A stretch of 64,000 nucleotides of DNA from Asanoa siamensis. Its GTDB lineage: Bacteria > Actinomycetota > Actinomycetes > Mycobacteriales > Micromonosporaceae. The stretch spans positions 1 to 64,000 of the forward strand of contig NZ_BONE01000004.1 in the NCBI RefSeq assembly GCF_016862555.1, in the 5' to 3' direction. Below, in pieces: positions 1 through 64,000 of the stretch. The position numbers and the translations under genes were made by a program. How positions within the stretch are numbered: position 1 is the first letter of the stretch; every line of letters begins with the position of its first letter. The notes below the pieces were generated by a model, which saw only the letters and a list, made by a program, of their open reading frames with translations, had not been told where the DNA came from and ran no database searches.

Positions 1-237
1 AGACGCCAGATACCGCGACAACTCGTCGCCGGCCCGCCCGAGCGCGAACGCCGCCGCGTCCAACCGGGACACCGCGGCCGCCAGCAAGGACGGCGACGAC
101 GACGAGCTGGACGACAATGTCGACGACAGCAGCACGACCGCCGACCGCAGCCGCCCCGACGCCGCCTCGACCTCGGGGAGCGGCAGCGACCCGCGGACCC
201 CGACCACCCGGTCGGCCAGCGCCTCCACCAGGCTCAC
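1..237 (-). CDS. Helical-hairpin protein, N-terminal part only (cut by window edge)
   Basis: Starts at GTG (235-237), overlapping the stop of the upstream gene in a GTGA, and runs off the left edge after 79 codons. The visible part looks alpha-helical, with two helices split by a run of seven serines at about residues 40-46, ending in GDELSRYLAS. This resembles the layout of the neighbouring 86-residue protein: helix, small Ser-rich turn, helix. From general knowledge, actinobacteria often carry a small helical protein followed by a larger protein whose N-terminal hairpin leads into a variable C-terminal domain, sometimes a toxin. Whether such a domain exists here cannot be seen. Function unknown. 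Confidence 0.6.
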   Translation of the reverse strand, partial: MSLVEALADRVVGVRGSLPLPEVEAASGRLRSAVVLLSSTLSSSSSSSPSLLAAAVSRLDAAAFALGRAGDELSRYLAS

Positions 238-494
238 AGCGCCGCGGCGTAGGTCTGCGCCTGCTCCATCGCGCCCAGCGTCGCCGACATGCACTCGTCG
301 AGCTCGGCCGCCGCCTGCGCCAGCGCCGACCGCGCCGCGACCACCGACTCGTGCGCGCTGCCGTCGACCGCCGCCGCGAGGCTGGCCCGCGCCTCGTCGA
401 GCTTGTCGTTGGCGGCGCGGACGGCCTCCTGTCCTTCCTGGACATGTGCCATCGCGACGTCGATGGCGGCCTTGACCTCGGCAACGCTCGCCAC
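234..494 (-). CDS. Small helical-hairpin protein (86 aa), function unknown
   Basis: Starts at GTG (492-494), with a strong ribosome-binding site (GGAGGGGG on the reverse strand) about 5 bases upstream. The product is 86 residues, Ala/Glu/Gln-rich, with no signal peptide or membrane segment. It reads as two amphipathic helices (about 3-42 and 52-80) with a central turn DGSAHES, so it has the size and hairpin layout of ESX/WXG100-like small proteins, but I see no WxG motif. It is translationally coupled to the gene at 1-237. The pair probably acts together. Conserved hypothetical; no enzymatic motif is visible. Confidence 0.65.
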   Translation of the reverse strand: MASVAEVKAAIDVAMAHVQEGQEAVRAANDKLDEARASLAAAVDGSAHESVVAARSALAQAAAELDECMSATLGAMEQAQTYAAAL

Positions 495-515
495 GGTTCC
501 CCCTCCGACCCGAGT

Positions 516-534
516 CGATAACGCTACGTTATCG
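516..534. promoter_or_regulatory. Perfect inverted repeat, probable operator
   Basis: CGATAACG, a 3-base spacer CTA, then CGTTATCG. It lies 22 bases upstream of the GTG at 494 and 35 bases downstream of the DUF4126 stop. The arms are AT-rich compared with the surroundings, and there is no T-tract, which favours a repressor site over a terminator. On the reverse strand the centre also reads TAGCGT, a possible TAnnnT -10 box, so a bound protein would cover the promoter. The regulator is not identifiable from this window. Confidence 0.4.
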
Positions 535-568
535 CCGGAATGCGAGAGGTGAGCGCGCCGCGCCGGAC

Positions 569-1174
569 TCAGGCGACCCGTTGGCCACCAGAAGACCGGG
601 CGCGGGCGCGCGCACCCCGCCGTCGCAGCACCCAGACGAAGAACAGCACCAACCCGACCAGGAAGATCAGGATCAGCAGGGGGAGTACGAGCGCCACGAC
701 CGACATCACCACGCTGGCGACGTCCTCGAGGGTGCTCGCGACCGGTGCGCCGACGCCGCCCGTACCCACGTTGATCACAGGTCTTGCCGTTGCTTTGATG
801 CCGTGCACGCCGAGCGCCAGCAGCACGCCGACGGCGACCGGCACCCACTGGTGCGAGCCGAAGAAGCTGCCCGGGTCGGAGACCGTCGCGGTGCTGGTGC
901 CGGCGCCGAACGCCAGCCCGCCCGCGGTCGGCCGGACGACCGTCTGCACCACGTCGTTGGCCGAGTCGAGCACGGGCACCTTGTCGGCGACCACCTCGAT
1001 CGCCAGCAGCCCGGACAGGATCAGGATCACCCAGCCGTTGCCGAGCCAACTCCACCCGGCGGGCAGCGCGACGACGTCGGTGTAGCGGGACAACAACCCG
1101 ATCGCGAGCAACGGGATGTACGCGTTGAGGCCGGCCGAGGTCGCGAGGCCCGCGCCGGTGAGGGCTTCCAGCAC
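569..1174 (-). CDS. DUF4126 family integral membrane protein
   Basis: 201 residues from GTG (1172-1174). The N-terminus EALTGAGLATSAGLNAYIPL is the usual opening of DUF4126 proteins and decides the start; the frame is open 11 codons further upstream. Hydrophobic segments lie at about 15-30, 47-65, 107-125 and 155-178, followed by a very basic C-terminal tail (RRRGARARARS). The Gly/Ser/Thr-rich loop around GTSTATVSDPGS is typical of the family. Role unknown; a small inner-membrane protein is all the sequence supports. It is divergent from nucS with only 44 bases between the two starts, so the two may share a promoter region. Confidence 0.8.
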   Translation of the reverse strand: MLEALTGAGLATSAGLNAYIPLLAIGLLSRYTDVVALPAGWSWLGNGWVILILSGLLAIEVVADKVPVLDSANDVVQTVVRPTAGGLAFGAGTSTATVSDPGSFFGSHQWVPVAVGVLLALGVHGIKATARPVINVGTGGVGAPVASTLEDVASVVMSVVALVLPLLILIFLVGLVLFFVWVLRRRGARARARSSGGQRVA

Positions 1175-1218
1175 GACCTCAGCATGGCACCACGGATCCA
1201 CTTGCATAGGGTGGAGCG

Positions 1219-1878
1219 GTGCGTCTCGTCATCGCTCGGTGCTCGGTCGACTACGTCGGCCGGCTCTCCGCCCACCTGCCCCCGGCCACCCGGTTGCTGA
1301 TGGTCAAGGCCGACGGCTCCGTCTCGGTGCACGCCGACGACCGTGCCTACAAGCCGCTCAACTGGATGAGCCCGCCCTGTCGCATCCAGGAGGAGCCCGG
1401 CGTCTGGCGGGTGGTCAACAAGGCCGGCGAGGAGCTGCGGATCACCCTGGAGGAGATCTTCCAGGACACGTCGTACGACCTCGGCGTCGATCCCGGCCTC
1501 GTCAAGGACGGCGTCGAGGCGCACCTGCAGGAGTTGCTGGCCGCCAACCCGACCACGTTCGGCGAGGGCTACACGCTGGTCCGGCGGGAGTACATGACCG
1601 CCATCGGGCCCGTCGACCTGCTCTACAAGGACGCCGCCGGTGGGTCGGTCGCGGTCGAGGTCAAGCGGCGCGGCGAGATCGACGGCGTGGAGCAGCTCAC
1701 TCGTTATCTCGAACTGATGAACCGCGATCCGCTGCTCGCCCCGGTCGCCGGCGTGTTCGCCGCGCAGGAGATCAAACCGCAGGCCCGGGTGCTCGCCGAG
1801 GACCGCGGCATCCGGTGCGTGGTGGTCGACTACGACAAGCTCCGCGGGATCGAGCGGGACGAGCTGACGTTGTTCTGA
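1219..1878 (+). CDS. nucS: Mismatch-specific endonuclease NucS/EndoMS
   Basis: 219 residues from GTG, full length for the family. NucS cuts both strands around certain base mismatches and is the core of the non-canonical mismatch-repair pathway of actinobacteria and some archaea, replacing MutS/MutL. The C-terminal RecB-like PD-(D/E)xK nuclease core is visible: D133 in GPVDLLY, E147 and K149 in [11 protein letters not shown], then Gln159 in EQLTRYLE. The N-terminal half carries the DNA-binding beta domain with the conserved YKPLNWM. The C-terminus ends in ELTLF, matching the sliding-clamp-binding tail described for actinobacterial NucS. It looks monocistronic, 37 bases ahead of the 1916 operon. 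Confidence 0.95.
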
Positions 1879-1915
1879 CTTCCGTCCGGCGCGTCCCTGA
1901 TGACAGGCTGTACGC

Positions 1916-3022
1916 GTGACCGATGTCGAGATCGGACGGTTCGTACGCTCGGCGACCGCCGCCCACCGCGCCGGCCGTGACCTGCGGGACGCACTGGGCG
2001 GCGCGGGGAGCGACGCGGCCGCCGAGCGGTTGGCGGCGTCGATCGAGATGGGCCTGGCCGACCTCGGCCGGGCCGAGACGGCCTGGTTCGGCCCGGAGGG
2101 CGCCGAGCAACGGGTACGGACCGACCCGGACGCGGTCCTCGCGGTGGTGGCCGGCCAGCTCCAGCTCGGCGAGGTGGCCCTGGCCGCGGGCGGCGCCGTG
2201 GGAGAAACCCCGGCACCCACCACCACGGACGCCGGCGCCGCGCTCGACCGTGCCCTGGCCGATCTGCGCGCGACCACCAGCACCCTCGAGGACCCCGGCC
2301 CTACCCGCGGCAGCGCCCGGGTCACCTCGCGCGACGTCCCCGAGGCCGTGGCCAGCCTGCGCGGGGCGCTCGGCACCACCCTGGACGCGATCGCGACCGG
2401 CACCGCCGACGTCGTCGCCGGCCCGCTGAAGACCGTGGCGGGCAAGGCTCCCCAGCAGCTCAAGGAAGCCTGGGAGAAGGTCAGCAAGCAGCTCTACCTC
2501 GACAACATCGGCGGCCGCCTGGTCCGGCTCGGCCTGCGCGCGCTCGCCGCCGCCCTCGGCGCTCTGCGCCGGGTCGTCGATCTCGACTGGCTCACCCGCG
2601 CCCGCGACCACCTGGTCACCCTCGCCGACCGCACGGTCGACACGGGCGTCGGCGCCGCGCTGCTCGGCGACGTGATCGGCGCCGAGCGCACCCGGACCGA
2701 GACGGAGGCCCGGCTGGCCGGCGCCGGGCTCGTGCTCGGCCGGCTCGACAGCGGTTCGGAGGCGCTGGCCGCCCTCGCCGCGCGGTTCGACAGCGTGATC
2801 GGCAAGCTTGCCCTGGCCCAGGCGGCGGTGGGCGGCATCCTGCTCGTCCAGGGCCACTTCGGTTTCGCCGTACCCTGGCTGCCCCTCGCCCTGCTCGGTG
2901 CCGAGCTGTTGATCGGCGCCGTCGCGGTGGCGCTCGCGATCGACTACGTCGACACCACCGTGCACGTCGGCGCGGTCCGGGGTGTCCGGCTGATCGTCGA
3001 CGACGCCGTGCGGGTCGCATGA
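1916..3022 (+). CDS. Membrane-anchored helical protein, gene 1 of metallopeptidase/TPR operon
   Basis: 368 residues from GTG; no family recognised. The first 290 residues are Ala/Leu/Arg-rich and look mostly helical and soluble, with no signal peptide. Two hydrophobic segments follow near the C-terminus, about 298-313 and 317-342, then a short tail DYVDTTVHVGAVRGVRLIVD. It is therefore probably C-terminally anchored, with the large N-terminal part in the cytoplasm (inferred). Its stop overlaps the start of the next gene (ATGA at 3019-3022), giving translational coupling to the HELGH peptidase. It could be the membrane partner or the substrate of that peptidase. Confidence 0.75.
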   Translation: MTDVEIGRFVRSATAAHRAGRDLRDALGGAGSDAAAERLAASIEMGLADLGRAETAWFGPEGAEQRVRTDPDAVLAVVAGQLQLGEVALAAGGAVGETPAPTTTDAGAALDRALADLRATTSTLEDPGPTRGSARVTSRDVPEAVASLRGALGTTLDAIATGTADVVAGPLKTVAGKAPQQLKEAWEKVSKQLYLDNIGGRLVRLGLRALAAALGALRRVVDLDWLTRARDHLVTLADRTVDTGVGAALLGDVIGAERTRTETEARLAGAGLVLGRLDSGSEALAALAARFDSVIGKLALAQAAVGGILLVQGHFGFAVPWLPLALLGAELLIGAVAVALAIDYVDTTVHVGAVRGVRLIVDDAVRVA

Positions 3023-4095
3023 GCGAGCGCGACTGGTTCGCGACCCAGGTGGCGCAGGCGACCCTCGACCTGGCCCGGGTGGGCAAGGCGCTGGTGGCCG
3101 AGGAGCGCCTGGGCAACACCACGGCAGCCGTACGCGACGACTTCGTCCTGCTGCTGCGCGCCCGCGCCCGTGAGGTCGAGGCGGTGGCCGGCACCGGCTG
3201 GGCCGGGCTCGAGAGGGTGCGGCGCGACCGGGTGGCGCCGGTGCTGGCCGCCGCCCTCGCCGTGCTGGAGGGCATCCAGCTCCGCGGCCACCCGTTCTTC
3301 CGGCCGACCCGGATCGCCGCCGAGACGCTGCTCGACGCGCTCGTCGACGCCGGCGGCATCGGGCGCACGGTGCTGCTCTCGGTCGGTGACAGCGACCGCT
3401 TCGAGCGGCTGGCGGGCCTGGTGCGGACGCGCTTCCCGGACGCGGGCGTCTGGGGGCTGCCGATCCTGGTGCACGAGCTGGGCCACCTGGTCGCCGACGC
3501 GCTGCCCGCGCCCGGCGACAAGGACGCCCGCCCCGTGCTGTTCCACCTGGACCGGTCCGACGACCCGCTGCTGGGCGAGCTGTTCGCCGACGTGTTCGCG
3601 ACCTACGCGCTCGGGCCGGCGTACCCGGTCGCGGTGATGACGCTGCGCGCCCGGCCCGACCGGTTCGACGACGCGACCGCCACCCACCCTTCCTGGGACC
3701 GGCGCGTGTGGACGATGGTGGCGGCCCTGCGGGCACAGGCGGACCTCGCCGCCGACCCGCTCACGGCCGCCGGCCACAGGAGGGCGGCCGACGAGGTCGC
3801 CCGGCGGTGGAAAGCGCTCAACCCCGTGACGACCGAGCCGCCCAAGCGCGCCGAGGAGGACGCCCGCGGGCTGGTCGAGTTGCTCGACCACAACGCGCCG
3901 GCCCGGCTGGGCTTCGACCCGCTGATCGGCCTCGCCCCGCTGGTCGACGCGCTCGACCGCGGGCAGCCGCCGGCGGGCGATCCGGTCGCGATCGTCGCGG
4001 CCGCCTGGCGCTGGCGGCTGGCGCACCCCGACGGGCCGGTCGCCCGGGTCGACACGATCGCGCTGCGAGCCCTCGCGGGGGGTGCCGATGCTTGA
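3019..4095 (+). CDS. M48-like zinc metallopeptidase (HELGH), gene 2 of operon
   Basis: 358 residues. It carries a complete gluzincin-type active site: HELGH at 152-156 (two zinc-ligand histidines and the catalytic Glu), then E187 in GELFADVFATY, matching the ExxADxxA signature that supplies the third ligand in M48-like peptidases, and HPSWDRR at 223-229, resembling the HPxxxxRI element of M48 enzymes. There is no signal peptide or clear membrane span, so it is probably cytosolic, perhaps held at the membrane by the coupled gene 1 product. The N-terminal 140 residues are helical. The next gene encodes a homologue with a broken active site. Substrate unknown; protease activity is inferred from intact residues. 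Confidence 0.8.
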   Translation: MSERDWFATQVAQATLDLARVGKALVAEERLGNTTAAVRDDFVLLLRARAREVEAVAGTGWAGLERVRRDRVAPVLAAALAVLEGIQLRGHPFFRPTRIAAETLLDALVDAGGIGRTVLLSVGDSDRFERLAGLVRTRFPDAGVWGLPILVHELGHLVADALPAPGDKDARPVLFHLDRSDDPLLGELFADVFATYALGPAYPVAVMTLRARPDRFDDATATHPSWDRRVWTMVAALRAQADLAADPLTAAGHRRAADEVARRWKALNPVTTEPPKRAEEDARGLVELLDHNAPARLGFDPLIGLAPLVDALDRGQPPAGDPVAIVAAAWRWRLAHPDGPVARVDTIALRALAGGADA

Positions 4096-5428
4096 CCTGC
4101 TCGCGGTGCGCCTGGCCGAGCTGCGCGACGACGTCGACAAGGTGAAGCGGGTCGCGGACCTCGCCGAGAGCCGGCACAGCCGCCTGGACGGCCTGCGCGG
4201 CGTACGCAAGGACGTCTGGGACGGCCTGCTGGAGGCGCGGCGGATGATCCTGGAGATCCGCGGCGACGCGCCGGAGCTGGAGCGGCTGGGCGACCTCGAC
4301 GACCTGCTGATCGACCTGGATCGCAAGATGTCGCGGGCCGGCGTGATGCTGGACCAGCTCGACGGCTCGATGATCCGGCTGATGAACACCGACACGATGA
4401 GCGCGCGGTGCGGCGCGATGCTGGACGAGATCGACAAGCTGGAGGGCGCGCTGCGGGCCGGCACGCTGGACCGCCCCGCGGCGTGGGCCGCGGTCGACGA
4501 GCTGACCGACACGACCGGCCGGCGGCTGTTCGCCGACTACGTCGACCTGCTCGGCGGGCTGACCCTGCGCGACACGGGCCTCGATGACCGGGTCAGCGAG
4601 CTGACGGACCGCCTGCTCGACGAGCTGACCGTGCCGCTGCGGGCGGTGCCGGCCCGCCCCGCCGACCTCACCGGCGACCACGCGCTGGGCGACCTCGTGA
4701 TGCTCTGGTTCCCGGAGTGGACGATCTGGGACGTGCCGCTCTTCGGTCACGAGGCCGGGCTGGCCTGGTGCCGCACGTCGCCGCTGGCCGGCAACCTGCT
4801 GGGCGACGACCCGCCGGCGCGGCGGCGCACCCTGGCCGCGGACGCCTACGCCGCCTACGCGCTCGGCCCGGCGTACGCGTGCGCGGTGCTCCTGCTGCGG
4901 ATGCGCGCGGATTCGTCCGATGTGGACCGTGCGTACGTCATCCTGGCCGTGCTGCGGTCGATGGCCGTCGACGGGATGGCCGCCGCGGTGGTCGACCTGG
5001 TCGAGCAGTGCTGGCAGGGCGCGATCAGCGAGCGCGGCGGTGACCCGGCCCCGGCGCGGCGGGCCGAGCTGGACGCGTTCGCGTCGACCGCGTACGCCAC
5101 GCTGCGCGACATCAGCTCCTTCCGCGGCTTCGACGCGATCCAGTGGGACGCCGAGGCGGCGGAGCCCTACGCCGCACTCGACCGGAGTCAGGAAAGAGGC
5201 AGCGGCGGAGCCAGCGTGCGGGGTCTGCTCAACGCCGCCTGGGCGGCGCGGCTGACGCTCGCCGACCCGCACGACGCGCACGCGCTGCGCGAGGTCGCCG
5301 ACGCGGCCCGCGCGCTGCTGGGCCCGCGCAAGGCGATGCTGCCGCGGGAGCGCCACGCGGGGCGGCCGGCCCAGGCGCGCCCGTCGAGCCGGACCGGTGA
5401 CTACCGCCTTCCCTACCAGGGCCGGTGA
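4082..5428 (+). CDS. Degenerate metallopeptidase homologue (pseudo-enzyme), gene 3 of operon
   Basis: 448 residues from GTG 4082, or 446 from ATG 4088, overlapping the previous gene. It is homologous to its neighbour: FPEWTIWDVPLFGHEAG aligns with FPDAGVWGLPILVHELG, and AADAYAAYALGPAY with FADVFATYALGPAY. The active site is damaged. HELGH has become HEAGL (223-227), losing the second zinc-ligand His, and the third-ligand Glu is Thr250. It should bind zinc poorly or not at all. The N-terminal 185 residues are a helical, charged region partly predicted as coiled coil (about 10-125). A regulatory or adaptor role beside the active copy is inferred. It is coupled to the TPR gene through GTGA at 5425-5428. 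Confidence 0.78.
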   Translation: MPMLDLLAVRLAELRDDVDKVKRVADLAESRHSRLDGLRGVRKDVWDGLLEARRMILEIRGDAPELERLGDLDDLLIDLDRKMSRAGVMLDQLDGSMIRLMNTDTMSARCGAMLDEIDKLEGALRAGTLDRPAAWAAVDELTDTTGRRLFADYVDLLGGLTLRDTGLDDRVSELTDRLLDELTVPLRAVPARPADLTGDHALGDLVMLWFPEWTIWDVPLFGHEAGLAWCRTSPLAGNLLGDDPPARRRTLAADAYAAYALGPAYACAVLLLRMRADSSDVDRAYVILAVLRSMAVDGMAAAVVDLVEQCWQGAISERGGDPAPARRAELDAFASTAYATLRDISSFRGFDAIQWDAEAAEPYAALDRSQERGSGGASVRGLLNAAWAARLTLADPHDAHALREVADAARALLGPRKAMLPRERHAGRPAQARPSSRTGDYRLPYQGR

Positions 5429-8166
5429 CCGCGATGACGGACGATCGGCTGAGGCGGGCCTGGGCGGCTTATCGCGCGGGCGACCTCGCGACGGCACGGC
5501 AGCGCGCGGAGGAGGCGGGCCGCGCCGACGACCCGGCCGTCCAGGGCGCTGCCTTCACGCTCCGGGGCCTGTGCCGGGTCCGCCTCGACAGCGCCGACGA
5601 GGACCTCTTCGCCCAGGCGGTGCGACGGTTCGAGGCCACGCCGCGGCCCGATCGCCGGTTCCTGGCCGAGTACGGCATCGCGTTGACCCTGAGCGGCCGC
5701 TTCGACGAGGCGGAACCGGTGCTACGCCGGGCCGTGACCCTCGGCGCCGCCGGCCCCGACGTCCTCCGTTGCCTGGCCCGCGTGCTGTCCCGGCAGGGAG
5801 ACGACGCCGGCGCCGGCCGCGCGATCGCCGCCGCGGCGCGGGCGTACCCGGCCGACTGGCTGGTCGCCCACGACCGCGCCGAGCTGCTCACCGGCCGCGC
5901 CGAGCTGCTCACCGACCGGCCGCCGGTCGCCGCGGACGCCTGGGCGGTCGCGGGTGCGCTGAGCCTGGCGGCCGGGCGGGGCGACGTCGCGCTGGCGGCC
6001 TACTCCCGCGCGCTGGAGCTCACCCCGGACGACCCGCACCTGCTGGCCGAGAAGGCCCGGGCCTGCGCGTTCGTCGGTGACGTCGAGGAGCTGTTCGCGA
6101 CCTTGGGCCGCTCGGTGCCGATGAAGGCCTCCGAGCTCGTTCCGATGCTGTTCGAGGCCTCCGAGCCCCTCGTACGCGCGGCGCCGGACGTCGCCCGGGC
6201 GCTGCTCGAGCGGACGATCGAGGTCGAGCCCGAGCACGCGGGAGCGCACGCCCTGTTGGGCATCGCCTGCCGCGATCTCGGTGACGACGCCGCCGCCGAC
6301 CGGGCGTTCGACGAGGCGGTGCGGCTGGACCCGGACGACGCCCGCGCCCTGCTCGCCCGCGGTCAGCTCCGCCTGGCCCGCGGCCAGCACGACGAGGCGA
6401 TCGCCGACCTGGAGCTGGCGGCGGCCGCCCAGCCGCGGGCCGGGCTGATCCGGCTGACCGCGGCGGAGGCCTACTACATCCGCGCCGAGGACACCGCGGC
6501 GGACGCCGACGTCGAGCGGGCGCTGGCCCACCTGCGGGTGGCGCTGGAGATCAAGCCCGGTGACGCCGCCGCGCTCCGGCTGGTCGGCTACGTGACGCGG
6601 CTGCGGCGCGACGCCGACCCCGCGACGACCGAGACCGCGCTGCGCGCGGCACGGGCGGCCAATCCCGACGATCCGAGCCTCGCCTACTACCTGGGGCTCC
6701 TGCTGTTCGACCAGGGCGCCTACGAGGAGGCGCTCGGCTGCGCGGAGCAGGCCGTGGCGGGCCTGCCCGACTCCCCGCTCGCCCGGCTGCTCCGCGGTCA
6801 GCTTCTGCGCACCACCGGCGATCCCGAGCGGGCGCTGCCCGACCTCGAGGCCGCGGCCGAGGGCCAGCCTGATCTCCCCGAGGCGCATGCCGCGTTGGGC
6901 GAGGCGTACCGGATCGTCGGGCGGTTCGACGCCGCGCTGGCCGAGCTGACCACGGCCGTCGAGGCCCAACCCGACGACGGCTGGTCGCTGGCCAGCCGCG
7001 GCGCGACCCGGCACGCCCTGGGCGACGTCACCGGCGCACTCGCCGACCTGCGCCGCTCGCTGGGCCGGGGCGCCGAGCCGGGCTTCGCCGTGTGGTGGCT
7101 GTGCGAGGCGCTGCGCGGCAGCGTCGACGAGGACGCGCTCGTCGACGAGATCGGCGCGGCCGCCGCGCTCCACCTCGACGAACCGGACGTGCTGGAGATC
7201 TACTCGGACGTGCTGCACGGCGCCGGCCGCTACGGGGAGGCGGTCGACGCGGCCGAACGCGGGCTCATGGTGCGACCCGACCACGTGGGCCTGCTCCGCT
7301 CGCTGGGCTGGGCCCGGCTGGCGCTCGGTGACCGGGCGCGGGCGGTCGAGACGCTCGAGCGGGCGGCGGCCCTGCACGGTGACGTGACGACGCTGACCGA
7401 CCTGGCGACCATGGTCGCGCGCGGCGACGACGCGGCGGAGGCCCTGCGCACCATCGACCGTGGGCTCGCCGTCGCCCGCACGTCCGCGCTGCTCCGGTTG
7501 CGCGCCGAGGTGTTCGCGGGGCTCGCGGACTGGGCGGCGGCGCGGGAGGCGGCGGCCGAGGCGCTCGTGGTCGAGCCCGTCGACCCGTGGGCGCACTGGG
7601 AGTTCGGCCGGGCGCTGCGCTACCTCGACGGCGGCCTCCCCGACGAGGCGCTGGCCGCGTTCGAGGCGATGCGCGAGCGGGAGCCGGACAACCCGATGGG
7701 CCCGCAGGGCATCGGCGACGTGCACTGGACGGTCGGGCGGCGGGCCGAGGCGGAGGTCGCCTACCGGGCGGCGATCGCGCTCTACGAGAGCTTCGGCGAG
7801 GACGAGGCGTGGACCCGGCACGGCATCGGCTGGTGCCTGCACCGGCTCGGCCGGTACGCGCCGGCGGCCGAGTCCTACCTGCTGGCGCTGCCGGCCAGCG
7901 ACGAGCGGTCGGCGCTGCTGTTCGACATCGGCCTCAACTGGCTGGCCGCCGGCGAGGAGGTGCGGGCCGCGGACGCGTACGCCCAGGGTTTCGGGGTGTT
8001 GTCGGCGATGCCGCGCACCCGGGTCGCGGGCATGCTGGCGGTCGCGGCCGAGGACCTGCGCGCGTCGGTCGCGCGGGGCGTCGTCGCCGACACGGCTCAG
8101 GTCGCCGACCTGCGCGACCGGTTGGCGAAGGAGACGGCTACCGCGAGCGGCCGTAGATCAGTTTGA
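5425..8166 (+). CDS. Large TPR-repeat protein, gene 4 of operon
   Basis: 913 residues from GTG (ATG at 5434 is an alternative). Nearly the whole chain is tetratricopeptide repeats, roughly 20 copies. Units such as ALLGIACRDLGDDAAADRAF followed by DEAVRLDPDD show the usual G, A and P positions. No enzymatic domain, signal peptide or membrane segment is seen, so it is a cytosolic scaffold, probably holding the peptidase pair or its substrates (inferred). It is the last gene of the operon and overlaps the convergent aldehyde dehydrogenase gene by 29 bases. A 21-base in-frame tandem duplication lies at 5874-5914. Confidence 0.85.
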   Translation: MTAMTDDRLRRAWAAYRAGDLATARQRAEEAGRADDPAVQGAAFTLRGLCRVRLDSADEDLFAQAVRRFEATPRPDRRFLAEYGIALTLSGRFDEAEPVLRRAVTLGAAGPDVLRCLARVLSRQGDDAGAGRAIAAAARAYPADWLVAHDRAELLTGRAELLTDRPPVAADAWAVAGALSLAAGRGDVALAAYSRALELTPDDPHLLAEKARACAFVGDVEELFATLGRSVPMKASELVPMLFEASEPLVRAAPDVARALLERTIEVEPEHAGAHALLGIACRDLGDDAAADRAFDEAVRLDPDDARALLARGQLRLARGQHDEAIADLELAAAAQPRAGLIRLTAAEAYYIRAEDTAADADVERALAHLRVALEIKPGDAAALRLVGYVTRLRRDADPATTETALRAARAANPDDPSLAYYLGLLLFDQGAYEEALGCAEQAVAGLPDSPLARLLRGQLLRTTGDPERALPDLEAAAEGQPDLPEAHAALGEAYRIVGRFDAALAELTTAVEAQPDDGWSLASRGATRHALGDVTGALADLRRSLGRGAEPGFAVWWLCEALRGSVDEDALVDEIGAAAALHLDEPDVLEIYSDVLHGAGRYGEAVDAAERGLMVRPDHVGLLRSLGWARLALGDRARAVETLERAAALHGDVTTLTDLATMVARGDDAAEALRTIDRGLAVARTSALLRLRAEVFAGLADWAAAREAAAEALVVEPVDPWAHWEFGRALRYLDGGLPDEALAAFEAMREREPDNPMGPQGIGDVHWTVGRRAEAEVAYRAAIALYESFGEDEAWTRHGIGWCLHRLGRYAPAAESYLLALPASDERSALLFDIGLNWLAAGEEVRAADAYAQGFGVLSAMPRTRVAGMLAVAAEDLRASVARGVVADTAQVADLRDRLAKETATASGRRSV
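5874..5914 (+). repeat. 21-bp in-frame tandem duplication in the TPR gene
   Basis: The 20 bases CCGCGCCGAGCTGCTCACCG at 5874-5893 recur at 5895-5914, a period of 21 bases. They encode two copies of RAELLT in a row (RAELLTGRAELLTD). This looks like replication slippage within a repeat helix, lengthening the protein by seven residues. Confidence 0.85.
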
Positions 8167-9643
8167 CCGCCTTGACGATCCGGGCGACGTGCGCCGGCGT
8201 GCGCTCGAAGGTCATCGCCTTGAGCGCCGACGGGCCGCGCCGGGTGGTGATGGCCTTGGACCGCGAGAACTCGCGCAGGCCGTCGTCGCCGTGGGTGCGG
8301 CCGAAGCCCGAGTGGCCGACGCCGCCGAACGGCAGCGACGACATGCCGATGAAGGTGATCACCGAGTTGACCGAGGCCATGCCCGTGCGCAGCCGCCGGG
8401 CCGCGGCCACCGCGCGCCGCTTGCCGAAGACCGCGCCACCCAGCCCGTACGCGGTGTCGTTGGCGAGCCGGATCGCCTCGTCGACGTCGGCGACCTTGGT
8501 GACGACCAGCGTCGGCCCGAACGTCTCCTCGCGCACCGCCGCCGAGTCCTCCGGCACGTCGACCAGGATCGTCGGCTTGACGAACGGCGGCTCGACCGCG
8601 TCGCGCCCGCCGAGCACGGCCCGCCCGCCACGCGACAGCGCGTCGTCGATGTGCCGGCGGATGACGTCGATCTGTTTGGGCATCGTGATCGGCCCGATGT
8701 CGTAGCCGTCGCCGTAGCCGACCTCGAGCTTCCCGGCGCGGCGGACCACCTCGGCGACGAACGCGTCGTAGACCGGCGCGACCGCGTAGACCCGCTCGAT
8801 CGCGAGGCAGGTCTGCCCGGCATTGGTCAGCGCGCCCCAGACGCACGCCTCGGCCGCGGCCGCCACGTCGGCGTCGTCGTCGACGATCAGCGCGTCCTTG
8901 CCGCCGGCCTCGATCAGCACGGGCGTCAGCGTCTCGGCGCAGGCGGCCATCACCTTCCGGCCGGTGGCGGTGGAGCCGGTGAAAGCGATCTTGTCGACGC
9001 CGGAGTGGCAGAGCGCGGCACCGACCTCGCCGAGCCCGTGCACGACCTGCAGCACCGGTTGCTCGGGCACGATCTCGGCGAACGTGTCGACGAGCCACTG
9101 GCCCACGGCCGGGGTGTATTCGCTGGGCTTGAGGACGACGGTGTTGCCCGCGGCGAGCGCGTAGGCCACCGAGCCCACCGGCGTGACGACCGGATAGTTC
9201 CACGGCCCGATCACGCCGACGACGCCCATCGGCACGTATTCGAGGTGGGCCGAGAACTCGGCGAGCGCCAGCCGGCCGCGCACCCGACGCGGGCCGAGCA
9301 CCCGGCGGGCGTTGCGGGCGGCCCAGTCGATGTGGTCGATCGCCGAGGCGGTCTCGACGATGGCCTCGGCGACCGGCTTGCCGCCCTCGCGGCTCACCAG
9401 GGCGGCGGCCTCCTCGACCCGCTGGGCGAGCAGGCCGCGCCAGCGCAGCAGCCGGGCGCGCCGGCCGGCGTGACCGAGGGCGACCCACCAGTCGGCGGCG
9501 ACCTGGGCCCGGGCCACGGCGGCGGCCACGTCGTCGGCGTCGGCGACCGGGAACCGGCCGACCTCCTCGCCGGTCGCGGGGTTGGTCGAGACCAACTCGC
9601 CCGACTCGACGACCGGGACACCGGCGGCTCGCGTTGCGGTCAT
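8138..9643 (-). CDS. NAD(P)-dependent aldehyde dehydrogenase
   Basis: 501 residues, the usual length for the ALDH superfamily. Visible landmarks are N149 in GPWNYP, K172 in LKPSE (cofactor ribose contact), FTGST at 221-225, the general base E245 in LIEAGGKD and the catalytic Cys279 in NAGQTC. It oxidises an aldehyde to a carboxylic acid in the cytoplasm; the sequence is closest in flavour to succinate-semialdehyde and broad-range long-chain ALDHs, but the substrate cannot be fixed. It is convergent with the TPR gene. The ATG lies 7 bases from a TAGACT -10 box, so its mRNA may be leaderless. Confidence 0.92.
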   Translation of the reverse strand: MTATRAAGVPVVESGELVSTNPATGEEVGRFPVADADDVAAAVARAQVAADWWVALGHAGRRARLLRWRGLLAQRVEEAAALVSREGGKPVAEAIVETASAIDHIDWAARNARRVLGPRRVRGRLALAEFSAHLEYVPMGVVGVIGPWNYPVVTPVGSVAYALAAGNTVVLKPSEYTPAVGQWLVDTFAEIVPEQPVLQVVHGLGEVGAALCHSGVDKIAFTGSTATGRKVMAACAETLTPVLIEAGGKDALIVDDDADVAAAAEACVWGALTNAGQTCLAIERVYAVAPVYDAFVAEVVRRAGKLEVGYGDGYDIGPITMPKQIDVIRRHIDDALSRGGRAVLGGRDAVEPPFVKPTILVDVPEDSAAVREETFGPTLVVTKVADVDEAIRLANDTAYGLGGAVFGKRRAVAAARRLRTGMASVNSVITFIGMSSLPFGGVGHSGFGRTHGDDGLREFSRSKAITTRRGPSALKAMTFERTPAHVARIVKAVKLIYGRSR

Positions 9644-9650
9644 GGGGCGG

Positions 9651-9656
9651 AGTCTA
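9651..9656 (-). promoter_or_regulatory. -10 box for a possibly leaderless aldehyde dehydrogenase mRNA
   Basis: TAGACT on the reverse strand, with only 7 bases before the ATG at 9643. Transcription would begin at or next to the start codon, as in actinobacterial leaderless mRNAs. No good -35 box is seen. Confidence 0.4.
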
Positions 9657-9734
9657 TGCCGTCACAGTTACCCGTCGGTAGGTGTGGATGGCCCACACAG
9701 CGGAGGGCGGTGGTGTGGGTGCAGGATGTCGGCC

Positions 9735-10784
9735 ATGGAGCACCAGCAGGTACGCGTGACGGCGCGCGGGATCGAGCAGAACGTCCTCGTGGCCGGGCCG
9801 GTCGACGGCCGGCCGGTGTTGTTGATCCACGGCAACTGCTCGTCGGCCGACTTCTGGCGTCCGCTGCTCCGGCACCTGCCCGGCACCCTGCGGATCGTCG
9901 CCCCCGACCTGCGCGGCTACGGCGCGACCGAGGCGGCGCCGGTGGACGCGACCCGTGGCCTGCGGGACTTCGCCGACGACGTGGCAGCCCTCCTGGAGGC
10001 GCCGGAACTCTTCCCAGAAGGTGCGAAGCCGCTGGTCGTGGCCCACTCGATGGGCTGCGGCGTGGCGATGCAACTGCTGGTCGACCACCCCGAGCGGGTC
10101 GACGCGCTGCTGCTGGAGGCGCCACTGTCGCCGTACGGGTTCGGCGGCACCCGCGACCTCGACGGCACGCCCACGACGCCCGACTTCGCCGGCACGGGCG
10201 CGGGCACGGCCAACCCCGACTTCGTCGCCCGGCTGGCCGCCAAGGACCGCGAGGCCGACGCCCAGACGAGCCCGCGCACGGTGCTGCGGACCGCCTACGT
10301 GGCCGACCCGGCGTCGCTCGGCGCCGACGAGGACCTGCTGCTCGACACCGTGCTCTCCACCGTGACCGGTGACGACAACTACCCCGGCACGTCGGTGCCG
10401 AGCGACAACTGGCCCGGGGTCGCGCCCGGCGACCGTGGGGTGCTCAACACGATGGCGCCCAACAACTTCCGCATCGCGGACGACCTCGTCGCGATAGAGA
10501 CCAAGCCCCACGTCACCTGGGTACGCGGGGACAGGGACGCGATCGTCTCGGACACCTCGTTCTTCGACCTGTCGTACCTCGGCTCGCTCGGTGCCGTGCC
10601 CGGCTGGCCGGGCGCGCAGGCGAGCCCGCCGCAGCCGATGGTCGGGCAGACCCGGGCGGTGCTGGAGAGGTACGCCGCCGGCGGGGGCAGCTACCGGGAG
10701 GTGGTCTACGCGGGCTGCGGGCACTCGCCGCACATCGAGCGGCCCGCGGAGTTCGTCGCCGAGCTCTTGGAGCTGGTGCGGTGA
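9735..10784 (+). CDS. Alpha/beta hydrolase
   Basis: 349 residues from ATG 9735, with an AGG about 9 bases upstream; the frame is open further back. It has the alpha/beta-hydrolase layout: HGN oxyanion loop at 32-34, nucleophile elbow with S105 in AHSMGCG, the acid in GDRDAIV and the base His in CGHSPHIERP near the end. The cap region, about 115-260, is longer than in small esterases. No signal peptide, so cytosolic. Substrate unknown. The stop overlaps the start of a second alpha/beta hydrolase (GTGA), so the two are co-translated and may act in one degradative route. Confidence 0.85.
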   Translation: MEHQQVRVTARGIEQNVLVAGPVDGRPVLLIHGNCSSADFWRPLLRHLPGTLRIVAPDLRGYGATEAAPVDATRGLRDFADDVAALLEAPELFPEGAKPLVVAHSMGCGVAMQLLVDHPERVDALLLEAPLSPYGFGGTRDLDGTPTTPDFAGTGAGTANPDFVARLAAKDREADAQTSPRTVLRTAYVADPASLGADEDLLLDTVLSTVTGDDNYPGTSVPSDNWPGVAPGDRGVLNTMAPNNFRIADDLVAIETKPHVTWVRGDRDAIVSDTSFFDLSYLGSLGAVPGWPGAQASPPQPMVGQTRAVLERYAAGGGSYREVVYAGCGHSPHIERPAEFVAELLELVR

Positions 10785-11644
10785 TCGACGCGATCGAGGT
10801 CGAGGGCGGCGACCTGGCGGTCGGCGTCTGGGGCGACAGCGGCCCGCTCGTGGTGGCGGCGCACGGCATCACCTCGCATCACCTGGCCTGGGGCCTGGTC
10901 GCGCCGGCCCTGGCCGACACCCACCTGTTCGTCGCCCCCGACCTGCGGGGCCGCGGGCACAGTCGGGACCTGCCGGCGCCGTACGGGATGGACCGGCACG
11001 CGGCGGACCTGGCCGCGGTGATCCGGGCCTACGGCGGCGGCCCGGCGATCGTGGTCGGCCACTCGATGGGCTGCTGGGCCGCGGTCGCGCTGGCCCGCAC
11101 CGCACCCGCCCTGGTCGCGCGCCTCGTGCTGGTCGACGGTGGGCCGCCGCTGGCGCCGCCGCCGGGCGCGCCGGCCGAGCCCAGCCCGGAGCAGGTCACC
11201 CACGTGATCACCGAGACCGTCGGGCAGGCGTACGCGCGGCTGTCCCTGACCTTCCCGGACCGCGGCGCCTACCAGGACCTGTGGCGGGCGCACCCGTCGC
11301 TCGCGGAGTGGAACGACGCGATGGCGGCGTACGCCGACTACGACCTGGTCGAGGACGGTGGCGCGCTGCGCCCGGCCTGCCGGCTCGAGGCGGCGCTGGC
11401 CGACGCCCGCGACCTCTACGCCTGGCAACCGGTGGCACCGGAGGCGCTGCCCGTGCCGGCCGTCTTCCTGCGGGCCGAGCGCGGCATGCTCGACCAGCCC
11501 GAGGGGATGTTCGCGCCGGGAGCGGCGGCGCGGGCGTTTCCGGGCATCACGGAGCGCGACGTCCCGGGCACCAACCACTACACGATCACCCTTGCCCCGA
11601 AGGGTGCCGCCGAGGTCGCCGCCGCGATCGCAAGCGCTGCTTGA
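10781..11644 (+). CDS. Alpha/beta hydrolase
   Basis: 287 residues from GTG, overlapping the previous gene by 4 bases. Landmarks: HGITSHH oxyanion loop at 28-34, PDLRGRGHS at 53-61, nucleophile S95 in VGHSMGCW, and a C-terminal His in GTNHYTIT. The elbow GHSMGC resembles that of the upstream hydrolase (AHSMGC), so the two are likely distant paralogues. Cytosolic, carboxylic-ester or C-C hydrolase; substrate unknown. The next gene, a 3-hydroxyacyl-CoA dehydrogenase 59 bases downstream in the same direction, hints at a shared catabolic role (inferred). Confidence 0.85.
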   Translation: MIDAIEVEGGDLAVGVWGDSGPLVVAAHGITSHHLAWGLVAPALADTHLFVAPDLRGRGHSRDLPAPYGMDRHAADLAAVIRAYGGGPAIVVGHSMGCWAAVALARTAPALVARLVLVDGGPPLAPPPGAPAEPSPEQVTHVITETVGQAYARLSLTFPDRGAYQDLWRAHPSLAEWNDAMAAYADYDLVEDGGALRPACRLEAALADARDLYAWQPVAPEALPVPAVFLRAERGMLDQPEGMFAPGAAARAFPGITERDVPGTNHYTITLAPKGAAEVAAAIASAA

Positions 11645-11703
11645 CGCGGGTCGGCGCATGGCAGACTGACCCCTGACCTGATGGATCGTTAGGGGAGCGC
11701 TGC

Positions 11704-13488
11704 GTGTCGCGGGAGATCAACACCGTCGGAGTTGTCGGACTCGGCACCATGGGCGCGGGCATCGTCGAGGTCTTCGCGCGCAGCGGGATCTCGGTCGTCG
11801 CCGTCGAGGTCACCGAGGAGGCGCTGGCCCGCGGCCAGGCGACGCTGGTCGGCTCGATCGACCGGGCGGTGGCCAAGGGCAAGATGACGCCGGAGCAGCG
11901 CGACGAGATCTTCGCCCGGGTCGGGTTCGCGGCCGGCTTCGGCGCGCTGCACGACGTCGACCTGGTGATCGAGGCCGTGCCCGAGCAGCTCCCGCTCAAG
12001 CAGCGGATCTTCGCCGAGCTCGACCAGGTCTGCAAGCCCGACGCCATCCTGGCCACCAACACCTCGTCGCTGTCGGTCACCGAGATATCGGTCGCCACGA
12101 CCCGGCCCAACCAGGTCATCGGCGTGCACTTCTTCAACCCGGCGCCGGTGATGAAGCTCGTCGAGATCGTCCGCACCGTGGTCACCGCGCCGGAGGTGGT
12201 CGCCGACGTCGAGGCGCTCTGCGCGCGGCTCGGCAAGACCGACGTGACGATCAACGACCGGGCCGGGTTCATCGCCAACGCGCTGCTGTTCGGCTATCTC
12301 AACCAGGCCGTCTCGATGCTGGAGGCGCGGTACGCGACCCGCGAGGACATCGACGCGGCGATGCGGCTCGGCTGCGGGCTGCCGATGGGCCCGCTCGCGT
12401 TGATGGACCTGATCGGTCTCGACACCGCGTACGAGATCCTGGACACGATGTACCGGCGGGGCGGCCGCGACCGCCGGCACGCGCCCGTGCCGCTGATCAA
12501 GCAGATGGTCACCGCCGGGCTGCTCGGCCGCAAGACCGGCCGGGGCTTCTACACGTACGAAGGTCCCGGCTCGCCCAAGGTCGTGCCCGACGAGCTGACC
12601 GCGCCGCCCGCGCCGGCGAGCCTCGGCGACAGCGCCGCGATCGCCACGATCGGCGTCGTGGGCTCCGGCGTGATGGCCCGCGGGATCGTCGAGGTCGTGG
12701 CGCGGGCCGGCTTCGACGTCGTCTCGGTGACCCGGGGCGAGGCGCAGTCGTCGGCGGTGGCCGAGGCCGTCCGCGGCTCCCTGGCCAAGGCGGTCGTCAA
12801 GGGCAAGCTGACCGAGGAGGAGCAGGGCGCCGCCCTCGGCCGGGTCACCTGGTCCAACCGGCTCGAGGACCTCGACGACGCCGATCTCGTGATCGAGTCG
12901 GTCGTCGAGGAGATCTCGGCCAAGAAGGCCGTGTTCGCCGCCCTCGACGAGATCTGCAAGCCGGGCGTCGTGCTGGCCACCACCACCTCGTCGCTGCCGG
13001 TCATCGAGATCGCGATGGCCACCCAGCGGCCGGCCGACGTGATCGGCCTGCACTTCTTCAACCCGGCGCCGGTGATGAAGCTCGTCGAGATCGTCCGGAC
13101 GATCCGCACCTCGCCCGAGACCGCGGGGGCCGCCGCGGCGTTGGTCGCCGCGCTGGGCAAGAACGGGGTGCAGTGCGCCGACCGGTCCGGTTTCATCGTC
13201 AACGCGCTGCTCTTCCCCTATTTGAACGACGCCGTGCGGATGCTGGAGGCGTCGTACGCGACCGTCGACGACATCGACTACGCGATGAAGTTCGGCTGCG
13301 GCTACCCGATGGGCCCGTTCGAGCTGCTCGACACCGTCGGCCTCGACGTGGCGCTGGCCATCCAGCGCGAGCTCTACCTGGAGCTGCGCGAGCCGGGCTT
13401 CGCGCCGGCGCCGCTGCTGGAACACCTGGTGACCGCGGGGTACGTGGGACGCAAGGCCGGGCGCGGATTCCGCGACCACACCCAGTGA
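11704..13488 (+). CDS. 3-hydroxyacyl-CoA dehydrogenase, internally duplicated
   Basis: 594 residues from GTG, with GGGGAG upstream. It is two complete 3-hydroxybutyryl-CoA dehydrogenase units fused head to tail, about 1-300 and 310-594. Each has an N-terminal NAD-binding fold (GLGTMGAGI and GSGVMARGI) and a C-terminal 3HCDH domain. Each also has the active-site HFFNPAPVMK, with catalytic His at 142 and 450. The enzyme oxidises (3S)-3-hydroxyacyl-CoA to 3-oxoacyl-CoA with NAD(P) in beta-oxidation, phenylacetate or butyrate metabolism. Single-unit enzymes are about 280-290 residues. In the second Rossmann motif an Ala replaces the third Gly region (GSGVMA), so cofactor binding may be weaker there. 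Confidence 0.93.
   Translation: MSREINTVGVVGLGTMGAGIVEVFARSGISVVAVEVTEEALARGQATLVGSIDRAVAKGKMTPEQRDEIFARVGFAAGFGALHDVDLVIEAVPEQLPLKQRIFAELDQVCKPDAILATNTSSLSVTEISVATTRPNQVIGVHFFNPAPVMKLVEIVRTVVTAPEVVADVEALCARLGKTDVTINDRAGFIANALLFGYLNQAVSMLEARYATREDIDAAMRLGCGLPMGPLALMDLIGLDTAYEILDTMYRRGGRDRRHAPVPLIKQMVTAGLLGRKTGRGFYTYEGPGSPKVVPDELTAPPAPASLGDSAAIATIGVVGSGVMARGIVEVVARAGFDVVSVTRGEAQSSAVAEAVRGSLAKAVVKGKLTEEEQGAALGRVTWSNRLEDLDDADLVIESVVEEISAKKAVFAALDEICKPGVVLATTTSSLPVIEIAMATQRPADVIGLHFFNPAPVMKLVEIVRTIRTSPETAGAAAALVAALGKNGVQCADRSGFIVNALLFPYLNDAVRMLEASYATVDDIDYAMKFGCGYPMGPFELLDTVGLDVALAIQRELYLELREPGFAPAPLLEHLVTAGYVGRKAGRGFRDHTQ
12125..12173 (+). repeat. 49-bp exact repeat, copy 1 (within duplicated dehydrogenase)
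   Basis: Identical over 49 bases to 13049-13097. It encodes the active-site segment HFFNPAPVMKLVEIV of the first unit. Identity at every codon third position is more than protein conservation alone requires, although codon bias contributes. Confidence 0.85.
13049..13097 (+). repeat. 49-bp exact repeat, copy 2 (within duplicated dehydrogenase)
   Basis: Second copy of the 49-base segment at 12125-12173, coding the same active-site residues in the second dehydrogenase unit. Flanking sequence between the two units is clearly diverged, so the exact match may reflect intragenic gene conversion. Confidence 0.85.
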
Positions 13489-13492
13489 GCCC

Positions 13493-13498
13493 TAATCT
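13493..13498 (+). promoter_or_regulatory. -10 box for a possibly leaderless mRNA of the 13505 gene
   Basis: TAATCT, 6 bases before the GTG at 13505. It fits TAnnnT and would place the transcription start at the start codon. No Shine-Dalgarno sequence is present. The -35 region is poor. Confidence 0.4.
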
Positions 13499-13504
13499 TG
13501 GGTC

Positions 13505-13831
13505 GTGAGCCCGCGTCGCAACCGCCCGAAGGGCGATGAAGGCCGTCCGCTCGACGACGAGGCGCTGCGCCGCGGCGTCGGGTCGGTCGAGGGCGACCGG
13601 CACGGCGACTGGATGGTGCGGTTGGTGCCCGGCGGGGCCAGCGCCAAGACCTACCGGTGCCCGGGCTGCGACCAGGAGATCCGCCCGGGCACGGCGCACG
13701 TGGTGGTCTGGCCGGCCGACGAGCGCGGCGACCTGACCGACCGCCGGCACTGGCACAGCGGCTGCTGGCGCGCCCGCGACCGCCGGGCGCCCGGGATCAT
13801 GCGCTCGCGCAGCGCGCCCCGCTACGGCTAG
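13505..13831 (+). CDS. Small conserved zinc-binding protein (108 aa)
   Basis: 108 residues from GTG. It starts with a basic tail (SPRRNRPKG) and carries a likely zinc site: C52 and C55 in CPGC, H65, then H82/H84 and C87 in HWHSGC. Proteins of this type are common in actinobacteria, often annotated only as hypothetical or ATP/GTP-binding; I see no nucleotide-binding loop. Function unknown. Its stop TAG shares the palindrome CTAG (13828-13831) with the stop of the convergent hydrolase gene. Confidence 0.8.
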   Translation: MSPRRNRPKGDEGRPLDDEALRRGVGSVEGDRHGDWMVRLVPGGASAKTYRCPGCDQEIRPGTAHVVVWPADERGDLTDRRHWHSGCWRARDRRAPGIMRSRSAPRYG

Positions 13832-14643
13832 GCGCGGAACTCGGCGAGGACCGCGTCGGAGAGGGCCGGCCAGAGCGGGGCCGCCCACTCGCCGAAGTTG
13901 CGGTCGGTGAGGCAGGCCAGGGCGAGGCCCGCGACCGGGTCGACCCAGAGGAACGTGCCCGTCTGGCCGAAGTGCCCGAAGGTCTCGGGCGAGTTGTCGG
14001 TGCCCGTCCAGTGCGGCTGCTTGTGCGACTTGATCTCGAAGCCCAGACCCCAGTCGTTGGGGTCCTGCCGCCCGTGGCCGGGCAGCACCCCGGCCAGGCC
14101 GGGGAACGCCACCTTCGCCGCCTCGCGGGTCAGTGCCGGCGCGATCGTGGGCGCCAGCAGCTCGCGGCCCAGCTTGGCCAGGTCGCCGATCGAGCCCGTC
14201 ACCTTCGCGGCTGGCGAGCCCTCGAGCACCGTGTTCGGCATGTCGAGCTGGTCCAGCACCAGGTCGATCATGAGGTCGCCGAAGCTGCCCTCGGCCCGCC
14301 TTGCCGCGTGGTCGGCCAGCACCTCGAAGCCGCGGTTCGAGTAGATCCGGCGCTTCCCGGGCTGGCTCATCACCTGGTCGTCGCCGAAGTTGAGCCCGGA
14401 CGCGTGGGCCAGCAGGTGCCGCACGGTCGAGCCGGGCGGCCCGGCCGGGTCGTCGAGCCCGAAGAGTCCGTCGTCGATGGCCGCCAGCGCGGTGAGCGCG
14501 GTCAGGGGCTTGGTCACCGAGGCCCAGGGCAGCGGGGTGTCCGGGCCGGTGCGGGCGAGCACGCCGTCCTTGCCGACGACGGCGACCGCGACGGTGCGCA
14601 CCGGCCAGGAGCCGACCAGGGCGAGGGCTTGTGAATCAACCAC
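13828..14643 (-). CDS. Serine hydrolase of the beta-lactamase/esterase family
   Basis: 271 residues from GTG 14643. It has the class C beta-lactamase/DD-peptidase-like active site: SxxK as S42-V-T-K45 in WASVTKPLT, YSN in RIYSNRGFE as the second motif, and HFGQTG as the third. No signal peptide or transmembrane start is seen, so it is probably cytosolic and more likely an esterase, amidase or peptidase than a drug-resistance beta-lactamase. It is shorter than typical family members (about 350-400), consistent with a compact actinobacterial subgroup. Convergent with the zinc protein gene; the polysaccharide cluster follows upstream. Confidence 0.85.
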   Translation of the reverse strand: MVDSQALALVGSWPVRTVAVAVVGKDGVLARTGPDTPLPWASVTKPLTALTALAAIDDGLFGLDDPAGPPGSTVRHLLAHASGLNFGDDQVMSQPGKRRIYSNRGFEVLADHAARRAEGSFGDLMIDLVLDQLDMPNTVLEGSPAAKVTGSIGDLAKLGRELLAPTIAPALTREAAKVAFPGLAGVLPGHGRQDPNDWGLGFEIKSHKQPHWTGTDNSPETFGHFGQTGTFLWVDPVAGLALACLTDRNFGEWAAPLWPALSDAVLAEFRA

Positions 14644-14660
14644 GCGGCAAAGGTACGCGG

Positions 14661-15500
14661 TCAGGTGCGGGTGGACTCGTCTCGGGCCCAGGCGGCGCCG
14701 GCGGGGGTGCGGCGGGCGCGGCGTTCGGCGAGCAGGGTCAGCGCCGCGTAGCAGGCCCCGGCGGGCCACAGCCACGGGCGCGGCAGGACCACGTCGACCA
14801 GCCAGGAAGCCTTGCGGGACGGGCGCACCGCGAGGGTCGCCCCGGCGGCCGCGGCCGCCTCGCGCAGGGCGGTGTTGCCGCCGCGCACCCGCCCGAGCCG
14901 GCGCAGCAGGTCCGCGGTGCGGGTCGGGGTGGCGACCACCGACGGCACCGCCGCGACCTCGCGCTTCTCGCCGACCGCGAACAGCCCGTCGAGGAACAGG
15001 TCGTCGGCGACCAGGTCGGGGAACCGGTCGAAGCGGGCCCGGGCGTCCTTGGACAGCACGATCGCCCCGCGCCCGAACAGCGCGTCGCGGAAGGCGGGCA
15101 GCCGGCCGTTGACGGCGAAGTACGCGCGCACCAGCAGGGGCCGCCCGGCCGTGTCGAGCACCCGGCGCGGCGCCGCGGCGATCACCCCGCCCGGCCCGGA
15201 CACCGCCGCCGCCAGGGCGCGGGCGCCGTCGGCGGTCAGCGCGATGTCGGCGTCGAGGTAGATCCGGGGAAAGCTGGTGGCGGCCGCGTCGCCCGCGTTG
15301 AGGGCGGCCGGCTTGGACGCCACGGCGACGTCCACGACCCGCACGCCCGGCACCGCGCGGGCCACCCCCGCGGTGTCGTCGGTGCACCCGTTGGCCGCCA
15401 CGACGACGTCGAACTCACCGGGGTCGGCGCCGTCGAGCAGGTGCCGGAGCGTACGCCCGATGACCGTCGCCTCGTTGTGCGCGGCCACCACGATGCTCAC
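14661..15500 (-). CDS. Family 2 glycosyltransferase (polysaccharide cluster I)
   Basis: 279 residues from GTG 15500, overlapping the upstream gene's TGA; a GTG three bases earlier is possible. The GT-A fold N-terminus reads VSIVVAAHNEATVI, followed by AANGCTDDT (nucleotide-sugar binding) and the metal-binding DXD in YLDADIALT. A later ADDLFLDG probably supplies the acceptor-side acid. A hydrophobic stretch near the C-terminus (WLWPAGACYAALTLLA) may associate it with the membrane. It transfers an unknown sugar in exopolysaccharide or cell-surface glycan synthesis. It is the last gene of a reverse-strand operon with GT2, polymerase and Wzz-like genes. Confidence 0.88.
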   Translation of the reverse strand: MSIVVAAHNEATVIGRTLRHLLDGADPGEFDVVVAANGCTDDTAGVARAVPGVRVVDVAVASKPAALNAGDAAATSFPRIYLDADIALTADGARALAAAVSGPGGVIAAAPRRVLDTAGRPLLVRAYFAVNGRLPAFRDALFGRGAIVLSKDARARFDRFPDLVADDLFLDGLFAVGEKREVAAVPSVVATPTRTADLLRRLGRVRGGNTALREAAAAAGATLAVRPSRKASWLVDVVLPRPWLWPAGACYAALTLLAERRARRTPAGAAWARDESTRT

Positions 15501-16339
15501 CACGGTGCGCGCCCGGTGATCGCGCGGCGGACCCGCTTGGACAGCGACTTGCCGCGCGCCCGCCAGCCCGAGTATTCGCGCAGGTCGAGCGAGGCCGCCT
15601 GGACCACGTACGCGGACCGCTTCATCTGCTCGGTCCACTCCGCGACCGTGCGTACGCCCGTCTTCTGCGCGGACAGCGGGCGGCGCGCCAGGAAGTCCTC
15701 GTCGGTGTGGTAGATCGTCCGCGGGCTGCGCGGGTCGTCGAGGTGGTCCTCGGGCAGGAACGGGTAGACCCAGCCGTTGACGAAGCCGAGCCGCGCGGCC
15801 TTGAGGCACCAGGAGGTGAACGAGTCGTCCTCCGCCAGCGGACCGGTGCGCTCGACCATCGCGCGCTTGAGCAGGTAGCCGCTGCCCTGCACCCAGTGGT
15901 TGCGCATGAGCCGGTGCCCGCCCGCGTAGTCGGCCAGCTTGCGGTCGACCAGGTCCTGGCGCACGTCGGACTCCGGGAACCGCCAGGTGCCGATCACCCC
16001 GAACTCGGGGACGTCCTCGTGGGCGCGGCGGAGCACCTCGAGCCAGGACTTGTCGGGCAGGCAGTCGTCGTCGACCTTGCTGAGGTAGTCGCCGGACGAC
16101 TCGGCCCACAGCCAGTTGGTCGGCTCGCGCAGCCCGGCGTTGACGGGGCTGTGGTGGAACCGGTGCACGCGCGGGTCGTGCCGGAACTCCTCGACCGCCG
16201 CCAGCGTCGCGGCGTCGGAGCCGTTGTGCCACAGCCAGACCCGCGCGTCGTCGGTGCAGCTGTCCAGCAGGTGCGGTAGCGACAGCCGGACGTACTCCGG
16301 CCGGTCGTACGTGATCATCAGAATGTCGATGCCGCCCAT
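15497..16339 (-). CDS. Family 2-like glycosyltransferase (polysaccharide cluster I)
   Basis: 280 residues from ATG. The GT-A core is visible: ILMITYDRPEYV at the N-terminus, WHNGSDAAT, then KVDDDCLPD as the DXD-type metal site, and EDDSFTSWCL further on. The sequence resembles GT2 enzymes that read a short oligosaccharide acceptor, but neither donor nor acceptor can be named. The C-terminal 30 residues are strongly basic (RARGKSLSKRVRRAITGR), suggesting contact with the membrane surface. It overlaps the next GT2 gene by 4 bases and lies 7 bases downstream of the polymerase gene. Confidence 0.87.
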   Translation of the reverse strand: MGGIDILMITYDRPEYVRLSLPHLLDSCTDDARVWLWHNGSDAATLAAVEEFRHDPRVHRFHHSPVNAGLREPTNWLWAESSGDYLSKVDDDCLPDKSWLEVLRRAHEDVPEFGVIGTWRFPESDVRQDLVDRKLADYAGGHRLMRNHWVQGSGYLLKRAMVERTGPLAEDDSFTSWCLKAARLGFVNGWVYPFLPEDHLDDPRSPRTIYHTDEDFLARRPLSAQKTGVRTVAEWTEQMKRSAYVVQAASLDLREYSGWRARGKSLSKRVRRAITGRAPW

Positions 16340-16346
16340 GTCTTCC

Positions 16347-17693
16347 TCAGTTCAGCCGTTGTGCCCGGGTCAGCCGCCACATCGCGCCGGCCAGGCCGAG
16401 CAGCAGGTGCATCGTGAACAGGTAGGTCGAGAAGAACAGCGCGTCGAAGGTGAACGCCGATACCGCCATCACGCCGATCGCGACCGCGAGCACCGCCGCC
16501 AGGTCGCGGTCGCTGTCGGTCTTGGCGAACCGGCGGACGCGGGCGGCCACCACGATGCCGACGAGGAAGAGCACTGCCAGGCCGGCCACGCCGATGATGC
16601 CGGTGGTCACCATCGTGCCCAGCCACTGGTTGTCGAGCAGTTGGTACATCTCGGGCAGCCAGGTGCCGAAGCCGCGCCCGAACCACGGTCGTTCCCTGAT
16701 GAACGGCGCGACGTAGTCGTAGTCCTCGAGCCGGCCCTGCACGCTCGGGTCGCTGGAGCCGGCGAACAGCAGCGAGCGCAGCGCGCCGAGCAGGCCGGGC
16801 TTGCCGACCTGGATGATCGCGGTCAGGAAGACGCCGACCACCAGCACGTTGAACGTCGTGCGCAGCGGCCAGACGAGGATCAGCAGCAGGATGGCGGCGG
16901 CCAGCGCGAGCACGCCCGTGCGGGACAGCGAGATCGGGATGACGCCGGCGACGATCATCGCGATGCCGGCGAAGATCTGGCGATCCCGGCGGGTGGCCGC
17001 GAACCGGGCATAGTGGATCGCCACCACCAGCGCGACGACCATCAGCACGCTGAACTCGATGTAGTGGCCGGCCGTGCCGGCCACCCGGACCAGGCCTCCG
17101 CCGCCGCGGTCGTCGAAGCCGACCAGGTCGCGCTGGAACTGCAGCACCGGCGGCAGCTTGAGGTAGCCGGTGAAGTCCTGGCGGAACGCGAACTGGGTGA
17201 ACGCGAACAGCGCCATCACCGCGGAGCCGTAACAGAGCCAGCGCAGCACCGTGTCGATCCGCTCGCGGGTCAGCACGCCGTCACAGGCGGCGAGCAGGAT
17301 GCCGCCGGCGGCGAACGCCATCAGCACGGTCCGGTCGGCCTGGTTGGCCTCGAGCGGGTCGAGGCCGCGGGCCTGGCCGGCGATGTAGGAGGTGCCGATC
17401 GTCACGAAGTAGAACGCCAGCGCCCAGCGCATCGGCTGCTGGCCGCGGGTGACCAGGGACGGGTGCAGCCGGGTGAGCATCCACCAGACGAACAGGAGCA
17501 GCCCCGCCATCACGCCGGGGCGGCCCAGCGTGGTCAGCGGCGGGAAGATCAGCCGGGCGGGCAGCAGGTACATCGCGAAGATGGTGAAGCTCACCCAGGC
17601 TGTCGCGTCCCGGAAGTCGATGACGCTGGGTGTCACGCCGTCGTAGACGGTCGCCGTTCTCCGCGCTGATAGATAGGTCTGCACTACGGCCAC
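16347..17693 (-). CDS. O-antigen ligase/polymerase-like membrane protein (Wzy/WaaL)
   Basis: 448 residues from GTG 17693, about 10-12 hydrophobic segments. The Wzy_C signature region lies in the large extracytoplasmic loop near the C-terminus: ERPWFGRGFGTWLPEMY, then an acceptor-proximal DNQWLGTMVTTGIIG. Such proteins polymerise or ligate lipid-linked repeat units on the outer face of the membrane. In a Gram-positive-type envelope, polymerisation is more likely than transfer to lipid A. The start overlaps the stop of the Wzz-like gene by 1 base. Together they suggest a Wzx/Wzy-type pathway, although no flippase lies in this cluster; one is at 52.4-53.9 kb. Confidence 0.88.
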   Translation of the reverse strand: MAVVQTYLSARRTATVYDGVTPSVIDFRDATAWVSFTIFAMYLLPARLIFPPLTTLGRPGVMAGLLLFVWWMLTRLHPSLVTRGQQPMRWALAFYFVTIGTSYIAGQARGLDPLEANQADRTVLMAFAAGGILLAACDGVLTRERIDTVLRWLCYGSAVMALFAFTQFAFRQDFTGYLKLPPVLQFQRDLVGFDDRGGGGLVRVAGTAGHYIEFSVLMVVALVVAIHYARFAATRRDRQIFAGIAMIVAGVIPISLSRTGVLALAAAILLLILVWPLRTTFNVLVVGVFLTAIIQVGKPGLLGALRSLLFAGSSDPSVQGRLEDYDYVAPFIRERPWFGRGFGTWLPEMYQLLDNQWLGTMVTTGIIGVAGLAVLFLVGIVVAARVRRFAKTDSDRDLAAVLAVAIGVMAVSAFTFDALFFSTYLFTMHLLLGLAGAMWRLTRAQRLN

Positions 17694-18637
17694 TACTGCT
17701 GGTCGTCGTCAGGCCTGGGCGTCCGCACCGCGGTGAGCAGGATGGTGTCGTCGGTCTCGGGGGCCCGCACGAAGTCGGCCGACACCTGCTGCGGGCTGCC
17801 GCTCGCGGCGTGCCCGTTGGCGGTGACCGGTGTGCTGTTGATCCGGATGATCTGGGTCGCGTCGGCGGGCTCGTCGGCCTCGACGTCGGCGTCGCGCCCG
17901 GCGACCGGACGGTTGACCGGCCCGACCTGCTTGGCCAGCGGCGGCTGCGGGCGGCGCTGCTCGACCGCGGCGGAGCCGGCGGTGGCGTTGCCCCGGATGC
18001 CGGCGCGCGCGTTGACCTGCTTGGTCAGGCGGCGCCGGGCGATCGCGTCGTAGGCCACCACCGCGGCCGCCATCAGCAGCAGGCCGACGGCGAGCACGAC
18101 GATCTGGGCGCGCAGCACGTTGGACCGCGAGGGCGTGACGTTGAGGCCCGGGTCGAGCACCTGGGTGCTGATCTCCTCGCCCGCCTTGGGCTTGTATTCG
18201 GCCTGGCGCGCCTTGACCTCGTCGCTGATCAGCTTGGTGACCGCCTCGACGGTGGCGAGCGCCTTGGCGCTGGTCTCGCTCGAGATCTCCACGGACATGA
18301 TCGAGCTGCGGGTGACCAGCGTGATCTCGTAGGCGGAGTCGCCGCCCGCCGCGACGACCTTCTGCCGGGCCTCGCCGGACGACGCCGCGATCTGGACCGC
18401 CTGGGCCATCTGGGTCTCGCCGATCCGCAGCCACGGGTTGCCGGGCGCCGGCGTGGCGCCGTTGGCCGGCGTGCTCACCGAGGTGGTCGGCGGGACGAGG
18501 ATCACGGTGGCCGTGGTCTTGTATTCGGGCTGGATCGAGCTGCCCAGGGCGACCGCGGCCGCCAGCGTCAGGATGACGACCGGGACCGCGACGTACCACC
18601 GCCGGACGACGAGCTTGAGGAGGTCAAGGAGGTCCAT
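17693..18637 (-). CDS. Wzz-like chain-length determinant protein
   Basis: 314 residues. Wzz/polysaccharide co-polymerase layout: short cytoplasmic start, first membrane helix at about 14-33, an extracytoplasmic domain with coiled-coil character at about 120-150, and a second helix at about 177-198. Just before it stands a Pro-containing LDPGLNVTPSRSN, the usual PCP signature position. A 110-residue cytoplasmic tail follows, Ala/Pro/Gln-rich and probably disordered. No Walker motifs are present, so it is not fused to a tyrosine kinase. It sets polymer length with the polymerase downstream. It ends with TAG overlapping the next start by 1 base. Confidence 0.88.
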   Translation of the reverse strand: MDLLDLLKLVVRRWYVAVPVVILTLAAAVALGSSIQPEYKTTATVILVPPTTSVSTPANGATPAPGNPWLRIGETQMAQAVQIAASSGEARQKVVAAGGDSAYEITLVTRSSIMSVEISSETSAKALATVEAVTKLISDEVKARQAEYKPKAGEEISTQVLDPGLNVTPSRSNVLRAQIVVLAVGLLLMAAAVVAYDAIARRRLTKQVNARAGIRGNATAGSAAVEQRRPQPPLAKQVGPVNRPVAGRDADVEADEPADATQIIRINSTPVTANGHAASGSPQQVSADFVRAPETDDTILLTAVRTPRPDDDQQ

Positions 18638-18688
18638 GAAAAGGCCCTTTGATCGGATGCGGCGGGAAAAGAAGGGGGCGTCGGGTCG

Positions 18689-19966
18689 TCAGTTGACCGT
18701 CTGGTTGGTATCACGAGGGCTCGCCGGTCGGTTGCCTCCCCCCACCGGTGAACCTGATTTGTAGCCTTTTCGCGTCTCGACCAGCAACCGGTCCCACAGT
18801 CGGATGTACGACTTGGCCTGGTGGTCCCAGGCCAGCTCGTCGACGAACCGCTGCCGGGCGACGCGGCTCATCGTCGCGCGGGCCGCGCCGTCGCTGAGCA
18901 ACAGGTCCAGCGCCTTGGCGAGCTCGTCGGGTGTGCCGGTCGGCACGTAGAGCGCGGCGCCCTCGGCGGTGCGCCGGGTCTCCAGCAGGTCGACGGCGAC
19001 GACCGGGAGACCGCGGGCCACGTATTCGACGGTCTTCGCCATCGTCGACAGCTCGGCCATCTTCGTCGGCGGGTCGGGCTGGATCGCGACGGTGGCCGTG
19101 TTGAGCAGCGCGTCGACCTCGTCGGCCTCGAGCCAGCCGCGGAACTCGACCACGTCGTCGAGGTTGCGGGCACGGGCGAGCGCGCGCAGCTCGGGCAGGC
19201 TGTCGCCGTCGCCGGCGACGACCATCTTCCAGTCGGCGCTGCCGCGCAGGCCGATCAGCCGCTCGGCGGCCAGCACCGCCGCGTCGACGTGGTCCTGCGG
19301 GTTGATGACGCCGAGGTAGACGATCTGGTGCCGGCCGGTGTGCGGCAGGTTGCCGTCGAAGGCGACCTCGGCGATCGTCGGGCCGTTGCGCACCACGACC
19401 ACCTTGCCGGGGTCGAGCCCGCCGCGGGTGATGGCCAGGTCGCGGTAGGACTCGTTGGTCGAGACCACGGCGGTGGCCCAGCGCCACGACATCTTCTCGA
19501 ACCACTTGAGGATGGCCAGCACCCGTGGGTCGGGGGTGTCCGTCTTGCACTCGTAGAGCTCGGGGCTCAGGTCGTGGTGGTCGAACACGAACGGCCGGCC
19601 GAGCGCGCGCATCAGCACCGCCAGCACCCAGAAGACGTCGGGCGGGTTGCACGCCTGCACCGCGTCGACGCGGGTGCGCAGCATGAGGCCCAGCAGCCGG
19701 AACGTCACGGCGAGCAACGACCAGGCGAACTCGAAGGCGAACGACAGGACGCCGGAACCGGCCAGTGGCTGCGGGAACGACCGGATGTCGGTCGCCCGGC
19801 TGCCCGGCAGGCGGGTCAGGCCGGCGGAACCCCGCGGGCAGATCACCGTGACCCGGTAGCCGGCTTCTTCCAGCGCCAGGCACTCGCGGATGACCCGCCG
19901 ATCACGCTCGACCGGGAGGTTCACCACGACGATGACCACGTGCCCCCGCGATTTGGTCATCTCCAC
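18689..19966 (-). CDS. Family 4 glycosyltransferase (polysaccharide cluster I)
   Basis: 425 residues from ATG 19966; a second ATG lies six bases on. GT-B fold: N-terminal acceptor domain with NLPVERDRRVIRE and FDHHDLSPE, C-terminal donor domain with VYLGVINPQD, VVAGDGD, and the retaining-GT4 region EYVARGLPVVAVDLLETRR at about 328-346. The usual ExxxxxxxE pair appears displaced. It probably adds an early sugar of the polysaccharide repeat in the cytoplasm. It heads the reverse-strand cluster and has a TCCCTTAAGGGA palindrome about 30 bases upstream. An RBS, AGGTGGAG, lies directly before the ATG. Confidence 0.9.
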   Translation of the reverse strand: MEMTKSRGHVVIVVVNLPVERDRRVIRECLALEEAGYRVTVICPRGSAGLTRLPGSRATDIRSFPQPLAGSGVLSFAFEFAWSLLAVTFRLLGLMLRTRVDAVQACNPPDVFWVLAVLMRALGRPFVFDHHDLSPELYECKTDTPDPRVLAILKWFEKMSWRWATAVVSTNESYRDLAITRGGLDPGKVVVVRNGPTIAEVAFDGNLPHTGRHQIVYLGVINPQDHVDAAVLAAERLIGLRGSADWKMVVAGDGDSLPELRALARARNLDDVVEFRGWLEADEVDALLNTATVAIQPDPPTKMAELSTMAKTVEYVARGLPVVAVDLLETRRTAEGAALYVPTGTPDELAKALDLLLSDGAARATMSRVARQRFVDELAWDHQAKSYIRLWDRLLVETRKGYKSGSPVGGGNRPASPRDTNQTVN

Positions 19967-20308
19967 CTCTGGATACTGTGGACAGATTGTGTGTTCCCTT
20001 AAGGGAGACTTAACACAGGCGACGATGCTCTATCCGAGCCACGCGTGGCAAGGGTGACCGGAGCGCCGCTAGTGTCGACTTCACTACATGGGCGTGGCTG
20101 ATCGGTCGATTGCTCGTCGGAGTCTCGGACCATACTTGCTGGCGGGTCGGTCGGCTAAATCCCGGAAGTGCCACCAGATGGTGGTGGTCCGCCGGATTTG
20201 CTGGGAATGGCCCGTCAGGAATCAGACATCACCTCCACTTGATCCAGTCGCTAGCCTGTGCGCCTGCGCACCGGATGCGTACATGTGAATCTTTGGGGGA
20301 GGTGGCGC
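19967..20308. other. 342-bp divergent intergenic region
   Basis: Lies between the GT4 gene (reverse) and the first sugar dehydrogenase gene (forward). It holds a perfect 12-base palindrome at 19995-20006, a weak 5-base inverted repeat TAGTG/CACTA at 20070-20086, a candidate forward -10 TAGCCT at 20252-20257, and the GGGGGAGGTGG ribosome-binding site just before the ATG at 20309. Its lower G+C compared with the genes fits a promoter region. I see no tRNA, riboswitch or credible small gene; short open frames here lack a ribosome-binding site. Confidence 0.6.
19995..20006. promoter_or_regulatory. Perfect 12-bp palindrome, candidate operator for polysaccharide cluster I
   Basis: TCCCTTAAGGGA, fully self-complementary with no spacer, 29 bases upstream of the glycosyltransferase start at 19966. 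The position, near the expected promoter of the reverse-strand cluster, suggests a dimeric repressor or activator site. Confidence 0.4.
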
Positions 20309-23300
20309 ATGACGCGCCCACGACGTCCGCTGCGCGCCCTGTTGGCCGCGGCGCTGGTCGCCGGAGGGCTCGGCGCGCTGGGCCCGGCCAACCCGGCCGA
20401 GGCGACCACGCTGCCGAGCGGCTTCCAGGAACAGATCGTGTTCAGCGGGCTGAGCCAGCCCACGAACATCGAGTTCGCCCCCGACGGCCGGATCTTCGTC
20501 GCCGAGAAGGGCGGCCGGGTGAAGGTCTACGACAACCTGGCCGACCCGACCCCGACGGTGTTCGCGGACCTGTCCACCAACGTCTTCAACGTCTGGGACC
20601 GCGGCCTGCTCGGCCTCGCGCTGCCGCCCGACTTCCCGGCGAACCCCTTCGTTTACGTGCTCTACACCTACGACGCACCGCCCGGCCAGACGGCGCCCTA
20701 CTGGAACGACAACTGCGGCGACGCCAACAACGGCCAGTGCGTGGTGCAGGGCCGGCTGTCCCGGCTGCAGGCCGCCGGCAACGTGATGACCGGCAGCGAG
20801 CAGGTGCTCATCACCGACTGGTGCCAGCAGTTCCCCAGCCACTCGATCGGCGACCTCAAGTTCGGCGCCGACGGCATGCTCTACGTGAGCAGCGGCGACG
20901 GCGCGAGCTTCAGCGCCACCGACTACGGCCAGCTCGGCAACCCGCGCAACCCGTGCGCCGACCCGCCGTCCGGCGTCGGCGGCACGATGAACCCGCCGAC
21001 GGCCGAGGGCGGCGCGCTGCGTTCGCAGGACGTGCGCTCGACCGGCGACCCGACCGGCCTCGACGGCACGGTGCTGCGGCTCAACCCGGCCACCGGCGCG
21101 GCCGCGGCCGGCAACCCGCTGTCGGGCTCGGCCGACGCCAACGCCCGCCGGATCGTCGCGAACGGCCTGCGCAACCCGTTCCGGCTGACGATGCGGCCCG
21201 GCACCAACGAGGTGTGGGCGGGGGATGTCGGCTGGAACGTCTGGGAAGAGGTCAACCGCGTGACCAACCCGACCGCGGGCGTCACCAACTTCGGCTGGCC
21301 GTGCTTCGAGGGCAACGGCCGGATGGGCTCCTACGACGGCGCCAACCTCAACCTGTGCGAGTCGCTCTACACCGCGGGCGGGCACACCCAGCCCTACTAC
21401 ACCTACAACCACACCGGCGCGGTCGTGCCGGGTGAGAACTGCGGCAACGGCGGCGACGCCACCAGCGGCCTGGCGTTCTACCCGGCCGGTGGCGGCAACT
21501 ACCCGGCGGCGTACGCGGGCGGGCTGTTCTTCGCCGACTACTCCCGCAACTGCATCTGGGCGATGAAGGCGTCCGGCGGCCTGCCGTCGGCCGCCAACAT
21601 CGAGGCGTTCGGGCAGGCCGCGGCCGGCCCCGTCGACCTGGCCATCGGGCCCGGCGACGAGCTCTACTACGTCGACCTCGGCGGCACGGTCCGGCGGATC
21701 CGCTACTTCCCGGGCAACCAGCCGCCGGCGGCAACGTTCAGCGCCACGCCGGTCGCGGGCCAGCCGCTGCGGGTCGACTTCGACGCGAGCGCCTCGACCG
21801 ACGCCGACCCGGCCGACCAGGGCCGGCTCACCTACGCGTGGGACTTCACCGACAACGGTTCCACCGACGCGACCGGCGTGACGGCGAGCTTCACCTACCC
21901 GGCCGCGGGCAGCTACACGGCGAAGCTCACGGTGACCGACACGCTCGGCGCGACCGACACGCACCTCGTGACGATCCAGCCGGGCCGCACGGCGCCGGTC
22001 GCCGCGATCGACACCCCGGCCGCGGGCACCACCTGGAAGGTCGGCGACACGCTGACCTTCACCGGGCACGCCACCGACGCCGAGCAGGGCACGCTGCCGG
22101 CCGGCGGGCTGTCCTGGCGGCTGCGGATGCACCACTGCGAGAGCGTCGGCAACTGCCACGTGCACGAGGTGCAGCAGTGGTCGGGCGTCGCGGGCGGTTC
22201 GTTCGTCGCGCCGGACCACGACTATCCGTCCTATCTGGAGCTGGAGCTGACCGCGACGGACGCCGACGGGTTGAGCCACACCACCTCCCGGCAGCTCGAC
22301 CCGAAGACCGTCGACCTGACGTTCCGCAGCAACCCGTCCGGGCTGTCGCTCAACGCGGGCGCGTTCACCGGCACGACGCCGTTCACGCGGACCGTCATCC
22401 AGGGCTCGACCAACACGGTCAGCGCCCCGTCGCCGCAGAGCTCCGGCGGCAGCACCTACACGTTCGCCACCTGGTCCGACGGCGGCGCGAACAGCCACGT
22501 CATCACCGCGCCGACCGCCGCCACCAGCTACACGGCGACGTTCACCGGCACGAGCGGCTGCGTCGACAGCTTCGGCTACACCTGCTCCACGCAGACCGGC
22601 CAGCCGTTCGTCGCGGCCGACGGCGCGACGCTGCCGTTGACCGGTGACGACGCGCTGACCCAGGTGTCGCTGCCGTTCCCGTTCCGGCTGTACGGCCAGG
22701 AATACGGCAACGCCTGGGTGTCCACCAACGGCTTCGTGTCGTTCGCGGATCCGGGCCAGGCCGGGCTGATCGCGGTCAACAGCCCGCTGCCCAACGCCAG
22801 CACCCCCAACGCCGCGCTCTACCCGTTCTGGGACGACCTGGTGCAGCGGGCCGACTCGACGGTGCGCACCGGCGTGACCGGCACGGCGCCCAACCGGAAG
22901 TTCGTCGTGGAGTGGCGCAACAGCGGCTACTACGGCTCCGCCTCGGGGCGCATCCGGTTCTCCGCGGTGCTCGGCGAGGACGGCACGGTCACCTACCACT
23001 ACGGCGATCTGTCCACGAACGACCGTGAGGAGGGCAACTCCGCCACGGTCGGCATCGAGGACGGCTCGGGCACCGTCGGTCTGACCCACTCGTTCGACCA
23101 GCCGGTGCTGCGCGACGGCACGACGGTGACGTTCACGCCGCCGGGCGGCAACCCGCCGCCGACCTCGGGCACCATCTCGGGTGTCGTGAGTGCCAACGGC
23201 GCGCCGCTGGCCGGCGCGACGCTGACGCTGTCGCCCTCCGGGCGCACGGCGACCAGCGCGGCCGACGGTTCCTACCAGTTCACCGCGGTGCCGCCGGGCG

Positions 23301-23986
23301 CCTACACCGTTTCCGGCACCGCGCCGGGCGGCTTCACCGGCTCCGCGCCGGTCACGGTGACGGCGGGCGGCACCCACACCACCAACCTGACGCTGACCGG
23401 GCCGCCGCCGGGCGAGGGCGACTACACGAAGACGACGGCGCAACGGGCGTACGTGTCGACCGCGGACGGCACGGCGTTGCCGCTCGCCGGCGACGACGCG
23501 TACACCCAGGTCTCGTTGCCCTTCGGTTTCGAGTTCTACGGGCAGCAGCAGAGCACCGCGTGGGTGTCGACCAACGGCGTGCTGTCGTTCGTCAACCCCA
23601 ACGGCGCGACCCCGGAGAACACGGCGATCCCGGCCGCCGCGCTGCCCAACGCGGCGCTCTATCCCTTCTGGGACGACCTCGTGCAGCGGACGGGCAGCGT
23701 CATCCGCACGAAGGTGGTCGGCTCCGCGCCCAACCGGCAGTTCGTCGTCGACTGGTTCAACACCGGGCTCTACGGCTCGTCGTCGGCGCGGATGTCGGTT
23801 CAGGTCGTACTCGCCGAGAATGGTGAGATCAGCTTCAATTACGCTGACCTCGCGGCGTCGGGTCGGGAACGCGGTGACTCGGCCACGGTCGGCATCGAGG
23901 ACGCGGCCGGCGTCAACGCCGTGCAGCACTCGCACAACCAGGGCGTGCTCACCAACGGCACAGCGGTCGTGTTCACGCCCAACTGA
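20309..23986 (+). CDS. Secreted PQQ-type sugar dehydrogenase with PKD and beta-sandwich domains (paralogue 1)
   Basis: 1,225 residues from ATG, with GGGGGAGG upstream. Domains in order: signal peptide 1-32; six-bladed GSDH-type propeller about 35-465, with the family's catalytic-type His178 in HSIGDLKFGADG; PKD about 470-557; a Cys/His-containing region CESVGNCHVHEV inside a fibronectin-like domain about 558-665; a further sandwich to 750; a beta-sandwich about 751-947; carboxypeptidase-regulatory-like domain about 951-1031; a second copy of the beta-sandwich 1038-1225. It probably oxidises sugars outside the cell or has become a glycan-binding surface protein. No LPxTG or membrane anchor is seen. 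A tandem paralogue follows. Confidence 0.88.
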   Translation: MTRPRRPLRALLAAALVAGGLGALGPANPAEATTLPSGFQEQIVFSGLSQPTNIEFAPDGRIFVAEKGGRVKVYDNLADPTPTVFADLSTNVFNVWDRGLLGLALPPDFPANPFVYVLYTYDAPPGQTAPYWNDNCGDANNGQCVVQGRLSRLQAAGNVMTGSEQVLITDWCQQFPSHSIGDLKFGADGMLYVSSGDGASFSATDYGQLGNPRNPCADPPSGVGGTMNPPTAEGGALRSQDVRSTGDPTGLDGTVLRLNPATGAAAAGNPLSGSADANARRIVANGLRNPFRLTMRPGTNEVWAGDVGWNVWEEVNRVTNPTAGVTNFGWPCFEGNGRMGSYDGANLNLCESLYTAGGHTQPYYTYNHTGAVVPGENCGNGGDATSGLAFYPAGGGNYPAAYAGGLFFADYSRNCIWAMKASGGLPSAANIEAFGQAAAGPVDLAIGPGDELYYVDLGGTVRRIRYFPGNQPPAATFSATPVAGQPLRVDFDASASTDADPADQGRLTYAWDFTDNGSTDATGVTASFTYPAAGSYTAKLTVTDTLGATDTHLVTIQPGRTAPVAAIDTPAAGTTWKVGDTLTFTGHATDAEQGTLPAGGLSWRLRMHHCESVGNCHVHEVQQWSGVAGGSFVAPDHDYPSYLELELTATDADGLSHTTSRQLDPKTVDLTFRSNPSGLSLNAGAFTGTTPFTRTVIQGSTNTVSAPSPQSSGGSTYTFATWSDGGANSHVITAPTAATSYTATFTGTSGCVDSFGYTCSTQTGQPFVAADGATLPLTGDDALTQVSLPFPFRLYGQEYGNAWVSTNGFVSFADPGQAGLIAVNSPLPNASTPNAALYPFWDDLVQRADSTVRTGVTGTAPNRKFVVEWRNSGYYGSASGRIRFSAVLGEDGTVTYHYGDLSTNDREEGNSATVGIEDGSGTVGLTHSFDQPVLRDGTTVTFTPPGGNPPPTSGTISGVVSANGAPLAGATLTLSPSGRTATSAADGSYQFTAVPPGAYTVSGTAPGGFTGSAPVTVTAGGTHTTNLTLTGPPPGEGDYTKTTAQRAYVSTADGTALPLAGDDAYTQVSLPFGFEFYGQQQSTAWVSTNGVLSFVNPNGATPENTAIPAAALPNAALYPFWDDLVQRTGSVIRTKVVGSAPNRQFVVDWFNTGLYGSSSARMSVQVVLAENGEISFNYADLAASGRERGDSATVGIEDAAGVNAVQHSHNQGVLTNGTAVVFTPN

Positions 23987-23999
23987 CGTCCCCGTGACC

Positions 24000-24030
24000 A
24001 ACCGGACGGTCGGATTCGGACCGTCCGGTT
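24000..24030 (+). terminator. Hairpin between the two sugar dehydrogenase genes
   Basis: Arms AACCGGACGGTC (24000-24011) and GACCGTCCGGTT (24019-24030) pair perfectly over 12 bases with a 7-base loop. It lies 14 bases after the stop at 23986. There is no T-tract, as is common in actinobacteria. It probably separates transcription of the two paralogues. Confidence 0.7.
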
Positions 24031-24119
24031 AACGGGACAGGTCGCGTAGCTGACGATCCGCTGTCGTCCGTGGCGTGAGCATGTGTTGTCATCGTCCGCG
24101 TCGCGGGATGGAGCAGAGC

Positions 24120-27100
24120 GTGTCGTTGAGCGTGCGGCGGTTCCTCGCCGGCTTGCTGGCGTCGGTGTTGGGCGCACCCCTGACCGTGGGTGTGCTCGCC
24201 GCGCCCGCCGCCGCGGGCCCGCCACCCACCGGGTTCACGGAGCGGGTCGTGATGAGCGGCCTGTCGAACCCGACCAAGCTGGTGTTCGCGCCCGACGGCC
24301 GGATCCTGGTGGCGCAGAAGAACGGCGTCGTCAAGATCTTCGACGACCTCTCCGACACCACGCCGACGGTCCTCGCCGACCTGAGCGACGAGGTGTTCAC
24401 CTACGGCGACATGGGCCTGCTCGGCCTCGCCGTGCCGCCGAACTTCCCGGCGTCGCCGTACGTCTACGTCAGCTACACCTACGACGGCCCGATCGGCGGC
24501 AGCGCGCCCACCTACGACGACCGCTGCGCCAACCTCGGTGACTGCGTCGTGAGCAACCGGGTGTCCCGGCTGCGGGTGGCCGGTGACGTGATGACCGGCA
24601 ACGAGCAGGTGCTGCTGCACGACTGGTGCGTCCAGTACGAGACGCACGCGATCGGCAACATCGGCTTCGGCCCCGACGGCGCGCTCTACGTCAGCGGTGG
24701 CGACGGCGCCTCGCCGGCCTTCCCCGACTACGGCCAGCGCGGCACCGTGACCAACGCGTGCGGCGACCCGGGCGCCCCGGTCGGCGGCACGATGACCCCG
24801 CCGACCGCCGAGGGCGGCGCGCTGCGCTCGCAGGACGTCCGCACGCCGGGCGACCCGACGGGCCTGAACGGCACGTTCATCCGGGTCGACCCCGCCACCG
24901 GCGCCGCGCTGCCGGACAACCCGATGGCCGGCAGCTCCGACCCGAACACCCGCCGGATCCTGGCGTACGGCCTGCGCAACCCCTATCGCTGGGCCTTCCG
25001 GCCGGGCACCTCCGAGGTCTGGTTCGGCGACGTCGGCTGGCGCAACTGGGAAGAGATCGACCGCCTGGCCAACCCGCTCGACGGTCCCGTGGAGAACTTC
25101 GGCTGGCCCTGCTACGAGGGCAACGAGGACCAGAACGGCTACAACGCGCCCAATCTCTCGCTCTGCGAGAACCTCTACTCGCAGGGCCAGAACGCGGTCG
25201 TCTGGCCGCAGTACACCTACCACCACGCCGCGCAGGTCGCGTCCGGAGACGGTTGCCCGACCGGCGGTTCGTCGCCCAGCGCGCTGGCCTTCTACCCGGC
25301 CAGCGGCGGCAACTACCCGGCGACGTACCGCGGCGCACTGTTCTTCGGTGACTACGCGCGGCAGTGCGTCTGGGCGATGCTGCCGGGTGCCGGCGGGGTG
25401 CCCGACGCCGCCAACATCGTGCCGTTCACCTCGACCGCGGCCACCCCGGTCGACCTCGAGATCGGCCCCGACCAGCGGCTCTACTACGTCGACCACAACG
25501 GTGGCACGATCCGCCGGTTCGACTACAACACCGGCAACCAGCCGCCCACCGCGGCCGTCACCGCGACGCCCACGGCCGGCAACGCCCCGCTCGCCGTCAG
25601 CTTCGACGCCGCGGGCACGACCGACCCGGACCCGGGCGAGGTGCTGTCCTACCAGTGGGACTTCACCAACAACGGCTCGTGGGACGCCTCCGGCGTGACC
25701 GCCTCCTACACGTACGGCGCGACAGGCGTCTACACGGCCCGGCTGCGGGTGACCGACCTCGGCGGACTCGCGTCGGAAAAGACGGTGCAGATCCTGGTCG
25801 GCACCGGCGCGCCGACCGCGGTCATCGACACCCCGGCCAGCAACCCGAGCTTCAAGGTGGGTGACGCGGTCTCGTTCACGGGCCACGCCACCGACCCGCA
25901 GCAGGGCACCCTGCCGGCCTCGGCGCTGCACTGGCAGCTCCTGATGCAGCACTGCTACCCCGACGGCAGTTGCCACACCCACAACGTGCAGGAGTGGGAC
26001 GGCGTGGCCGGCGGCACGTTCAACGCGCCCGACCACGAGTTCCCGTCCTATCTGGAGCTCAAGCTCACCGCGACCGACAGCGGCGGCCTCAGCCACACGG
26101 TCACGCGGCGGCTCGACCCGCGGCACGTCGACCTGACGTTCCAGAGCAACCCGCCCGGCCTGCAGCTCAGCGTCAACGGGGTGCTGGTGACCACGCCGGC
26201 CACCCACACCGTGCTGGCCGGCTCGACCAACTCGATCAGCGCGCCGACCCCGCAGTCCGGGTACGCGTTCGACCGCTGGTCCGACAACGGCGCCGCCACG
26301 CACGTGGTCGTCGCGCCCGACAACCCGACCACCTACACCGCGACCTACGAGTCGACCGGTGGCGGCGGTGGCGGTGCCTACGAGGTCTCCGACTCGACCG
26401 GCCAGCCGTTCGTGGGCGCCGCCGCGACCACGCTGCCGCTCTCCGGCGACGACGTGAAGCAGCAGGTCTCCCTGCCGTTCGCGTTCCCGTTCTACGGCGT
26501 CGCGCAGAACAGCGTCTGGGTGACCAGCAACGGCTTCCTGTCGTTCGCCGACCCGGGCTGGACCGGCCTGATCGCCGAGAACACCGCGCTGCCCAACGGC
26601 ACCGCGCCCAACGCGGGCATCTACCCGTTCTGGGACGACCTGGTGCTCCGGGCCGACTCGGCGATCCGCACCGAGACGCTCGGTTCCGCGCCGAACCGCC
26701 GGTTCGTGGTCGAGTGGGAGAACATCGGCCACTACGGCTCCAACTCGGCGCGGCTGTCGATCAGCGCGGTGCTCCACGAGTCCGGCCGCATCGACTTCAA
26801 CTACGACCTGCTGAACTCGGCCCGCGAGTACGGCAACTCGGCCACCGTCGGTGTCGAGGACCCGGCCGGCGCGGCCGCGACGACCTACTCGTTCAACCAG
26901 GCCAACCTGGCCAACGGCAAGCGGATCACGTTCACGCCGGCCGGTGAGGGCCCCGAGGAACCGCCGGCGCCGACCACCGGCACCGTGCGGGGCACGGTGA
27001 CCAACGCGGGCACCGGGGCGCCGATCGTGGGCGCGAGCGTGACGCTGGCGCCCGGCGGAGGCTCGACCGTGACCGCGAGCGGTGGGGGCTACCAGTTCGG

Positions 27101-27812
27101 CGCGGTGCCGCCGGGCACCTACACGGTGACGGCGACCTCGTCGGGCCAGTCGGCGTCGAAGCAGGTGACGGTGACCGCGGGCGGCACGGCGACGGCCAAC
27201 CTGGCCATCGGTGGCGGCGACCCGCCGAATCCGCCGACGGGCGGCTACACGAAGACGACCCAGCAGCGCGCGTACGTGCCGGCGACCGGCGGCAGCACGG
27301 TCCCGATCACCGGCGACGACGCGACGGCGGCGCTCACCCTGCCGTTCCCGATCCCGTTCTACGGGCAGGCGCGGACGCAGGCGTGGGTGTCGACGAACGG
27401 CTTCGTCGCGTTCGCCGAGCCCGACTGGGCCCAGCCGGAGAACGCCGCGCTCCCCGCGGCCGCACTGCCCAACGCCGGGGCGTACGCGTTCTGGGACGAC
27501 CTGGTGCTGCGCGCGGACAGCGCGATCCGCACCAGGGTCACGGGCACGGCACCCAACCGGCAGTTCGTCGTCGAGTGGAGCAACGTCGGCCACTACGGCT
27601 CGGCGTCCGCCCGCATCACGGTGCAGGCGAGCTTCGGCGAGGACGGCGTGATCGCCTTCAACTACACCGACCTGGCGGCCTCGAAGACCCGCGAACGCGG
27701 CGACAGCGCGACGGTGGGCCTGGAGAACCCGACGGGCACGGCCGCTGTCCAACACTCCTTCAACCAGCCGGTCCTGGCCGACAACCAGGCGATCGTCTTC
27801 ACGCCGAACTGA
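24120..27812 (+). CDS. Secreted PQQ-type sugar dehydrogenase with PKD and beta-sandwich domains (paralogue 2)
   Basis: 1,230 residues from GTG 24120, chosen because GGAG lies 6 bases upstream and a clean signal peptide (1-32, ending APAAA) follows; ATG 24108 in frame is an alternative. Same domain order as the upstream paralogue: GSDH propeller with HAIGNIGFGPDG and SGGDG, PKD from about 467, the Cys/His segment CYPDGSCHTHNV, a beta-sandwich, a carboxypeptidase-regulatory-like domain, and a second beta-sandwich ending IVFTPN, as in copy 1. The Gly-rich linker GGGGGG near 26356 replaces a Cys-containing linker in copy 1. Secreted; substrate unknown. No PQQ biosynthesis gene is nearby. Confidence 0.88.
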   Translation: MSLSVRRFLAGLLASVLGAPLTVGVLAAPAAAGPPPTGFTERVVMSGLSNPTKLVFAPDGRILVAQKNGVVKIFDDLSDTTPTVLADLSDEVFTYGDMGLLGLAVPPNFPASPYVYVSYTYDGPIGGSAPTYDDRCANLGDCVVSNRVSRLRVAGDVMTGNEQVLLHDWCVQYETHAIGNIGFGPDGALYVSGGDGASPAFPDYGQRGTVTNACGDPGAPVGGTMTPPTAEGGALRSQDVRTPGDPTGLNGTFIRVDPATGAALPDNPMAGSSDPNTRRILAYGLRNPYRWAFRPGTSEVWFGDVGWRNWEEIDRLANPLDGPVENFGWPCYEGNEDQNGYNAPNLSLCENLYSQGQNAVVWPQYTYHHAAQVASGDGCPTGGSSPSALAFYPASGGNYPATYRGALFFGDYARQCVWAMLPGAGGVPDAANIVPFTSTAATPVDLEIGPDQRLYYVDHNGGTIRRFDYNTGNQPPTAAVTATPTAGNAPLAVSFDAAGTTDPDPGEVLSYQWDFTNNGSWDASGVTASYTYGATGVYTARLRVTDLGGLASEKTVQILVGTGAPTAVIDTPASNPSFKVGDAVSFTGHATDPQQGTLPASALHWQLLMQHCYPDGSCHTHNVQEWDGVAGGTFNAPDHEFPSYLELKLTATDSGGLSHTVTRRLDPRHVDLTFQSNPPGLQLSVNGVLVTTPATHTVLAGSTNSISAPTPQSGYAFDRWSDNGAATHVVVAPDNPTTYTATYESTGGGGGGAYEVSDSTGQPFVGAAATTLPLSGDDVKQQVSLPFAFPFYGVAQNSVWVTSNGFLSFADPGWTGLIAENTALPNGTAPNAGIYPFWDDLVLRADSAIRTETLGSAPNRRFVVEWENIGHYGSNSARLSISAVLHESGRIDFNYDLLNSAREYGNSATVGVEDPAGAAATTYSFNQANLANGKRITFTPAGEGPEEPPAPTTGTVRGTVTNAGTGAPIVGASVTLAPGGGSTVTASGGGYQFGAVPPGTYTVTATSSGQSASKQVTVTAGGTATANLAIGGGDPPNPPTGGYTKTTQQRAYVPATGGSTVPITGDDATAALTLPFPIPFYGQARTQAWVSTNGFVAFAEPDWAQPENAALPAAALPNAGAYAFWDDLVLRADSAIRTRVTGTAPNRQFVVEWSNVGHYGSASARITVQASFGEDGVIAFNYTDLAASKTRERGDSATVGLENPTGTAAVQHSFNQPVLADNQAIVFTPN

Positions 27813-27832
27813 ACGCCCGCTACGGTCACGGG

Positions 27833-28900
27833 ATGGCTCCCTCGTGGACGTTCGCCGTCGATCCGACCGATCTGAGTCGCACCACCGTCGCGCACGGGGT
27901 GGCCGGGGAGGTCGGCGACGGTGAGGCGTTGCTGCGGGTCGACCGGGTCGGCCTGACCGCCAACAACGTGACCTACGCCGTGCTCGGCGAGGCCTTCCGT
28001 TATTGGCGGTTCTTCCCGCCCGCCCACCGCGGCCTCGAGGCGGGCTGGGGGCTCGTGCCGTTGTGGGGCTTCGCCGACGTGGTCGCCTCGACGGTCGAGG
28101 GGGTGACGGCGGGGCAGCGCGTCTACGGCTACCTCCCGCCCGCGACCCACCTGGTCGTGCGGCCCGAGCGGGTCGACGCCAACGGGTTCCGGGACGCGGC
28201 CGCGCATCGGGCCGACCTGCCCTCGCCCTACAACGCCTACCGGCTGACCACCGGTGACGCGGCCTACCGGGCCGACGAGGAGGACCTGCTGGTGCTCTTC
28301 CGGCCGCTGTTCTTCACGTCGTTCATGCTCGCCGACTACCTGGCCGACAACGGCTTCTTCGGCGCCACGACGCTCGTGCTGTCGTCGGCGTCGAGCAAGA
28401 CGGCGTACGCCGCCGCCTTCGAGTTGCGCGGCCGCGGCCCGCGGGTCGTCGGGCTCACCTCGCCGGGCAACGTGGCCTACACCGCGTCGCTCGGCTGTTA
28501 CGACGACGTCCTCTCGTACGCCCAGGTCGAGACCCTGCCCCCGGCACCGACCGCCTATCTCGACCTGTCCGGCGCGCCCGCGACCCGCGCGTCGCTGCGT
28601 GAGCACCTCGGTGGGCACCTGATCCGGGACGTGGCGGTCGGGCTGACCTACCAGGTGCCCAACATCGAGGCCGCCGGCGAGTTCTTCTTCGCGCCGACCC
28701 AGATGCGCAAGCGTGGCGCCGACTGGGGCCGCGACGAGCTCGACCGGCGGTTCGCCCAGGCGTGGCGGCGGTTCCTCGACGCGCTCGGCGACCGGATCGA
28801 CATCCAGGTCGGCCACGGCCCCGAGGCGCTGCGCACCGCGTGGCTCGACGCCGTCGCCGGCCGTACGCCCGCCCGGATCGGCCAGGTCGTCCAGCTCTGA
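27833..28900 (+). CDS. DUF2855 family protein
   Basis: 355 residues from ATG. The family resembles zinc-free medium-chain dehydrogenase/reductases. The N-terminal part with NNVTYAVLGE and WGFADV looks like a GroES-like fold, and VLSSASSKTAYAAAF at about 182-196 sits where a nucleotide-binding loop would be. GLTSPGN follows in the second strand-helix pair. The usual Rossmann GxGxxG is missing, so a cofactor cannot be assumed. Cytosolic. Its function is not established in the literature I know. It starts 20 bases after the sugar dehydrogenase stop. Confidence 0.85.
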   Translation: MAPSWTFAVDPTDLSRTTVAHGVAGEVGDGEALLRVDRVGLTANNVTYAVLGEAFRYWRFFPPAHRGLEAGWGLVPLWGFADVVASTVEGVTAGQRVYGYLPPATHLVVRPERVDANGFRDAAAHRADLPSPYNAYRLTTGDAAYRADEEDLLVLFRPLFFTSFMLADYLADNGFFGATTLVLSSASSKTAYAAAFELRGRGPRVVGLTSPGNVAYTASLGCYDDVLSYAQVETLPPAPTAYLDLSGAPATRASLREHLGGHLIRDVAVGLTYQVPNIEAAGEFFFAPTQMRKRGADWGRDELDRRFAQAWRRFLDALGDRIDIQVGHGPEALRTAWLDAVAGRTPARIGQVVQL

Positions 28901-28910
28901 CGGCCGACGA

Positions 28911-29420
28911 CTATGCGGCGACCCGGCGGGCGAAGGCCGTCACGTTGGCCATGGCCCGCTCGATCCGCTCCTCCAGCGTCAGCGTCTCCTCGCGGCGCAC
29001 CATCCGCATCTTGGGTTGCCGCTTGCCACGGAGATAGAGCGAGCAGGCGAGGTCGGCGCAGAGATATTGACCGACCGTGTTGCCGTTGCGGCCGGCCGGG
29101 CCCGCGAGCGGCGCGACGAACAGCGCGACCCCGGAGGCCGCGTGCTCGGTGAGGCAGACGTGGCACATGCTCGACCGCGTCAGGCCGGCCGCCCGGCGCG
29201 GCTCGGGGCGGCGCAGCACGATGCCCGTCGGCCCGTCGTCGCCCGGCAGCACCAGCAGCGCCCGCAGCGGGGCGGCCGGGTCGGTCCAACCGAGGAAGTC
29301 GAGGTCGGCCCAGGGCACGCCGCCACCGGCGAAGCCGGCGGGCAGCCGGATCCGGCCGGCCTCGCCCTTGCTGCAGTTGACGAACGAGTCCCGGATGGCG
29401 TCTTCGGTCAGTGGTTCCAC
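28911..29420 (-). CDS. FBP-type EF-G-binding zinc-finger protein
   Basis: 169 residues from GTG 29420; the family start EPLTEDAIRDSFVNCSKGEA decides it. The C-terminal treble-clef zinc finger is visible: C86/C89 in MCHVC and C121/C126 in LCADLAC, with the typical GNTVGQYLC and LYLRGKR. Proteins of the FusB/FBP family bind elongation factor G and help it leave the ribosome. FusB proper gives fusidic acid resistance; the actinobacterial members are mostly uncharacterised. A TAGCTT -10 box with -35 ATGACC lies so close that the mRNA is probably leaderless. Convergent with the DUF2855 gene. Confidence 0.88.
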   Translation of the reverse strand: MEPLTEDAIRDSFVNCSKGEAGRIRLPAGFAGGGVPWADLDFLGWTDPAAPLRALLVLPGDDGPTGIVLRRPEPRRAAGLTRSSMCHVCLTEHAASGVALFVAPLAGPAGRNGNTVGQYLCADLACSLYLRGKRQPKMRMVRREETLTLEERIERAMANVTAFARRVAA

Positions 29421-29427
29421 GCTGGCG

Positions 29428-29456
29428 AAGCTAACCGCCGCCCGCCACCGGGTCAT
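29428..29456 (-). promoter_or_regulatory. Promoter of the FBP gene, probably giving a leaderless mRNA
   Basis: Reverse strand: -35 ATGACC (29451-29456), 17-base spacer, -10 TAGCTT (29428-29433), then 7 bases to the GTG at 29420. The start site would fall on the start codon. No Shine-Dalgarno sequence precedes the GTG. Confidence 0.5.
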
Positions 29457-29463
29457 CCGGTTT

Positions 29464-30333
29464 TCAGCTCCGGTCGGCGACCTGGACCTGGCTCTGGGCG
29501 AGCGCCCGGCGATGCCGCACCGGCATCCGCAGGCTCTCCGCGACGTCGAGCACGTTCTGGTCCTGGGTGACCGTGAAGCCGTGCCGGCCGAGCAGGGTCG
29601 CCATCGCGGTGGGGGCCCAGGTCGAGCGCCAGGGCTCCCGGGTGAAGACGCTGGACCGGCCGGCGGACCGGGCGAGCGCCCGGGCGACCAGGAAACCGAG
29701 GCGCAGGAACGGCACGGGGAGCTGGAAGTTGACGACCAGGCGGCTGCCGGGCGCCGAGCAGGCCGCCAGCGCCCCGACCGTGGCCTCGACGTCAGCCGGC
29801 GTGAGATAGGGGACGACGCCTTCCCAGATCCAGGTGGTCGGCCGGTCGCGGCCGTGCCCGGCGGCGGCGAGGGACCGGCTCAGGTCGTCGGTGCGGAAAT
29901 CGACGGGTACGAAGGCCGGTGCCCGGCCGGTGAGCGCGGTGGCGCGGTCCCGCTTGTCCCGCTGCGAGGCCGGCTGGTCGACCTCGAACACCGCGCCGCC
30001 GGCGAGTTCCGGCATCCGCCAGGCGCGGCCGTCGAGCCCGGCGCCGAGGATCACGACCTGCGCGAGCGGCCCGGCGCGCAGCGCGTCGTCGATGGCCACG
30101 GTCCGCGGCACCATCAGCTCGGTGATCGCGGCGACGCCTTCGTAGGCGACCCGCGCCTGCCAGTCCCGCGGCGCCGCGCCGTCGCGGACCCACGCCACTG
30201 GCACGCGCTCGTCGGCGCGCAGCAGCGGCAGGGCGGTGGGGTCGGCGAACCGGTCCGGCGCGATCAGGCCGTCGGCCGCGGCGCGGCCCTGGCACACCAG
30301 CACGGCGGTGCGGCTGGCGGGTGTCTCGGGCAT
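29464..30333 (-). CDS. SAM-dependent methyltransferase, TIGR00027/LCM type
   Basis: 289 residues from ATG 30333, which overlaps the upstream stop as TGATG; the frame is open 12 codons further back. N-terminal PETPASRTAVLVCQGRAAAD is the family opening. SAM-binding signature LGAGLDGRAWR, then EVDQPASQRDKR and IWEGVVPYLTPADV match actinobacterial O-methyltransferases related to leucine carboxyl methyltransferases. The acceptor is unknown. It is coupled to the aldose-epimerase-like gene of the galactose locus, so it is probably co-transcribed, though no sugar role is obvious. Confidence 0.9.
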   Translation of the reverse strand: MPETPASRTAVLVCQGRAAADGLIAPDRFADPTALPLLRADERVPVAWVRDGAAPRDWQARVAYEGVAAITELMVPRTVAIDDALRAGPLAQVVILGAGLDGRAWRMPELAGGAVFEVDQPASQRDKRDRATALTGRAPAFVPVDFRTDDLSRSLAAAGHGRDRPTTWIWEGVVPYLTPADVEATVGALAACSAPGSRLVVNFQLPVPFLRLGFLVARALARSAGRSSVFTREPWRSTWAPTAMATLLGRHGFTVTQDQNVLDVAESLRMPVRHRRALAQSQVQVADRS

Positions 30334-31079
30334 CACCTCGACGGTAGCGCGGTGATCCTCAGCCGCCATTCACACACACCGGACGCGGGCACGACCGCGG
30401 CGTCGGCCGGCCCGGCCTCCGCCAGGTCCCAGACCCTGCCGAGCATGGGCTCGACCCCGATGCTGCGGTACGGGCGGTCCGCCGGCCAGCCGCGCAGGTT
30501 GCGCCAGAGCGCGGTGGACACCGGCTGGCCCGGCGCGTCGAGCGTGAAGGTCAGCCGTTCGCCGTCCGCCACGGTGACCGTGGGGCAGTCGACCAGGATC
30601 GCGCCGGTCGCGGTGCCGTCGTCGGGGCCGAGCCGGGCCAGCGGCGTCGGCCAGACCTCGGGCGCGGTGCCGCCGTCCACGAGCACCCGGGTGCCGGCCG
30701 GCGCCTCCAGGACGGCGGCGGGGGACAGGTCGAGCAGCGCGTGCGCGGCCCAGACGAACCGCCAGCCGGGATCCGCCGACAGCCGGTACGCGACGCCGCC
30801 GCCGGCCTCGAACGTGCGGCGCAGCACGTAGCCGTCGCCCGCCACCGTCGCGGTCGCCTCGTCCACGACCGTCCACACCCGACTCCACGCGTCGCCGTGG
30901 TCGGGCTCGCCCCGGACGGTCGGCAGGATCTCCTCGAGCCCGCCCGCGTCGACGAACGCGGCACCCGGCCGCACGGCCGACCGTGCCGGGTCGGGCCGGT
31001 GCCACAGCCACTCCCGGCCGGCCCCGCGCAGCGAGGTCCACCGCCCGCCGTGCGAAGGGTCGGCGGCGATCGTCACCAC
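30333..31079 (-). CDS. Aldose 1-epimerase-like protein (galactose mutarotase fold)
   Basis: 248 residues. It shows features of the galactose-mutarotase superfamily: an early RWTSLRGAGREWLWHRPD, FVDAGGLEEILPTV in place of the usual GG(W)xE loop, and a YRSIGVEPMLG element resembling the NC(F/W)xGxEPxT motif. It is shorter than classical GalM (about 340) and lacks the standard catalytic histidines in their usual context, so activity is uncertain. Overlapping dgoD by 7 bases, it could equilibrate galactose anomers for the dehydrogenase step. Cytosolic. Confidence 0.7.
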   Translation of the reverse strand: MVTIAADPSHGGRWTSLRGAGREWLWHRPDPARSAVRPGAAFVDAGGLEEILPTVRGEPDHGDAWSRVWTVVDEATATVAGDGYVLRRTFEAGGGVAYRLSADPGWRFVWAAHALLDLSPAAVLEAPAGTRVLVDGGTAPEVWPTPLARLGPDDGTATGAILVDCPTVTVADGERLTFTLDAPGQPVSTALWRNLRGWPADRPYRSIGVEPMLGRVWDLAEAGPADAAVVPASGVCEWRLRITALPSR

Positions 31080-32221
31080 TCGGCGAAGGACCCGTCGTCG
31101 TGCCGCCAGACCGGGTTGCGCCAGGCGTGCCCGGCCGCGTCGGCCCGCCGGACCGCCGCCTCGTCGACGGTGATGCCGAGGCCGGGCGCGTCCCAGCGGG
31201 CGATGTGCCCCTCCACGATCCGCAGCGGCGCCGGGTCGGCCACGTAGTCGAGCAGGTCCGCGCCGCCGCGGTGGTAGTGGATGCCCATGCTCTGTTCCTG
31301 GATCAGGAAGTTGGGCGTGGCGAACGCGACCTGCAGGCTGGCCGCCAGCGCGATCGGGCCCAGCGGGCAGTGCGGGGCGAACAGCGCGCCGTAGGTCTCC
31401 GCCAGCGCGGCGATCCGGCGCACCTCGGAGATGCCGCCGGCGTGCGAGAGGTCCGGCTGCACCACGCTGACGCCCGCCTGCAGCGCGGGCAGGAAGCCGG
31501 CCCGGTCGTAGATCCGCTCGCCGGTGGCCACCGGGATCGAGGTCTGCCGCACGATCTCGCCGAGCAGGTGGGTCTGCTCAGGCACGAGCGGCTCCTCGAC
31601 CAGCAGCGGCCGGAACGGCGCGACGGCCGGCAGGATCATCCGGGCCGCCGGGAGGCTGGCCCGGCCGTGCAGGTCGATCGCCATGTCCCGGTCGTCGCCG
31701 AGCGCGGCCCGGACGGCGGCGGCGCGGGCCACGATCCCGTCGATCTCGGCGCTGGTGGGCACGGGGGACAGCCGGCCGCTGGCGTTCATCTTGACCGCGG
31801 TCATCCCGGCCGCGACGTGCTCCGCCACGGTGTCGTTCAGCTCGCCGGGCTCGTCGCCGCCGATCCACGCGTACACCCTGGCCTTGTCCCTGACCGCGCC
31901 GCCGAGCAAAGCGTGCACGGGAGCGCCGTACGCCTGCCCCGCGATGTCCCAGAGCGCCTGGTCGATGCCGGCGATCGCGCTGGAGAGCACCGGGCCGCCG
32001 CGGTAGAAGCCGCCCTTGGTCAGCACCTGCCAGTGTTGCTCGATCCGCAGCGGGTCCTCGCCGAGCAGGTATTCGGAGAGCACCTCGACCGCGGCCCGGA
32101 CCACCTCGGCGCGGCCCTCGACCACCGGCTCGCCCCAGCCCACCAGCCCCTCGTCGGTGGCGACGCGGCAGAACAGCCAGCGCGGGGCGACGAGGAACGT
32201 CTCAATCTTGTCGATCTTCAC
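31073..32221 (-). CDS. dgoD: D-galactonate dehydratase
   Basis: 382 residues from GTG, full length. Enolase superfamily, mandelate-racemase subgroup. Metal ligands D183, E209 and E235 and acid/base His185 and His284 fall at or next to the positions of the E. coli enzyme, supporting galactonate as substrate: AIDLHGRAS, LVEEPL, TGERIYDR, FAPHCPLGP. It converts D-galactonate to 2-keto-3-deoxy-D-galactonate in the non-phosphorylative (De Ley-Doudoroff) galactose pathway. Kinase and aldolase for the next steps are not in the window. It overlaps the GntR gene by 20 bases and is probably regulated by it. Confidence 0.92.
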   Translation of the reverse strand: MKIDKIETFLVAPRWLFCRVATDEGLVGWGEPVVEGRAEVVRAAVEVLSEYLLGEDPLRIEQHWQVLTKGGFYRGGPVLSSAIAGIDQALWDIAGQAYGAPVHALLGGAVRDKARVYAWIGGDEPGELNDTVAEHVAAGMTAVKMNASGRLSPVPTSAEIDGIVARAAAVRAALGDDRDMAIDLHGRASLPAARMILPAVAPFRPLLVEEPLVPEQTHLLGEIVRQTSIPVATGERIYDRAGFLPALQAGVSVVQPDLSHAGGISEVRRIAALAETYGALFAPHCPLGPIALAASLQVAFATPNFLIQEQSMGIHYHRGGADLLDYVADPAPLRIVEGHIARWDAPGLGITVDEAAVRRADAAGHAWRNPVWRHDDGSFAEW

Positions 32222-32921
32222 GGTGGGTCCTCTCCAGCCGGGCCACGTCGTCGATGGCCTGGTCGAGCAGCTTGCGCATGGCGCGCGCGGCCTGGGCGGG
32301 GTTGTGTCGCCGGATCCCGTCGACCACTGCTTTGTGGCTGGGCACCGGATCGGTGGGTCCGTCCGCGCCGTGCACCATCCGGTCGCGTTCGGCCAGACCC
32401 GTCTCGATCACCACCTCCATGCGCTGGATCAGCTCGTTGTGGGTGGCGGCGAGCAGAGCGCGGTGGAAGGCGAGGTCGGCGGCGACCGCGGCGAGCGGGT
32501 CGGCGCCGGCGTCGGCCATGTCGGCCAAAGCGGCGTCGAGTGCCGCGATGTCCTCGTCGGTGGCCCGCGCGGCGGCCAGGCTGGCCGCGCCCGGCTCGAC
32601 GATGCTGCGCAGCTCGTGCAGGTCGTCGAAGAGGCCGGGGCGGTGCGCGCGGGCGAACTGCCAGCGCAGCACGTCGGCGTCGAGCAGGCTCCAGGCCGCC
32701 CGGGGCCGCACGAACGTGCCGCGCTTGGGCCGCGCGTCGACCATGCCCTTGGCGGCGAGCACCCGCAGCGCCTCGCGCAGCACGGTGAGGCTGACGTCGA
32801 ACTCGGACTGCAGCGCGGTCAGGTCGAGGATGGCGCCCTCGGAGATCTGGCCGGTGACGATCCGCTGCGCGAGGAGCTCGACCGTCTGGCCGTGCACGCC
32901 GCGCGCCGTGTACTGCTGCAT
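32202..32921 (-). CDS. GntR-family (FadR subgroup) transcriptional regulator of the galactose locus
   Basis: 239 residues from ATG 32921, chosen because GAGAGG lies 6 bases upstream. N-terminal winged helix at about 5-75 (VSLTVLREALRVLAAKGMVD, then RPKRGTFVRP) and a C-terminal FCD ligand domain from about 90 with the typical ELRSIVEPGAASLAA, DLAFHRALLAATHN and HKAVVDGI (metal-binding His positions). Probably a repressor released by galactonate or a related sugar acid, as with DgoR (inferred). It lies between the SDR and dgoD genes; the palindrome at 33753-33771 in the divergent promoter is its likely operator. Confidence 0.9.
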   Translation of the reverse strand: MQQYTARGVHGQTVELLAQRIVTGQISEGAILDLTALQSEFDVSLTVLREALRVLAAKGMVDARPKRGTFVRPRAAWSLLDADVLRWQFARAHRPGLFDDLHELRSIVEPGAASLAAARATDEDIAALDAALADMADAGADPLAAVAADLAFHRALLAATHNELIQRMEVVIETGLAERDRMVHGADGPTDPVPSHKAVVDGIRRHNPAQAARAMRKLLDQAIDDVARLERTHREDRQD

Positions 32922-32978
32922 CCGTTGCCTCTCCCATGGTTGCGCTGTCATGCCGACCCTTCGATGACGGCCACGCCG

Positions 32979-33728
32979 TCATGCCGATCCCTTGGTGGCG
33001 GTCCAGCCGCCGTCGACCACCAGGCTCGTGCCGGTCACGTAGGCCGCTTCGGGGGAGGCGAGGAAGGCGACGGCAGCGGCCACCTCTTCGGGCGTGCCGA
33101 ATCGCTTGGCCACCGTCTCGGCCACGCTGCGCGCGCGGTCCTCCTCGGAAACCCAGTCCCAGGCGGCGGTCATGATCGGTCCAGGTAGGACGGTGTTGAC
33201 CCGTAGCGCCGGACCATACTCCACGGCGAGCTGCCGGGCCAGCGCGACAAGCCCGCCCTTGGCGGCCGCGTACGCGGGGCGGCCGGGCAGTCCGACCAGC
33301 GCGTGGACCGAGCTCACCACGACCACGCTGCCGTCGTGCGCGCGCAGGTCGGGCAGCAGTGCCTTGACACCCAGGAACGTGCCGGTGAGCGTGACCCCGA
33401 TCTGCCGCTCCCAGGACGCCAGGCTGGTCTCGCCGGCCGGGGCGACATCCACGGTGTACGCGTTGCTGACGAGCACACCCACCGGGCCGAACTCATCACG
33501 TGCGGTAGCCGCGAGCGTCGCCCAGTCGGCCTCGCTCGCCGCGTCCGCGCGGATGCCCAGCGCCCGGCCACCGGCAGCGGTGATGCGGGCTGCGACATCG
33601 TCCGTCGGGCGCACGTCCGCGAGCACCACGGCGGCCCCGTCGGCGGCTAGTCGCACCGCACAGGCAGCGCCGATGCCGCCGGCCGCACCGGTGACAACAG
33701 CAGTGCGACCTGCGAAGCTACCCGCCAT
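32979..33728 (-). CDS. SDR-family dehydrogenase, probable galactose/sugar 1-dehydrogenase
   Basis: 249 residues. Classical short-chain dehydrogenase: GAAGGIG at 14-20 (cofactor loop), D38 in LADVR favouring NAD, SNA at 88-90, catalytic S140, Y153 and K157 (VVSS, AYAAAK), and the C-terminal VTGTSLVVDGG. Genes of this family beside dgoD usually oxidise D-galactose (or L-arabinose/fucose) to the lactone, which fits the aldose-epimerase-like and galactonate dehydratase genes downstream. It is the first gene of the reverse-strand operon, divergent from the transporter. Confidence 0.87.
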   Translation of the reverse strand: MAGSFAGRTAVVTGAAGGIGAACAVRLAADGAAVVLADVRPTDDVAARITAAGGRALGIRADAASEADWATLAATARDEFGPVGVLVSNAYTVDVAPAGETSLASWERQIGVTLTGTFLGVKALLPDLRAHDGSVVVVSSVHALVGLPGRPAYAAAKGGLVALARQLAVEYGPALRVNTVLPGPIMTAAWDWVSEEDRARSVAETVAKRFGTPEEVAAAVAFLASPEAAYVTGTSLVVDGGWTATKGSA

Positions 33729-33752
33729 GGGACATCCTCCCGGATCACGATG

Positions 33753-33771
33753 TCTTCATTAATTACGAAGA
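33753..33771. promoter_or_regulatory. Candidate GntR operator in the divergent galactose promoter
   Basis: Inverted repeat TCTTC / GAAGA separated by a 9-base AT-rich centre (ATTAATTAC). It stands out because the surroundings are GC-rich. It lies 25 bases upstream of the SDR start and just upstream of the forward -35 box, so one bound regulator could control both operons. Confidence 0.5.
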
Positions 33772-33775
33772 TATG

Positions 33776-33804
33776 TTGACAGGCCATCAACCGTGATGCA
33801 ACCT
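33776..33804 (+). promoter_or_regulatory. Promoter of the galactoside transporter operon
   Basis: -35 TTGACA (33776-33781, perfect match), 17-base spacer, -10 CAACCT (33799-33804, weak). The 5' leader would be about 20 bases, followed by AGGAGG (33821-33826) and ATG at 33833. The weak -10 suits a regulated promoter. Confidence 0.5.
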
Positions 33805-33832
33805 CTTGGAAACACGACCCAGGAGGCTTCGC

Positions 33833-35110
33833 ATGGTTTCTGCTCCCTTCAGTCGCCGCGGGTTCCTCGCCGGTATCGGCGGAATCGGTGCGGCCTCGCT
33901 CCTCGGCGCTTGCGCTACGGGGAGTGACAGTGCCGGCGGTGCCGCCGCCACGACGCTGACCCTGCAGTCGTCGCTTTCCGACCCCGACCCCAAGGCCGCC
34001 CTCACCAAGGTCGTCGAGGGCTACGGCAAGACCCCCGTCACGCTCAACACCATCGCGATCGAGACGTTCCGGGCCCAGCTCCCGACCTACCTCAACTCGG
34101 GCAACCCGCCGGACGTGCTGACCTGGTACGCCGGTTCGGTGGCCCGTGACTACGCCAGCAAGGGCTTCCTGCTCGACGTTTCAGACCTGTGGACCGGCAG
34201 CGGCGCCTGCGCCGGGTTCTCGCCGGCGCTCAAGGAGCTCTCCACGGCCGACGGCAAGCAGATCTTCGTGCCGACGAACTACTACTGGTGGGGCGTCTTC
34301 TACCGCAAGTCGGCGTTCCAGGAGTGGGGCGTGCAGGTCCCGACGACCTGGGACGAGTTCATCGCCGTCTGCAAGACCATCAAGAGCAAGGGCGTCGCGC
34401 CGATCAGCATGGGCACCGGCTCCACGCCCTGGGTCGCCTCCGGCTGGTTCGACTACCTCAACCTGCGCATCAACGGCGCCGAGTTCCACCGCGAGCTGCT
34501 GGCCGGCAAGCACCCCTTCGACGGCCCCCAGGTCAAGACGGTGATGGACCACTACCGCCAGCTCGTCGAGTACATCGACCCCAAGGGCCGGTCCTACTCG
34601 TGGCAGGACGCGGTCACGCCGCTGACCTCGAAGAAGGCCGGCATGTACCTGATCGGCGCGTTCATCACCTCCGGCGTCCCGAGCGACGCGGTCGACGATC
34701 TCGACTTCTTCCGCGTGCCGATCATCGACCCGAGCGTGCCGGTCGCCGAGGAGGCGCCCACCGACGGCTACTTCGCGAGCGCCAAGTCGAAGAACCCCGA
34801 GGGCGCCAAGGAACTGCTCTCCTACCTCGCTTCCGCGCCGGCCCAGCAGCAGTTCATCCAGCTCGCCAAGTCGTCCAACCTGCCGACGTCGCAGCAGGTC
34901 GACACGACCACCTTCGCGCCGCTGGTGCAGAAGGGCATCAAGCTGCTGAACGAGAGCAAGGCGATCACCCAGTTCTTCAACCGCGACTCCAGCGACGAGT
35001 TGCAGACGACGGCCGACACGGCGCTGACCAAGTTCCTGGACAAGCCCGGCGACGTCAACGCGATCCTGGCCGAATGGCAGGCCTCCGCGAAGAAGGTCCT
35101 CGGCTCGTGA
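33833..35110 (+). CDS. Sugar ABC transporter substrate-binding lipoprotein (Tat type)
   Basis: 425 residues from ATG, with AGGAGG 6 bases upstream. Twin-arginine signal SRRGFLAG at 7-14 followed by lipobox LLGAC, with lipidated C27. The mature part is a family 1 extracellular solute-binding protein: SSLSDPDPK, a ligand-binding region rich in Trp/Tyr (YYWWGVFYRKSAF) and the late LPTSQQ. It captures a sugar outside the membrane and hands it to the permeases encoded next. Ligand inferred as an alpha-galactoside from the GH36 gene in the operon. The stop overlaps the first permease start (GTGA). Confidence 0.92.
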   Translation: MVSAPFSRRGFLAGIGGIGAASLLGACATGSDSAGGAAATTLTLQSSLSDPDPKAALTKVVEGYGKTPVTLNTIAIETFRAQLPTYLNSGNPPDVLTWYAGSVARDYASKGFLLDVSDLWTGSGACAGFSPALKELSTADGKQIFVPTNYYWWGVFYRKSAFQEWGVQVPTTWDEFIAVCKTIKSKGVAPISMGTGSTPWVASGWFDYLNLRINGAEFHRELLAGKHPFDGPQVKTVMDHYRQLVEYIDPKGRSYSWQDAVTPLTSKKAGMYLIGAFITSGVPSDAVDDLDFFRVPIIDPSVPVAEEAPTDGYFASAKSKNPEGAKELLSYLASAPAQQQFIQLAKSSNLPTSQQVDTTTFAPLVQKGIKLLNESKAITQFFNRDSSDELQTTADTALTKFLDKPGDVNAILAEWQASAKKVLGS

Positions 35111-36015
35111 CGGCGGTGACGGCCCCACCACGGCGGCGGCGCGCGGGACTGCGCGCCGTACCCAAGGTGGTCTGGGTCTTCCTGTTGATCCCGGCGGCGG
35201 TCGAGATCGGCATGGTGTTCTGGCCGGCGGTCAACAGCTTCTACCTGTCGTTGACCGAGTGGAACGGGCTGGGCGCCGCCCAGCCCGTCGGGCTCGAGAA
35301 CTTCCGGAACCTGTTCGCCGACGACATCTTCCGCGACGCGCTGTGGAACAACGTGCTGTGGGCGGTCGGCTTCGGCGGGCTCTCCGTGCTGGGCGGGTTG
35401 GGGCTGGCCATCGCGCTCAACCGGCCCCGCCGGGGCGTCGGCCTCTACCGCAGCGCCATCTACCTGCCGATGGTGTTCTCGCTCGCGGTGACCGGCCTGT
35501 TCTGGCGGGTGCAGTACCAGCCCGACGGCACCATCAACACGCTGCTCGGCGCGATCGGGCTGGAGAGCGTCGAGCGGCAGTGGCTGGCCGACCCGGACAC
35601 CGCGCTCTGGGCGGTGCTGGTCGCGGCGGTCTGGCGCCAGGTGGGCTACGTGATGGTGCTCTACCTGGCCGGCCTGAAGAGCACCGACCCGTCGCTGGAC
35701 GACGCGGCCGCGACCGACGGCGCCGGCGCCTGGCAACGCTTCCGGTACGTCACCTGGCCGCAGTTGCGCGGCGTCAACACCGTGGTCTTCGCGGTCACCG
35801 TGATCGACTCGCTGCGCACGTTCGACATCGTCTGGGCGATGACCCAGGGCGGGCCGTACCACTCGTCGGAGCTGCTCAGCACCTACATGTTCCAGCAGGG
35901 CTTCACGTTCCTGAACCTCGGCTACGCGTCCGCGATCGCGGTGGTGATCTTCGCACTCGCGCTGGTCTTCATCATCACCTACCTGGTGCGGGCCACCAAG
36001 GAGGAGGCCGCCTGA
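35107..36015 (+). CDS. Carbohydrate ABC transporter permease (MalF/UgpA type)
   Basis: 302 residues from GTG, overlapping the lipoprotein stop by 4 bases. Six membrane segments are expected: about 20-42, 80-105, 115-135, 165-185, 215-240 and 270-293. The cytoplasmic EAA loop reads DDAAATDGAGAWQRFRYVTW, the site that contacts the ATPase. Basic N-terminus (PPRRRRAGLRAV). Forms a heterodimer with the next permease. The operon has no ATPase gene, so a shared MsiK-type ATPase elsewhere in the genome is presumably used. Confidence 0.93.
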   Translation: MTAVTAPPRRRRAGLRAVPKVVWVFLLIPAAVEIGMVFWPAVNSFYLSLTEWNGLGAAQPVGLENFRNLFADDIFRDALWNNVLWAVGFGGLSVLGGLGLAIALNRPRRGVGLYRSAIYLPMVFSLAVTGLFWRVQYQPDGTINTLLGAIGLESVERQWLADPDTALWAVLVAAVWRQVGYVMVLYLAGLKSTDPSLDDAAATDGAGAWQRFRYVTWPQLRGVNTVVFAVTVIDSLRTFDIVWAMTQGGPYHSSELLSTYMFQQGFTFLNLGYASAIAVVIFALALVFIITYLVRATKEEAA

Positions 36016-36896
36016 TGTCGACCGCGACCCTGACCCCCGCGCCGCCGCGCACCCCGCCGGCCGCGCCCGGCAAGCCGAAACGCAGGCGCGGCTGGGTCTT
36101 CCACGCCGTGCTGGCACCACTGACCCTGCTCTGGGTCGCGCCGATGGTGTTCGTGCTGGTGCTGGCCTTCCGGTCCTTCGACGACATCGCCGGCAACGGC
36201 ACCGCCGCCTGGCCGGCCTCGTTCAGCTTCGACGGCTTCCGCGAGGCGATGGGCCGGGGCACGATGGGCCGGGCGCTCTGGACGAGCGTCCAGGTGACGG
36301 TGCCGGCCGTGCTGCTGAGCCTGCTGTTGGCCTCGTGGGCGGCGTACGCGCTGGCCCGGTTCGCGATCCCCGGCCGGCGCGCCATCCTGCTCACGATGCT
36401 GGCCGGCAACCTGCTGCCCCCGCAGATCCTGCTGATCCCGGTGTCGCGGGTGATGGAGTCGCTGGGCATCTACGACACGCTGGCCGCGCTGGTGATCATC
36501 CATGTCGGCTTCGGGCTCGGCTTCTACACGTTCGTGCTGCACGGTTTCATGCGGTCGATCCCCGGCGAGCTGACCGAGGCGGCCAAGATCGACGGCGCCG
36601 GGCCGATCGCCATCTACGCCCGGATCATCATGCCGCTCTGCCGGCCGTCGCTGGCGGCGCTCGGCGCGCTGGCGACCACCTGGATCTTCAACGACCTGAT
36701 CTGGGCGATCACCGTGCTGCGCACCGAGGCCAAGCTGCCGGTCACCGCCGCACTGCTCAACCTGCAGGGCGGGTACGTGAGCAACTGGAACGTGGTCGCC
36801 GCGGCGTCGGTGATCGCGGCCGTGCCCACCGCCATCGTGTTCTTCGCCTTCCAGCGGCACTTCGTCTCCGGCCTGTTGATGGGATCGAGCAAGTGA
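36015..36896 (+). CDS. Carbohydrate ABC transporter permease (MalG/UgpE type)
   Basis: 293 residues from ATG, coupled to the previous gene by TGATG. The N-terminus is Pro/Thr-rich and cytoplasmic, followed by six membrane segments, the first at about 32-55. EAA loop: TEAAKIDGAGPIAIYARIIM, well conserved. Ends with ALLNLQGGYVSNWNVVAAAS and FVSGLLMGSSK, typical of CUT1-family inner-membrane proteins. Second half of the sugar channel. The stop overlaps the GTG of the next gene. Confidence 0.93.
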   Translation: MSTATLTPAPPRTPPAAPGKPKRRRGWVFHAVLAPLTLLWVAPMVFVLVLAFRSFDDIAGNGTAAWPASFSFDGFREAMGRGTMGRALWTSVQVTVPAVLLSLLLASWAAYALARFAIPGRRAILLTMLAGNLLPPQILLIPVSRVMESLGIYDTLAALVIIHVGFGLGFYTFVLHGFMRSIPGELTEAAKIDGAGPIAIYARIIMPLCRPSLAALGALATTWIFNDLIWAITVLRTEAKLPVTAALLNLQGGYVSNWNVVAAASVIAAVPTAIVFFAFQRHFVSGLLMGSSK

Positions 36897-38119
36897 ACAC
36901 TCCGATGACGATCTCGTTGTGGGACTTCACCTGGTACACCCGCACCGGTCCCGGTGAACCCTTCGCCGACCTGGGCGTGGCGTTCCGGGAGGCGGTCGAC
37001 CGGGGCTACGACACGGTGCGGATCTGCGCCATGCCGTACCTCCTGTTCGGTTCCGGCCTGGACACGTCCTCCTTGCGGTTCGCCGGTCTCGGCGGCGAGT
37101 TCGCCCAACGGACCCGGTGGTACGACGTGCCTCCTGGCCCGGCGGTCGACGGCCGGGCGTGGTTGCTGGAACTGTTCCGCCAGGCCGCCGCGCACGGCTG
37201 CCGGATCATCGTGTCCAGTTGGGAATATCAGCAGAGCCCGTCGTTCTCGGTCGACGACGCCTGGCATCGCGCCCTGCGGGCGGTGCCGCGCGGCGAGCGC
37301 CCGGTCGTGCTGGCCGACGCGCACGCCGACCTCGTCGACTTCGTGCGGGCCGAAGGGCTCGGCGACGTCATCGCGTACGTCGAGTTGCACAACGAGGTCC
37401 AGTACAGCGGGCTGCACGCCGGCGAGGGTGTCGTCGGGCTGCGGGAGTCGCTGGAGCGCGGGATCGACCGGTTCAAGGCGCGGCACGCGGACGTGCCGGT
37501 GACGGTCAACTACGCCCGGGTGCCGGTGGGGGAGATGCGCGGGCTGCCGCGCAACATGGACGTCGCGGTCTTCCACCCCTACGTGTACGGCGTGCTGGGG
37601 CAGTTGTACGACGAGTTCGCGCTGCGCGACACCGCGCGGCCGTTCCCGCAGGAGCGGGCGTTCGCGGAACTGCTCCGCGCCGGCGCGCCAAGACTCGAGG
37701 ACTGGCGGCCGCCGGCGTCGTGGAAGAGCGAGGCGACGATCGTGCCGCACCGCGAGATCTACGTCCACGACTGGTGCGACCCCGACAAGTGGGACCGGTG
37801 GCTCTACGACCGCTACGGGGAGCACCGGCGGGCGATGCGGGAGACGCTCGACACCTGGCTGGCGGTGGCGGCCGACTTCGCGGCGGGGCGCGGGATCCCG
37901 CTGGTCTTCGGCGAGGGCTGGGTCGGCTACACCCCGCTGCACGCCTCGTTCGAGGAGGGGCCGGTCGGCGCGGAGATCTGCGCCCACGCCGTGCGTACCG
38001 CCCGGGACCTCGGGGCGTGGGGCACCGTGGTCTGCTCCAACGCCGCACCGCACCATCCGATGTGGGGAGACGTGGTCCTGCAACGCCGGCTGAACGACGA
38101 GTTCCGGGAGAACCGCTGA
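36893..38119 (+). CDS. Cellulase-like TIM-barrel glycoside hydrolase, cytoplasmic
   Basis: 408 residues from GTG 36893, overlapping the permease stop; ATG 36905 is possible. The fold reads as a clan GH-A barrel: beta strand DFTWYTR, then E168 in VELHNEV (acid/base, preceded by Asn as in the clan) and E341 in VFGEGWVGY (nucleophile). This matches the cellulase-like family of PF12876-type proteins. No signal peptide, so it works on sugars already imported. Substrate unknown; by context a galactosyl or manno/glucosyl oligosaccharide released or shared with the alpha-galactosidase, whose gene begins 2 bases downstream. Confidence 0.82.
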   Translation: MNTPMTISLWDFTWYTRTGPGEPFADLGVAFREAVDRGYDTVRICAMPYLLFGSGLDTSSLRFAGLGGEFAQRTRWYDVPPGPAVDGRAWLLELFRQAAAHGCRIIVSSWEYQQSPSFSVDDAWHRALRAVPRGERPVVLADAHADLVDFVRAEGLGDVIAYVELHNEVQYSGLHAGEGVVGLRESLERGIDRFKARHADVPVTVNYARVPVGEMRGLPRNMDVAVFHPYVYGVLGQLYDEFALRDTARPFPQERAFAELLRAGAPRLEDWRPPASWKSEATIVPHREIYVHDWCDPDKWDRWLYDRYGEHRRAMRETLDTWLAVAADFAAGRGIPLVFGEGWVGYTPLHASFEEGPVGAEICAHAVRTARDLGAWGTVVCSNAAPHHPMWGDVVLQRRLNDEFRENR

Positions 38120-38121
38120 CC

Positions 38122-40128
38122 ATGTGGACCATCGCCGGTGCCAGCACCGAGTACACCGTGGCCGCCGCCGACGACCGGGTCGACCTCGTCGCCTGGGGCC
38201 CCGTCGGGGTGTCCGACGGGCCGTCGCCGTTCGCGTTCCACGGCAAGGTGCAGTACATGCTGCCCGGCGACGTCGCCGCGGTGGAGTACGCGCCCGACGG
38301 CGTGCGGCCGTTCCTCGGCGCGGACCTGGCCGTGGCGGGGCACGCGCTGACCTGGCGGCTGGACTCCGTCTCTTCGGAGGACGGGCTGGCGGCCACGTTC
38401 GTCGACGAGGTGACCGGGCTGCGCGTGGTGACGCACTGGCGGTTCGCGCCCGGCACGGACGTGGTCGAGCGGTGGGCCGTGGTGCACAACGACGGCGCGG
38501 CGCCGGTTTCGCTGACCAGGCTGGGCTCGGCCGGCTTCAACGTGCCGACGCCGGGCGGTGCCTCGCTGTCCTACCTGTGTGGACAGTGGGCGCAGGAGTT
38601 CACCCCGGCTGTCACCCGGCTCGCGCGGGGGCGGTTCGAGATCGGCAGCGCGCAGGGCGTCACGGGGCATCAGTTCGCGCCGTACCTCGCGGTGTCCACC
38701 GAGGACGGCGTCTACGGCGTCGCGCTGGCCTGGACCGGCTCGTGGCAGATCACCGCCGACGCCGACGCGGCCGGGCTGACCCGGGTGCGGGTGGGGCGTG
38801 CGCTGGACGGCGCGCCGGTCACGCTGGCGCCCGGCGAGTCGGTGACGACGCCGGTCGCGGCCGGTGCCTACAGCGCCGACGGGCTCGACGGGCTGGCCCG
38901 GGTGTGGCACGCCTACCAGCGGGTGTCGGCCCGGCTGGACCGTACTCCCAAGGTCATCTACAACTCGTGGGAGGCGACGACCTTCGACGTCACCGCGGCC
39001 GGGCAGCTCGCTCTCGCCGACGTCGCGGCGTCGCTGGGCGTGGAGACGTTCGTCGTCGACGACGGGTGGTTCGTGGGCCGGCACGACGACTACGGCGGCC
39101 TCGGCGACTGGACCCCGGACCCGGCCAAGTTCCCGGACGGCTTCGGCGCCTTCGTTTCCGAGGTGCGCGCGCGGGGGCTCGAGTTCGGTCTCTGGGTCGA
39201 GCCGGAGATGGTCAACCCCAGGTCGGCCCTGTACGCGGCCCATCCCGACTGGGTCTACCAGGCCGACGGGCGGCCGCGCAGCACGATCCGCAACCAGTAT
39301 CTGCTGAACCTCGGCCGGCCCGAGGTCCACGAGTTCGTGTTGTCCACACTGGACTCATTGCTGTCGTCGTACCCGATCTCGTACCTGAAATGGGATTTCA
39401 ACCGCCCGCGGACCGAGGCCGATCGCACGGTCGCCGACCTGGACGGCGCGCACGTGCGCAACCTCTACCGGATCCTCGACCACCTGCGCGCGGCGCATCC
39501 CGACGTGACCATCGAGGGTTGTGCCGCGGGTGGGGCGCGGGTCGACCTCGCGATGGCCGCGCGCACCGACGTGCTCTGGCCGAGCGACAACACGGCGCCG
39601 CTGGACCGCCTGCGGATCCAGGACGGCTTCCTGTCGGCGTACGCGCCGCACCTGATGAGCTCGTGGGTGACCGACTCGACGGGCCTGTTCGACGAGCGCC
39701 CGCGCTCGCTGGCGTTCCGGTTCGTGCTGGCGAGCGCCGGCGTGCTGGGCATCGGCGCGGACATCACGAAGTGGTCGCCGGCGGAGCGGGCCGAGGCGGC
39801 CGCGTGGGTCGCCCGGTACAAGGAGGTCCGCGACGTGATCACGCGGGGCGTCGTGCACCGCATCGGCGGGCCGGGGTCGGCGCGGTGCGCGGTGCAGTAC
39901 AGCCTCGGTGACCGGGTCGTCGTGCTGGCCTGGAACGCCGGGGGTCTCGACGGGCTCGACCGGGTGCCGGGCCGCGCCGTCCGCCTGCCGCTGCGCGACC
40001 TGGACCCGGCCGCCCGCTACCGCGCGGGCGACGCGGTCTATTCCGGCAGTCACCTGATGGCGGTCGGGCTGCCCGTGCGCTGGACCGCCACGCACGACGC
40101 GGACCTGATCGCGCTTCGGTTGGCGTAG
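38122..40128 (+). CDS. GH36 alpha-galactosidase, cytoplasmic
   Basis: 668 residues from ATG. Family GH36: N-terminal beta-supersandwich about 1-280, then the TIM barrel with WEATTFD, the pair VDDGWF, nucleophile D425 in YLKWDFNR and acid/base D489 in WPSDNTAPLDR. EPEMVNP and SYLKWD are hallmarks. It hydrolyses terminal alpha-1,6-galactosides such as melibiose or raffinose. No signal peptide, so it acts after import by the upstream ABC system. The galactose released would enter the SDR/DgoD route encoded divergently. Family members are usually about 700-730 residues, so this one is slightly compact. Confidence 0.95.
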   Translation: MWTIAGASTEYTVAAADDRVDLVAWGPVGVSDGPSPFAFHGKVQYMLPGDVAAVEYAPDGVRPFLGADLAVAGHALTWRLDSVSSEDGLAATFVDEVTGLRVVTHWRFAPGTDVVERWAVVHNDGAAPVSLTRLGSAGFNVPTPGGASLSYLCGQWAQEFTPAVTRLARGRFEIGSAQGVTGHQFAPYLAVSTEDGVYGVALAWTGSWQITADADAAGLTRVRVGRALDGAPVTLAPGESVTTPVAAGAYSADGLDGLARVWHAYQRVSARLDRTPKVIYNSWEATTFDVTAAGQLALADVAASLGVETFVVDDGWFVGRHDDYGGLGDWTPDPAKFPDGFGAFVSEVRARGLEFGLWVEPEMVNPRSALYAAHPDWVYQADGRPRSTIRNQYLLNLGRPEVHEFVLSTLDSLLSSYPISYLKWDFNRPRTEADRTVADLDGAHVRNLYRILDHLRAAHPDVTIEGCAAGGARVDLAMAARTDVLWPSDNTAPLDRLRIQDGFLSAYAPHLMSSWVTDSTGLFDERPRSLAFRFVLASAGVLGIGADITKWSPAERAEAAAWVARYKEVRDVITRGVVHRIGGPGSARCAVQYSLGDRVVVLAWNAGGLDGLDRVPGRAVRLPLRDLDPAARYRAGDAVYSGSHLMAVGLPVRWTATHDADLIALRLA

Positions 40129-40175
40129 GAAAAGCGTTTGCCCGGCGGGGTCGGCGGGCGCGATGCTCCCGCGTG

Positions 40176-40967
40176 ATGAGCACAGACGACGAGTTGCTGG
40201 CGTTGCACGACGAGCAGGTACGCGGGACGATCGCGGACCGGCTTCCCCCGTCCTGGCGGGCGGCGTGGGACGGGCCGGTGCTGTACGCCCGATCCCCGCA
40301 GCGGGAGATGGCGTTCGCGCGGGACCTCGGCGGTGTCGACGGGGCGGAGTTGGACGCGTTGATCGCCCGGGTGCGCGAGCGGGCGGCGGCGGCCGGGCGG
40401 GCGGTCGAATGGAAGACCTATGGTCATGACCGGCCGGACCTGACGTCGCGGTTGCGGGCGGCGGGCTTCGTGCCGGAGGACGTCGAGACGGTGGTGATCG
40501 GCGCGGCGGCCGACCTGACGGAGGCGGGCGGGGACGTTGCCGGTGTCACCATCCGCGCGACCACGGACATCTCAGATCTGCGGCGGATCGCGGCGATGGA
40601 GTCCTCGGTCTGGGGCGCCGACTGGTCGTTCCTGGCCGACGACCTGCACGACCGGATCGAGGCGTCACCCGACGACCTGGCCATCTTCGTCGCGGAGGCG
40701 CACGGCGAGGTCGTCTCGGCGGCCTGGCTGGCCGCCTTCCCGGGCACGGAGTTCGCGGCACTCTGGGGCGGCTCGACGTTGGCGGCGTGGCGCCGGAAGG
40801 GTATTTACCGGGCGTTGGTCGCCCGCCGGGCGAGGGTCGCCGCTGACCGGGGGATCAGATATCTGATGGTCGAGGCCTCCGACGACAGCCGCCCGATCCT
40901 GCAGCGGCTGGGATTGCGCGCGGTCGGCACGACCACCCCGTGGGTCTGGACACCGCCGGCTTCCTAA
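40176..40967 (+). CDS. GNAT-family acetyltransferase
   Basis: 263 residues from ATG 40176 (GTG 40173 directly before it is an alternative). The C-terminal half carries the GNAT core: an acetyl-CoA loop AAWRRKGIYRALVARRA in the Q/RxxGxG/A position, followed by YLMVEASDDSRPILQRLG. The N-terminal 110 residues look like a degenerate second GNAT-like or helical domain. Acceptor unknown. It stands alone after the galactoside operon, 47 bases downstream, and is convergent with the serine-acetyltransferase-like gene. Confidence 0.82.
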   Translation: MSTDDELLALHDEQVRGTIADRLPPSWRAAWDGPVLYARSPQREMAFARDLGGVDGAELDALIARVRERAAAAGRAVEWKTYGHDRPDLTSRLRAAGFVPEDVETVVIGAAADLTEAGGDVAGVTIRATTDISDLRRIAAMESSVWGADWSFLADDLHDRIEASPDDLAIFVAEAHGEVVSAAWLAAFPGTEFAALWGGSTLAAWRRKGIYRALVARRARVAADRGIRYLMVEASDDSRPILQRLGLRAVGTTTPWVWTPPAS

Positions 40968-41060
40968 GTTCGTTGGTCCAGGCGGATTGGACCGTGCCGG
41001 GTGGGTGGTGGGTCCGGGTGCCCGTAGAACCACATCGACCCGTGGGCCGGGATCTGTCGC

Positions 41061-41618
41061 CTACAGCGCGGGTGCGCCTGCTGGTGGGCGGATCGTGGCG
41101 CGGGGGCCGAGGGCCGAGCCGCCTGCCGGGACGTCGTCCAGGACAACGGCGTTGGCGCCCACCTTCGCGCCCTGGCCCAGGTGGACCGGGCCCAGCACGC
41201 GGGCGCCGACGCCGATCACGACGTCGTCTTCCAGCGTGGGCTCGCCGGTGTTGTCGCGTTGGCCGATGGCGACGTCGTGGAAGAGGGTCACGTTGGCGCC
41301 CAGCACCGCGCGCTTGTGTACCGCGAGCCCGCGCCCGGCGTGGTGCAGCCGCAGGCCGGGGCCGCAGGCGAGCTGCGGCGGTAGGTCGCAGCCGACACCT
41401 AGGCGCAGCAGGAAGAGGTTGGCCACCTTGTGCGGCAACCCGAGCAGGAGGCGGGCGGCACCGCGCCGGCGGTCGGCCCACTGGCCGTAGCGGAAGACGA
41501 GCAACACCGCGCGGGTCAGCGGGTCACGGTTGCGGGCGAAGTCCTGCCGGAGGTTCTCGCGCAGCGCGGCCAACGTCGCTCTCCAGGGTGGGTGGCGGTG
41601 AACCGCGCCAGTATGCAC
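41061..41618 (-). CDS. Serine acetyltransferase-like hexapeptide transferase (polysaccharide type)
   Basis: 185 residues from GTG 41618; the frame is open further back but conservation begins at WRATLAALRENLRQDF. The family opening RNRDPLTRAVLLVFRYGQW is followed by a left-handed beta-helix of hexapeptide repeats with LHHAGRGLAVHK and FHDVAIGQ (catalytic His). Such shortened CysE-like enzymes in polysaccharide clusters usually O-acetylate a sugar, not serine; the N-terminal helical domain of true CysE is partly missing. It opens cluster II on the reverse strand, divergent from a small membrane protein and the Wzy-like gene. Confidence 0.82.
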   Translation of the reverse strand: MHTGAVHRHPPWRATLAALRENLRQDFARNRDPLTRAVLLVFRYGQWADRRRGAARLLLGLPHKVANLFLLRLGVGCDLPPQLACGPGLRLHHAGRGLAVHKRAVLGANVTLFHDVAIGQRDNTGEPTLEDDVVIGVGARVLGPVHLGQGAKVGANAVVLDDVPAGGSALGPRATIRPPAGAPAL

Positions 41619-41693
41619 CCCGGCCGCGGCCGTCCTCCATCCGCTGGTCGGGCGGGGCAGGCCAGGCTTCGGACCGGCTGGCACAATTCGCCC

Positions 41694-41918
41694 GTGACGT
41701 CGAGGAAGCCGCGCCGGAGGTTGCTGACGCTGGGGCTCATGCTCCTGCTCACCGCGGTGCTCCTGCCCGAGATCGTCGCGGAGGGCGGTTGGCGGGCCTG
41801 GGTGGGCGTACCCGTCTCCGTCGGTGTGCTCGGCGCGTTCCTGGCTGAGATCTACCGCGCTAAGTCGGGAGATCAACCATTCGCGAAACGGGACACTGAC
41901 CGGTCTTGTGACGGTTGA
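41694..41918 (+). CDS. Small two-helix membrane protein (74 aa)
   Basis: 74 residues from GTG 41694. Basic start TSRKPRRR, hydrophobic segments at about 9-25 and 33-50, then a hydrophilic tail. CACAAT lies 6 bases before the GTG, a poor -10 that would give a leaderless mRNA. No family recognised. It is kept as a gene for its orderly membrane layout and actinobacterial codon use, but it could be spurious. Confidence 0.5.
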   Translation: MTSRKPRRRLLTLGLMLLLTAVLLPEIVAEGGWRAWVGVPVSVGVLGAFLAEIYRAKSGDQPFAKRDTDRSCDG

Positions 41919-41963
41919 CGCGATTCGATTCCATGGACGCGGGCCACTACGGGGGAGGCCAGC

Positions 41964-43376
41964 GTGTCACCGACGCCATCGGCGGTCGGCGCGCCCGTTA
42001 CGGGCGATGCCGCACAGTCGTCTTTGCCCGCGCACGCGGCGGCGCTGCTCGCCGCACTGGCCGCAGGCGTCGTCGCCCAGGGCGGCTTCTACGCCGGCGG
42101 CCGCCTGGCCACCCTCGCACTGACCGCGGTCGCGCTCGGCCTGGCCTTCGCCGCCGCCCGCTGGTCGCGCCGCGACGCCGGCCCGCTCCTGTTCGCGGCC
42201 GGCGCGCTGATCGCCTGGGTCCTCCTGCGGGCCGCCCTCGCCGGCGGCCATGCCCCGACGGCGCTGGCCACCGCCGGCAGCATCGCCGCCCTGGTTTCCG
42301 CTGTCACGGTCCTCGCCCGCACGACGCCGGAGACCCGCGAGCAGGTCGTCGTGGGGCTGCTCGGCATCGGCCTGCTCGTGGCCGTAACCGGCTGGATCGG
42401 CGTCGCCTGGCACACCGGCCTGTTCGCGGTGCCGGTCGAACAGTCGTTGTGGCGGGCCGCGTCGACACTCACCTACCCCAACGCGGCGGCGGCGGTGCTG
42501 ACCCCGATCGCGCTGCTCGCGCTGGCCCGCCACGCCCGCACACCGCAACCGACCGCGCTCGGTGCCGCGGTCGCCTTCACGCTGCTGGTCGGCCTTGGCG
42601 CGACGCTGAGCCGGGCCGCGGCGATCGCCTTCGTCGCCGGGCTGATCGTGCTCGTGGTCATCGCCGGCCGGCGCGTCCTCACCCGCACCGCCCCGGTCGT
42701 CGCCGGCGCCGTGCTGGCGGTCGGGGCGCTCCTGCCCTCCGTACCGGTCGACAACGAGCCGCGGCCATCGCTCGCGCTCGGCGGCCTCCTGGCCGGGCTC
42801 GCGGTGGTGGCCGGCGCCACCCGCGCCGGCCGCCGCACGGCGATCACGGTCGCGATCGGCGCCGGCGTGGCGGCCGCCGCCGCCTTGGCTGTCCTGGCCC
42901 GCCGCCCCGACCTGACGGACCTGGTCACCGACCGGTTCAGCGCGGCCTCGGCGGGCCGCAGCGGCGCCACCGGCGCGGCACTCGACCTGATCGCCGCGCA
43001 TCCACTGATCGGCAGCGGCCCGGGCATCGCGAGCTACGCGTGGATGGACGACTCCGGCGCGGGCTACGTGGCGCGCTACGTCCACAACGAATACCTACAA
43101 ACGGTCGTCGACCTAGGCGCGGTCGGCGGCCTCCTGCTCCTGGCCCTGTGCGGAGCAATCGCCCACACGGTCCGAAGTGGACTCCGAACCGCCGGCCCCC
43201 CGCCCGCGGCCGCCGTCGGCGCGACGGCTGGGCTCGTCGCGTTCGCCGTGCACAGCGCCTTTGACTTCCTGTGGCAGCCGGCCGTGCTGCCGTTGCTGGC
43301 CGGTCTTCTGATCGGCCTGGCAGGCCCCGTCCACAGCGAAGAACCCAGCTACCTACCCACGAAGGAGAGCGCATGA
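41964..43376 (+). CDS. O-antigen ligase/polymerase-like membrane protein (polysaccharide cluster II)
   Basis: 470 residues from GTG, with GGGGGAGG upstream. Roughly 12 membrane helices, Ala/Leu-rich. The Wzy_C domain shows the periplasmic-loop signature AAHPLIGSGPGIASYAWMDD, then YVHNEYLQTVVDLGAVGG, with the conserved HNxYL. It polymerises or ligates lipid-linked repeats on the outer face of the membrane. Overlaps the following secreted-protein gene by ATGA. It is the second such protein in the window; the cluster I protein (16347-17693) is not closely similar outside the signature. Confidence 0.87.
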   Translation: MSPTPSAVGAPVTGDAAQSSLPAHAAALLAALAAGVVAQGGFYAGGRLATLALTAVALGLAFAAARWSRRDAGPLLFAAGALIAWVLLRAALAGGHAPTALATAGSIAALVSAVTVLARTTPETREQVVVGLLGIGLLVAVTGWIGVAWHTGLFAVPVEQSLWRAASTLTYPNAAAAVLTPIALLALARHARTPQPTALGAAVAFTLLVGLGATLSRAAAIAFVAGLIVLVVIAGRRVLTRTAPVVAGAVLAVGALLPSVPVDNEPRPSLALGGLLAGLAVVAGATRAGRRTAITVAIGAGVAAAAALAVLARRPDLTDLVTDRFSAASAGRSGATGAALDLIAAHPLIGSGPGIASYAWMDDSGAGYVARYVHNEYLQTVVDLGAVGGLLLLALCGAIAHTVRSGLRTAGPPPAAAVGATAGLVAFAVHSAFDFLWQPAVLPLLAGLLIGLAGPVHSEEPSYLPTKESA

Positions 43377-43813
43377 AGGTTCGTCTGAGCCGCACCCGCG
43401 GGCTCATCGTCGCGGCCGTCGCCGCGGGGGCGACAGTCGCGGTTGCCGTGCCGGCCGGTGCGGCCGTTCAGCTCCAGTCCGAGTCGCCGCCGGCGACGGT
43501 TCGCATCGTCGAGAGTGCTCAGCTCAAGGCCAACGGCGCCGGCCTCGTCGCCACCGTGCTCGTGAAGTGCAAGGCGGGCACCAGCTTCACGGCGCAGGTC
43601 GACGTGAGCCAGCGGGTCGGCGGGGTGGTCACCCGCGGGGGCGGGTACGTCTACGGCACCTGCACCGGCTCGCGCGAGCGGGTGAAGATCGGCCTGTCGC
43701 CGTCGCCCAAGGCGTTCAAGGCGGGCGAGGCCTTCGCCACCGCGGACGTCAACTTCGAGTACCCGTACTGGACCACCGTGCAGGCTCGCCGCGAGATCAC
43801 CCTCGTCGGCTAG
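43373..43813 (+). CDS. Small secreted protein of unknown function (146 aa)
   Basis: 146 residues from ATG overlapping the previous stop. Sec signal peptide 1-30 (RTRGLIVAAVAAGATVAVAV, then PAGAA). The mature part is beta-rich with two cysteines, in VLVKCKAGT and YGTCTGS, probably bonded; a small immunoglobulin-like domain is likely. No catalytic motif. Coupled to the Wzy-like gene, so it may be a surface component linked to the polymer or merely an exported neighbour. A hairpin terminator follows. Confidence 0.72.
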   Translation: MKVRLSRTRGLIVAAVAAGATVAVAVPAGAAVQLQSESPPATVRIVESAQLKANGAGLVATVLVKCKAGTSFTAQVDVSQRVGGVVTRGGGYVYGTCTGSRERVKIGLSPSPKAFKAGEAFATADVNFEYPYWTTVQARREITLVG

Positions 43814-43829
43814 CAGGGCGCGCCGTCAT

Positions 43830-43860
43830 GCGGTCTCCCTGCCCGAGCCGGGGAGACCGC
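43830..43860. terminator. Bidirectional hairpin terminator between convergent genes
   Basis: Arms GCGGTCTCCC (43830-43839) and GGGAGACCGC (43851-43860), perfect 10-base stem and 11-base loop. It lies 16 bases after the forward stop at 43813 and 9 bases after the reverse stop at 43870, so it can serve both operons. Confidence 0.75.
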
Positions 43861-43869
43861 GTGGCGGCG

Positions 43870-45138
43870 TCAGTCGCGCGGCGGTTCCATCGGCGTGAGG
43901 TCGGCCGACGCCCGCAGGTGCTTGCGGCGGATCCGGCGGACCGTACCGACCGTCGACTGCAGCTTCTCCTTGGCCGACAGGTTCTCCCGCCACATCCGGG
44001 CCATCGGCAGGTGCCGGGTCCGCGGCGTCATCAGGCCCGCCGCCCGCAGCGTGACCACCCGGCCCCAGACGGCACCGCGGGCCCGCAGCAGGTTGGGCTG
44101 CGACGCCGGCAGCAGCTCCGGGCCGACCTGCTCCAAGGTGACAGCGCCGGCGGCGATCGCGGCCTCGATGGCCTTGACGCCGCGCTCGGTGCGGGCCAGC
44201 ACGAGGGAACGGCCGGGGTCGCCGGCGGTCGGGCGGTACCAGGGGTCGCCGACCGCGACGTCGGCGAACTCGCCGGTGTGGTCGGCGCACAGGTAGCAGC
44301 GCCACTGGCGGTGCTTCTGCAGGATGTCGCCCCACGACTGCTCGTAGGTCAGCGTGCGCTCGCCGTCCTCCCCGGCCACGCCGGTGCGGGCGTTGCCCGG
44401 CCAGCCGTTGCCGCGGTAGGCGACGTGCGTGATCGACGCCGGGTCGTCGACGCCCATCACCTTGAGCATCTCGAGGGTGCCCTGGGTCGACGGGGTGCCG
44501 GCGCAGAACACCGCGATGGTCAGGCCGACCTTGCGGTCGAGCTCGGGCCGCTCGCGGCGGGCCATCGACACGGCCGCGACGTCGCACGGCTTGCCGATGA
44601 ACACGCACGGCGTCTCGGCCGCCTCGACCAGGTCGAGCCGCTCGCACGGGCTGGCCGGTGCATAGCGCGAACCGGCGTTGGCCAGCAGCTCCGCCCGGCT
44701 GCGGGACAGCCGCGCCTCGTTGAGATAGGGCACGTCGGCCCGGGCCCCGATGTGCAGGGCGCCGGTCAGACCCTCCTGCTCGATCAGGTAGGCGGACAGC
44801 GCGGTCGCCACGCCACCGCTGGACCCCGCGAAGCGGATCTCCGGGTCGGTCGCGTAGCCCTCGTACACCCGCAGCACCGGACCCCAGGCGTCGCGCAGCT
44901 CCGCGTACTCGCCGGGGCCAGGCGCCCCGGAGTCGTGCTCCAGCTTGACGCCGGGGCAGCAGCTCAGCGCGGCCGCCGCACCAGGGCCGCGGACGTTCAG
45001 CAGCGGCAGCGGGCGGCGCCCGTACTCCAGGACGTCACCCATGCGGACCTCGTCGGGCGCCAGGTAGGCGCAGACCCCGCAGCCGGTGCACATCTTGTGT
45101 TCCGCGACGTCGTGCACGTCGCGCGGCGTGGCGGTCAT
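43870..45138 (-). CDS. FrhB-like coenzyme F420 hydrogenase/dehydrogenase beta-subunit family protein
   Basis: 422 residues from ATG 45138. N-terminal Fe-S signature C17xxC20xxC23 (MCTGCGVC), further Cys near 59-60 (LSCCPG), then the FrhB/FdhB N- and C-terminal domains with GSSGGVATALSAYLIEQ (flavin-binding Gly stretch), GKPCDV and CYLCADHTGEFADVAVGDPW. Known relatives reduce flavin or F420-linked substrates; in polysaccharide clusters, members pair with pyruvyltransferases and their reaction is not settled. Here it overlaps the pyruvyltransferase gene by 4 bases. Cytosolic. It is the last gene of the reverse-strand operon. Confidence 0.85.
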   Translation of the reverse strand: MTATPRDVHDVAEHKMCTGCGVCAYLAPDEVRMGDVLEYGRRPLPLLNVRGPGAAAALSCCPGVKLEHDSGAPGPGEYAELRDAWGPVLRVYEGYATDPEIRFAGSSGGVATALSAYLIEQEGLTGALHIGARADVPYLNEARLSRSRAELLANAGSRYAPASPCERLDLVEAAETPCVFIGKPCDVAAVSMARRERPELDRKVGLTIAVFCAGTPSTQGTLEMLKVMGVDDPASITHVAYRGNGWPGNARTGVAGEDGERTLTYEQSWGDILQKHRQWRCYLCADHTGEFADVAVGDPWYRPTAGDPGRSLVLARTERGVKAIEAAIAAGAVTLEQVGPELLPASQPNLLRARGAVWGRVVTLRAAGLMTPRTRHLPMARMWRENLSAKEKLQSTVGTVRRIRRKHLRASADLTPMEPPRD

Positions 45139-46400
45139 GCCCGCGACCGAGCCAGGGCCACGATCTCGTCCATCTGCTCTCCTGCCCGCCGGACCGCGAC
45201 CGGCACGCGCTCGGCCAGTTCCGCCGCCGCGGCCGAGCGGTTGGACCAGGACTTCCAGAGCGTGTCGAGCAACTCGTCGTCGCCGAGCGTGCGGGCGTCC
45301 GCGACGTGCCGCTCCTGCCCGACGGTGGCGAACACCCCACGGGCCTTGAGGCTGTACGCGAGGATCGCGGCCGGTACGGCGGAGGAGAGCGCCGCGATCG
45401 TCGCGTGCATCCGCATGCCGCAGAACCACGCCGTCCGGCTGATCACCCACTTGGTCTGGTGCGGGTCCAGCCCGCGCGGGGTGATCGCGATCCGGTCGCC
45501 GTACTTGGCGGCCAGGTCGGCCCGCAGCGCCTCGCTGGTCGCGGTGTCGTCGTCGGTGCCGCCGGCGGCGAGCACGTGCGGCACGATGATCACCCGCGTG
45601 TCGGGCTCGTCGAGCACCCGCTCGCAGATCTGCCGGGCCACCCGCCCGCCGTCGCCGGCCAGCCGGAACTGCGCGATGCCCTCGGCCCGCGACATCAGGC
45701 CGCTGACGTTGATGCCCATCACCGGGCCGTCGGCCGCCGCGAACCAGGACGCGAGCTGGTCGAACGCCGGGCCCTCGGGAGCGCGCGGCTCCAGCCCGAA
45801 CGCCACGTCGACGCCCTCGCGGTGCCGGCGCGGGTCGAAGTCGGCGCCGAGCAGCTCGCGCAGCGCCGCGTAGCTGTCGGGATCGCGGGCCCAGGCCATC
45901 GCCGCGCCGCGGGCGAGCCCGTGCGCCTCGGCCCGGATCCGCGGGATCTTGAAGGGGCCGTAGGTCTGCGGCAGCAGCACGAGCTTGCGCTTGCGCAGCA
46001 GGGACAGCTTCTTGGGCCAGGCGACCGTGCGGAACCGGTGCTCGCCGTAGATGTCGCTGAAGCTGTCGCCGCCACTGACGTCGAGCACCACGTCGGCGCT
46101 GTCGATCGCCCCGACGCCGTGGTTGCCCAGGCCGCCGAGCGCCGCGCTCACCCGCATGTTCACATAGGACTCGGGACGGTGGTAGCGGCGCGAGTGCCGC
46201 GCGCCCGCGAGGGTGATCGGCACCGGCTGGCCGTGCACGTACGCCGTGCCCTGCCGTTCGCCCCAACCGTCGTCGAAGACGGTCATCCGGGCGTCCGGCA
46301 CGCGGGCCAGGAACGCGCCGACCGTCGCCGCGCGCAGGGCACCGACGCCGAGGTTCAATGTGGACCCGGGGACTCCGAACAAACACGCCGCCACGCTCAC
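45135..46400 (-). CDS. Polysaccharide pyruvyl transferase family protein
   Basis: 421 residues from GTG. PF04230-type: N-terminal NLGVGALRAATVG, then DVVLDVSGGDSFSDIYG at about 104-120, LVLLPQTYGPF, INVSGLMSR and the conserved C-terminal GMRMHATIAALSSAVPAAIL. Family members transfer pyruvate from phosphoenolpyruvate onto a sugar hydroxyl pair of an exopolysaccharide, making an acidic ketal. It is coupled at both ends, to the FrhB-like gene and to the PIG-L deacetylase gene, so the three are co-expressed. Confidence 0.87.
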   Translation of the reverse strand: MSVAACLFGVPGSTLNLGVGALRAATVGAFLARVPDARMTVFDDGWGERQGTAYVHGQPVPITLAGARHSRRYHRPESYVNMRVSAALGGLGNHGVGAIDSADVVLDVSGGDSFSDIYGEHRFRTVAWPKKLSLLRKRKLVLLPQTYGPFKIPRIRAEAHGLARGAAMAWARDPDSYAALRELLGADFDPRRHREGVDVAFGLEPRAPEGPAFDQLASWFAAADGPVMGINVSGLMSRAEGIAQFRLAGDGGRVARQICERVLDEPDTRVIIVPHVLAAGGTDDDTATSEALRADLAAKYGDRIAITPRGLDPHQTKWVISRTAWFCGMRMHATIAALSSAVPAAILAYSLKARGVFATVGQERHVADARTLGDDELLDTLWKSWSNRSAAAAELAERVPVAVRRAGEQMDEIVALARSRA

Positions 46401-47032
46401 AGCGACATCACCGCCTTCTCACAGGTGTATGCCTCCGCATACCGCGACCGGCACTCCATGCCGCGCAGCCGGGCCAGGCCGAGGAAGACCTCGTCGTCCC
46501 ACCAGTCGCGGCCCTTCTGCGACGGGAAGTTGGCGTGCAGCAGCTCCACCTTGCGGCGGGCGCGCTCGTCGGGGAGTGGCACGTAGACGTTACGCCGCCC
46601 CAGATCCCCGTCCCACTTGGGGATCTCGTAGTGCAGCACCACCGCGTCGCGGAACGCGGTCGGCACCAGCTCCGCCAGCAGCCGGTGGTCCTGGTGCGCG
46701 TCGTCCCGCGCCGGCGCGACGACCAGGTCGGCGCCGTCGGCCGCGGCCGCCTGGACCGCCGCCTTGGCCCGCTCCCAGTGGGCCGGCGCCCGGCCGTCGG
46801 GCAGGTCGTGCAGGACGAACTCGATCCGGGCGTCGGGCAGGAACGCGGCCGCCGCGGCGCGCGCCTCGGCCTGCCGCTCGGGCATACCACTGAGCAGGAC
46901 GTATCGCACGTCCAGGCCGGGCACAACGGCGGCGAGACCGAGCAGCAGCCCGCCGGCCCCGATCTCGATGTCGTCGGGGTGGGCGCCGAACAGGACGACC
47001 CGCCGGACGCCGGCCAGCGTGAAGGGAAGCAT
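46397..47032 (-). CDS. PIG-L/LmbE family deacetylase
   Basis: 211 residues from ATG 47032, which overlaps the upstream stop (TGATG). Zinc and catalytic motif AHPDDIEIG (H18, D20, D21) and the distal HQDHR match the N-acetylglucosaminyl-phosphatidylinositol de-N-acetylase family. It removes an acetyl group from an amino sugar; in this cluster the target is probably a nucleotide- or lipid-linked hexosamine (inferred). Cytosolic. Relatives in mycothiol and antibiotic pathways have similar motifs but a different neighbourhood. Confidence 0.88.
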   Translation of the reverse strand: MLPFTLAGVRRVVLFGAHPDDIEIGAGGLLLGLAAVVPGLDVRYVLLSGMPERQAEARAAAAAFLPDARIEFVLHDLPDGRAPAHWERAKAAVQAAAADGADLVVAPARDDAHQDHRLLAELVPTAFRDAVVLHYEIPKWDGDLGRRNVYVPLPDERARRKVELLHANFPSQKGRDWWDDEVFLGLARLRGMECRSRYAEAYTCEKAVMSL

Positions 47033-47847
47033 CAGGAGATCAGCGCCGGGGCGAGCGAGCCGCCGGTGCGGTTGGTGTCCCAGAGCATCCACGGGCAGCG
47101 CGCCGAGTAGTAGAGCTGCTCCAGCTCGGCCCGGTCCTTGAAGGTGTCGGCCGCGCGCCAGAAACCCTTGTAGCGCTGGGCGATCACGCGGCCGCTGGGC
47201 ATGAGCCGCTCCAGCGCGTCCGGAACGAGTTCCTCGCCCTCGCGCATGTGGTCGAAGATCTCCGGCCGGAGGATGAAGTAGCCGCCGTTCTCCCACTGCG
47301 TGAGCTCGCGCATCGGCGTGATGCCGGCCACCCGGTCGCCGTCGCCGATGTCGAGCATGTGGTGGGTCGACTGCACCGGCACCGCCAGCAGGCTGGCCAC
47401 CGCGTCGCTGCCGTCGAACCGCCGGACCATCTCGTCGAGCGGCGCGTTGGTCAGCGTGTCGGCGTAGTTGGCCAGGAACACCGGCTCGTTCTCGACGTGC
47501 GGCCGGACCCGCATGAGCCGCTCGCCGATCGTCGAGTGCAGGCCGGTGTCGATGAACGTGATGTTCCAGTCGGTGATGTCGGTCGAGAACAGCTGCAGGT
47601 CGCGACCGCTCATCGCGAGCGTGAAGTCGTTGGAGAGCGTCTCGTCGTAATGCAGGAAGTAGTCCTTCACCGCGGCCGCCCCGTATCCGAGGCAGAGCAC
47701 GAAGTCGGTGTGCCCGAAGTGGGCGTAGTAGCGCATCACGTGCCAGAGCAACGGGCGGTCGCCGATCATGGCCATCGGCTTGGGCGCGGACTGGGCGTCC
47801 TCCCGCATCCGCATGCCGAGGCCGCCGCAGAAGAGGACGACCTTCAT
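47032..47847 (-). CDS. Glucose-1-phosphate cytidylyltransferase-like nucleotidyltransferase
   Basis: 271 residues from ATG 47847, overlapping the previous stop (TGATG). The N-terminus MKVVLFCGGLGMRMREDAQ and APKPMAMIGDRPLLWHVM is the sugar-nucleotidyltransferase signature, closest to RfbF/DdhA, which makes CDP-glucose from glucose-1-phosphate and CTP. LFSTDITDWNITFIDTG, ENGGYFILRPEIF and RYKGFWRAADTFKDR support this over RmlA (which has GGxGTRLxPxT). CDP-glucose is the entry to 3,6-dideoxy and branched sugars. The expected CDP-glucose 4,6-dehydratase is not recognised in the window. Confidence 0.85.
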   Translation of the reverse strand: MKVVLFCGGLGMRMREDAQSAPKPMAMIGDRPLLWHVMRYYAHFGHTDFVLCLGYGAAAVKDYFLHYDETLSNDFTLAMSGRDLQLFSTDITDWNITFIDTGLHSTIGERLMRVRPHVENEPVFLANYADTLTNAPLDEMVRRFDGSDAVASLLAVPVQSTHHMLDIGDGDRVAGITPMRELTQWENGGYFILRPEIFDHMREGEELVPDALERLMPSGRVIAQRYKGFWRAADTFKDRAELEQLYYSARCPWMLWDTNRTGGSLAPALIS

Positions 47848-49076
47848 CACACCACCTCGAGGTCCGGGATCGGGTAGACGAGCCGGCCGCCCCACTCTCG
47901 CACGTACGCGAGCTGGGCCGTGACCTCGGTCCGCAGGTTCCAGGGCAGCACCAGCACGTAGTCGGGGCGGTCCTGGGCGATCCGGTCCGGCGCGTGGATC
48001 GGGATGTGCGTGCCCGGCAGGAACATGCCCTGCTTGTGCGGGCTGCGGTCGACCGTGTACTCGAGGAGGTCGGCCCGGATGCCGCAGTGGTTGAGCAGGG
48101 TGTTGCCCTTGCCCGGGGCGCCGTAGCCGACGACGCGCTTGCCCTCGACCCGCGCGGTGAGCAGGAAGTCCAACAGGTCCCGCTTGATGTCGAAGACGGC
48201 CTCGGCGAACCCCTTGTGCCCCTCGACGGTGTGCAGGCCCGCCTCGGCCTCCGCCTCGAGCACCGACTTCACGTTGCTGGACGGCTCGCCGGCGGTGGCG
48301 CCGTGCCGCGCGTGCACCCGCATCGACCCGCCGTGCGTCGACAGCTCCTCGACGTCGACGACCACGAGGCCGGCGGTGGCGAGCGCGCGCTGGGCGGTGA
48401 GCAGCGAAAGATACTGGTAGTGCTCGTGGTAGATCGTGTCGTACTGGCGCCGCTCGATCAGCCGCAGCAGGTGCGGGAACTCCAGCGTCACCAGGCCTTC
48501 GGGCTTGACCAGCGCGGCCAGGCCGGCGGTGAAGCCGACCAGGTCGGGCACGTGGGCGTAGACGTTGTTGCCGGCGACCAGGTCGGCCCGGCCGTACTCG
48601 GCGGCCAGCGCCGCACCCGTCTCCGCGCCCAGGAACTCGTTGGCCGTGCGGATCCCTTTGCTACGCGCCACTTCCGCGATGTTCGCCGCCGGCTCGACGC
48701 CGAGCACCGGCACCCCGCGGGCGACGAAGTGCTGCAGCAGATAGCCGTCGTTGCTGGCGACCTCCGTGACGAGGCTCTCGGGCCCGAGCCCGAGGTGCTC
48801 GGCCATCGCGTCGGCGTACCGCTTGGCGTGCGCCACCCACGAGTCCGAGTACGAGGAGAAGTAGGCGTAATCGGAGAAGATGTCCTCGCCCGGCACGTAT
48901 GCGGGCAACTGCACCAGCAGGCAGCTCGGGCAGAGCCGCACGTGCAGCGGGTAGAACGTCTCCGCGCTGTCCAGGCGGTCGGCCGGAAGGTAGCTCTCGC
49001 ACAGCGGGGACATGCCCAGGTCGACGAAGATCTCGGTCAACTCCGCCGCACAAAGGCGGCATATGGCGGTTGTCAT
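47847..49076 (-). CDS. SAM-dependent sugar C-methyltransferase
   Basis: 409 residues from ATG 49076; the frame is open further but the zinc-binding start MTTAICRLC fixes it. Three parts: a Cys4 zinc-finger-like N-terminus (C6, C9, C49, C52), a class I SAM-binding domain with EVASNDGYLLQHF and LGVEPAANIA, and a C-terminal domain with GAPGKGNTLLNHCGI typical of NDP-hexose C-methyltransferases such as the 3-C-methyltransferases of deoxysugar pathways. HEHYQYLSL carries the catalytic His/Tyr region. It would add a methyl branch to the CDP-sugar made by the coupled gene. Confidence 0.88.
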   Translation of the reverse strand: MTTAICRLCAAELTEIFVDLGMSPLCESYLPADRLDSAETFYPLHVRLCPSCLLVQLPAYVPGEDIFSDYAYFSSYSDSWVAHAKRYADAMAEHLGLGPESLVTEVASNDGYLLQHFVARGVPVLGVEPAANIAEVARSKGIRTANEFLGAETGAALAAEYGRADLVAGNNVYAHVPDLVGFTAGLAALVKPEGLVTLEFPHLLRLIERRQYDTIYHEHYQYLSLLTAQRALATAGLVVVDVEELSTHGGSMRVHARHGATAGEPSSNVKSVLEAEAEAGLHTVEGHKGFAEAVFDIKRDLLDFLLTARVEGKRVVGYGAPGKGNTLLNHCGIRADLLEYTVDRSPHKQGMFLPGTHIPIHAPDRIAQDRPDYVLVLPWNLRTEVTAQLAYVREWGGRLVYPIPDLEVV

Positions 49077-49189
49077 GCGCAGGTACCCCGATTTCGAGCA
49101 AACACCGGTCAGCGCGGTCGGTCGGCCCCGGTCCGCGCCCGCCGAAACGCTAGCCAGGTGGCCCATCGCCACGGGGCACGGAGTAAGAA

Positions 49190-49227
49190 GTCCGACACAA
49201 GTCCGGACCGTCCGGCCGGAGCGTCCG
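49190..49227. repeat. GTCCG repeat cluster in the divergent promoter of polysaccharide cluster II
   Basis: GTCCG occurs at 49190, 49201, 49210 and 49223, at intervals of 11, 9 and 13 bases. Two palindromes overlap the array: GTCCGGAC (49201-49208) and TCCGGCCGGA (49211-49220). It lies in the 195-base gap between the divergent methyltransferase (reverse) and epimerase (forward) genes, just upstream of a TAGACT -10 box. It may be a regulator binding site; the rest of the gap shows no other feature. Confidence 0.4.
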
Positions 49228-49233
49228 TAGACT
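49228..49233 (+). promoter_or_regulatory. -10 box of the forward half of polysaccharide cluster II
   Basis: TAGACT, 38 bases before the ATG at 49272. With an 18-base spacer a -35 CGGACC (49204-49209) fits the nnGACn pattern. GGAG at 49261-49264 is the ribosome-binding site, 7 bases before the ATG. Confidence 0.45.
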
Positions 49234-49271
49234 CGCGATTCTCACCCCGGACAACGCTGCGGAGCTTCACC

Positions 49272-50300
49272 ATGCGCACACTCGTGACCGGCCACGACGG
49301 ATACATCGGCGGCGTTCTGGTGCCGCTGCTGCGGGCCGCGGGACACGACGTCACCGGCCTGGACATCAGCCTGTACGCCGACGGCGTGCTCGGCCCGCCA
49401 CCGCCGGAGGTGCCGGCGCTGCGCGTCGACCTGCGCGACGTCGAGCCCGACCACCTGCGGGGCTTCGACGCGGTGCTGCACCTGGCGGCGCTCTGCAACG
49501 ACCCGATCGGCAACCTGAACCCCGACCTCACGTACGACATCAACCACCGGGCGACGATCCGGCTCGCCAAGGCGGCCAAGGCCGCCGGCGTGCAGCGGTT
49601 CCTGTTCTCCTCGTCGTGCTCGCTCTACGGCGCCGGCCTCGACGACCGGCCGCTGGACGAGGAGGCCGGCTTCGCGCCCGTCACCCCGTACGGCGAGTCG
49701 AAGATCCTCTCCGAGCAGGGCCTGGCCGAGCTCGCCGACGACGACTTCTCGCCCGTCCACCTGCGCAACGCCACCGCGTACGGGTTCTCGCCGCGGTTGC
49801 GCGGTGACCTGGTCGTCAACGACCTCACCGCGCACGCGCTGCTCACCGGCGAGGTCCGGCTGCTCTCCGACGGCACCGCCTGGCGCCCGCTCGTGCACGT
49901 CGAGGACATCTCGGCGGCGTTCCTCGCACTGCTCGAGGCGCCGCGTGACGTGGTGCACAACCGGGCCTACAACGTCGGGCTGACGACCGAGAACTACCTC
50001 ATCCGCGACGTGGCCGAGATCGTCCGCGACGTGGTCACCGGCTCGACGGTCACGTTCGCCGGCGGCGCCTCGGCCGACTCGCGCAACTACCGGGTCTCCT
50101 GCGACCGGATCGCCGCCGAGGTGCCGGGCTTCCGTCCAGCATGGACGGTGCGCAAGGGCGTCGAGCAGCTCGTCGAGGAATACGGCCGGCACGGGCTCAC
50201 CATCGAGCAGTTCACCGGCGAGGGGCACCAGCGGCTCAAGAAGATCCGCGCCCTGCTCGCCGCCGGCCGGATCGACGAGCAGCTCCGGTGGACGTCGTGA
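49272..50300 (+). CDS. NAD-dependent sugar epimerase/dehydratase (extended SDR)
   Basis: 342 residues from ATG, GGAG upstream. Extended SDR: GHDGYIGG at 7-14 (cofactor loop), HLAALCNDPIG, the catalytic SSSCSLYG around S114-S115, and Y140xxxK144 (PYGESK). The C-terminal half has WRPLVHVEDIS and YNVG, typical of nucleotide-sugar epimerases, 4-reductases or dehydratases. The substrate is probably the CDP-sugar of the divergent operon (inferred). It overlaps the following methyltransferase gene (GTGA). Confidence 0.88.
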   Translation: MRTLVTGHDGYIGGVLVPLLRAAGHDVTGLDISLYADGVLGPPPPEVPALRVDLRDVEPDHLRGFDAVLHLAALCNDPIGNLNPDLTYDINHRATIRLAKAAKAAGVQRFLFSSSCSLYGAGLDDRPLDEEAGFAPVTPYGESKILSEQGLAELADDDFSPVHLRNATAYGFSPRLRGDLVVNDLTAHALLTGEVRLLSDGTAWRPLVHVEDISAAFLALLEAPRDVVHNRAYNVGLTTENYLIRDVAEIVRDVVTGSTVTFAGGASADSRNYRVSCDRIAAEVPGFRPAWTVRKGVEQLVEEYGRHGLTIEQFTGEGHQRLKKIRALLAAGRIDEQLRWTS

Positions 50301-51466
50301 CCCGCTGTTCCGCGTGCGGCGACGACGACCTCGTCCCGTTCGCCGACCTCGGCACCATCCCGGTGTTCTGCGGCGTGCACTGGGCCAGCCGCGACGAGGC
50401 GCTCGCCTCGCCGCTCGGCCGCATGTCGCTGGCCTACTGCCCGTCCTGCGCGTACGTGCGCAACGTGGCCTTCGAGCCCGCGCTGCTGCACTACGACACG
50501 ACGATGGACACCAACCTGCACCACTCGCCCGCGTTCCAGACGTTCTCCGCGGAACTGGTCAAGCACCTCACCGAGCGCTATCCCCTGCGCGGCGCGACGG
50601 TGCTCGACATCGGCTGTGGCCAGGGCGAGTTCCTGCGTGAGCTGTGCCACGTCGCCGGGGCACGGGGCATCGGGTACGACGCGATGTACGCGGGCCCGAC
50701 CGGCCCGGACCCGTCCGGTGCCGAGTTCCACAGTGGACACGCCCCGCTCGACGGTTCGACGGAGCCGTTCGACTTCGTCACCTCGCGGCACTGGTTCGAG
50801 CACGTCGACGACCCGTACGCGTTTCTCGTGGCGCTGCGCACCCTGGCCGGCGACCGGCCGGTGCGCGGCTACATCGAGGTGCCGGACGCGTGCTACGACA
50901 TGGCCACCGCGGGCTGGGAGGTCATCTACCCGCACGTCTCGTACTTCGACGCGTACTCCCTGCGGCGGATCGTCGAGCGGGCCGGCTGGCGGGTCGAGGA
51001 CACCGGCCCGCTGTTCCAGGGCATGTTCCGGTTCGTGGAGTTCTCGGCCAACGTGTCCGGCCCGACCGCCTCGACCGCGCCGCTGCCGGGCGCCGACGCC
51101 GTGTCGCGTCAGTTGGAGGCGATCCGCGGCTTCGCCGCCCGGCACTTCGCCGAGCGCGACAGGTGGCGCACGCTGATCGCCGACCGGATCGCGGCCGGCG
51201 ACCACCCGGTGCTCTGGGGCGCGGGCTCGCGCGGCGTGCAGTTCTTGCACCTCGCCGACCCCGACGGCAGGCTCGCGGCGGTCGTCGACGTCAACGCCCG
51301 CAAGTGGGGTAGGTTCCTGCCCGTGACGGGACACGAGGTCACCGCGCCGGAGACGCTGCGCGGGCTGGACACCAGAACCGTCATCATCACCAACCCGGCA
51401 TACCGCGGCGAGATCGGCGCGACACTGCGCGGCCTCGGCATCGACGCCGAGCTGCTGGTGGCGTGA
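50297..51466 (+). CDS. SAM-dependent methyltransferase with zinc-finger N-terminus (C-methyltransferase-like)
   Basis: 389 residues from GTG 50297, overlapping the previous stop; GTG 50288 is possible. N-terminal Cys4 (C4, C7 in RCSACG; C48, C51 in YCPSC), SAM-binding motif VLDIGCGQGEFLREL and the post-motif SRHWFEHVDDP, then a C-terminal Rossmann-like domain ALGRG-type sequence VLWGAGSRGVQFLHL. This is the same three-part layout as the product of 47847-49076, though clearly diverged. A second sugar or oligosaccharide methylation is likely; C versus O cannot be decided. Confidence 0.85.
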   Translation: MTRCSACGDDDLVPFADLGTIPVFCGVHWASRDEALASPLGRMSLAYCPSCAYVRNVAFEPALLHYDTTMDTNLHHSPAFQTFSAELVKHLTERYPLRGATVLDIGCGQGEFLRELCHVAGARGIGYDAMYAGPTGPDPSGAEFHSGHAPLDGSTEPFDFVTSRHWFEHVDDPYAFLVALRTLAGDRPVRGYIEVPDACYDMATAGWEVIYPHVSYFDAYSLRRIVERAGWRVEDTGPLFQGMFRFVEFSANVSGPTASTAPLPGADAVSRQLEAIRGFAARHFAERDRWRTLIADRIAAGDHPVLWGAGSRGVQFLHLADPDGRLAAVVDVNARKWGRFLPVTGHEVTAPETLRGLDTRTVIITNPAYRGEIGATLRGLGIDAELLVA

Positions 51467-52359
51467 TGCCCCGGGTCACCGTCGGCGTGCCGGTCTACAA
51501 CGCGGCCCGCTACCTGCCGCTGGCGCTGGACGCGCTGCGCGCGCAGGACTATCCGGACCTGGAGATCGTCGTCAGCGACAACGCGTCGACGGACGAGACC
51601 TGGGAGATCTGCCAGGCGTACGCCGTGGCCGACCCGCGGATCCGGTTGTGGCGCAACGAGCGCAACCTCGGCGGGCACGCCAACTTCGCCCGCGTGGTCG
51701 AGCTCGCGTCGGGCGAGCTGTTCAAGTGGGCGGCGTACGACGACCTGTGCCGCCCCGGCCTCGTCCGCGCCTGCGTGGCCGCGCTGGACGCCGCCGGGCC
51801 GCGCGCGGTGCTCGCGTACCCGAAGACGGTTCTGATCGACGAGGACGGCGAGCTGATCGGGCCCTACGCCGACAAGCTCGACCTGCGCGACGCGCGGGCC
51901 TGGAAGCGGCTCTCGGGGCTGGCCAACAACATCAGCCTGTGCCACGCGCACTTCGGCGTCTTCCGGATCGACGTGCTGCGGCGCACCGGCCTGATCCGGC
52001 CGTTCCTGTCGTCGGACTACACGCTGATGGCCGAGGTCGCCGCGCTCGGCGAGATCCACGAGGTGCCGGAACCCCTGTTCCTGCGGCGGGTGCACGGCGC
52101 GTCGACCCGGCAGGCGGGCAACTCGGCCGCGGCCGCGACGTCGTGGTTCGCGCCTGACGGCGGGCGGGCCGCCAAGGCGCCGCGCACCACCATGCTGCGC
52201 CAGACGGTCCGCGTGCTGCGCGGCCATCCCGGCGGTCTCGCCAACTCGGCCGCGTTCCTCGGCACCTGGTTCGCCCGGCGGGCCCGGGTGCGACTCGGCG
52301 CGTGGCGGCGCCGGCTGACCGGCAAGCCGATGCCGGCCCTGACCGAGAGCGGCGCGTAG
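51466..52359 (+). CDS. Family 2 glycosyltransferase (polysaccharide cluster II)
   Basis: 297 residues from ATG, coupled by TGATG; GTG 51463 is possible. GT-A fold: VTVGVPVYNAARYLPLAL, VSDNASTDET, and the DXD-type YDDL in KWAAYDDLCRPG. SSDYTLMAEVA may give the acceptor-side acid. The C-terminus is basic and possibly membrane-associated (FARRARVRLGAWRRRLTG). It transfers one sugar of the repeat unit in the cytoplasm. Followed directly by the flippase gene with no spacer. Confidence 0.9.
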   Translation: MPRVTVGVPVYNAARYLPLALDALRAQDYPDLEIVVSDNASTDETWEICQAYAVADPRIRLWRNERNLGGHANFARVVELASGELFKWAAYDDLCRPGLVRACVAALDAAGPRAVLAYPKTVLIDEDGELIGPYADKLDLRDARAWKRLSGLANNISLCHAHFGVFRIDVLRRTGLIRPFLSSDYTLMAEVAALGEIHEVPEPLFLRRVHGASTRQAGNSAAAATSWFAPDGGRAAKAPRTTMLRQTVRVLRGHPGGLANSAAFLGTWFARRARVRLGAWRRRLTGKPMPALTESGA

Positions 52360-53901
52360 GTGGTTTCGGCACCTCCCGCGGCAGCGCCACCGGTCGAGAA
52401 GAAGCCCGGGGTCGGCAGCGCGATCGGCTGGTCGTACGTGCTGACCGGTGGTCGGGTCGGCGCCACCGTGCTGGTGACCTTCGTGCTCGCGAAGCTGTTG
52501 GGCCCGCACGAGTTCGGTGTGGTCGCGATGGCCACCGTGTTCATCACCGTCGCACAGACGATCCTCCAGCAGGGCCTGTTCACCGCGATCCTGCAGCGCG
52601 ACAAGCTCACCCCCGAGCACCTGAACGCCGCCTTCGGCGTGATGCTGATCTCCGGCTTCGTGGTCGGCGGCGCCGCGGCGGCGCTGAGCCCGGTCTGGGC
52701 GCTGGCCAACCGCGAGCCGTCGCTGACCACGGTCTGCCTGGCGCTCTCGCCGCTCGTGCTGATGCAGGCGCTGGCCATCGTGCCGGAGGCGGTGCTGCGG
52801 CGGGACCTGCAGTTCCGCACGGTCGCCCTGCGTACGCTGGCCGCTTCGGTCGTCAGCGGCGTGGCCGGCGTGGTGCTCGCGCTGCTCGGTGCGGGTGTCT
52901 GGGCGCTGGTCGCGCAGGCGCTGGTCAACGCGTTCGTCGGGCTCGTGATCCTCTGGACGGTCTGCCCGTGGCGCCCGTCCGGCGGGCTGCGGCTGGGCGC
53001 GATCCGTGACCTGTGGAAGTTCTCGATGCACTCGGCCAGCGCGGGCCTCGGCTCGATGCTGAGCTCCAAGGCCGACGTGATCCTGACGGGCCTGTTCTTC
53101 GGCCCGGTCGCGACCGGCATCTACCGGCTGGCCGCGCGGCTGCCCGACATGCTGGTCGACGTGACCGTGCGGTCGCTGCAGCAGGTGGCGCTGCCGTCGC
53201 TGTCCCGGCTCCAGCACGATCGCGCGGCGTTCGGCCGGCACCTGACCACGCTGCAGCACCTCGGTGCGGTCAGCGGCCTGCCGCTGCTGGGCGTGCTCGT
53301 CGCGGTCGGCGGCCCGCTGATCGAGTTCCTCGGGCCGCAGTGGGACGGCACCCGGTTGCCGCTCACGCTGCTCTGCCTCTACGGGGCGCTCAACGCGTAC
53401 GGGGTGCTGCTCGGCCCGGCCCTGCAGGCGATCGGCCAGCCGGCGAAGCTCGCGGCGATCCTGTGGACGCGCGGCATCCTGGGCGTCGCCGTGTTCGCCG
53501 CGGTCGGCGCGCTGCTGCACGACGCGGGCGCGGCGACCCAGGCGACGGCGATCGCGCTGGCGGCGATCGGCATGCAGTTCGCGATGAACGCGGCCTCGGT
53601 CTGGGTCACGGTCTCCCGCGCGGTCGGCGGCTCGGTCACCCGCTTCCTGGCGCCGACCCTGCCGTCCGTGCTGGCCGGCGCCCTGGCCGCCGCGGTGCCG
53701 TGGCTGTTCGGCGCGCTCGGCCTGTCCTTGCGCCCACCGCTGCTGACGCTGGTCGTCTACGGCGCGGTGGCGGGCATCCTCGCCGGCGGCGTGCTCTGGG
53801 TGACCGACCGCCGCCTGCGGACGCTGGTCCGGCGCAAGCTCGGCGGCCGGCTGTCCTGGATCCCGCTGAGCCACCCGCGTACGGGCCGGCACGTCGCCTG
53901 A
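52360..53901 (+). CDS. Lipopolysaccharide/oligosaccharide flippase (MOP superfamily, Wzx-like)
   Basis: 513 residues from GTG immediately after the previous stop. About 14 membrane helices, the standard Wzx/MATE-like count, with the characteristic early YVLTGGRVGATVLVTFVLA, LLGPHEFGVVAMATVF and the central GPVATGIYRLAARLPDML. It moves lipid-linked repeat units across the membrane, supplying the Wzy-like proteins at 41964 and possibly 16347. Last gene of the forward operon; its stop is 8 bases from that of the convergent acetyltransferase gene. Confidence 0.9.
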   Translation: MVSAPPAAAPPVEKKPGVGSAIGWSYVLTGGRVGATVLVTFVLAKLLGPHEFGVVAMATVFITVAQTILQQGLFTAILQRDKLTPEHLNAAFGVMLISGFVVGGAAAALSPVWALANREPSLTTVCLALSPLVLMQALAIVPEAVLRRDLQFRTVALRTLAASVVSGVAGVVLALLGAGVWALVAQALVNAFVGLVILWTVCPWRPSGGLRLGAIRDLWKFSMHSASAGLGSMLSSKADVILTGLFFGPVATGIYRLAARLPDMLVDVTVRSLQQVALPSLSRLQHDRAAFGRHLTTLQHLGAVSGLPLLGVLVAVGGPLIEFLGPQWDGTRLPLTLLCLYGALNAYGVLLGPALQAIGQPAKLAAILWTRGILGVAVFAAVGALLHDAGAATQATAIALAAIGMQFAMNAASVWVTVSRAVGGSVTRFLAPTLPSVLAGALAAAVPWLFGALGLSLRPPLLTLVVYGAVAGILAGGVLWVTDRRLRTLVRRKLGGRLSWIPLSHPRTGRHVA

Positions 53902-53909
53902 AGCGTGTC

Positions 53910-54443
53910 CTAGCCGTCGAGGAAGGCCAGTTGCGCGGTCTTGTGCTCGGTGGTCACCACGTCGCCGAAGACGAAGCCGAGGCGGCGCCAGCGGGCCAGC
54001 CCGCGCTCGTTGCGGACGTCCGGCTCGACGACGATCCGCTCGGTGCCCGGCCGGCTCGTGAAGGCGAAGCGCAGCAGGGCGCCGGCCACGGCGCCCGTGA
54101 ACCCGGGCACCGGCGGGTCGGCCGGGGCGAGCAGCAGGTGGATGCCGAAGTCGCCGTCGCGGACCGGGTAGTACTCGCCGATCGGGTCCGCGGCGGGCTC
54201 GTAGGTCTGGAAGATGCCGACCGGACGGTCGTCGAGCACCATCAGGTACGCGTGATGGGTGTCGAGGCCGTCGACGAACGCGTAGATCTCCCGCACCTGC
54301 TCGGGGGAGTGGTCGGTCATGCCCCAGAACTCGGCGCGCGGCTGCGTGACCCAGCCGTGGACGACGTCGAGGTGGCGCACCGGATCCAGGCGTTCGAGCG
54401 TGAAGGTGCCGAGGCCGGGCAGCTCCTCCCGGTAGGCCGTCAT
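53910..54443 (-). CDS. AlcB/IucB-type GNAT acetyltransferase (siderophore-related)
   Basis: 177 residues from ATG 54443, overlapping the previous gene's stop. Matches the siderophore N-acyltransferase family used for hydroxylysine or hydroxyornithine acylation: VHGWVTQPRAEFWGM near the start, FGIHLLLAP, and the late VVEPDVRNERGLARWRRLGF with FGDVVTTEHKTAQLAF. It acylates an amine with acetyl-CoA or a similar donor in the cytoplasm. An iron box upstream of the operon supports an iron-regulated role. No siderophore synthetase or hydroxylase lies nearby. Confidence 0.85.
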   Translation of the reverse strand: MTAYREELPGLGTFTLERLDPVRHLDVVHGWVTQPRAEFWGMTDHSPEQVREIYAFVDGLDTHHAYLMVLDDRPVGIFQTYEPAADPIGEYYPVRDGDFGIHLLLAPADPPVPGFTGAVAGALLRFAFTSRPGTERIVVEPDVRNERGLARWRRLGFVFGDVVTTEHKTAQLAFLDG

Positions 54444-54970
54444 CGCCGGCCCTCCAGGGGCAGCGGGCACACGAGCATCCGATGTGGACGCCAGCCGGGG
54501 AACGGCACCAGGTCGCCGACGTGGGCGAAACCCGTCGCCTGCAACGCCCGCCAGACCCGCGCGTTGCTCTCGGACACGGCCACCGAGACGCGCTCCTCGG
54601 TCCGGCTCCCGCACAGCTCGCGGATCATCGGCACGCCCAGCCGGTGCCGGCGGTGCTCGGGGAGCACGAACGCTTCGCAGATCGCGAAGGTGCGGCCGGT
54701 CCACTCCTGCGTCACGGGCCCGTCGAGGCCGCGCCACCAGAGCGTTTCGGGCGGCAGCGGGCAGCCCATGACCGCACCGGCCAGCCTCCCGTCGACGTAG
54801 GCGACGGTCGCGGCGAACCCGGGCGCCTCGGCGGTCCAGACGAGCCGTTGCTCGACGGTCGGCTCACTGTGGTCGGTCAGGTGCAGGTCGGCCGCGTGGA
54901 CTTCGCGGTAGACCTTGGCCAACTCGGTGATGTCGACGCTCTCGGTGAGCTCGACCGCTACTGCGGACAA
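54440..54970 (-). CDS. GNAT-family acetyltransferase, iron-regulated operon
   Basis: 176 residues from TTG 54970, with AGGAG 6 bases upstream. GNAT core with VLPEHRRHRLGVPMIREL as the acetyl-CoA loop (R/QxxGxG/A) and VSESNARVWRALQATGF as the C-terminal helix-strand. Acceptor unknown. First gene of a two-gene operon with the AlcB-like enzyme; the iron box ends 15 bases before the start, so repression by iron-loaded IdeR/DmdR is very likely. Confidence 0.83.
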   Translation of the reverse strand: MSAVAVELTESVDITELAKVYREVHAADLHLTDHSEPTVEQRLVWTAEAPGFAATVAYVDGRLAGAVMGCPLPPETLWWRGLDGPVTQEWTGRTFAICEAFVLPEHRRHRLGVPMIRELCGSRTEERVSVAVSESNARVWRALQATGFAHVGDLVPFPGWRPHRMLVCPLPLEGRR

Positions 54971-54984
54971 GAGGGGCTCCTAGG

Positions 54985-55003
54985 TTTGGTTAGGCTCACC
55001 TAA
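54985..55003. promoter_or_regulatory. Iron box (IdeR/DmdR operator)
   Basis: TTTGGTTAGGCTCACCTAA, matching the actinobacterial iron-box consensus TTAGGTTAGGCTAACCTAA at 17 of 19 positions. It lies 15 bases before the TTG start of the acetyltransferase operon. Such sites are bound by the iron-loaded DtxR-family repressor, so the operon should be on when iron is scarce. Confidence 0.88.
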
Positions 55004-55029
55004 GCACAGCGTGCCTCGCGCGACAAGAG

Positions 55030-55341
55030 TCAGCCGTGGCGGTCCAGGAGCTCGCGCAGGGCGGCGACTTCCGCGTCGAGGGCCGCCTCGCCGGCCGGGG
55101 TGATCCGGATCCAGGTCTTCGCCCGGTTGCCGTGGTAGCCGCGCTCGATCGCCACGAGGTCGGCGTCCGCCAGCACCGCGAGGTGGCGGGAGAGGTTGCC
55201 CGCGGTGAGTTCCAGCGCTTCGCGGAGGTAGCTGACCTCCACCCGGTCCGACTCGGAGGCGATCGTCAGGATGCCCAGCCGGTGGCGCTGGTGGACGGTG
55301 TCGTTCAGGCCGTTGGTCGGGAACGGCGCATCGTCGGTCAC
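55030..55341 (-). CDS. Winged-helix transcriptional regulator (HTH_34/ArsR-MarR-like)
   Basis: 103 residues from GTG 55341, overlapping the upstream stop as GTGA. A single winged helix: LNDTVHQRHRLGILTIA, recognition region YLREALELTAGNLSRHLAVL, then the wing KTWIRITPAGEAAL. No ligand domain or metal motif is visible. Coupled to the membrane-protein gene upstream, which it probably regulates; the palindrome at 56129-56145 is the likely operator. Confidence 0.86.
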   Translation of the reverse strand: MTDDAPFPTNGLNDTVHQRHRLGILTIASESDRVEVSYLREALELTAGNLSRHLAVLADADLVAIERGYHGNRAKTWIRITPAGEAALDAEVAALRELLDRHG

Positions 55342-56096
55342 ACCAGGCCCCGGGTCGACGTGCCGCGTTTCGCGGCCAGGGCGGCGATCGCGCCGCCGGC
55401 CAGGAGGATCGCGGCGGGTGGCACGGCGGCGAGCAGGAAGCTGAACCGGGTCAGGTCGCCTGGCTCGAACTCGCTGAGGTGGAACCAGCCGTTGACCGCG
55501 ATCACCGCGGTCGCGAAGGCCAGCGCCACCGCGAGCAGGCCCAGGCTGCGTTCGAGGCGGGCCAGCACGAGCAGGCCGACCGTGATGACGAGGTGGGGCA
55601 GCATGCCCCGGTTGGCGACGCCCAGCATCGGCATCGTGAGCCACCGCGTGCCGTCGGATATCGCGCTGTCCATGTTGAACAGGACGAAGCGCAGCACGAC
55701 CGGGAGCAGCAGCCCCACGGCCACGCCGATCGCGCCGGCCTTGACGTAGCCGCGGGTCGGGGTGGCGACGCCGGTCCGCTCGGCCCGCCAGTGGTACCAG
55801 GCGAGGGTGGCCAGGAAACCGGCGACCAGGGCGACCAGCCAGTACCAGCCGAGGGCCGCGGAACGGTCCAGGAAGACGCCGCCGAGCGCGGCCAACGGGT
55901 GGGCATCCGCGGGCGCGGGCTTTCCGTCGAACGGTGCGACGGACTCCACATAGAACGGTGCGGCGGCGGCCGTGAGCAGGCCGAAGAGCACGAGCGGGAA
56001 CCAGTAGGCCTGGCGGTCCGCACGCGTGCGCCGGCGCAGCGCGGTGACCGACTCGAGCAGCTCGGCGGGTGACTGGTCGCGGTGCGGATCCGACAT
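55338..56096 (-). CDS. Multi-pass membrane protein paired with a winged-helix regulator
   Basis: 252 residues from ATG 56096, with GAGGAGG upstream; earlier in-frame starts are less likely. N-terminal cytoplasmic part SPAELLESVTALRRRTRADRQ, then about six membrane helices (around 31-50, 82-102, 118-140, 158-175, 185-205, 218-240). No transporter or enzyme family recognised. Pairs of this kind in actinobacteria are common, with function unknown; exchange or sensing at the membrane is a guess. Confidence 0.78.
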   Translation of the reverse strand: MSDPHRDQSPAELLESVTALRRRTRADRQAYWFPLVLFGLLTAAAAPFYVESVAPFDGKPAPADAHPLAALGGVFLDRSAALGWYWLVALVAGFLATLAWYHWRAERTGVATPTRGYVKAGAIGVAVGLLLPVVLRFVLFNMDSAISDGTRWLTMPMLGVANRGMLPHLVITVGLLVLARLERSLGLLAVALAFATAVIAVNGWFHLSEFEPGDLTRFSFLLAAVPPAAILLAGGAIAALAAKRGTSTRGLV

Positions 56097-56128
56097 GGCG
56101 CGCCTCCTCGACACCTGCGGTACAGAAA

Positions 56129-56145
56129 GGTTTGCACCGCAAACC
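56129..56145. promoter_or_regulatory. Perfect inverted repeat upstream of the regulator operon, probable operator
   Basis: GGTTTGC, 3-base spacer ACC, GCAAACC. Located 32 bases upstream of the membrane-protein start and 16 bases from the next gene's stop. Its symmetry suits a dimeric winged-helix protein, most simply the regulator encoded in the same operon. Confidence 0.55.
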
Positions 56146-56160
56146 GATCTGCGCAAGGGG

Positions 56161-57147
56161 TCAGTCGACGACCGGCTGTCGGGTGTCGGCCCACAGGTTG
56201 GTGTCGGCCCAGGTCACGCCCGGGTGCGCGGGGCGGGCGACCACGCCGTAGCGGAAGTCGCGGCCGAAGACGTTGCGGCGGAAGATGACCGACTCGGCCG
56301 ACAGGTCGTCGCGCAGGCCGACCGAGTAGTTGCCGCCGTTGCAGTAGTTGTCCTCGAAGACCAGGTCGCGCACCTGCGGCGTCGACGTGGAACCGACCAT
56401 GACGCAGGCGTTGAGCGGGTCCTTCGCCGCCTTGTCGTAGGGCTCCAGGCGGTTGTGCTTGACCACGATGGCCGCGCCGCCGGTGGTCTGCAGGGCGTCG
56501 TTGTGCGAGCCGCCCGAGCGGGCCAGGTCGTGGATCCACGAGTCGACGACCGCGGTGTTGTTGCCGAGGCGCGGGCCGTCGATGACGTTGTGCACGTCGA
56601 CGCGGCGCAGTGTGTAGTTGTCGCAGCAGACCGCCGTGGAGTTGACGCCCGAACCGTCGATCTCGACGTCCTCGAGCACCAGGTTCTCGGTGGTGTCGAA
56701 GGTGCGGACGGCCCAGGTCTTGCGGTCGCAGGTGATCCGCGACTGGCGGATCGTCACGTTCTTGGCGTGCACGTCGACGCAGCCGTCGATGTCGAGGCCC
56801 GTGACCACCTGGCCGTCGGTGACCAGGTCGAGGCTTTCGGCCTTGGTCAGCGTGACCCCCTCGGGCACGCCGGTGTTGGTCGCGCCGGGCCAGTCGGTCG
56901 GGACCTCGCCCTCGGCCGAGACCGCGGCGCCCGCCGAGGCGGCCGGCGCGCTGGTGGCCGCGACCGGCGGCGGCGCTTCGTCACCCTCGGGCAGCACCCA
57001 CGGTGCCACGAGGGCGCCGACCAGCAGCAGGGCCAGCACGCCCAGCGCGATCGCGATCGGGCGGCGCCAGCGCACCCGCCACGGGGGGCGCGGCGGCGGG
57101 TCGCCGGGGCCACGCACGCGAGCGACGCCGACGGCGGTGTTGGTCAC
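56161..57147 (-). CDS. Membrane-anchored right-handed beta-helix protein
   Basis: 328 residues from GTG. Short cytoplasmic start rich in Arg/Pro, one membrane helix at about 31-52 (signal anchor), an Ala/Pro/Ser linker to about 85, then a parallel beta-helix of right-handed type: repeated short strands such as NVTIRQSRITC, LVLEDVEIDGSG, YTLRRVDVHNVIDG and DLVFEDNYCNGG. Several Cys may form bonds across rungs. Resembles pectate-lyase-fold surface proteins, but no catalytic Arg/Asp set is recognised. Extracellular role, perhaps polysaccharide binding, is inferred. Confidence 0.8.
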   Translation of the reverse strand: MTNTAVGVARVRGPGDPPPRPPWRVRWRRPIAIALGVLALLLVGALVAPWVLPEGDEAPPPVAATSAPAASAGAAVSAEGEVPTDWPGATNTGVPEGVTLTKAESLDLVTDGQVVTGLDIDGCVDVHAKNVTIRQSRITCDRKTWAVRTFDTTENLVLEDVEIDGSGVNSTAVCCDNYTLRRVDVHNVIDGPRLGNNTAVVDSWIHDLARSGGSHNDALQTTGGAAIVVKHNRLEPYDKAAKDPLNACVMVGSTSTPQVRDLVFEDNYCNGGNYSVGLRDDLSAESVIFRRNVFGRDFRYGVVARPAHPGVTWADTNLWADTRQPVVD

Positions 57148-57230
57148 GAGATCCCCCAGGTTTCGCGCGGCACGACGCCTCGTGGGCGTCGCCGGGCTGC
57201 GAACGCATCGACGCTACAAGCAGGCATCAG

Positions 57231-57246
57231 GAGGTCACAAGACCTC
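57231..57246 (-). terminator. Weak hairpin at the 3' end of the AI-2E family gene
   Basis: Arms GAGGTC and GACCTC with a 4-base loop, overlapping the stop of the reverse-strand gene by 2 bases. Short stem and no T-tract. Confidence 0.3.
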
Positions 57247-58402
57247 AGCGAGCTTCCTGACGAGGCATGACCACCTCGCGGACGATGAGTTGGATCGCCG
57301 CCACCGCGGGAATGGCGACCAGGGCGCCGAGCACGCCGAACAGGCCGACGCCGACCAGGGCCGCCACGATCGCCGCCACGTCGCTCACCTTGACCGAGCG
57401 GCGCATCACCTTCGGGTAGATGAGGTAGTTCTCGACCTGCTGGTAGACGATGAAGAACACGGCCGAGGCGATGCCGATCGTCAACGAGTCGGCGAACGCC
57501 ACGATGGTGACGATGACCGCGCCGATGGTCGCGCCGATCTGGGGGATCAGGTCGGAGACCGCGACGACCACGGCCAGCGCGAACGGGTAGGCCAGGCCGA
57601 CGATCATCGCGAAGACGAAGGACGTGATGCCGGCCAGTACGGCGATCGCCAGGGCGCCGACGATGTAGGCACCGACCTTGGCGAGGATCTCGTCGGTGAG
57701 CAGCCGCACCCGGTCGCGGCGGGACGCGGGGACCAGGCCGTACGCGGCGCTCTTCATCCTGTCGAAGGACGCCATGAAGTAGATCGTGAGCACCAGCACG
57801 GTGAGCACCTGGAAGATGGTGCCGAAGATGAGCCGCGCGCCGCCGAACACGCCGCCCAGCGCCCGGCTGAACGTCTCGGGGCTGGCCAGCGACTTGGCCC
57901 GTTCCACGAGGTCGAACTGGCCGACCAGGTCGTTGATGGTGTCGTTGCGCTGCAGCGCCTCGATGTAGCCGGGCGCCGCGGTGATGAAGTCGCCGACCTG
58001 GGTGACCAGCGGCGGCACGAGCGCGCTGATCGCGCCGCCCAGCACCAGCACGAGGGACAGCGCGACGATCGCCACCGCGCCGCCGCGCGGCACGCCGATC
58101 TTGCGCAGCCGGACCACCGCCGGGTTGAGCCCGATCGCCAGGAACAGCGCGATGAAGATGAGGACCAGGATGCCGAACGCGTTGCGGACGGCGAGATAGG
58201 AGACGTACGCGAGGACCAGGCCCAGCCCGCCGACGAAGCCGAGCAGGAACGGGCTGCGGCGGAACGGCCGGCCCGGCCGCCCGTAGGGCAGCGTGTCGTC
58301 GTCTTCGGCGGTGTCGGCGGGCGGCGCGGTGCGTGGCTTGGGCACGGGCTCGTCGCCCGTCTCCCGCTGGTCGGCCGCCGGGGCCGGATCGTCGGCGCTC
58401 AC
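57245..58402 (-). CDS. AI-2E family transporter (PerM/YdiK-like)
   Basis: 385 residues from GTG 58402, chosen for the GAGGGGG 6 bases upstream; GTG 58417 is also in frame. After about 45 polar residues come eight membrane helices in the family's pattern: a first pair at about 50-95, a large cytoplasmic region, then the late block with DLIPQIGATIGAVIVTIVAF and IVYQQVENYLIYPKVM, the family signature. Such proteins act as exporters of AI-2 or as ion/proton antiporters; the physiological substrate here is unknown. Monocistronic in appearance. Confidence 0.9.
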   Translation of the reverse strand: MSADDPAPAADQRETGDEPVPKPRTAPPADTAEDDDTLPYGRPGRPFRRSPFLLGFVGGLGLVLAYVSYLAVRNAFGILVLIFIALFLAIGLNPAVVRLRKIGVPRGGAVAIVALSLVLVLGGAISALVPPLVTQVGDFITAAPGYIEALQRNDTINDLVGQFDLVERAKSLASPETFSRALGGVFGGARLIFGTIFQVLTVLVLTIYFMASFDRMKSAAYGLVPASRRDRVRLLTDEILAKVGAYIVGALAIAVLAGITSFVFAMIVGLAYPFALAVVVAVSDLIPQIGATIGAVIVTIVAFADSLTIGIASAVFFIVYQQVENYLIYPKVMRRSVKVSDVAAIVAALVGVGLFGVLGALVAIPAVAAIQLIVREVVMPRQEAR

Positions 58403-58442
58403 CTGGGTCCCCCTCACCTGTCAGGCCCGGCACGTTACAAGA

Positions 58443-58474
58443 CCGGTGCGACGGCCGCGAGACCGCCGCACCGG
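58443..58474 (-). terminator. Hairpin terminator of the metallophosphoesterase gene
   Basis: Arms CCGGTGCG (58443-58450) and CGCACCGG (58467-58474), with a further 3-base pairing inside after one A/C mismatch. It starts 13 bases beyond the reverse-strand stop at 58487. Confidence 0.6.
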
Positions 58475-58486
58475 ACCGGCTCCGGA

Positions 58487-59827
58487 TCAGCGCAGGACGC
58501 CGATACCCGACAACCTCTTGTCGTACTCGCTGAAGGTCTGGTTGTCGTGCGGGGCGTAGATCCAGGTGTGCAGCGAGTCGGCCGCCGTGTCGATCTCGAC
58601 CAGGCGCACCGGGTTGGTCGTGTTCGAGTGGAACGTCTGCAGGAACGAGTAGATCCTGTTGCCGTGCACGCCGGTGTCGACCCAGCTGCCGGCGACGCCG
58701 ACGTGACCCGAGAAGACGAACCGGATGTTCGCGTACTGCTTGATCAGGTTGTCGTAGAGGTACTGCGGGCTGGTCGCACCGTACGACGCGCTCTGCTCGA
58801 TGGTGCCGTTGCCGTCGATGTAGTCGTGCGTGACGACGATGACGTTGCTGCGCGGGTTGGCCGCCACGACGCCCTTGGCCCAGGTGACCGCCTCGACCCG
58901 CGGCCACAGCTCCAACGTCAGCACGAGCCACTGCGCGCCGCCGCCCTCGAAGACGGAGTACGAGTTGTCCACCTTGCCGGCCTCGAACTGCCCGCGGACC
59001 GCGCCGTACTGGCCGGCGGTGAAGAACTGGTTGAACACCGTGGTGTCGCGGACGAGCTCGCGGGTGCGGGCGGGGTCGCGGGCCGAGCCGCCGACGCCGG
59101 TCGCCTGGGTGTCGTGATTGCCGATCGCGAGGGAGTACGGGATCCGCGCGGTCTCGATCGGCCGCATGGCGTTGCGGGCGATGACGTACTGGGCGTGGTC
59201 GGGCGTGTCCCAGTTGACGACGTCGCCGGACGAGGCGACGAACCGCAGGTCGAGCGACGACCGGTTGGCGACCAGCCAGTTGGTCCGGTTGAGGAACCGG
59301 GTGTCGGTCGCGTTGAGGACCTCCTGCTGGGTGTCCGGCATGACCGCGAAGCTGAAGGTCGTGTCGACGGCGCCGGACATGTTCGCGTACGCGATGTGCA
59401 CGTTGCGGTCACAGGCCGCCGACCGGTAATCGTTGACCAGTTGGATCTTGACCTGGTGGCTGCCGGTGGCCAGCGCGGGGCCGACCGCGTAGGTGCCGTA
59501 CTGGGTCGCGCTGACGATCGTCGTGCGGCCGGCGACCGCGCCGTCGACGGTCACCTCGACGGTCGGCCATCCCTCACAGTTGTCGCCGATCGCGCCGATC
59601 TGCACCCGGCCGCCGCCGGAGATCGTGGTGGTCGCGTAGCTCGAGTCGGCCCAGAGCGAGGCGTGCACCCCGGAGGCCGGTTGGGGCGTGCCCGTCGCCG
59701 TGCGCAGCGCGCCGTTGACGACGGTGAACTGGGGCGGTTCGGCCGCGTGGGCCGGGGCGGTGACCGCCGTGGACAGGACGCTCGCGATGACCAGCGCGAA
59801 CGCCAGCCTGGTCGTGCTGACCCGCAT
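58487..59827 (-). CDS. Secreted metallophosphoesterase with N-terminal CBM60-like domain
   Basis: 446 residues from ATG 59827, with GGAGGAG 7 bases upstream; an earlier in-frame start would spoil the signal peptide. Signal peptide 1-28 (cleavage AHA-AEP). Residues about 40-145 resemble a Ca-dependent xylan-binding CBM60 module (NCEGWPTVEVTVDG, YRSAACDRNVHIAYANM). The catalytic domain has the calcineurin-like set: VMPDTQ, SSGDVVNWD, GNHD, THDY and SGHVG. Secreted; phosphoester substrate unknown. The CBM suggests binding to plant or cell-wall glycan. Typical calcineurin-like set complete, so it is probably active. Confidence 0.87.
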   Translation of the reverse strand: MRVSTTRLAFALVIASVLSTAVTAPAHAAEPPQFTVVNGALRTATGTPQPASGVHASLWADSSYATTTISGGGRVQIGAIGDNCEGWPTVEVTVDGAVAGRTTIVSATQYGTYAVGPALATGSHQVKIQLVNDYRSAACDRNVHIAYANMSGAVDTTFSFAVMPDTQQEVLNATDTRFLNRTNWLVANRSSLDLRFVASSGDVVNWDTPDHAQYVIARNAMRPIETARIPYSLAIGNHDTQATGVGGSARDPARTRELVRDTTVFNQFFTAGQYGAVRGQFEAGKVDNSYSVFEGGGAQWLVLTLELWPRVEAVTWAKGVVAANPRSNVIVVTHDYIDGNGTIEQSASYGATSPQYLYDNLIKQYANIRFVFSGHVGVAGSWVDTGVHGNRIYSFLQTFHSNTTNPVRLVEIDTAADSLHTWIYAPHDNQTFSEYDKRLSGIGVLR

Positions 59828-59839
59828 CGTCGATCTCCT

Positions 59840-59873
59840 CCATGCATGGTCGTCCATGGACAACCGGATGCTA
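59840..59873 (-). promoter_or_regulatory. -10 box and 5'-leader palindromes of the metallophosphoesterase gene
   Basis: Reverse strand: TAGCAT (59868-59873) as -10, then two 10-base palindromes in the leader, GTCCATGGAC (59852-59861) and CCATGCATGG (59840-59849), ahead of the ribosome-binding site. They could form tandem hairpins in the mRNA or be protein sites. Confidence 0.35.
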
Positions 59874-59912
59874 GGGAGGCGAGGTGGACGCGAGCTGTCC
59901 TGATCGTGCCGG

Positions 59913-61325
59913 TCAGTCGGCGGCGAGGGTACGGCTCTTGCGCTCGCCGGCGTCGACGGTCGCGGTGAGGGCTCCGGCGTCGGCTTTCCCGGCGCCGTTC
60001 AGGTCCGGGTCGCCTTTGCCGTTGGCGTTGGCCGCGGCGATCGCGTCCGTGTCGATTTTGGCCGCGCCGTTGGCTTCCGCGTCGGACTTGGCCGCGCCGT
60101 TGGCGGCCGCGTCGACTGCGTCCGACGGGGTGGCGGGCTCCGGCGTGACCGCGGCGCGCGCACGCTCGGCCTCGGCCTCGGCCTCGGCCAGCTCCGCGCG
60201 TAGCTCGGCGAGCTGCTTGCGGGCCGCCTCGATCTCCTGCTGGGCGCCGGCCAGCGAGGCCGCCTCCTCGTCGCTGCGGCGGCGGATCGCGGCCGCGTGT
60301 TCCTCGGCCTGGCGGCGTAGCTCGGTCGCGTAGCGTTCGGCCTCGACCCGTTGCGCGGTCACCTGCTGCTCGATGCCGGCGCGCCACTGGGTCAGCTCGC
60401 GGTCGGCGGTCGCGCTGCGGGTCGCGTAGTCGGCCTCGGCGTCGCGCTGCCGCGTGCTGATCTGCTGCTCGAGCGCGGCCCGGTGCTGGCCCAGCTCCTG
60501 CTCGACGGCGGCCCGCCCCGCGGCGGCCGACTCGGCCAGCGCGGCCCGCTGCTCGGCGCCCGCGCGCTCCAGCGCGGCCCGCTGGGCGGCCGTCTCGCGC
60601 TCGACCGCGGCCCGCTGCGCCGCGACGAACTGCTCGGTCTCGGTGCGCAGCGCGGCGACCTCGCGCCCGGCGGCGGCGCGCAGCTCGGCCACCTCGCGCT
60701 CGGCCACGGCCCGCTGCCGGGCCAGCTCGTGCTCGACGGCGTCGCGGGTGGCGTCGGCCTCGCGGCGGGCGGTGGCCAGGATCTGCCCGGCCTCGTCGCG
60801 CAGCCGCTGGATCTCGGCGTGGCCGGCGGTGATCTGCGCCTGCACCTCGGCCCGGCGGGTCGCGTCGACCCGCTCCTCCTCGCCGCGTCGGGCGGCCAGG
60901 GCCAGCTCGAAGTCGCGGATCGCCGACGCCGCGTGCCCGCGGGCCTCGTCGACGAGGTTGTCGGCCCGGTCGCGCTGCGACTGCACCGACTTGTGCGCGT
61001 CGGCGCGGATCTCGTCGGCCTGCTCCTCGGCCAGCGCCAGGATCTGCTCGACCCGGGGCCCGAGGTGGCGGAACCGCACGACGTCGATGCTCGCGGCCTC
61101 GCGGCGCACGGCGGCCAGCTCGACCTGGAGCTGCTCGACCTGCGCGGAGAGCATGTGGACCTGGGCGAACCGTTCGTCGCGTTCCGCGAGCAGTGCCGCG
61201 ATCTCCTGCTCGGCCTGACTGACGTAGCGCTCGACCTGACGACGGTCGTAGCCACGCAGCGCGGACTCGAAGTGGGGGGTCGCTGCTTCACCGCCCAGAG
61301 CGAACAGCTCCGCGCCGTTGGACAT
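59913..61325 (-). CDS. DivIVA/Scy-like coiled-coil polarity protein
   Basis: 470 residues from ATG 61325; open frame continues upstream but SNGAELFALGG is the natural start. N-terminal DivIVA-type segment FESALRGYDRRQVERYVSQ at about 19-37, then GPRVEQILALAEEQADEIRA and a continuous coiled coil to about residue 385 with heptad and hendecad patterns (repeated AERExAxLRA units). The C-terminal 75 residues are low complexity (DAAANGAAKSDAEANGAAK). Such proteins assemble at growing hyphal tips and the cell pole. It is a paralogue of the next gene's product. Confidence 0.85.
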   Translation of the reverse strand: MSNGAELFALGGEAATPHFESALRGYDRRQVERYVSQAEQEIAALLAERDERFAQVHMLSAQVEQLQVELAAVRREAASIDVVRFRHLGPRVEQILALAEEQADEIRADAHKSVQSQRDRADNLVDEARGHAASAIRDFELALAARRGEEERVDATRRAEVQAQITAGHAEIQRLRDEAGQILATARREADATRDAVEHELARQRAVAEREVAELRAAAGREVAALRTETEQFVAAQRAAVERETAAQRAALERAGAEQRAALAESAAAGRAAVEQELGQHRAALEQQISTRQRDAEADYATRSATADRELTQWRAGIEQQVTAQRVEAERYATELRRQAEEHAAAIRRRSDEEAASLAGAQQEIEAARKQLAELRAELAEAEAEAERARAAVTPEPATPSDAVDAAANGAAKSDAEANGAAKIDTDAIAAANANGKGDPDLNGAGKADAGALTATVDAGERKSRTLAAD

Positions 61326-61443
61326 GGTCACATCCTCACACGCGACGTCCCGTGCTGCTCCGATACACACCGCATCGCGGGACGTGCGACTGTTGCGGCC
61401 GAATTGAGGGAGATACACCAATATTAGCGGAGGCCGGGCACGG

Positions 61444-61481
61444 CGACAGGCCGCACCGCGAACTCGCGATGCGGCCTGTCG
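61444..61481 (-). terminator. Terminator hairpin of the second DivIVA-like gene
   Basis: Arms CGACAGGCCGCA (61444-61455) and TGCGGCCTGTCG (61470-61481) pair perfectly; inside, CGCG/CGCG around AACT extends the fold. It lies 27 bases beyond the reverse-strand stop at 61509 and upstream of the first DivIVA-like gene, so each gene probably has its own transcript. Confidence 0.75.
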
Positions 61482-61508
61482 TAGCCAGCGTGCAGCCCCT
61501 GCCGCGGA

Positions 61509-62747
61509 TCAGGCGTTGGCCGCCGACTTGTCCTCGGCGTCCTTGTCCTGCTTGGTCTCCTGCTTCGGCGCCGCCACGGTCGGGACGATGCCGGCGAGGC
61601 CGGAGAGCATCTGACCGAGCTGCGCGGTGACCGCGTCCTTCTGCCGGGTGAGGTCCTCGACCTCGCGGCGGGCGGCCTGCGTGGTGATCTCGGCCTCGGT
61701 GCGCGCCTCGGTGAGGTGGCGGTGCGCCTCGGACTGGGCTTCCTTGAGCGCCTTGTCGGCCGCGTTGCGGGCGCGGTCGACGGTCTCGGCCGCGGTGCGC
61801 TCGGACTCGACGCGGCGCGCCTCGGCGCGCTGCTCGATCTCCTTGGCGCGGTCCTCGGCGGCGCGGGCGCGCTCCTCGGCCTCGGCGACCAGCTTCTGGG
61901 TCTGCGCGACCTGGGCGGCGTGCCGCTCCGACTCCTCGCGCTCGGACTTCTCGCGGCGCTCGGCGAGCTCGAGCGCGAGGGCCTGGAGGTCCTTGTCGCG
62001 CTTGTCGCGGGCGTCGCTGAGCATCTTGGTCGCCTCGGCGCGCTTCTCCTCGGCCTCGCGGCCGGCCTTGGCGCGCAGCTGGGTGATCTCCCGCTCGGCG
62101 GTGGCCCGCAGCGTCGCGACCTCGCGCTCGACCGTCGACTTGAGCTCGGCGACCTCGTGCGCGGTGACGGTGCGCAGCTGCTTGGTCTCGCGGTCGGCGT
62201 CGGCGCGCAGCGTGTCGGCCTCGCGCCGGGCCTGCACCCGGACCTCGGCGGCCTCGCGCTCGGCGGCGGTGCGGACGCTGCCGGCCTCGCGCTCGGCGCT
62301 GGCCTTCATGGCGGCGGCCTCGGCCCGCGCCTTGTCGGTGATCTCGCGGGCCTCGAGACGGGCCGCGGAGAGGATGCCCTCGGACTCGCGCTTGGCCTCG
62401 CCCCGGTGGTCGTTGGCCTGCTCCTCGGCGAGGCGCAGGATCTGCTCGACCCGGGTGCCCAGGCCCGACAGCGTCGGGCGGTTGTTCTCCTCGAGCTGCT
62501 TGTTGGTGTCGTTCAGCTTCTGCTCGAGTGCGCCGAGCCGCTGCTCGGCCTGGCGCAGGCGGCGCTGCGCGTCGTTGGTCTTCTGCTCCGCGTCGGCGCG
62601 CTCCTTCTCGGCGGCGGCGAGGCGGTTCTGGAGACGCGCGAGGGTGTCGTCGACCTGCCTGCGGTCGTAGCCGCGCAGAGCGACGGTGAACTCTTCCGTC
62701 GAGTTAGCGTTCTCGAAGAAGCCAAGGGAGGACTGCTGCTGGGGCAT
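61509..62747 (-). CDS. DivIVA/FilP-like coiled-coil protein
   Basis: 412 residues from ATG. N-terminal FTVALRGYDRRQVDDTLARL at about 20-39 is the DivIVA-type signature shared with the paralogue, followed by a heavily charged coiled coil from about 40 to 375, with GTRVEQILRLAEEQANDHRG in the middle. The C-terminus is Lys/Asp/Glu-rich and unstructured (KQETKQDKDAEDKSAANA). Likely cytoskeletal, at the cell pole or tip. In many actinomycetes such genes sit next to ccr, as here; that conserved position is from general knowledge. Confidence 0.87.
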   Translation of the reverse strand: MPQQQSSLGFFENANSTEEFTVALRGYDRRQVDDTLARLQNRLAAAEKERADAEQKTNDAQRRLRQAEQRLGALEQKLNDTNKQLEENNRPTLSGLGTRVEQILRLAEEQANDHRGEAKRESEGILSAARLEAREITDKARAEAAAMKASAEREAGSVRTAAEREAAEVRVQARREADTLRADADRETKQLRTVTAHEVAELKSTVEREVATLRATAEREITQLRAKAGREAEEKRAEATKMLSDARDKRDKDLQALALELAERREKSEREESERHAAQVAQTQKLVAEAEERARAAEDRAKEIEQRAEARRVESERTAAETVDRARNAADKALKEAQSEAHRHLTEARTEAEITTQAARREVEDLTRQKDAVTAQLGQMLSGLAGIVPTVAAPKQETKQDKDAEDKSAANA

Positions 62748-62821
62748 TGGGACATCCTGGCAGACCTACCAGGGGGCAGCGCAAGGGCGGTGCGGCCGAT
62801 GTCGCCCGACAAAGCATGGTC

Positions 62822-62827
62822 ATCTTA
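62822..62827 (-). promoter_or_regulatory. -10 box of the DivIVA/FilP-like gene
   Basis: TAAGAT on the reverse strand, giving a leader of about 68 bases before the ATG at 62747. No clear -35. It stands in the 137-base gap to the ccrA stop; nothing else is visible there. Confidence 0.4.
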
Positions 62828-62884
62828 CCAGCCTTGGCCGTCGACATAGGAAATTCCGCCGATCGTGGACAAACGGCGAGTCGG

Positions 62885-64000
62885 CTATTCGCCGCGGAAC
62901 AAGTTGATCTTTTCTTCGTGCCGCGCGCGCAGCTCAGGATCACGCACACCCAGGCCTTCGGCCGGTGCGAGACACCGTACGCCGACCTTTCCCTGATGCC
63001 GGTTGCGGTGTACGTCGAGCGTCGCCTGGCCCGTCTGCTCGAGCGGATAGACGCGCGAGAGCGTCGGGTGGATTCGACCCGAAGAGATGAGTCGATTGGC
63101 TTCCCATGCCTCGCGATAGTTGGCGAAGTGGCTGCCGATGATCCGCTTCAGGTTCATCCACAGATAGCGGTTGTCGAACTCGTGCTGGAAACCACTCGTC
63201 GACGCGCAGGTGACGATCGTCCCACCGCGCCGGGCGACGTAGATGCTCGCGCCGAACGTCTCCCGGCCGGGGTGCTCGAAGACGATGTCGGGGTCGCGGC
63301 CACCCGTCAGCGACCGGATCAGCTCGCCGAACCGCCGCCACTCGCCGGCGTCCTGGTTGTGCGCGTCGCGCCAGAACGTGAAGCCCTCGGCCGCGCGGTC
63401 GATCACGAGGTCGGCGCCCATCTGCCGGCACAGCTGCGCCTTCTCGGGCGAGGAGACCACACAGACCGGCGTGGCGCCGCCGTTGAGCGCGAGTTGCGTC
63501 GCGTACCCGCCGAGCCCGCCGGAGGCGCCCCAGATCAGCACGACGTCGCCCTGCTTCATCGCCGCGCCGTGGTGCGAGACGAGCTGCCGGTACGCCGTGG
63601 AGTTGACGAGCCCCGGGCAGGCCGCCTCCTCCCAGGTGAGGTGCCGCGGCTTGGGCATGAGCTGGTTGGCCTTGACCACGGCCAGCTCGGCGAGCCCGCC
63701 GAAGTTGGTCTCGAAGCCCCAGATGCGCTGCTGCGGGTCGAGCATCGTGTCGTCGTGCCCGTCGGCGTCCTCCAGCTCGACCGAGAGGCAGTGCGCGACG
63801 ACCTCGTCGCCGGGCTTCCACTTCGAGACGCCCGCGCCGACGCGCAGCACCACGCCGGCGGCATCCGAACCGATCACCTGGTACGGCAGGTCGTGGCGCG
63901 CGGTCAGCGGCGACAGCTTGCCGTAGCGGCGCAGGAACGCGAACGTCGGCACCGGCTCGAAGATGCTGGTCCAGACGGTGTTGTAGTTGATGGCGCTGGC
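62885..64000 (-). CDS. ccrA: Crotonyl-CoA carboxylase/reductase, C-terminal 371 residues (5' end beyond window)
   Basis: Open to the right edge, so the N-terminus is missing (full proteins are about 445 residues). Medium-chain reductase fold: NADPH loop IWGASGGLGGYATQ, then PVCVVSSPEKAQLCRQMGA. The CO2-pocket residues known from the Kitasatospora setae enzyme are all visible: Asn in NYNTVW, Phe and Glu in GFETNFGG, and His in GSHFANYREAW. The enzyme reductively carboxylates crotonyl-CoA to ethylmalonyl-CoA, the committed step of the ethylmalonyl-CoA pathway and a source of polyketide extender units. Stop at 62885; the DivIVA-like gene follows. Confidence 0.95.
   Translation of the reverse strand, partial: ASAINYNTVWTSIFEPVPTFAFLRRYGKLSPLTARHDLPYQVIGSDAAGVVLRVGAGVSKWKPGDEVVAHCLSVELEDADGHDDTMLDPQQRIWGFETNFGGLAELAVVKANQLMPKPRHLTWEEAACPGLVNSTAYRQLVSHHGAAMKQGDVVLIWGASGGLGGYATQLALNGGATPVCVVSSPEKAQLCRQMGADLVIDRAAEGFTFWRDAHNQDAGEWRRFGELIRSLTGGRDPDIVFEHPGRETFGASIYVARRGGTIVTCASTSGFQHEFDNRYLWMNLKRIIGSHFANYREAWEANRLISSGRIHPTLSRVYPLEQTGQATLDVHRNRHQGKVGVRCLAPAEGLGVRDPELRARHEEKINLFRGE

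Follow-up and report, generated by a model that had tools for sequence, protein, structure and literature searches.

Near one end of the window, that is, the whole 64,000-nucleotide stretch of Asanoa siamensis DNA analyzed here (contig NZ_BONE01000004.1, positions 1 to 64,000), four genes of the same strand overlap end to start. Two of them encode homologous peptidase-like proteins, one with its catalytic motifs and one without. What could such a set do, and do its four products work together? The reading favored here, with a probability of about 0.55, is that the products of A-B-C-D would form a regulated, membrane-docked cytoplasmic peptidase complex, in which C is a non-catalytic partner. 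The genes concerned are the following:

1219..1878, plus strand: nucS/EndoMS (mismatch endonuclease); Pfam NucS_N 1.1e-30, NucS_C 9.6e-41
1916..3022, plus strand: gene A, 368-aa protein with a hydrophobic C-terminal region (about 293-349)
3019..4095, plus strand: gene B, putative soluble zinc peptidase with the motif residues
4082..5428, plus strand: gene C, inactive paralogue of B (HEAGL, TLAAD, HP lost); start possibly 4088
5425..8166, plus strand: gene D, encoding a TPR protein of 913 aa; Pfam matches to TPR_2 (2.3e-40) and further TPR models
8138..9643, minus strand: aldehyde dehydrogenase, convergent neighbor and downstream border of the cassette; Pfam Aldedh 1.7e-130

Reading frames and gene order

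The original prediction joined the four genes through overlaps at 3019-3022, 4082-4095 and 5425-5428, and all reading frames and overlaps are present. Along most of the length of each gene, substitutions relative to three other Asanoa loci (L012, L011 and L014) cluster at third codon positions in precisely the A-D frames; hence, all four are real genes. The 4-nt overlaps A/B and C/D recur in these loci, as does the B/C overlap (8 nt by ortholog starts in L011 and L012, 14 nt in L014). The length of the latter depends on the start of C, placed at 4088 by the gene caller versus 4082 as listed, and further in-frame starts exist. Pairwise dN/dS values of A-D among the Asanoa copies range from 0.20 to 0.63, with D as the fastest-evolving member (0.36-0.63). 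A minus-strand upstream gene (ORF 1027-2487) was rejected, together with P0001, because the substitution phase fits the plus strand at 1219-1878, i.e., nucS.

Seven A-B-C-D cassettes, a lower bound, were found among 354 Micromonosporaceae genomes: those of the window, L011, L012 and L014, all in Asanoa, and those of G495, G582 and G640 at unrelated loci. Conservation of gene order had been proposed as a check on the four-gene unit. The order A-B-C-D holds in 7/7 genomes with cassette-type B, the unrelated loci included, so that A, C and D adjoin B in three genera and four surroundings. As to whether the families mostly occur apart, B and C do not, being together in 7/7 genomes in the B and A searches, whereas A does so in part: its profile matches nine of the 354 genomes, two of which are without B-D. 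Both are Asanoa genomes (2/6; G002 and G005) that have lost B-D. A is thus not dependent on B-D, which counts against an obligate four-gene unit. In the tree of nucS and aldehyde dehydrogenase, which bears on one versus two such losses, inner support is weak (0.12, 0.71, 0.89).

Of 200 genomes covered by the family search for B with A1, 18 gave matches at E<=0.1; those of G495, G582, G552 and the four Asanoa were examined, and the remaining 11 lie at E 0.001 to 0.07. Phylum-wide searches were run with A1 on 396 genomes and with A10 on what seems to be the same set; 4-10 candidates were scored per genome, so misses are likely. With A1, five non-own matches were obtained: L016-L019 are without the B-like motif set around HExxH, and L020 was left out. 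With A10, one of three matches (L100, in G377) is a real relative of the type found beside prokaryotic Argonaute (pAgo); L101 has HEWGH without the rest of the motif set, and L102 is spurious by eye.

The putative peptidase, its inactive copy and the other two products

The motifs of B are HELGH (152-156), ELFAD (187-191) and HPSWDRR (223-229), and the predicted catalytic residues, already noted for the window, are intact in all seven B proteins. The next product had been described as a homologue that has lost two zinc ligands. Indeed, in the C protein of the window, the second histidine is replaced by L and the glutamate ligand by T; of HExxH, the first H and the E are retained. None of the seven C proteins has the complete catalytic set; G155, D191, Y202 and R229 are present in every one. 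Homology between B and C is visible by BLASTP (5e-6) and by hhalign (99.2%, E 1.4e-19), and the active/inactive pair is kept together in 7/7 genomes. No PDB relative of B was found by sequence.

The only A-D product with a Pfam match is D, described earlier as a TPR protein; A, B and C have no match in Pfam, NCBIfam or PADLOC at E<=1. TPR proteins serve many roles. The assignment of A as a membrane protein is also supported: the hydrophobic C-terminal region, a possible hairpin, is found in all seven A sequences, and the end of the protein is conserved (DY(V/I/L)DT...V.G.R). The A protein of the window has an additional weak hydrophobic segment at 73-91. Neither of two B proteins tested, nor any of three D proteins, has a TM-like segment. 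Residues 285-304 of the window C protein pass the TM-like threshold; the C protein of G582 has no such segment.

The suggested likeness to peptidase family M48 survives at the level of motifs only. HExxH, ExxAD and HPxxxxR occur in B in the same order as in M48, of which they are presumably the defining motifs, in agreement with the members of the same genome. The Pfam model (PF01435) matches that genome in seven places at E<=0.01 (ExxAD in 7/7, HP in 7/7, HPxxxxR in 6/7), none of them at 3019-4095. By hhalign, B against six M48 proteins of this genome reached 34.8% over 11 columns, and the pAgo-linked peptidases against M48 proteins 15.7%; both alignments fall around HExxH or just before it. 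B was therefore not filed as an M48 member, and its motif order counts as a similarity. Moreover, B has an extra conserved GP-A/S-Y motif, and the spacing from HExxH to E is 30-44 residues in four cassette B proteins and 30-64 in all twelve relatives, compared with 46-78 in the six M48 proteins.

Distant relatives of B

The B profile matches the peptidases of pAgo operons at 98.7% (E 3.7e-16, 187 columns) and those of CHAT operons at 97.5%; the two groups match each other at 97.7%, and an unrelated control matches B at 0.1%. The link between cassette and plasmid peptidases rests on these later profile comparisons and not on the weak BLAST step from the B protein of G582 to plasmids (five records, E 0.001 to 0.08). 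In Pfam and NCBIfam, the scanned members of this peptidase family give nothing above cut-off. In all five bacterial plasmid loci of the pAgo type that were examined, the peptidase is accompanied by a small protein and a protein of 789-829 aa, which matches pAgo models in the four loci scanned. A PD-(D/E)XK nuclease (4/5) or an unnamed gene (1/5) completes these loci. The peptidase also occurs with a CHAT protein and a large putative ATPase in G552, G646 and Sinorhizobium, and a Bradyrhizobium copy adjoins CHAT genes. As none of its Pfam matches reaches the cut-off, the large protein, labeled 'STAND', is called a putative ATPase here. The relative in G377 is without a recognized pAgo or CHAT neighbor.

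Kinship with conflict systems, as had been suggested for the cassette, is thus indirect and runs through the distant relatives of B in pAgo and CHAT operons; the cassettes themselves lie outside such operons. No pAgo or CHAT partner was matched among A-D and the aldehyde dehydrogenase in Pfam, NCBIfam and PADLOC; genes on either side of the remaining cassettes were judged by eye, not by profile scan. No described anti-phage system model of PADLOC matched the cassette, and its matches to D are weak (PrimPol 1.9e-5, TPR 2.2e-4 and two weaker). A phage origin was discarded, as neither the window B nor a pAgo-linked relative matched phages, and a virus origin likewise, the IMG/VR scans with A11 and A13 giving no confirmed relative. 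Plasmids searched with P0003 and P0004 gave no match.

Proposed role and comparison with known systems

In the proposed complex, B would act as the zinc peptidase, as its residues suggest. C would be a former copy of B that lost catalysis and was retained to position, inhibit or gate B; its homology, co-conservation and motif decay point to such a non-catalytic partner. D may serve as a TPR scaffold, either sensing a partner protein or keeping the complex assembled, and A, through its hydrophobic C-terminal region, may hold the complex at the membrane or else be the substrate of B. The many roles of TPR proteins, the persistence of A without B-D, the position of the cassette outside recognized defense genes, the TM-like stretch of the window C protein and the weak extra segment of the window A protein count against this reading.

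Among the alternatives, an unlikely one is an anti-invader or cell-death module, in which D (with C) senses an invader and the released B cleaves A or a host protein, whereupon A permeabilizes the membrane. The relatives of B in pAgo-type plasmid loci, in CHAT operons and beside the Bradyrhizobium CHAT genes are consistent with it, as are the patchy distribution of the cassette, the fast evolution of D and the precedent of recurrent protease acquisition by bacterial immune systems (PMC12799240). However, the cassette of the window sits between nucS and aldehyde dehydrogenase, not among recognized defense genes, and lacks genes for an NTPase or a nuclease. In PADLOC, A, B and C are without a match and D reaches no better than 1.9e-5, and the G377 relative is without recognized pAgo or CHAT genes beside it. 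Furthermore, the survival of A alone in two genomes counts against a protein toxic by itself. Somewhat less probable still is envelope quality control or maturation, with B-C-D processing A or other membrane proteins in the M48 style. The motif order of B and the hydrophobic region in 7/7 A proteins would suit this role, but the two B proteins tested are without a TM-like segment, and occurrence in 7/354 Micromonosporaceae genomes (a lower bound) is unusual for housekeeping.

A regulator of DNA damage response or mutation rate, linked to NucS and co-transcribed with nucS, is very improbable: A starts 26-37 bp past nucS in 6/6 Asanoa genomes (37 bp in the window), but nucS lies on a different contig in G495, has no match in the roughly 20 kb of DNA surrounding each of the cassettes in G495, G582 and G640, and is without an A-D match nearby at six other Micromonosporaceae nucS loci (L079 left out). 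A fixed nucS-cassette link was thus seen in Asanoa only and rejected as a general rule. The aldehyde dehydrogenase gene is on the far side in all six Asanoa loci (window, L011, L012, L014, L074, L075); both neighbors are outside the conserved cassette.

For the membrane-docked peptidase complex, the trigger may be stress or an invader, and the contexts of the distant B relatives make conflict-type signaling the better guess. On several plasmids these relatives have genes of immune type as neighbors, so the cassette may work as a protease switch that regulates itself. More tentatively, B could belong to a zinc-peptidase superfamily, unnamed in Pfam and NCBIfam, that was incorporated time and again into operons of immune type (pAgo, CHAT and ThiF neighborhoods) and spans Actinomycetota, rhizobia, Bacteroidota, a cyanobacterium and haloarchaea. 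The Micromonosporaceae cassette would then represent the version of this superfamily that stands alone, with control at the membrane exerted by a dead paralogue and a TPR protein instead of the ATPase or Argonaute.

The cassette is compact, and its peptidase and dead copy are retained jointly in distant relatives, which makes the role of the pseudoprotease directly testable. B also points to a recurrent component of Argonaute and CHAT operons, a peptidase family whose scanned members give nothing above cut-off in Pfam or NCBIfam. For such operons, neither the literature search nor a term search of two Argonaute surveys turned up an account of a proteolytic step. Should the relatives of B work in the way B does, the cassette would offer a simple model of proteolysis in these operons.

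The peptidases of pAgo operons resemble B in their motif set (HExxH, E..CD, GPAY, HPP...R). The operons differ in their partners, which are pAgo, a Cas4-like nuclease and a small protein; no TPR gene, membrane gene or second peptidase copy was recognized beside the peptidase. The small protein matches A at 0.1% and C at 0.4% and was rejected as an equivalent of either. In CHAT operons, a CHAT protein and a putative ATPase of 1556-1729 aa or similar stand in place of A, C and D. The PADLOC model peptidase_U41 matches two of four CHAT-linked peptidases (Sinorhizobium 4.4e-11, G552 1.8e-5) and none of the four cassette B proteins tested. According to PMC12799240, proteases have been recurrently acquired by bacterial immune systems, and trypsin-like or caspase proteases activate a pro-nuclease. 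The cassette differs from the modules described there in that its protease would be a metallopeptidase, accompanied by a dead paralogue, and that a nuclease gene is absent; what they have in common is a peptidase that recurs beside unrelated immune cores.

Gene order and distribution of the cassette

Four open reading frames follow one another in the window, overlapping by 4 nt (A/B), 14 nt (B/C) and 4 nt (C/D).

Cassette genes and upstream neighbour in the window
1219-1878, + strand, nucS, upstream neighbour, ending 37 bp before A
1916-3022, + strand, gene A, open reading frame
3019-4095, + strand, gene B, open reading frame
4082-5428, + strand, gene C, open reading frame
5425-8166, + strand, gene D, open reading frame

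Relative to the loci L012, L011 and L014, substitutions in the frames of A to D are in excess at the third codon position; pairwise dN/dS is 0.20-0.63, with the highest value for D. A convergent aldehyde dehydrogenase (ALDH) gene lies downstream of the cassette. A DUF4126 gene (569-1174, - strand) is divergent from nucS, and a homologue adjoins nucS in 6/6 gene-called nucS loci of other Micromonosporaceae.

A single-protein query, which reaches close relatives only, confirmed B relatives (73% identity) in Asanoa hainanensis (L011) and A. ishikariensis (L012). Among 61 genomes queried with B, the gene is present in four of the six of the genus; for the weak matches in genomes G005 and G033, the stretches read encode no protein with an HExxH motif. 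The profile search found B relatives in nine of 354 Micromonosporaceae genomes: seven contain cassettes (G000, G001, G003, G004, G495, G582 and G640; G001 and G004 are probably the same genomes as L012 and L011), and two, G552 and G646, contain a different operon type. A-B-C-D are adjacent, in this order and on one strand, in all seven cassettes found, which bears out the conserved gene order expected in the original prediction. Outside Asanoa (G495, G582, G640), neighbouring genes overlap by up to 10 nt or lie up to 33 nt apart according to our own gene caller. No nucS match was found within ~20 kb around these three cassettes, and the nucS of G495 is on a separate contig. All these counts, and that for A below, are lower bounds, because few candidates per genome were scored.

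The A profile also matches nine of the 354 genomes: the seven with cassettes and two further Asanoa genomes, G002 and G005, in which A, without B-D, lies between nucS and ALDH (L074 8548-9567, L075 2397-3452). At these two loci, A overlaps ALDH with its 3' end; in the window, the 3' end of D has this position. A-D had no BLASTP match at six other Micromonosporaceae nucS loci (a seventh, L079, was not gene-callable). The simplest history for Asanoa is acquisition of A-D as a unit and later loss of B-D in G002 and G005; the tree of the Asanoa loci is compatible with one or two such losses.

The probable peptidase and its decayed homologue

Sequence comparison shows B and C to be homologous. In their joint alignment (numbering of the window B), H152, E153, G155, H156, E187, D191, H223, P224 and R229 are kept in 7/7 B, and the complete catalytic set in 0/7 C. 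H223 is lost from every C, while G155, D191, Y202 and R229 are retained in all seven. The C proteins of four Asanoa have HEAGL, with threonine or glycine replacing the glutamate; that of G495 has YDAGL and a cysteine at this position, and those of G582 and G640 have RR.GK and a leucine. The site is more decayed in the more distant lineage. As C has been kept despite this further decay, the sequences argue for a non-catalytic role.

The product of A has no database match; a hydrophobic C-terminal region is predicted by Kyte-Doolittle scan in 7/7 sequences. The scan found no hydrophobic segment in two B and three D proteins, a single weak one in the C of the window and none in the G582 C. D encodes a TPR protein. 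Our preferred reading of the cassette is a peptidase, B, that would carry a built-in dead partner, C, with D as the putative TPR platform of the peptidase complex and A as its possible dock, these roles being those we infer for the parts.

Relatives in Argonaute and CHAT operons

Peptidases related to B occur beside prokaryotic Argonaute (pAgo) genes. Plasmids from five bacteria (Rhizobium, Runella, Spirosoma, Emticicia and a cyanobacterium) carry an operon ordered PD-(D/E)XK nuclease, 789-829-aa protein, small protein and peptidase; an unnamed gene occupies the nuclease position in Emticicia. Pfam gave no match at E<=1 for either the small protein or the peptidase of Rhizobium. Annotated ThiF genes occur in the vicinity of two of the operons, those of Runella and Spirosoma. 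Small protein and peptidase also occur on haloarchaeal plasmids of Natrinema, Haloplanus, Halorussus, Halobacterium, Halorientalis and Halosimplex, the last with two places, one of which lacks an annotated peptidase.

Loci with pAgo-type peptidases
Bacterial operons (Rhizobium, three Bacteroidota, a cyanobacterium):
L106 3684-8573
L110 3287-8137
L111 3149-8152
L112 3258-8152
L113 3097-8005
Haloarchaeal units of small protein and HExxH peptidase:
L107 5100-6618
L109 5262-6723
L114 6568-8116
L115 6568-8119
L116 6367-7861
L117 6574-8074

The two annotated genes of the haloarchaeal unit overlap in 5/6 cases; a large gene is convergent to the peptidase in 5/6, and lies ~2.9 kb distant in Natrinema. 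PADLOC pAgo or PprPIWI models matched all seven large proteins scanned, namely those of Rhizobium, Runella, Spirosoma, the cyanobacterium and, near the haloarchaeal two-gene unit, the three of Natrinema, Halorussus and Halorientalis. Against this peptidase group, B reaches an hhalign value of 98.7% (E 3.7e-16, 187 columns) and C 92.5%.

In G552, G646 and Sinorhizobium, the peptidase is the third gene of an operon that also encodes a CHAT protein and a putative ATPase of very large size, which we read as STAND-like; its Pfam matches were below cut-off in the two proteins scanned, those of G646 and Sinorhizobium. A Bradyrhizobium copy adjoins two CHAT genes. The CHAT-linked group scores 97.5% against B and 97.7% against the pAgo-linked group; B against the unrelated A profile, as a control, gives 0.1%. 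The PADLOC model peptidase_U41 matches CHAT-linked peptidases at L104 (8001-9389) and L073 (8076-9350), with no match to those of G646 and Bradyrhizobium; the phrase 'peptidase U41' was not found in the literature searched.

The relative of the pAgo-type peptidases in the actinobacterial genome G377 (L138 7618-8748) is a counter-example to the immune-type context: no pAgo or CHAT was recognised by PADLOC among six neighbours scanned. Nearby genes encode a ThiF protein, weakly matched to JAB (PADLOC E1-E2), and a protein matched to sigma-70 region 4. Since it is distant relatives that have the immune-type contexts, an anti-invader role of the cassette may be taken as a lead, not as a result.

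Comparison with described systems

No described system of this A-B-C-D make-up was recognised in the literature searched, which covered few subscription journals. A term search of two Argonaute surveys (PMC6299218, PMC2743648) found none of the protease terms sought, and a Streptomyces synteny study (PMC13118837) mentions an M48 metallopeptidase and, in different clusters, TPR proteins. B itself matches nothing in Pfam, NCBIfam or PADLOC at E<=1, and the PDB offers no convincing relative. Its description as M48-like in the original prediction holds at the level of motifs, as HExxH, ExxAD and HPxxxxR come in M48 order; Pfam M48 matches seven other places in the same genome, B not among them. 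Aligned by hhalign to six M48 proteins of its own genome, B gives 34.8% over 11 columns and the pAgo-linked set 15.7%, values that speak neither for nor against homology and that also illustrate how little a shared HExxH scores by itself. Against B, the pAgo-linked and CHAT-linked groups score far above the M48 proteins.
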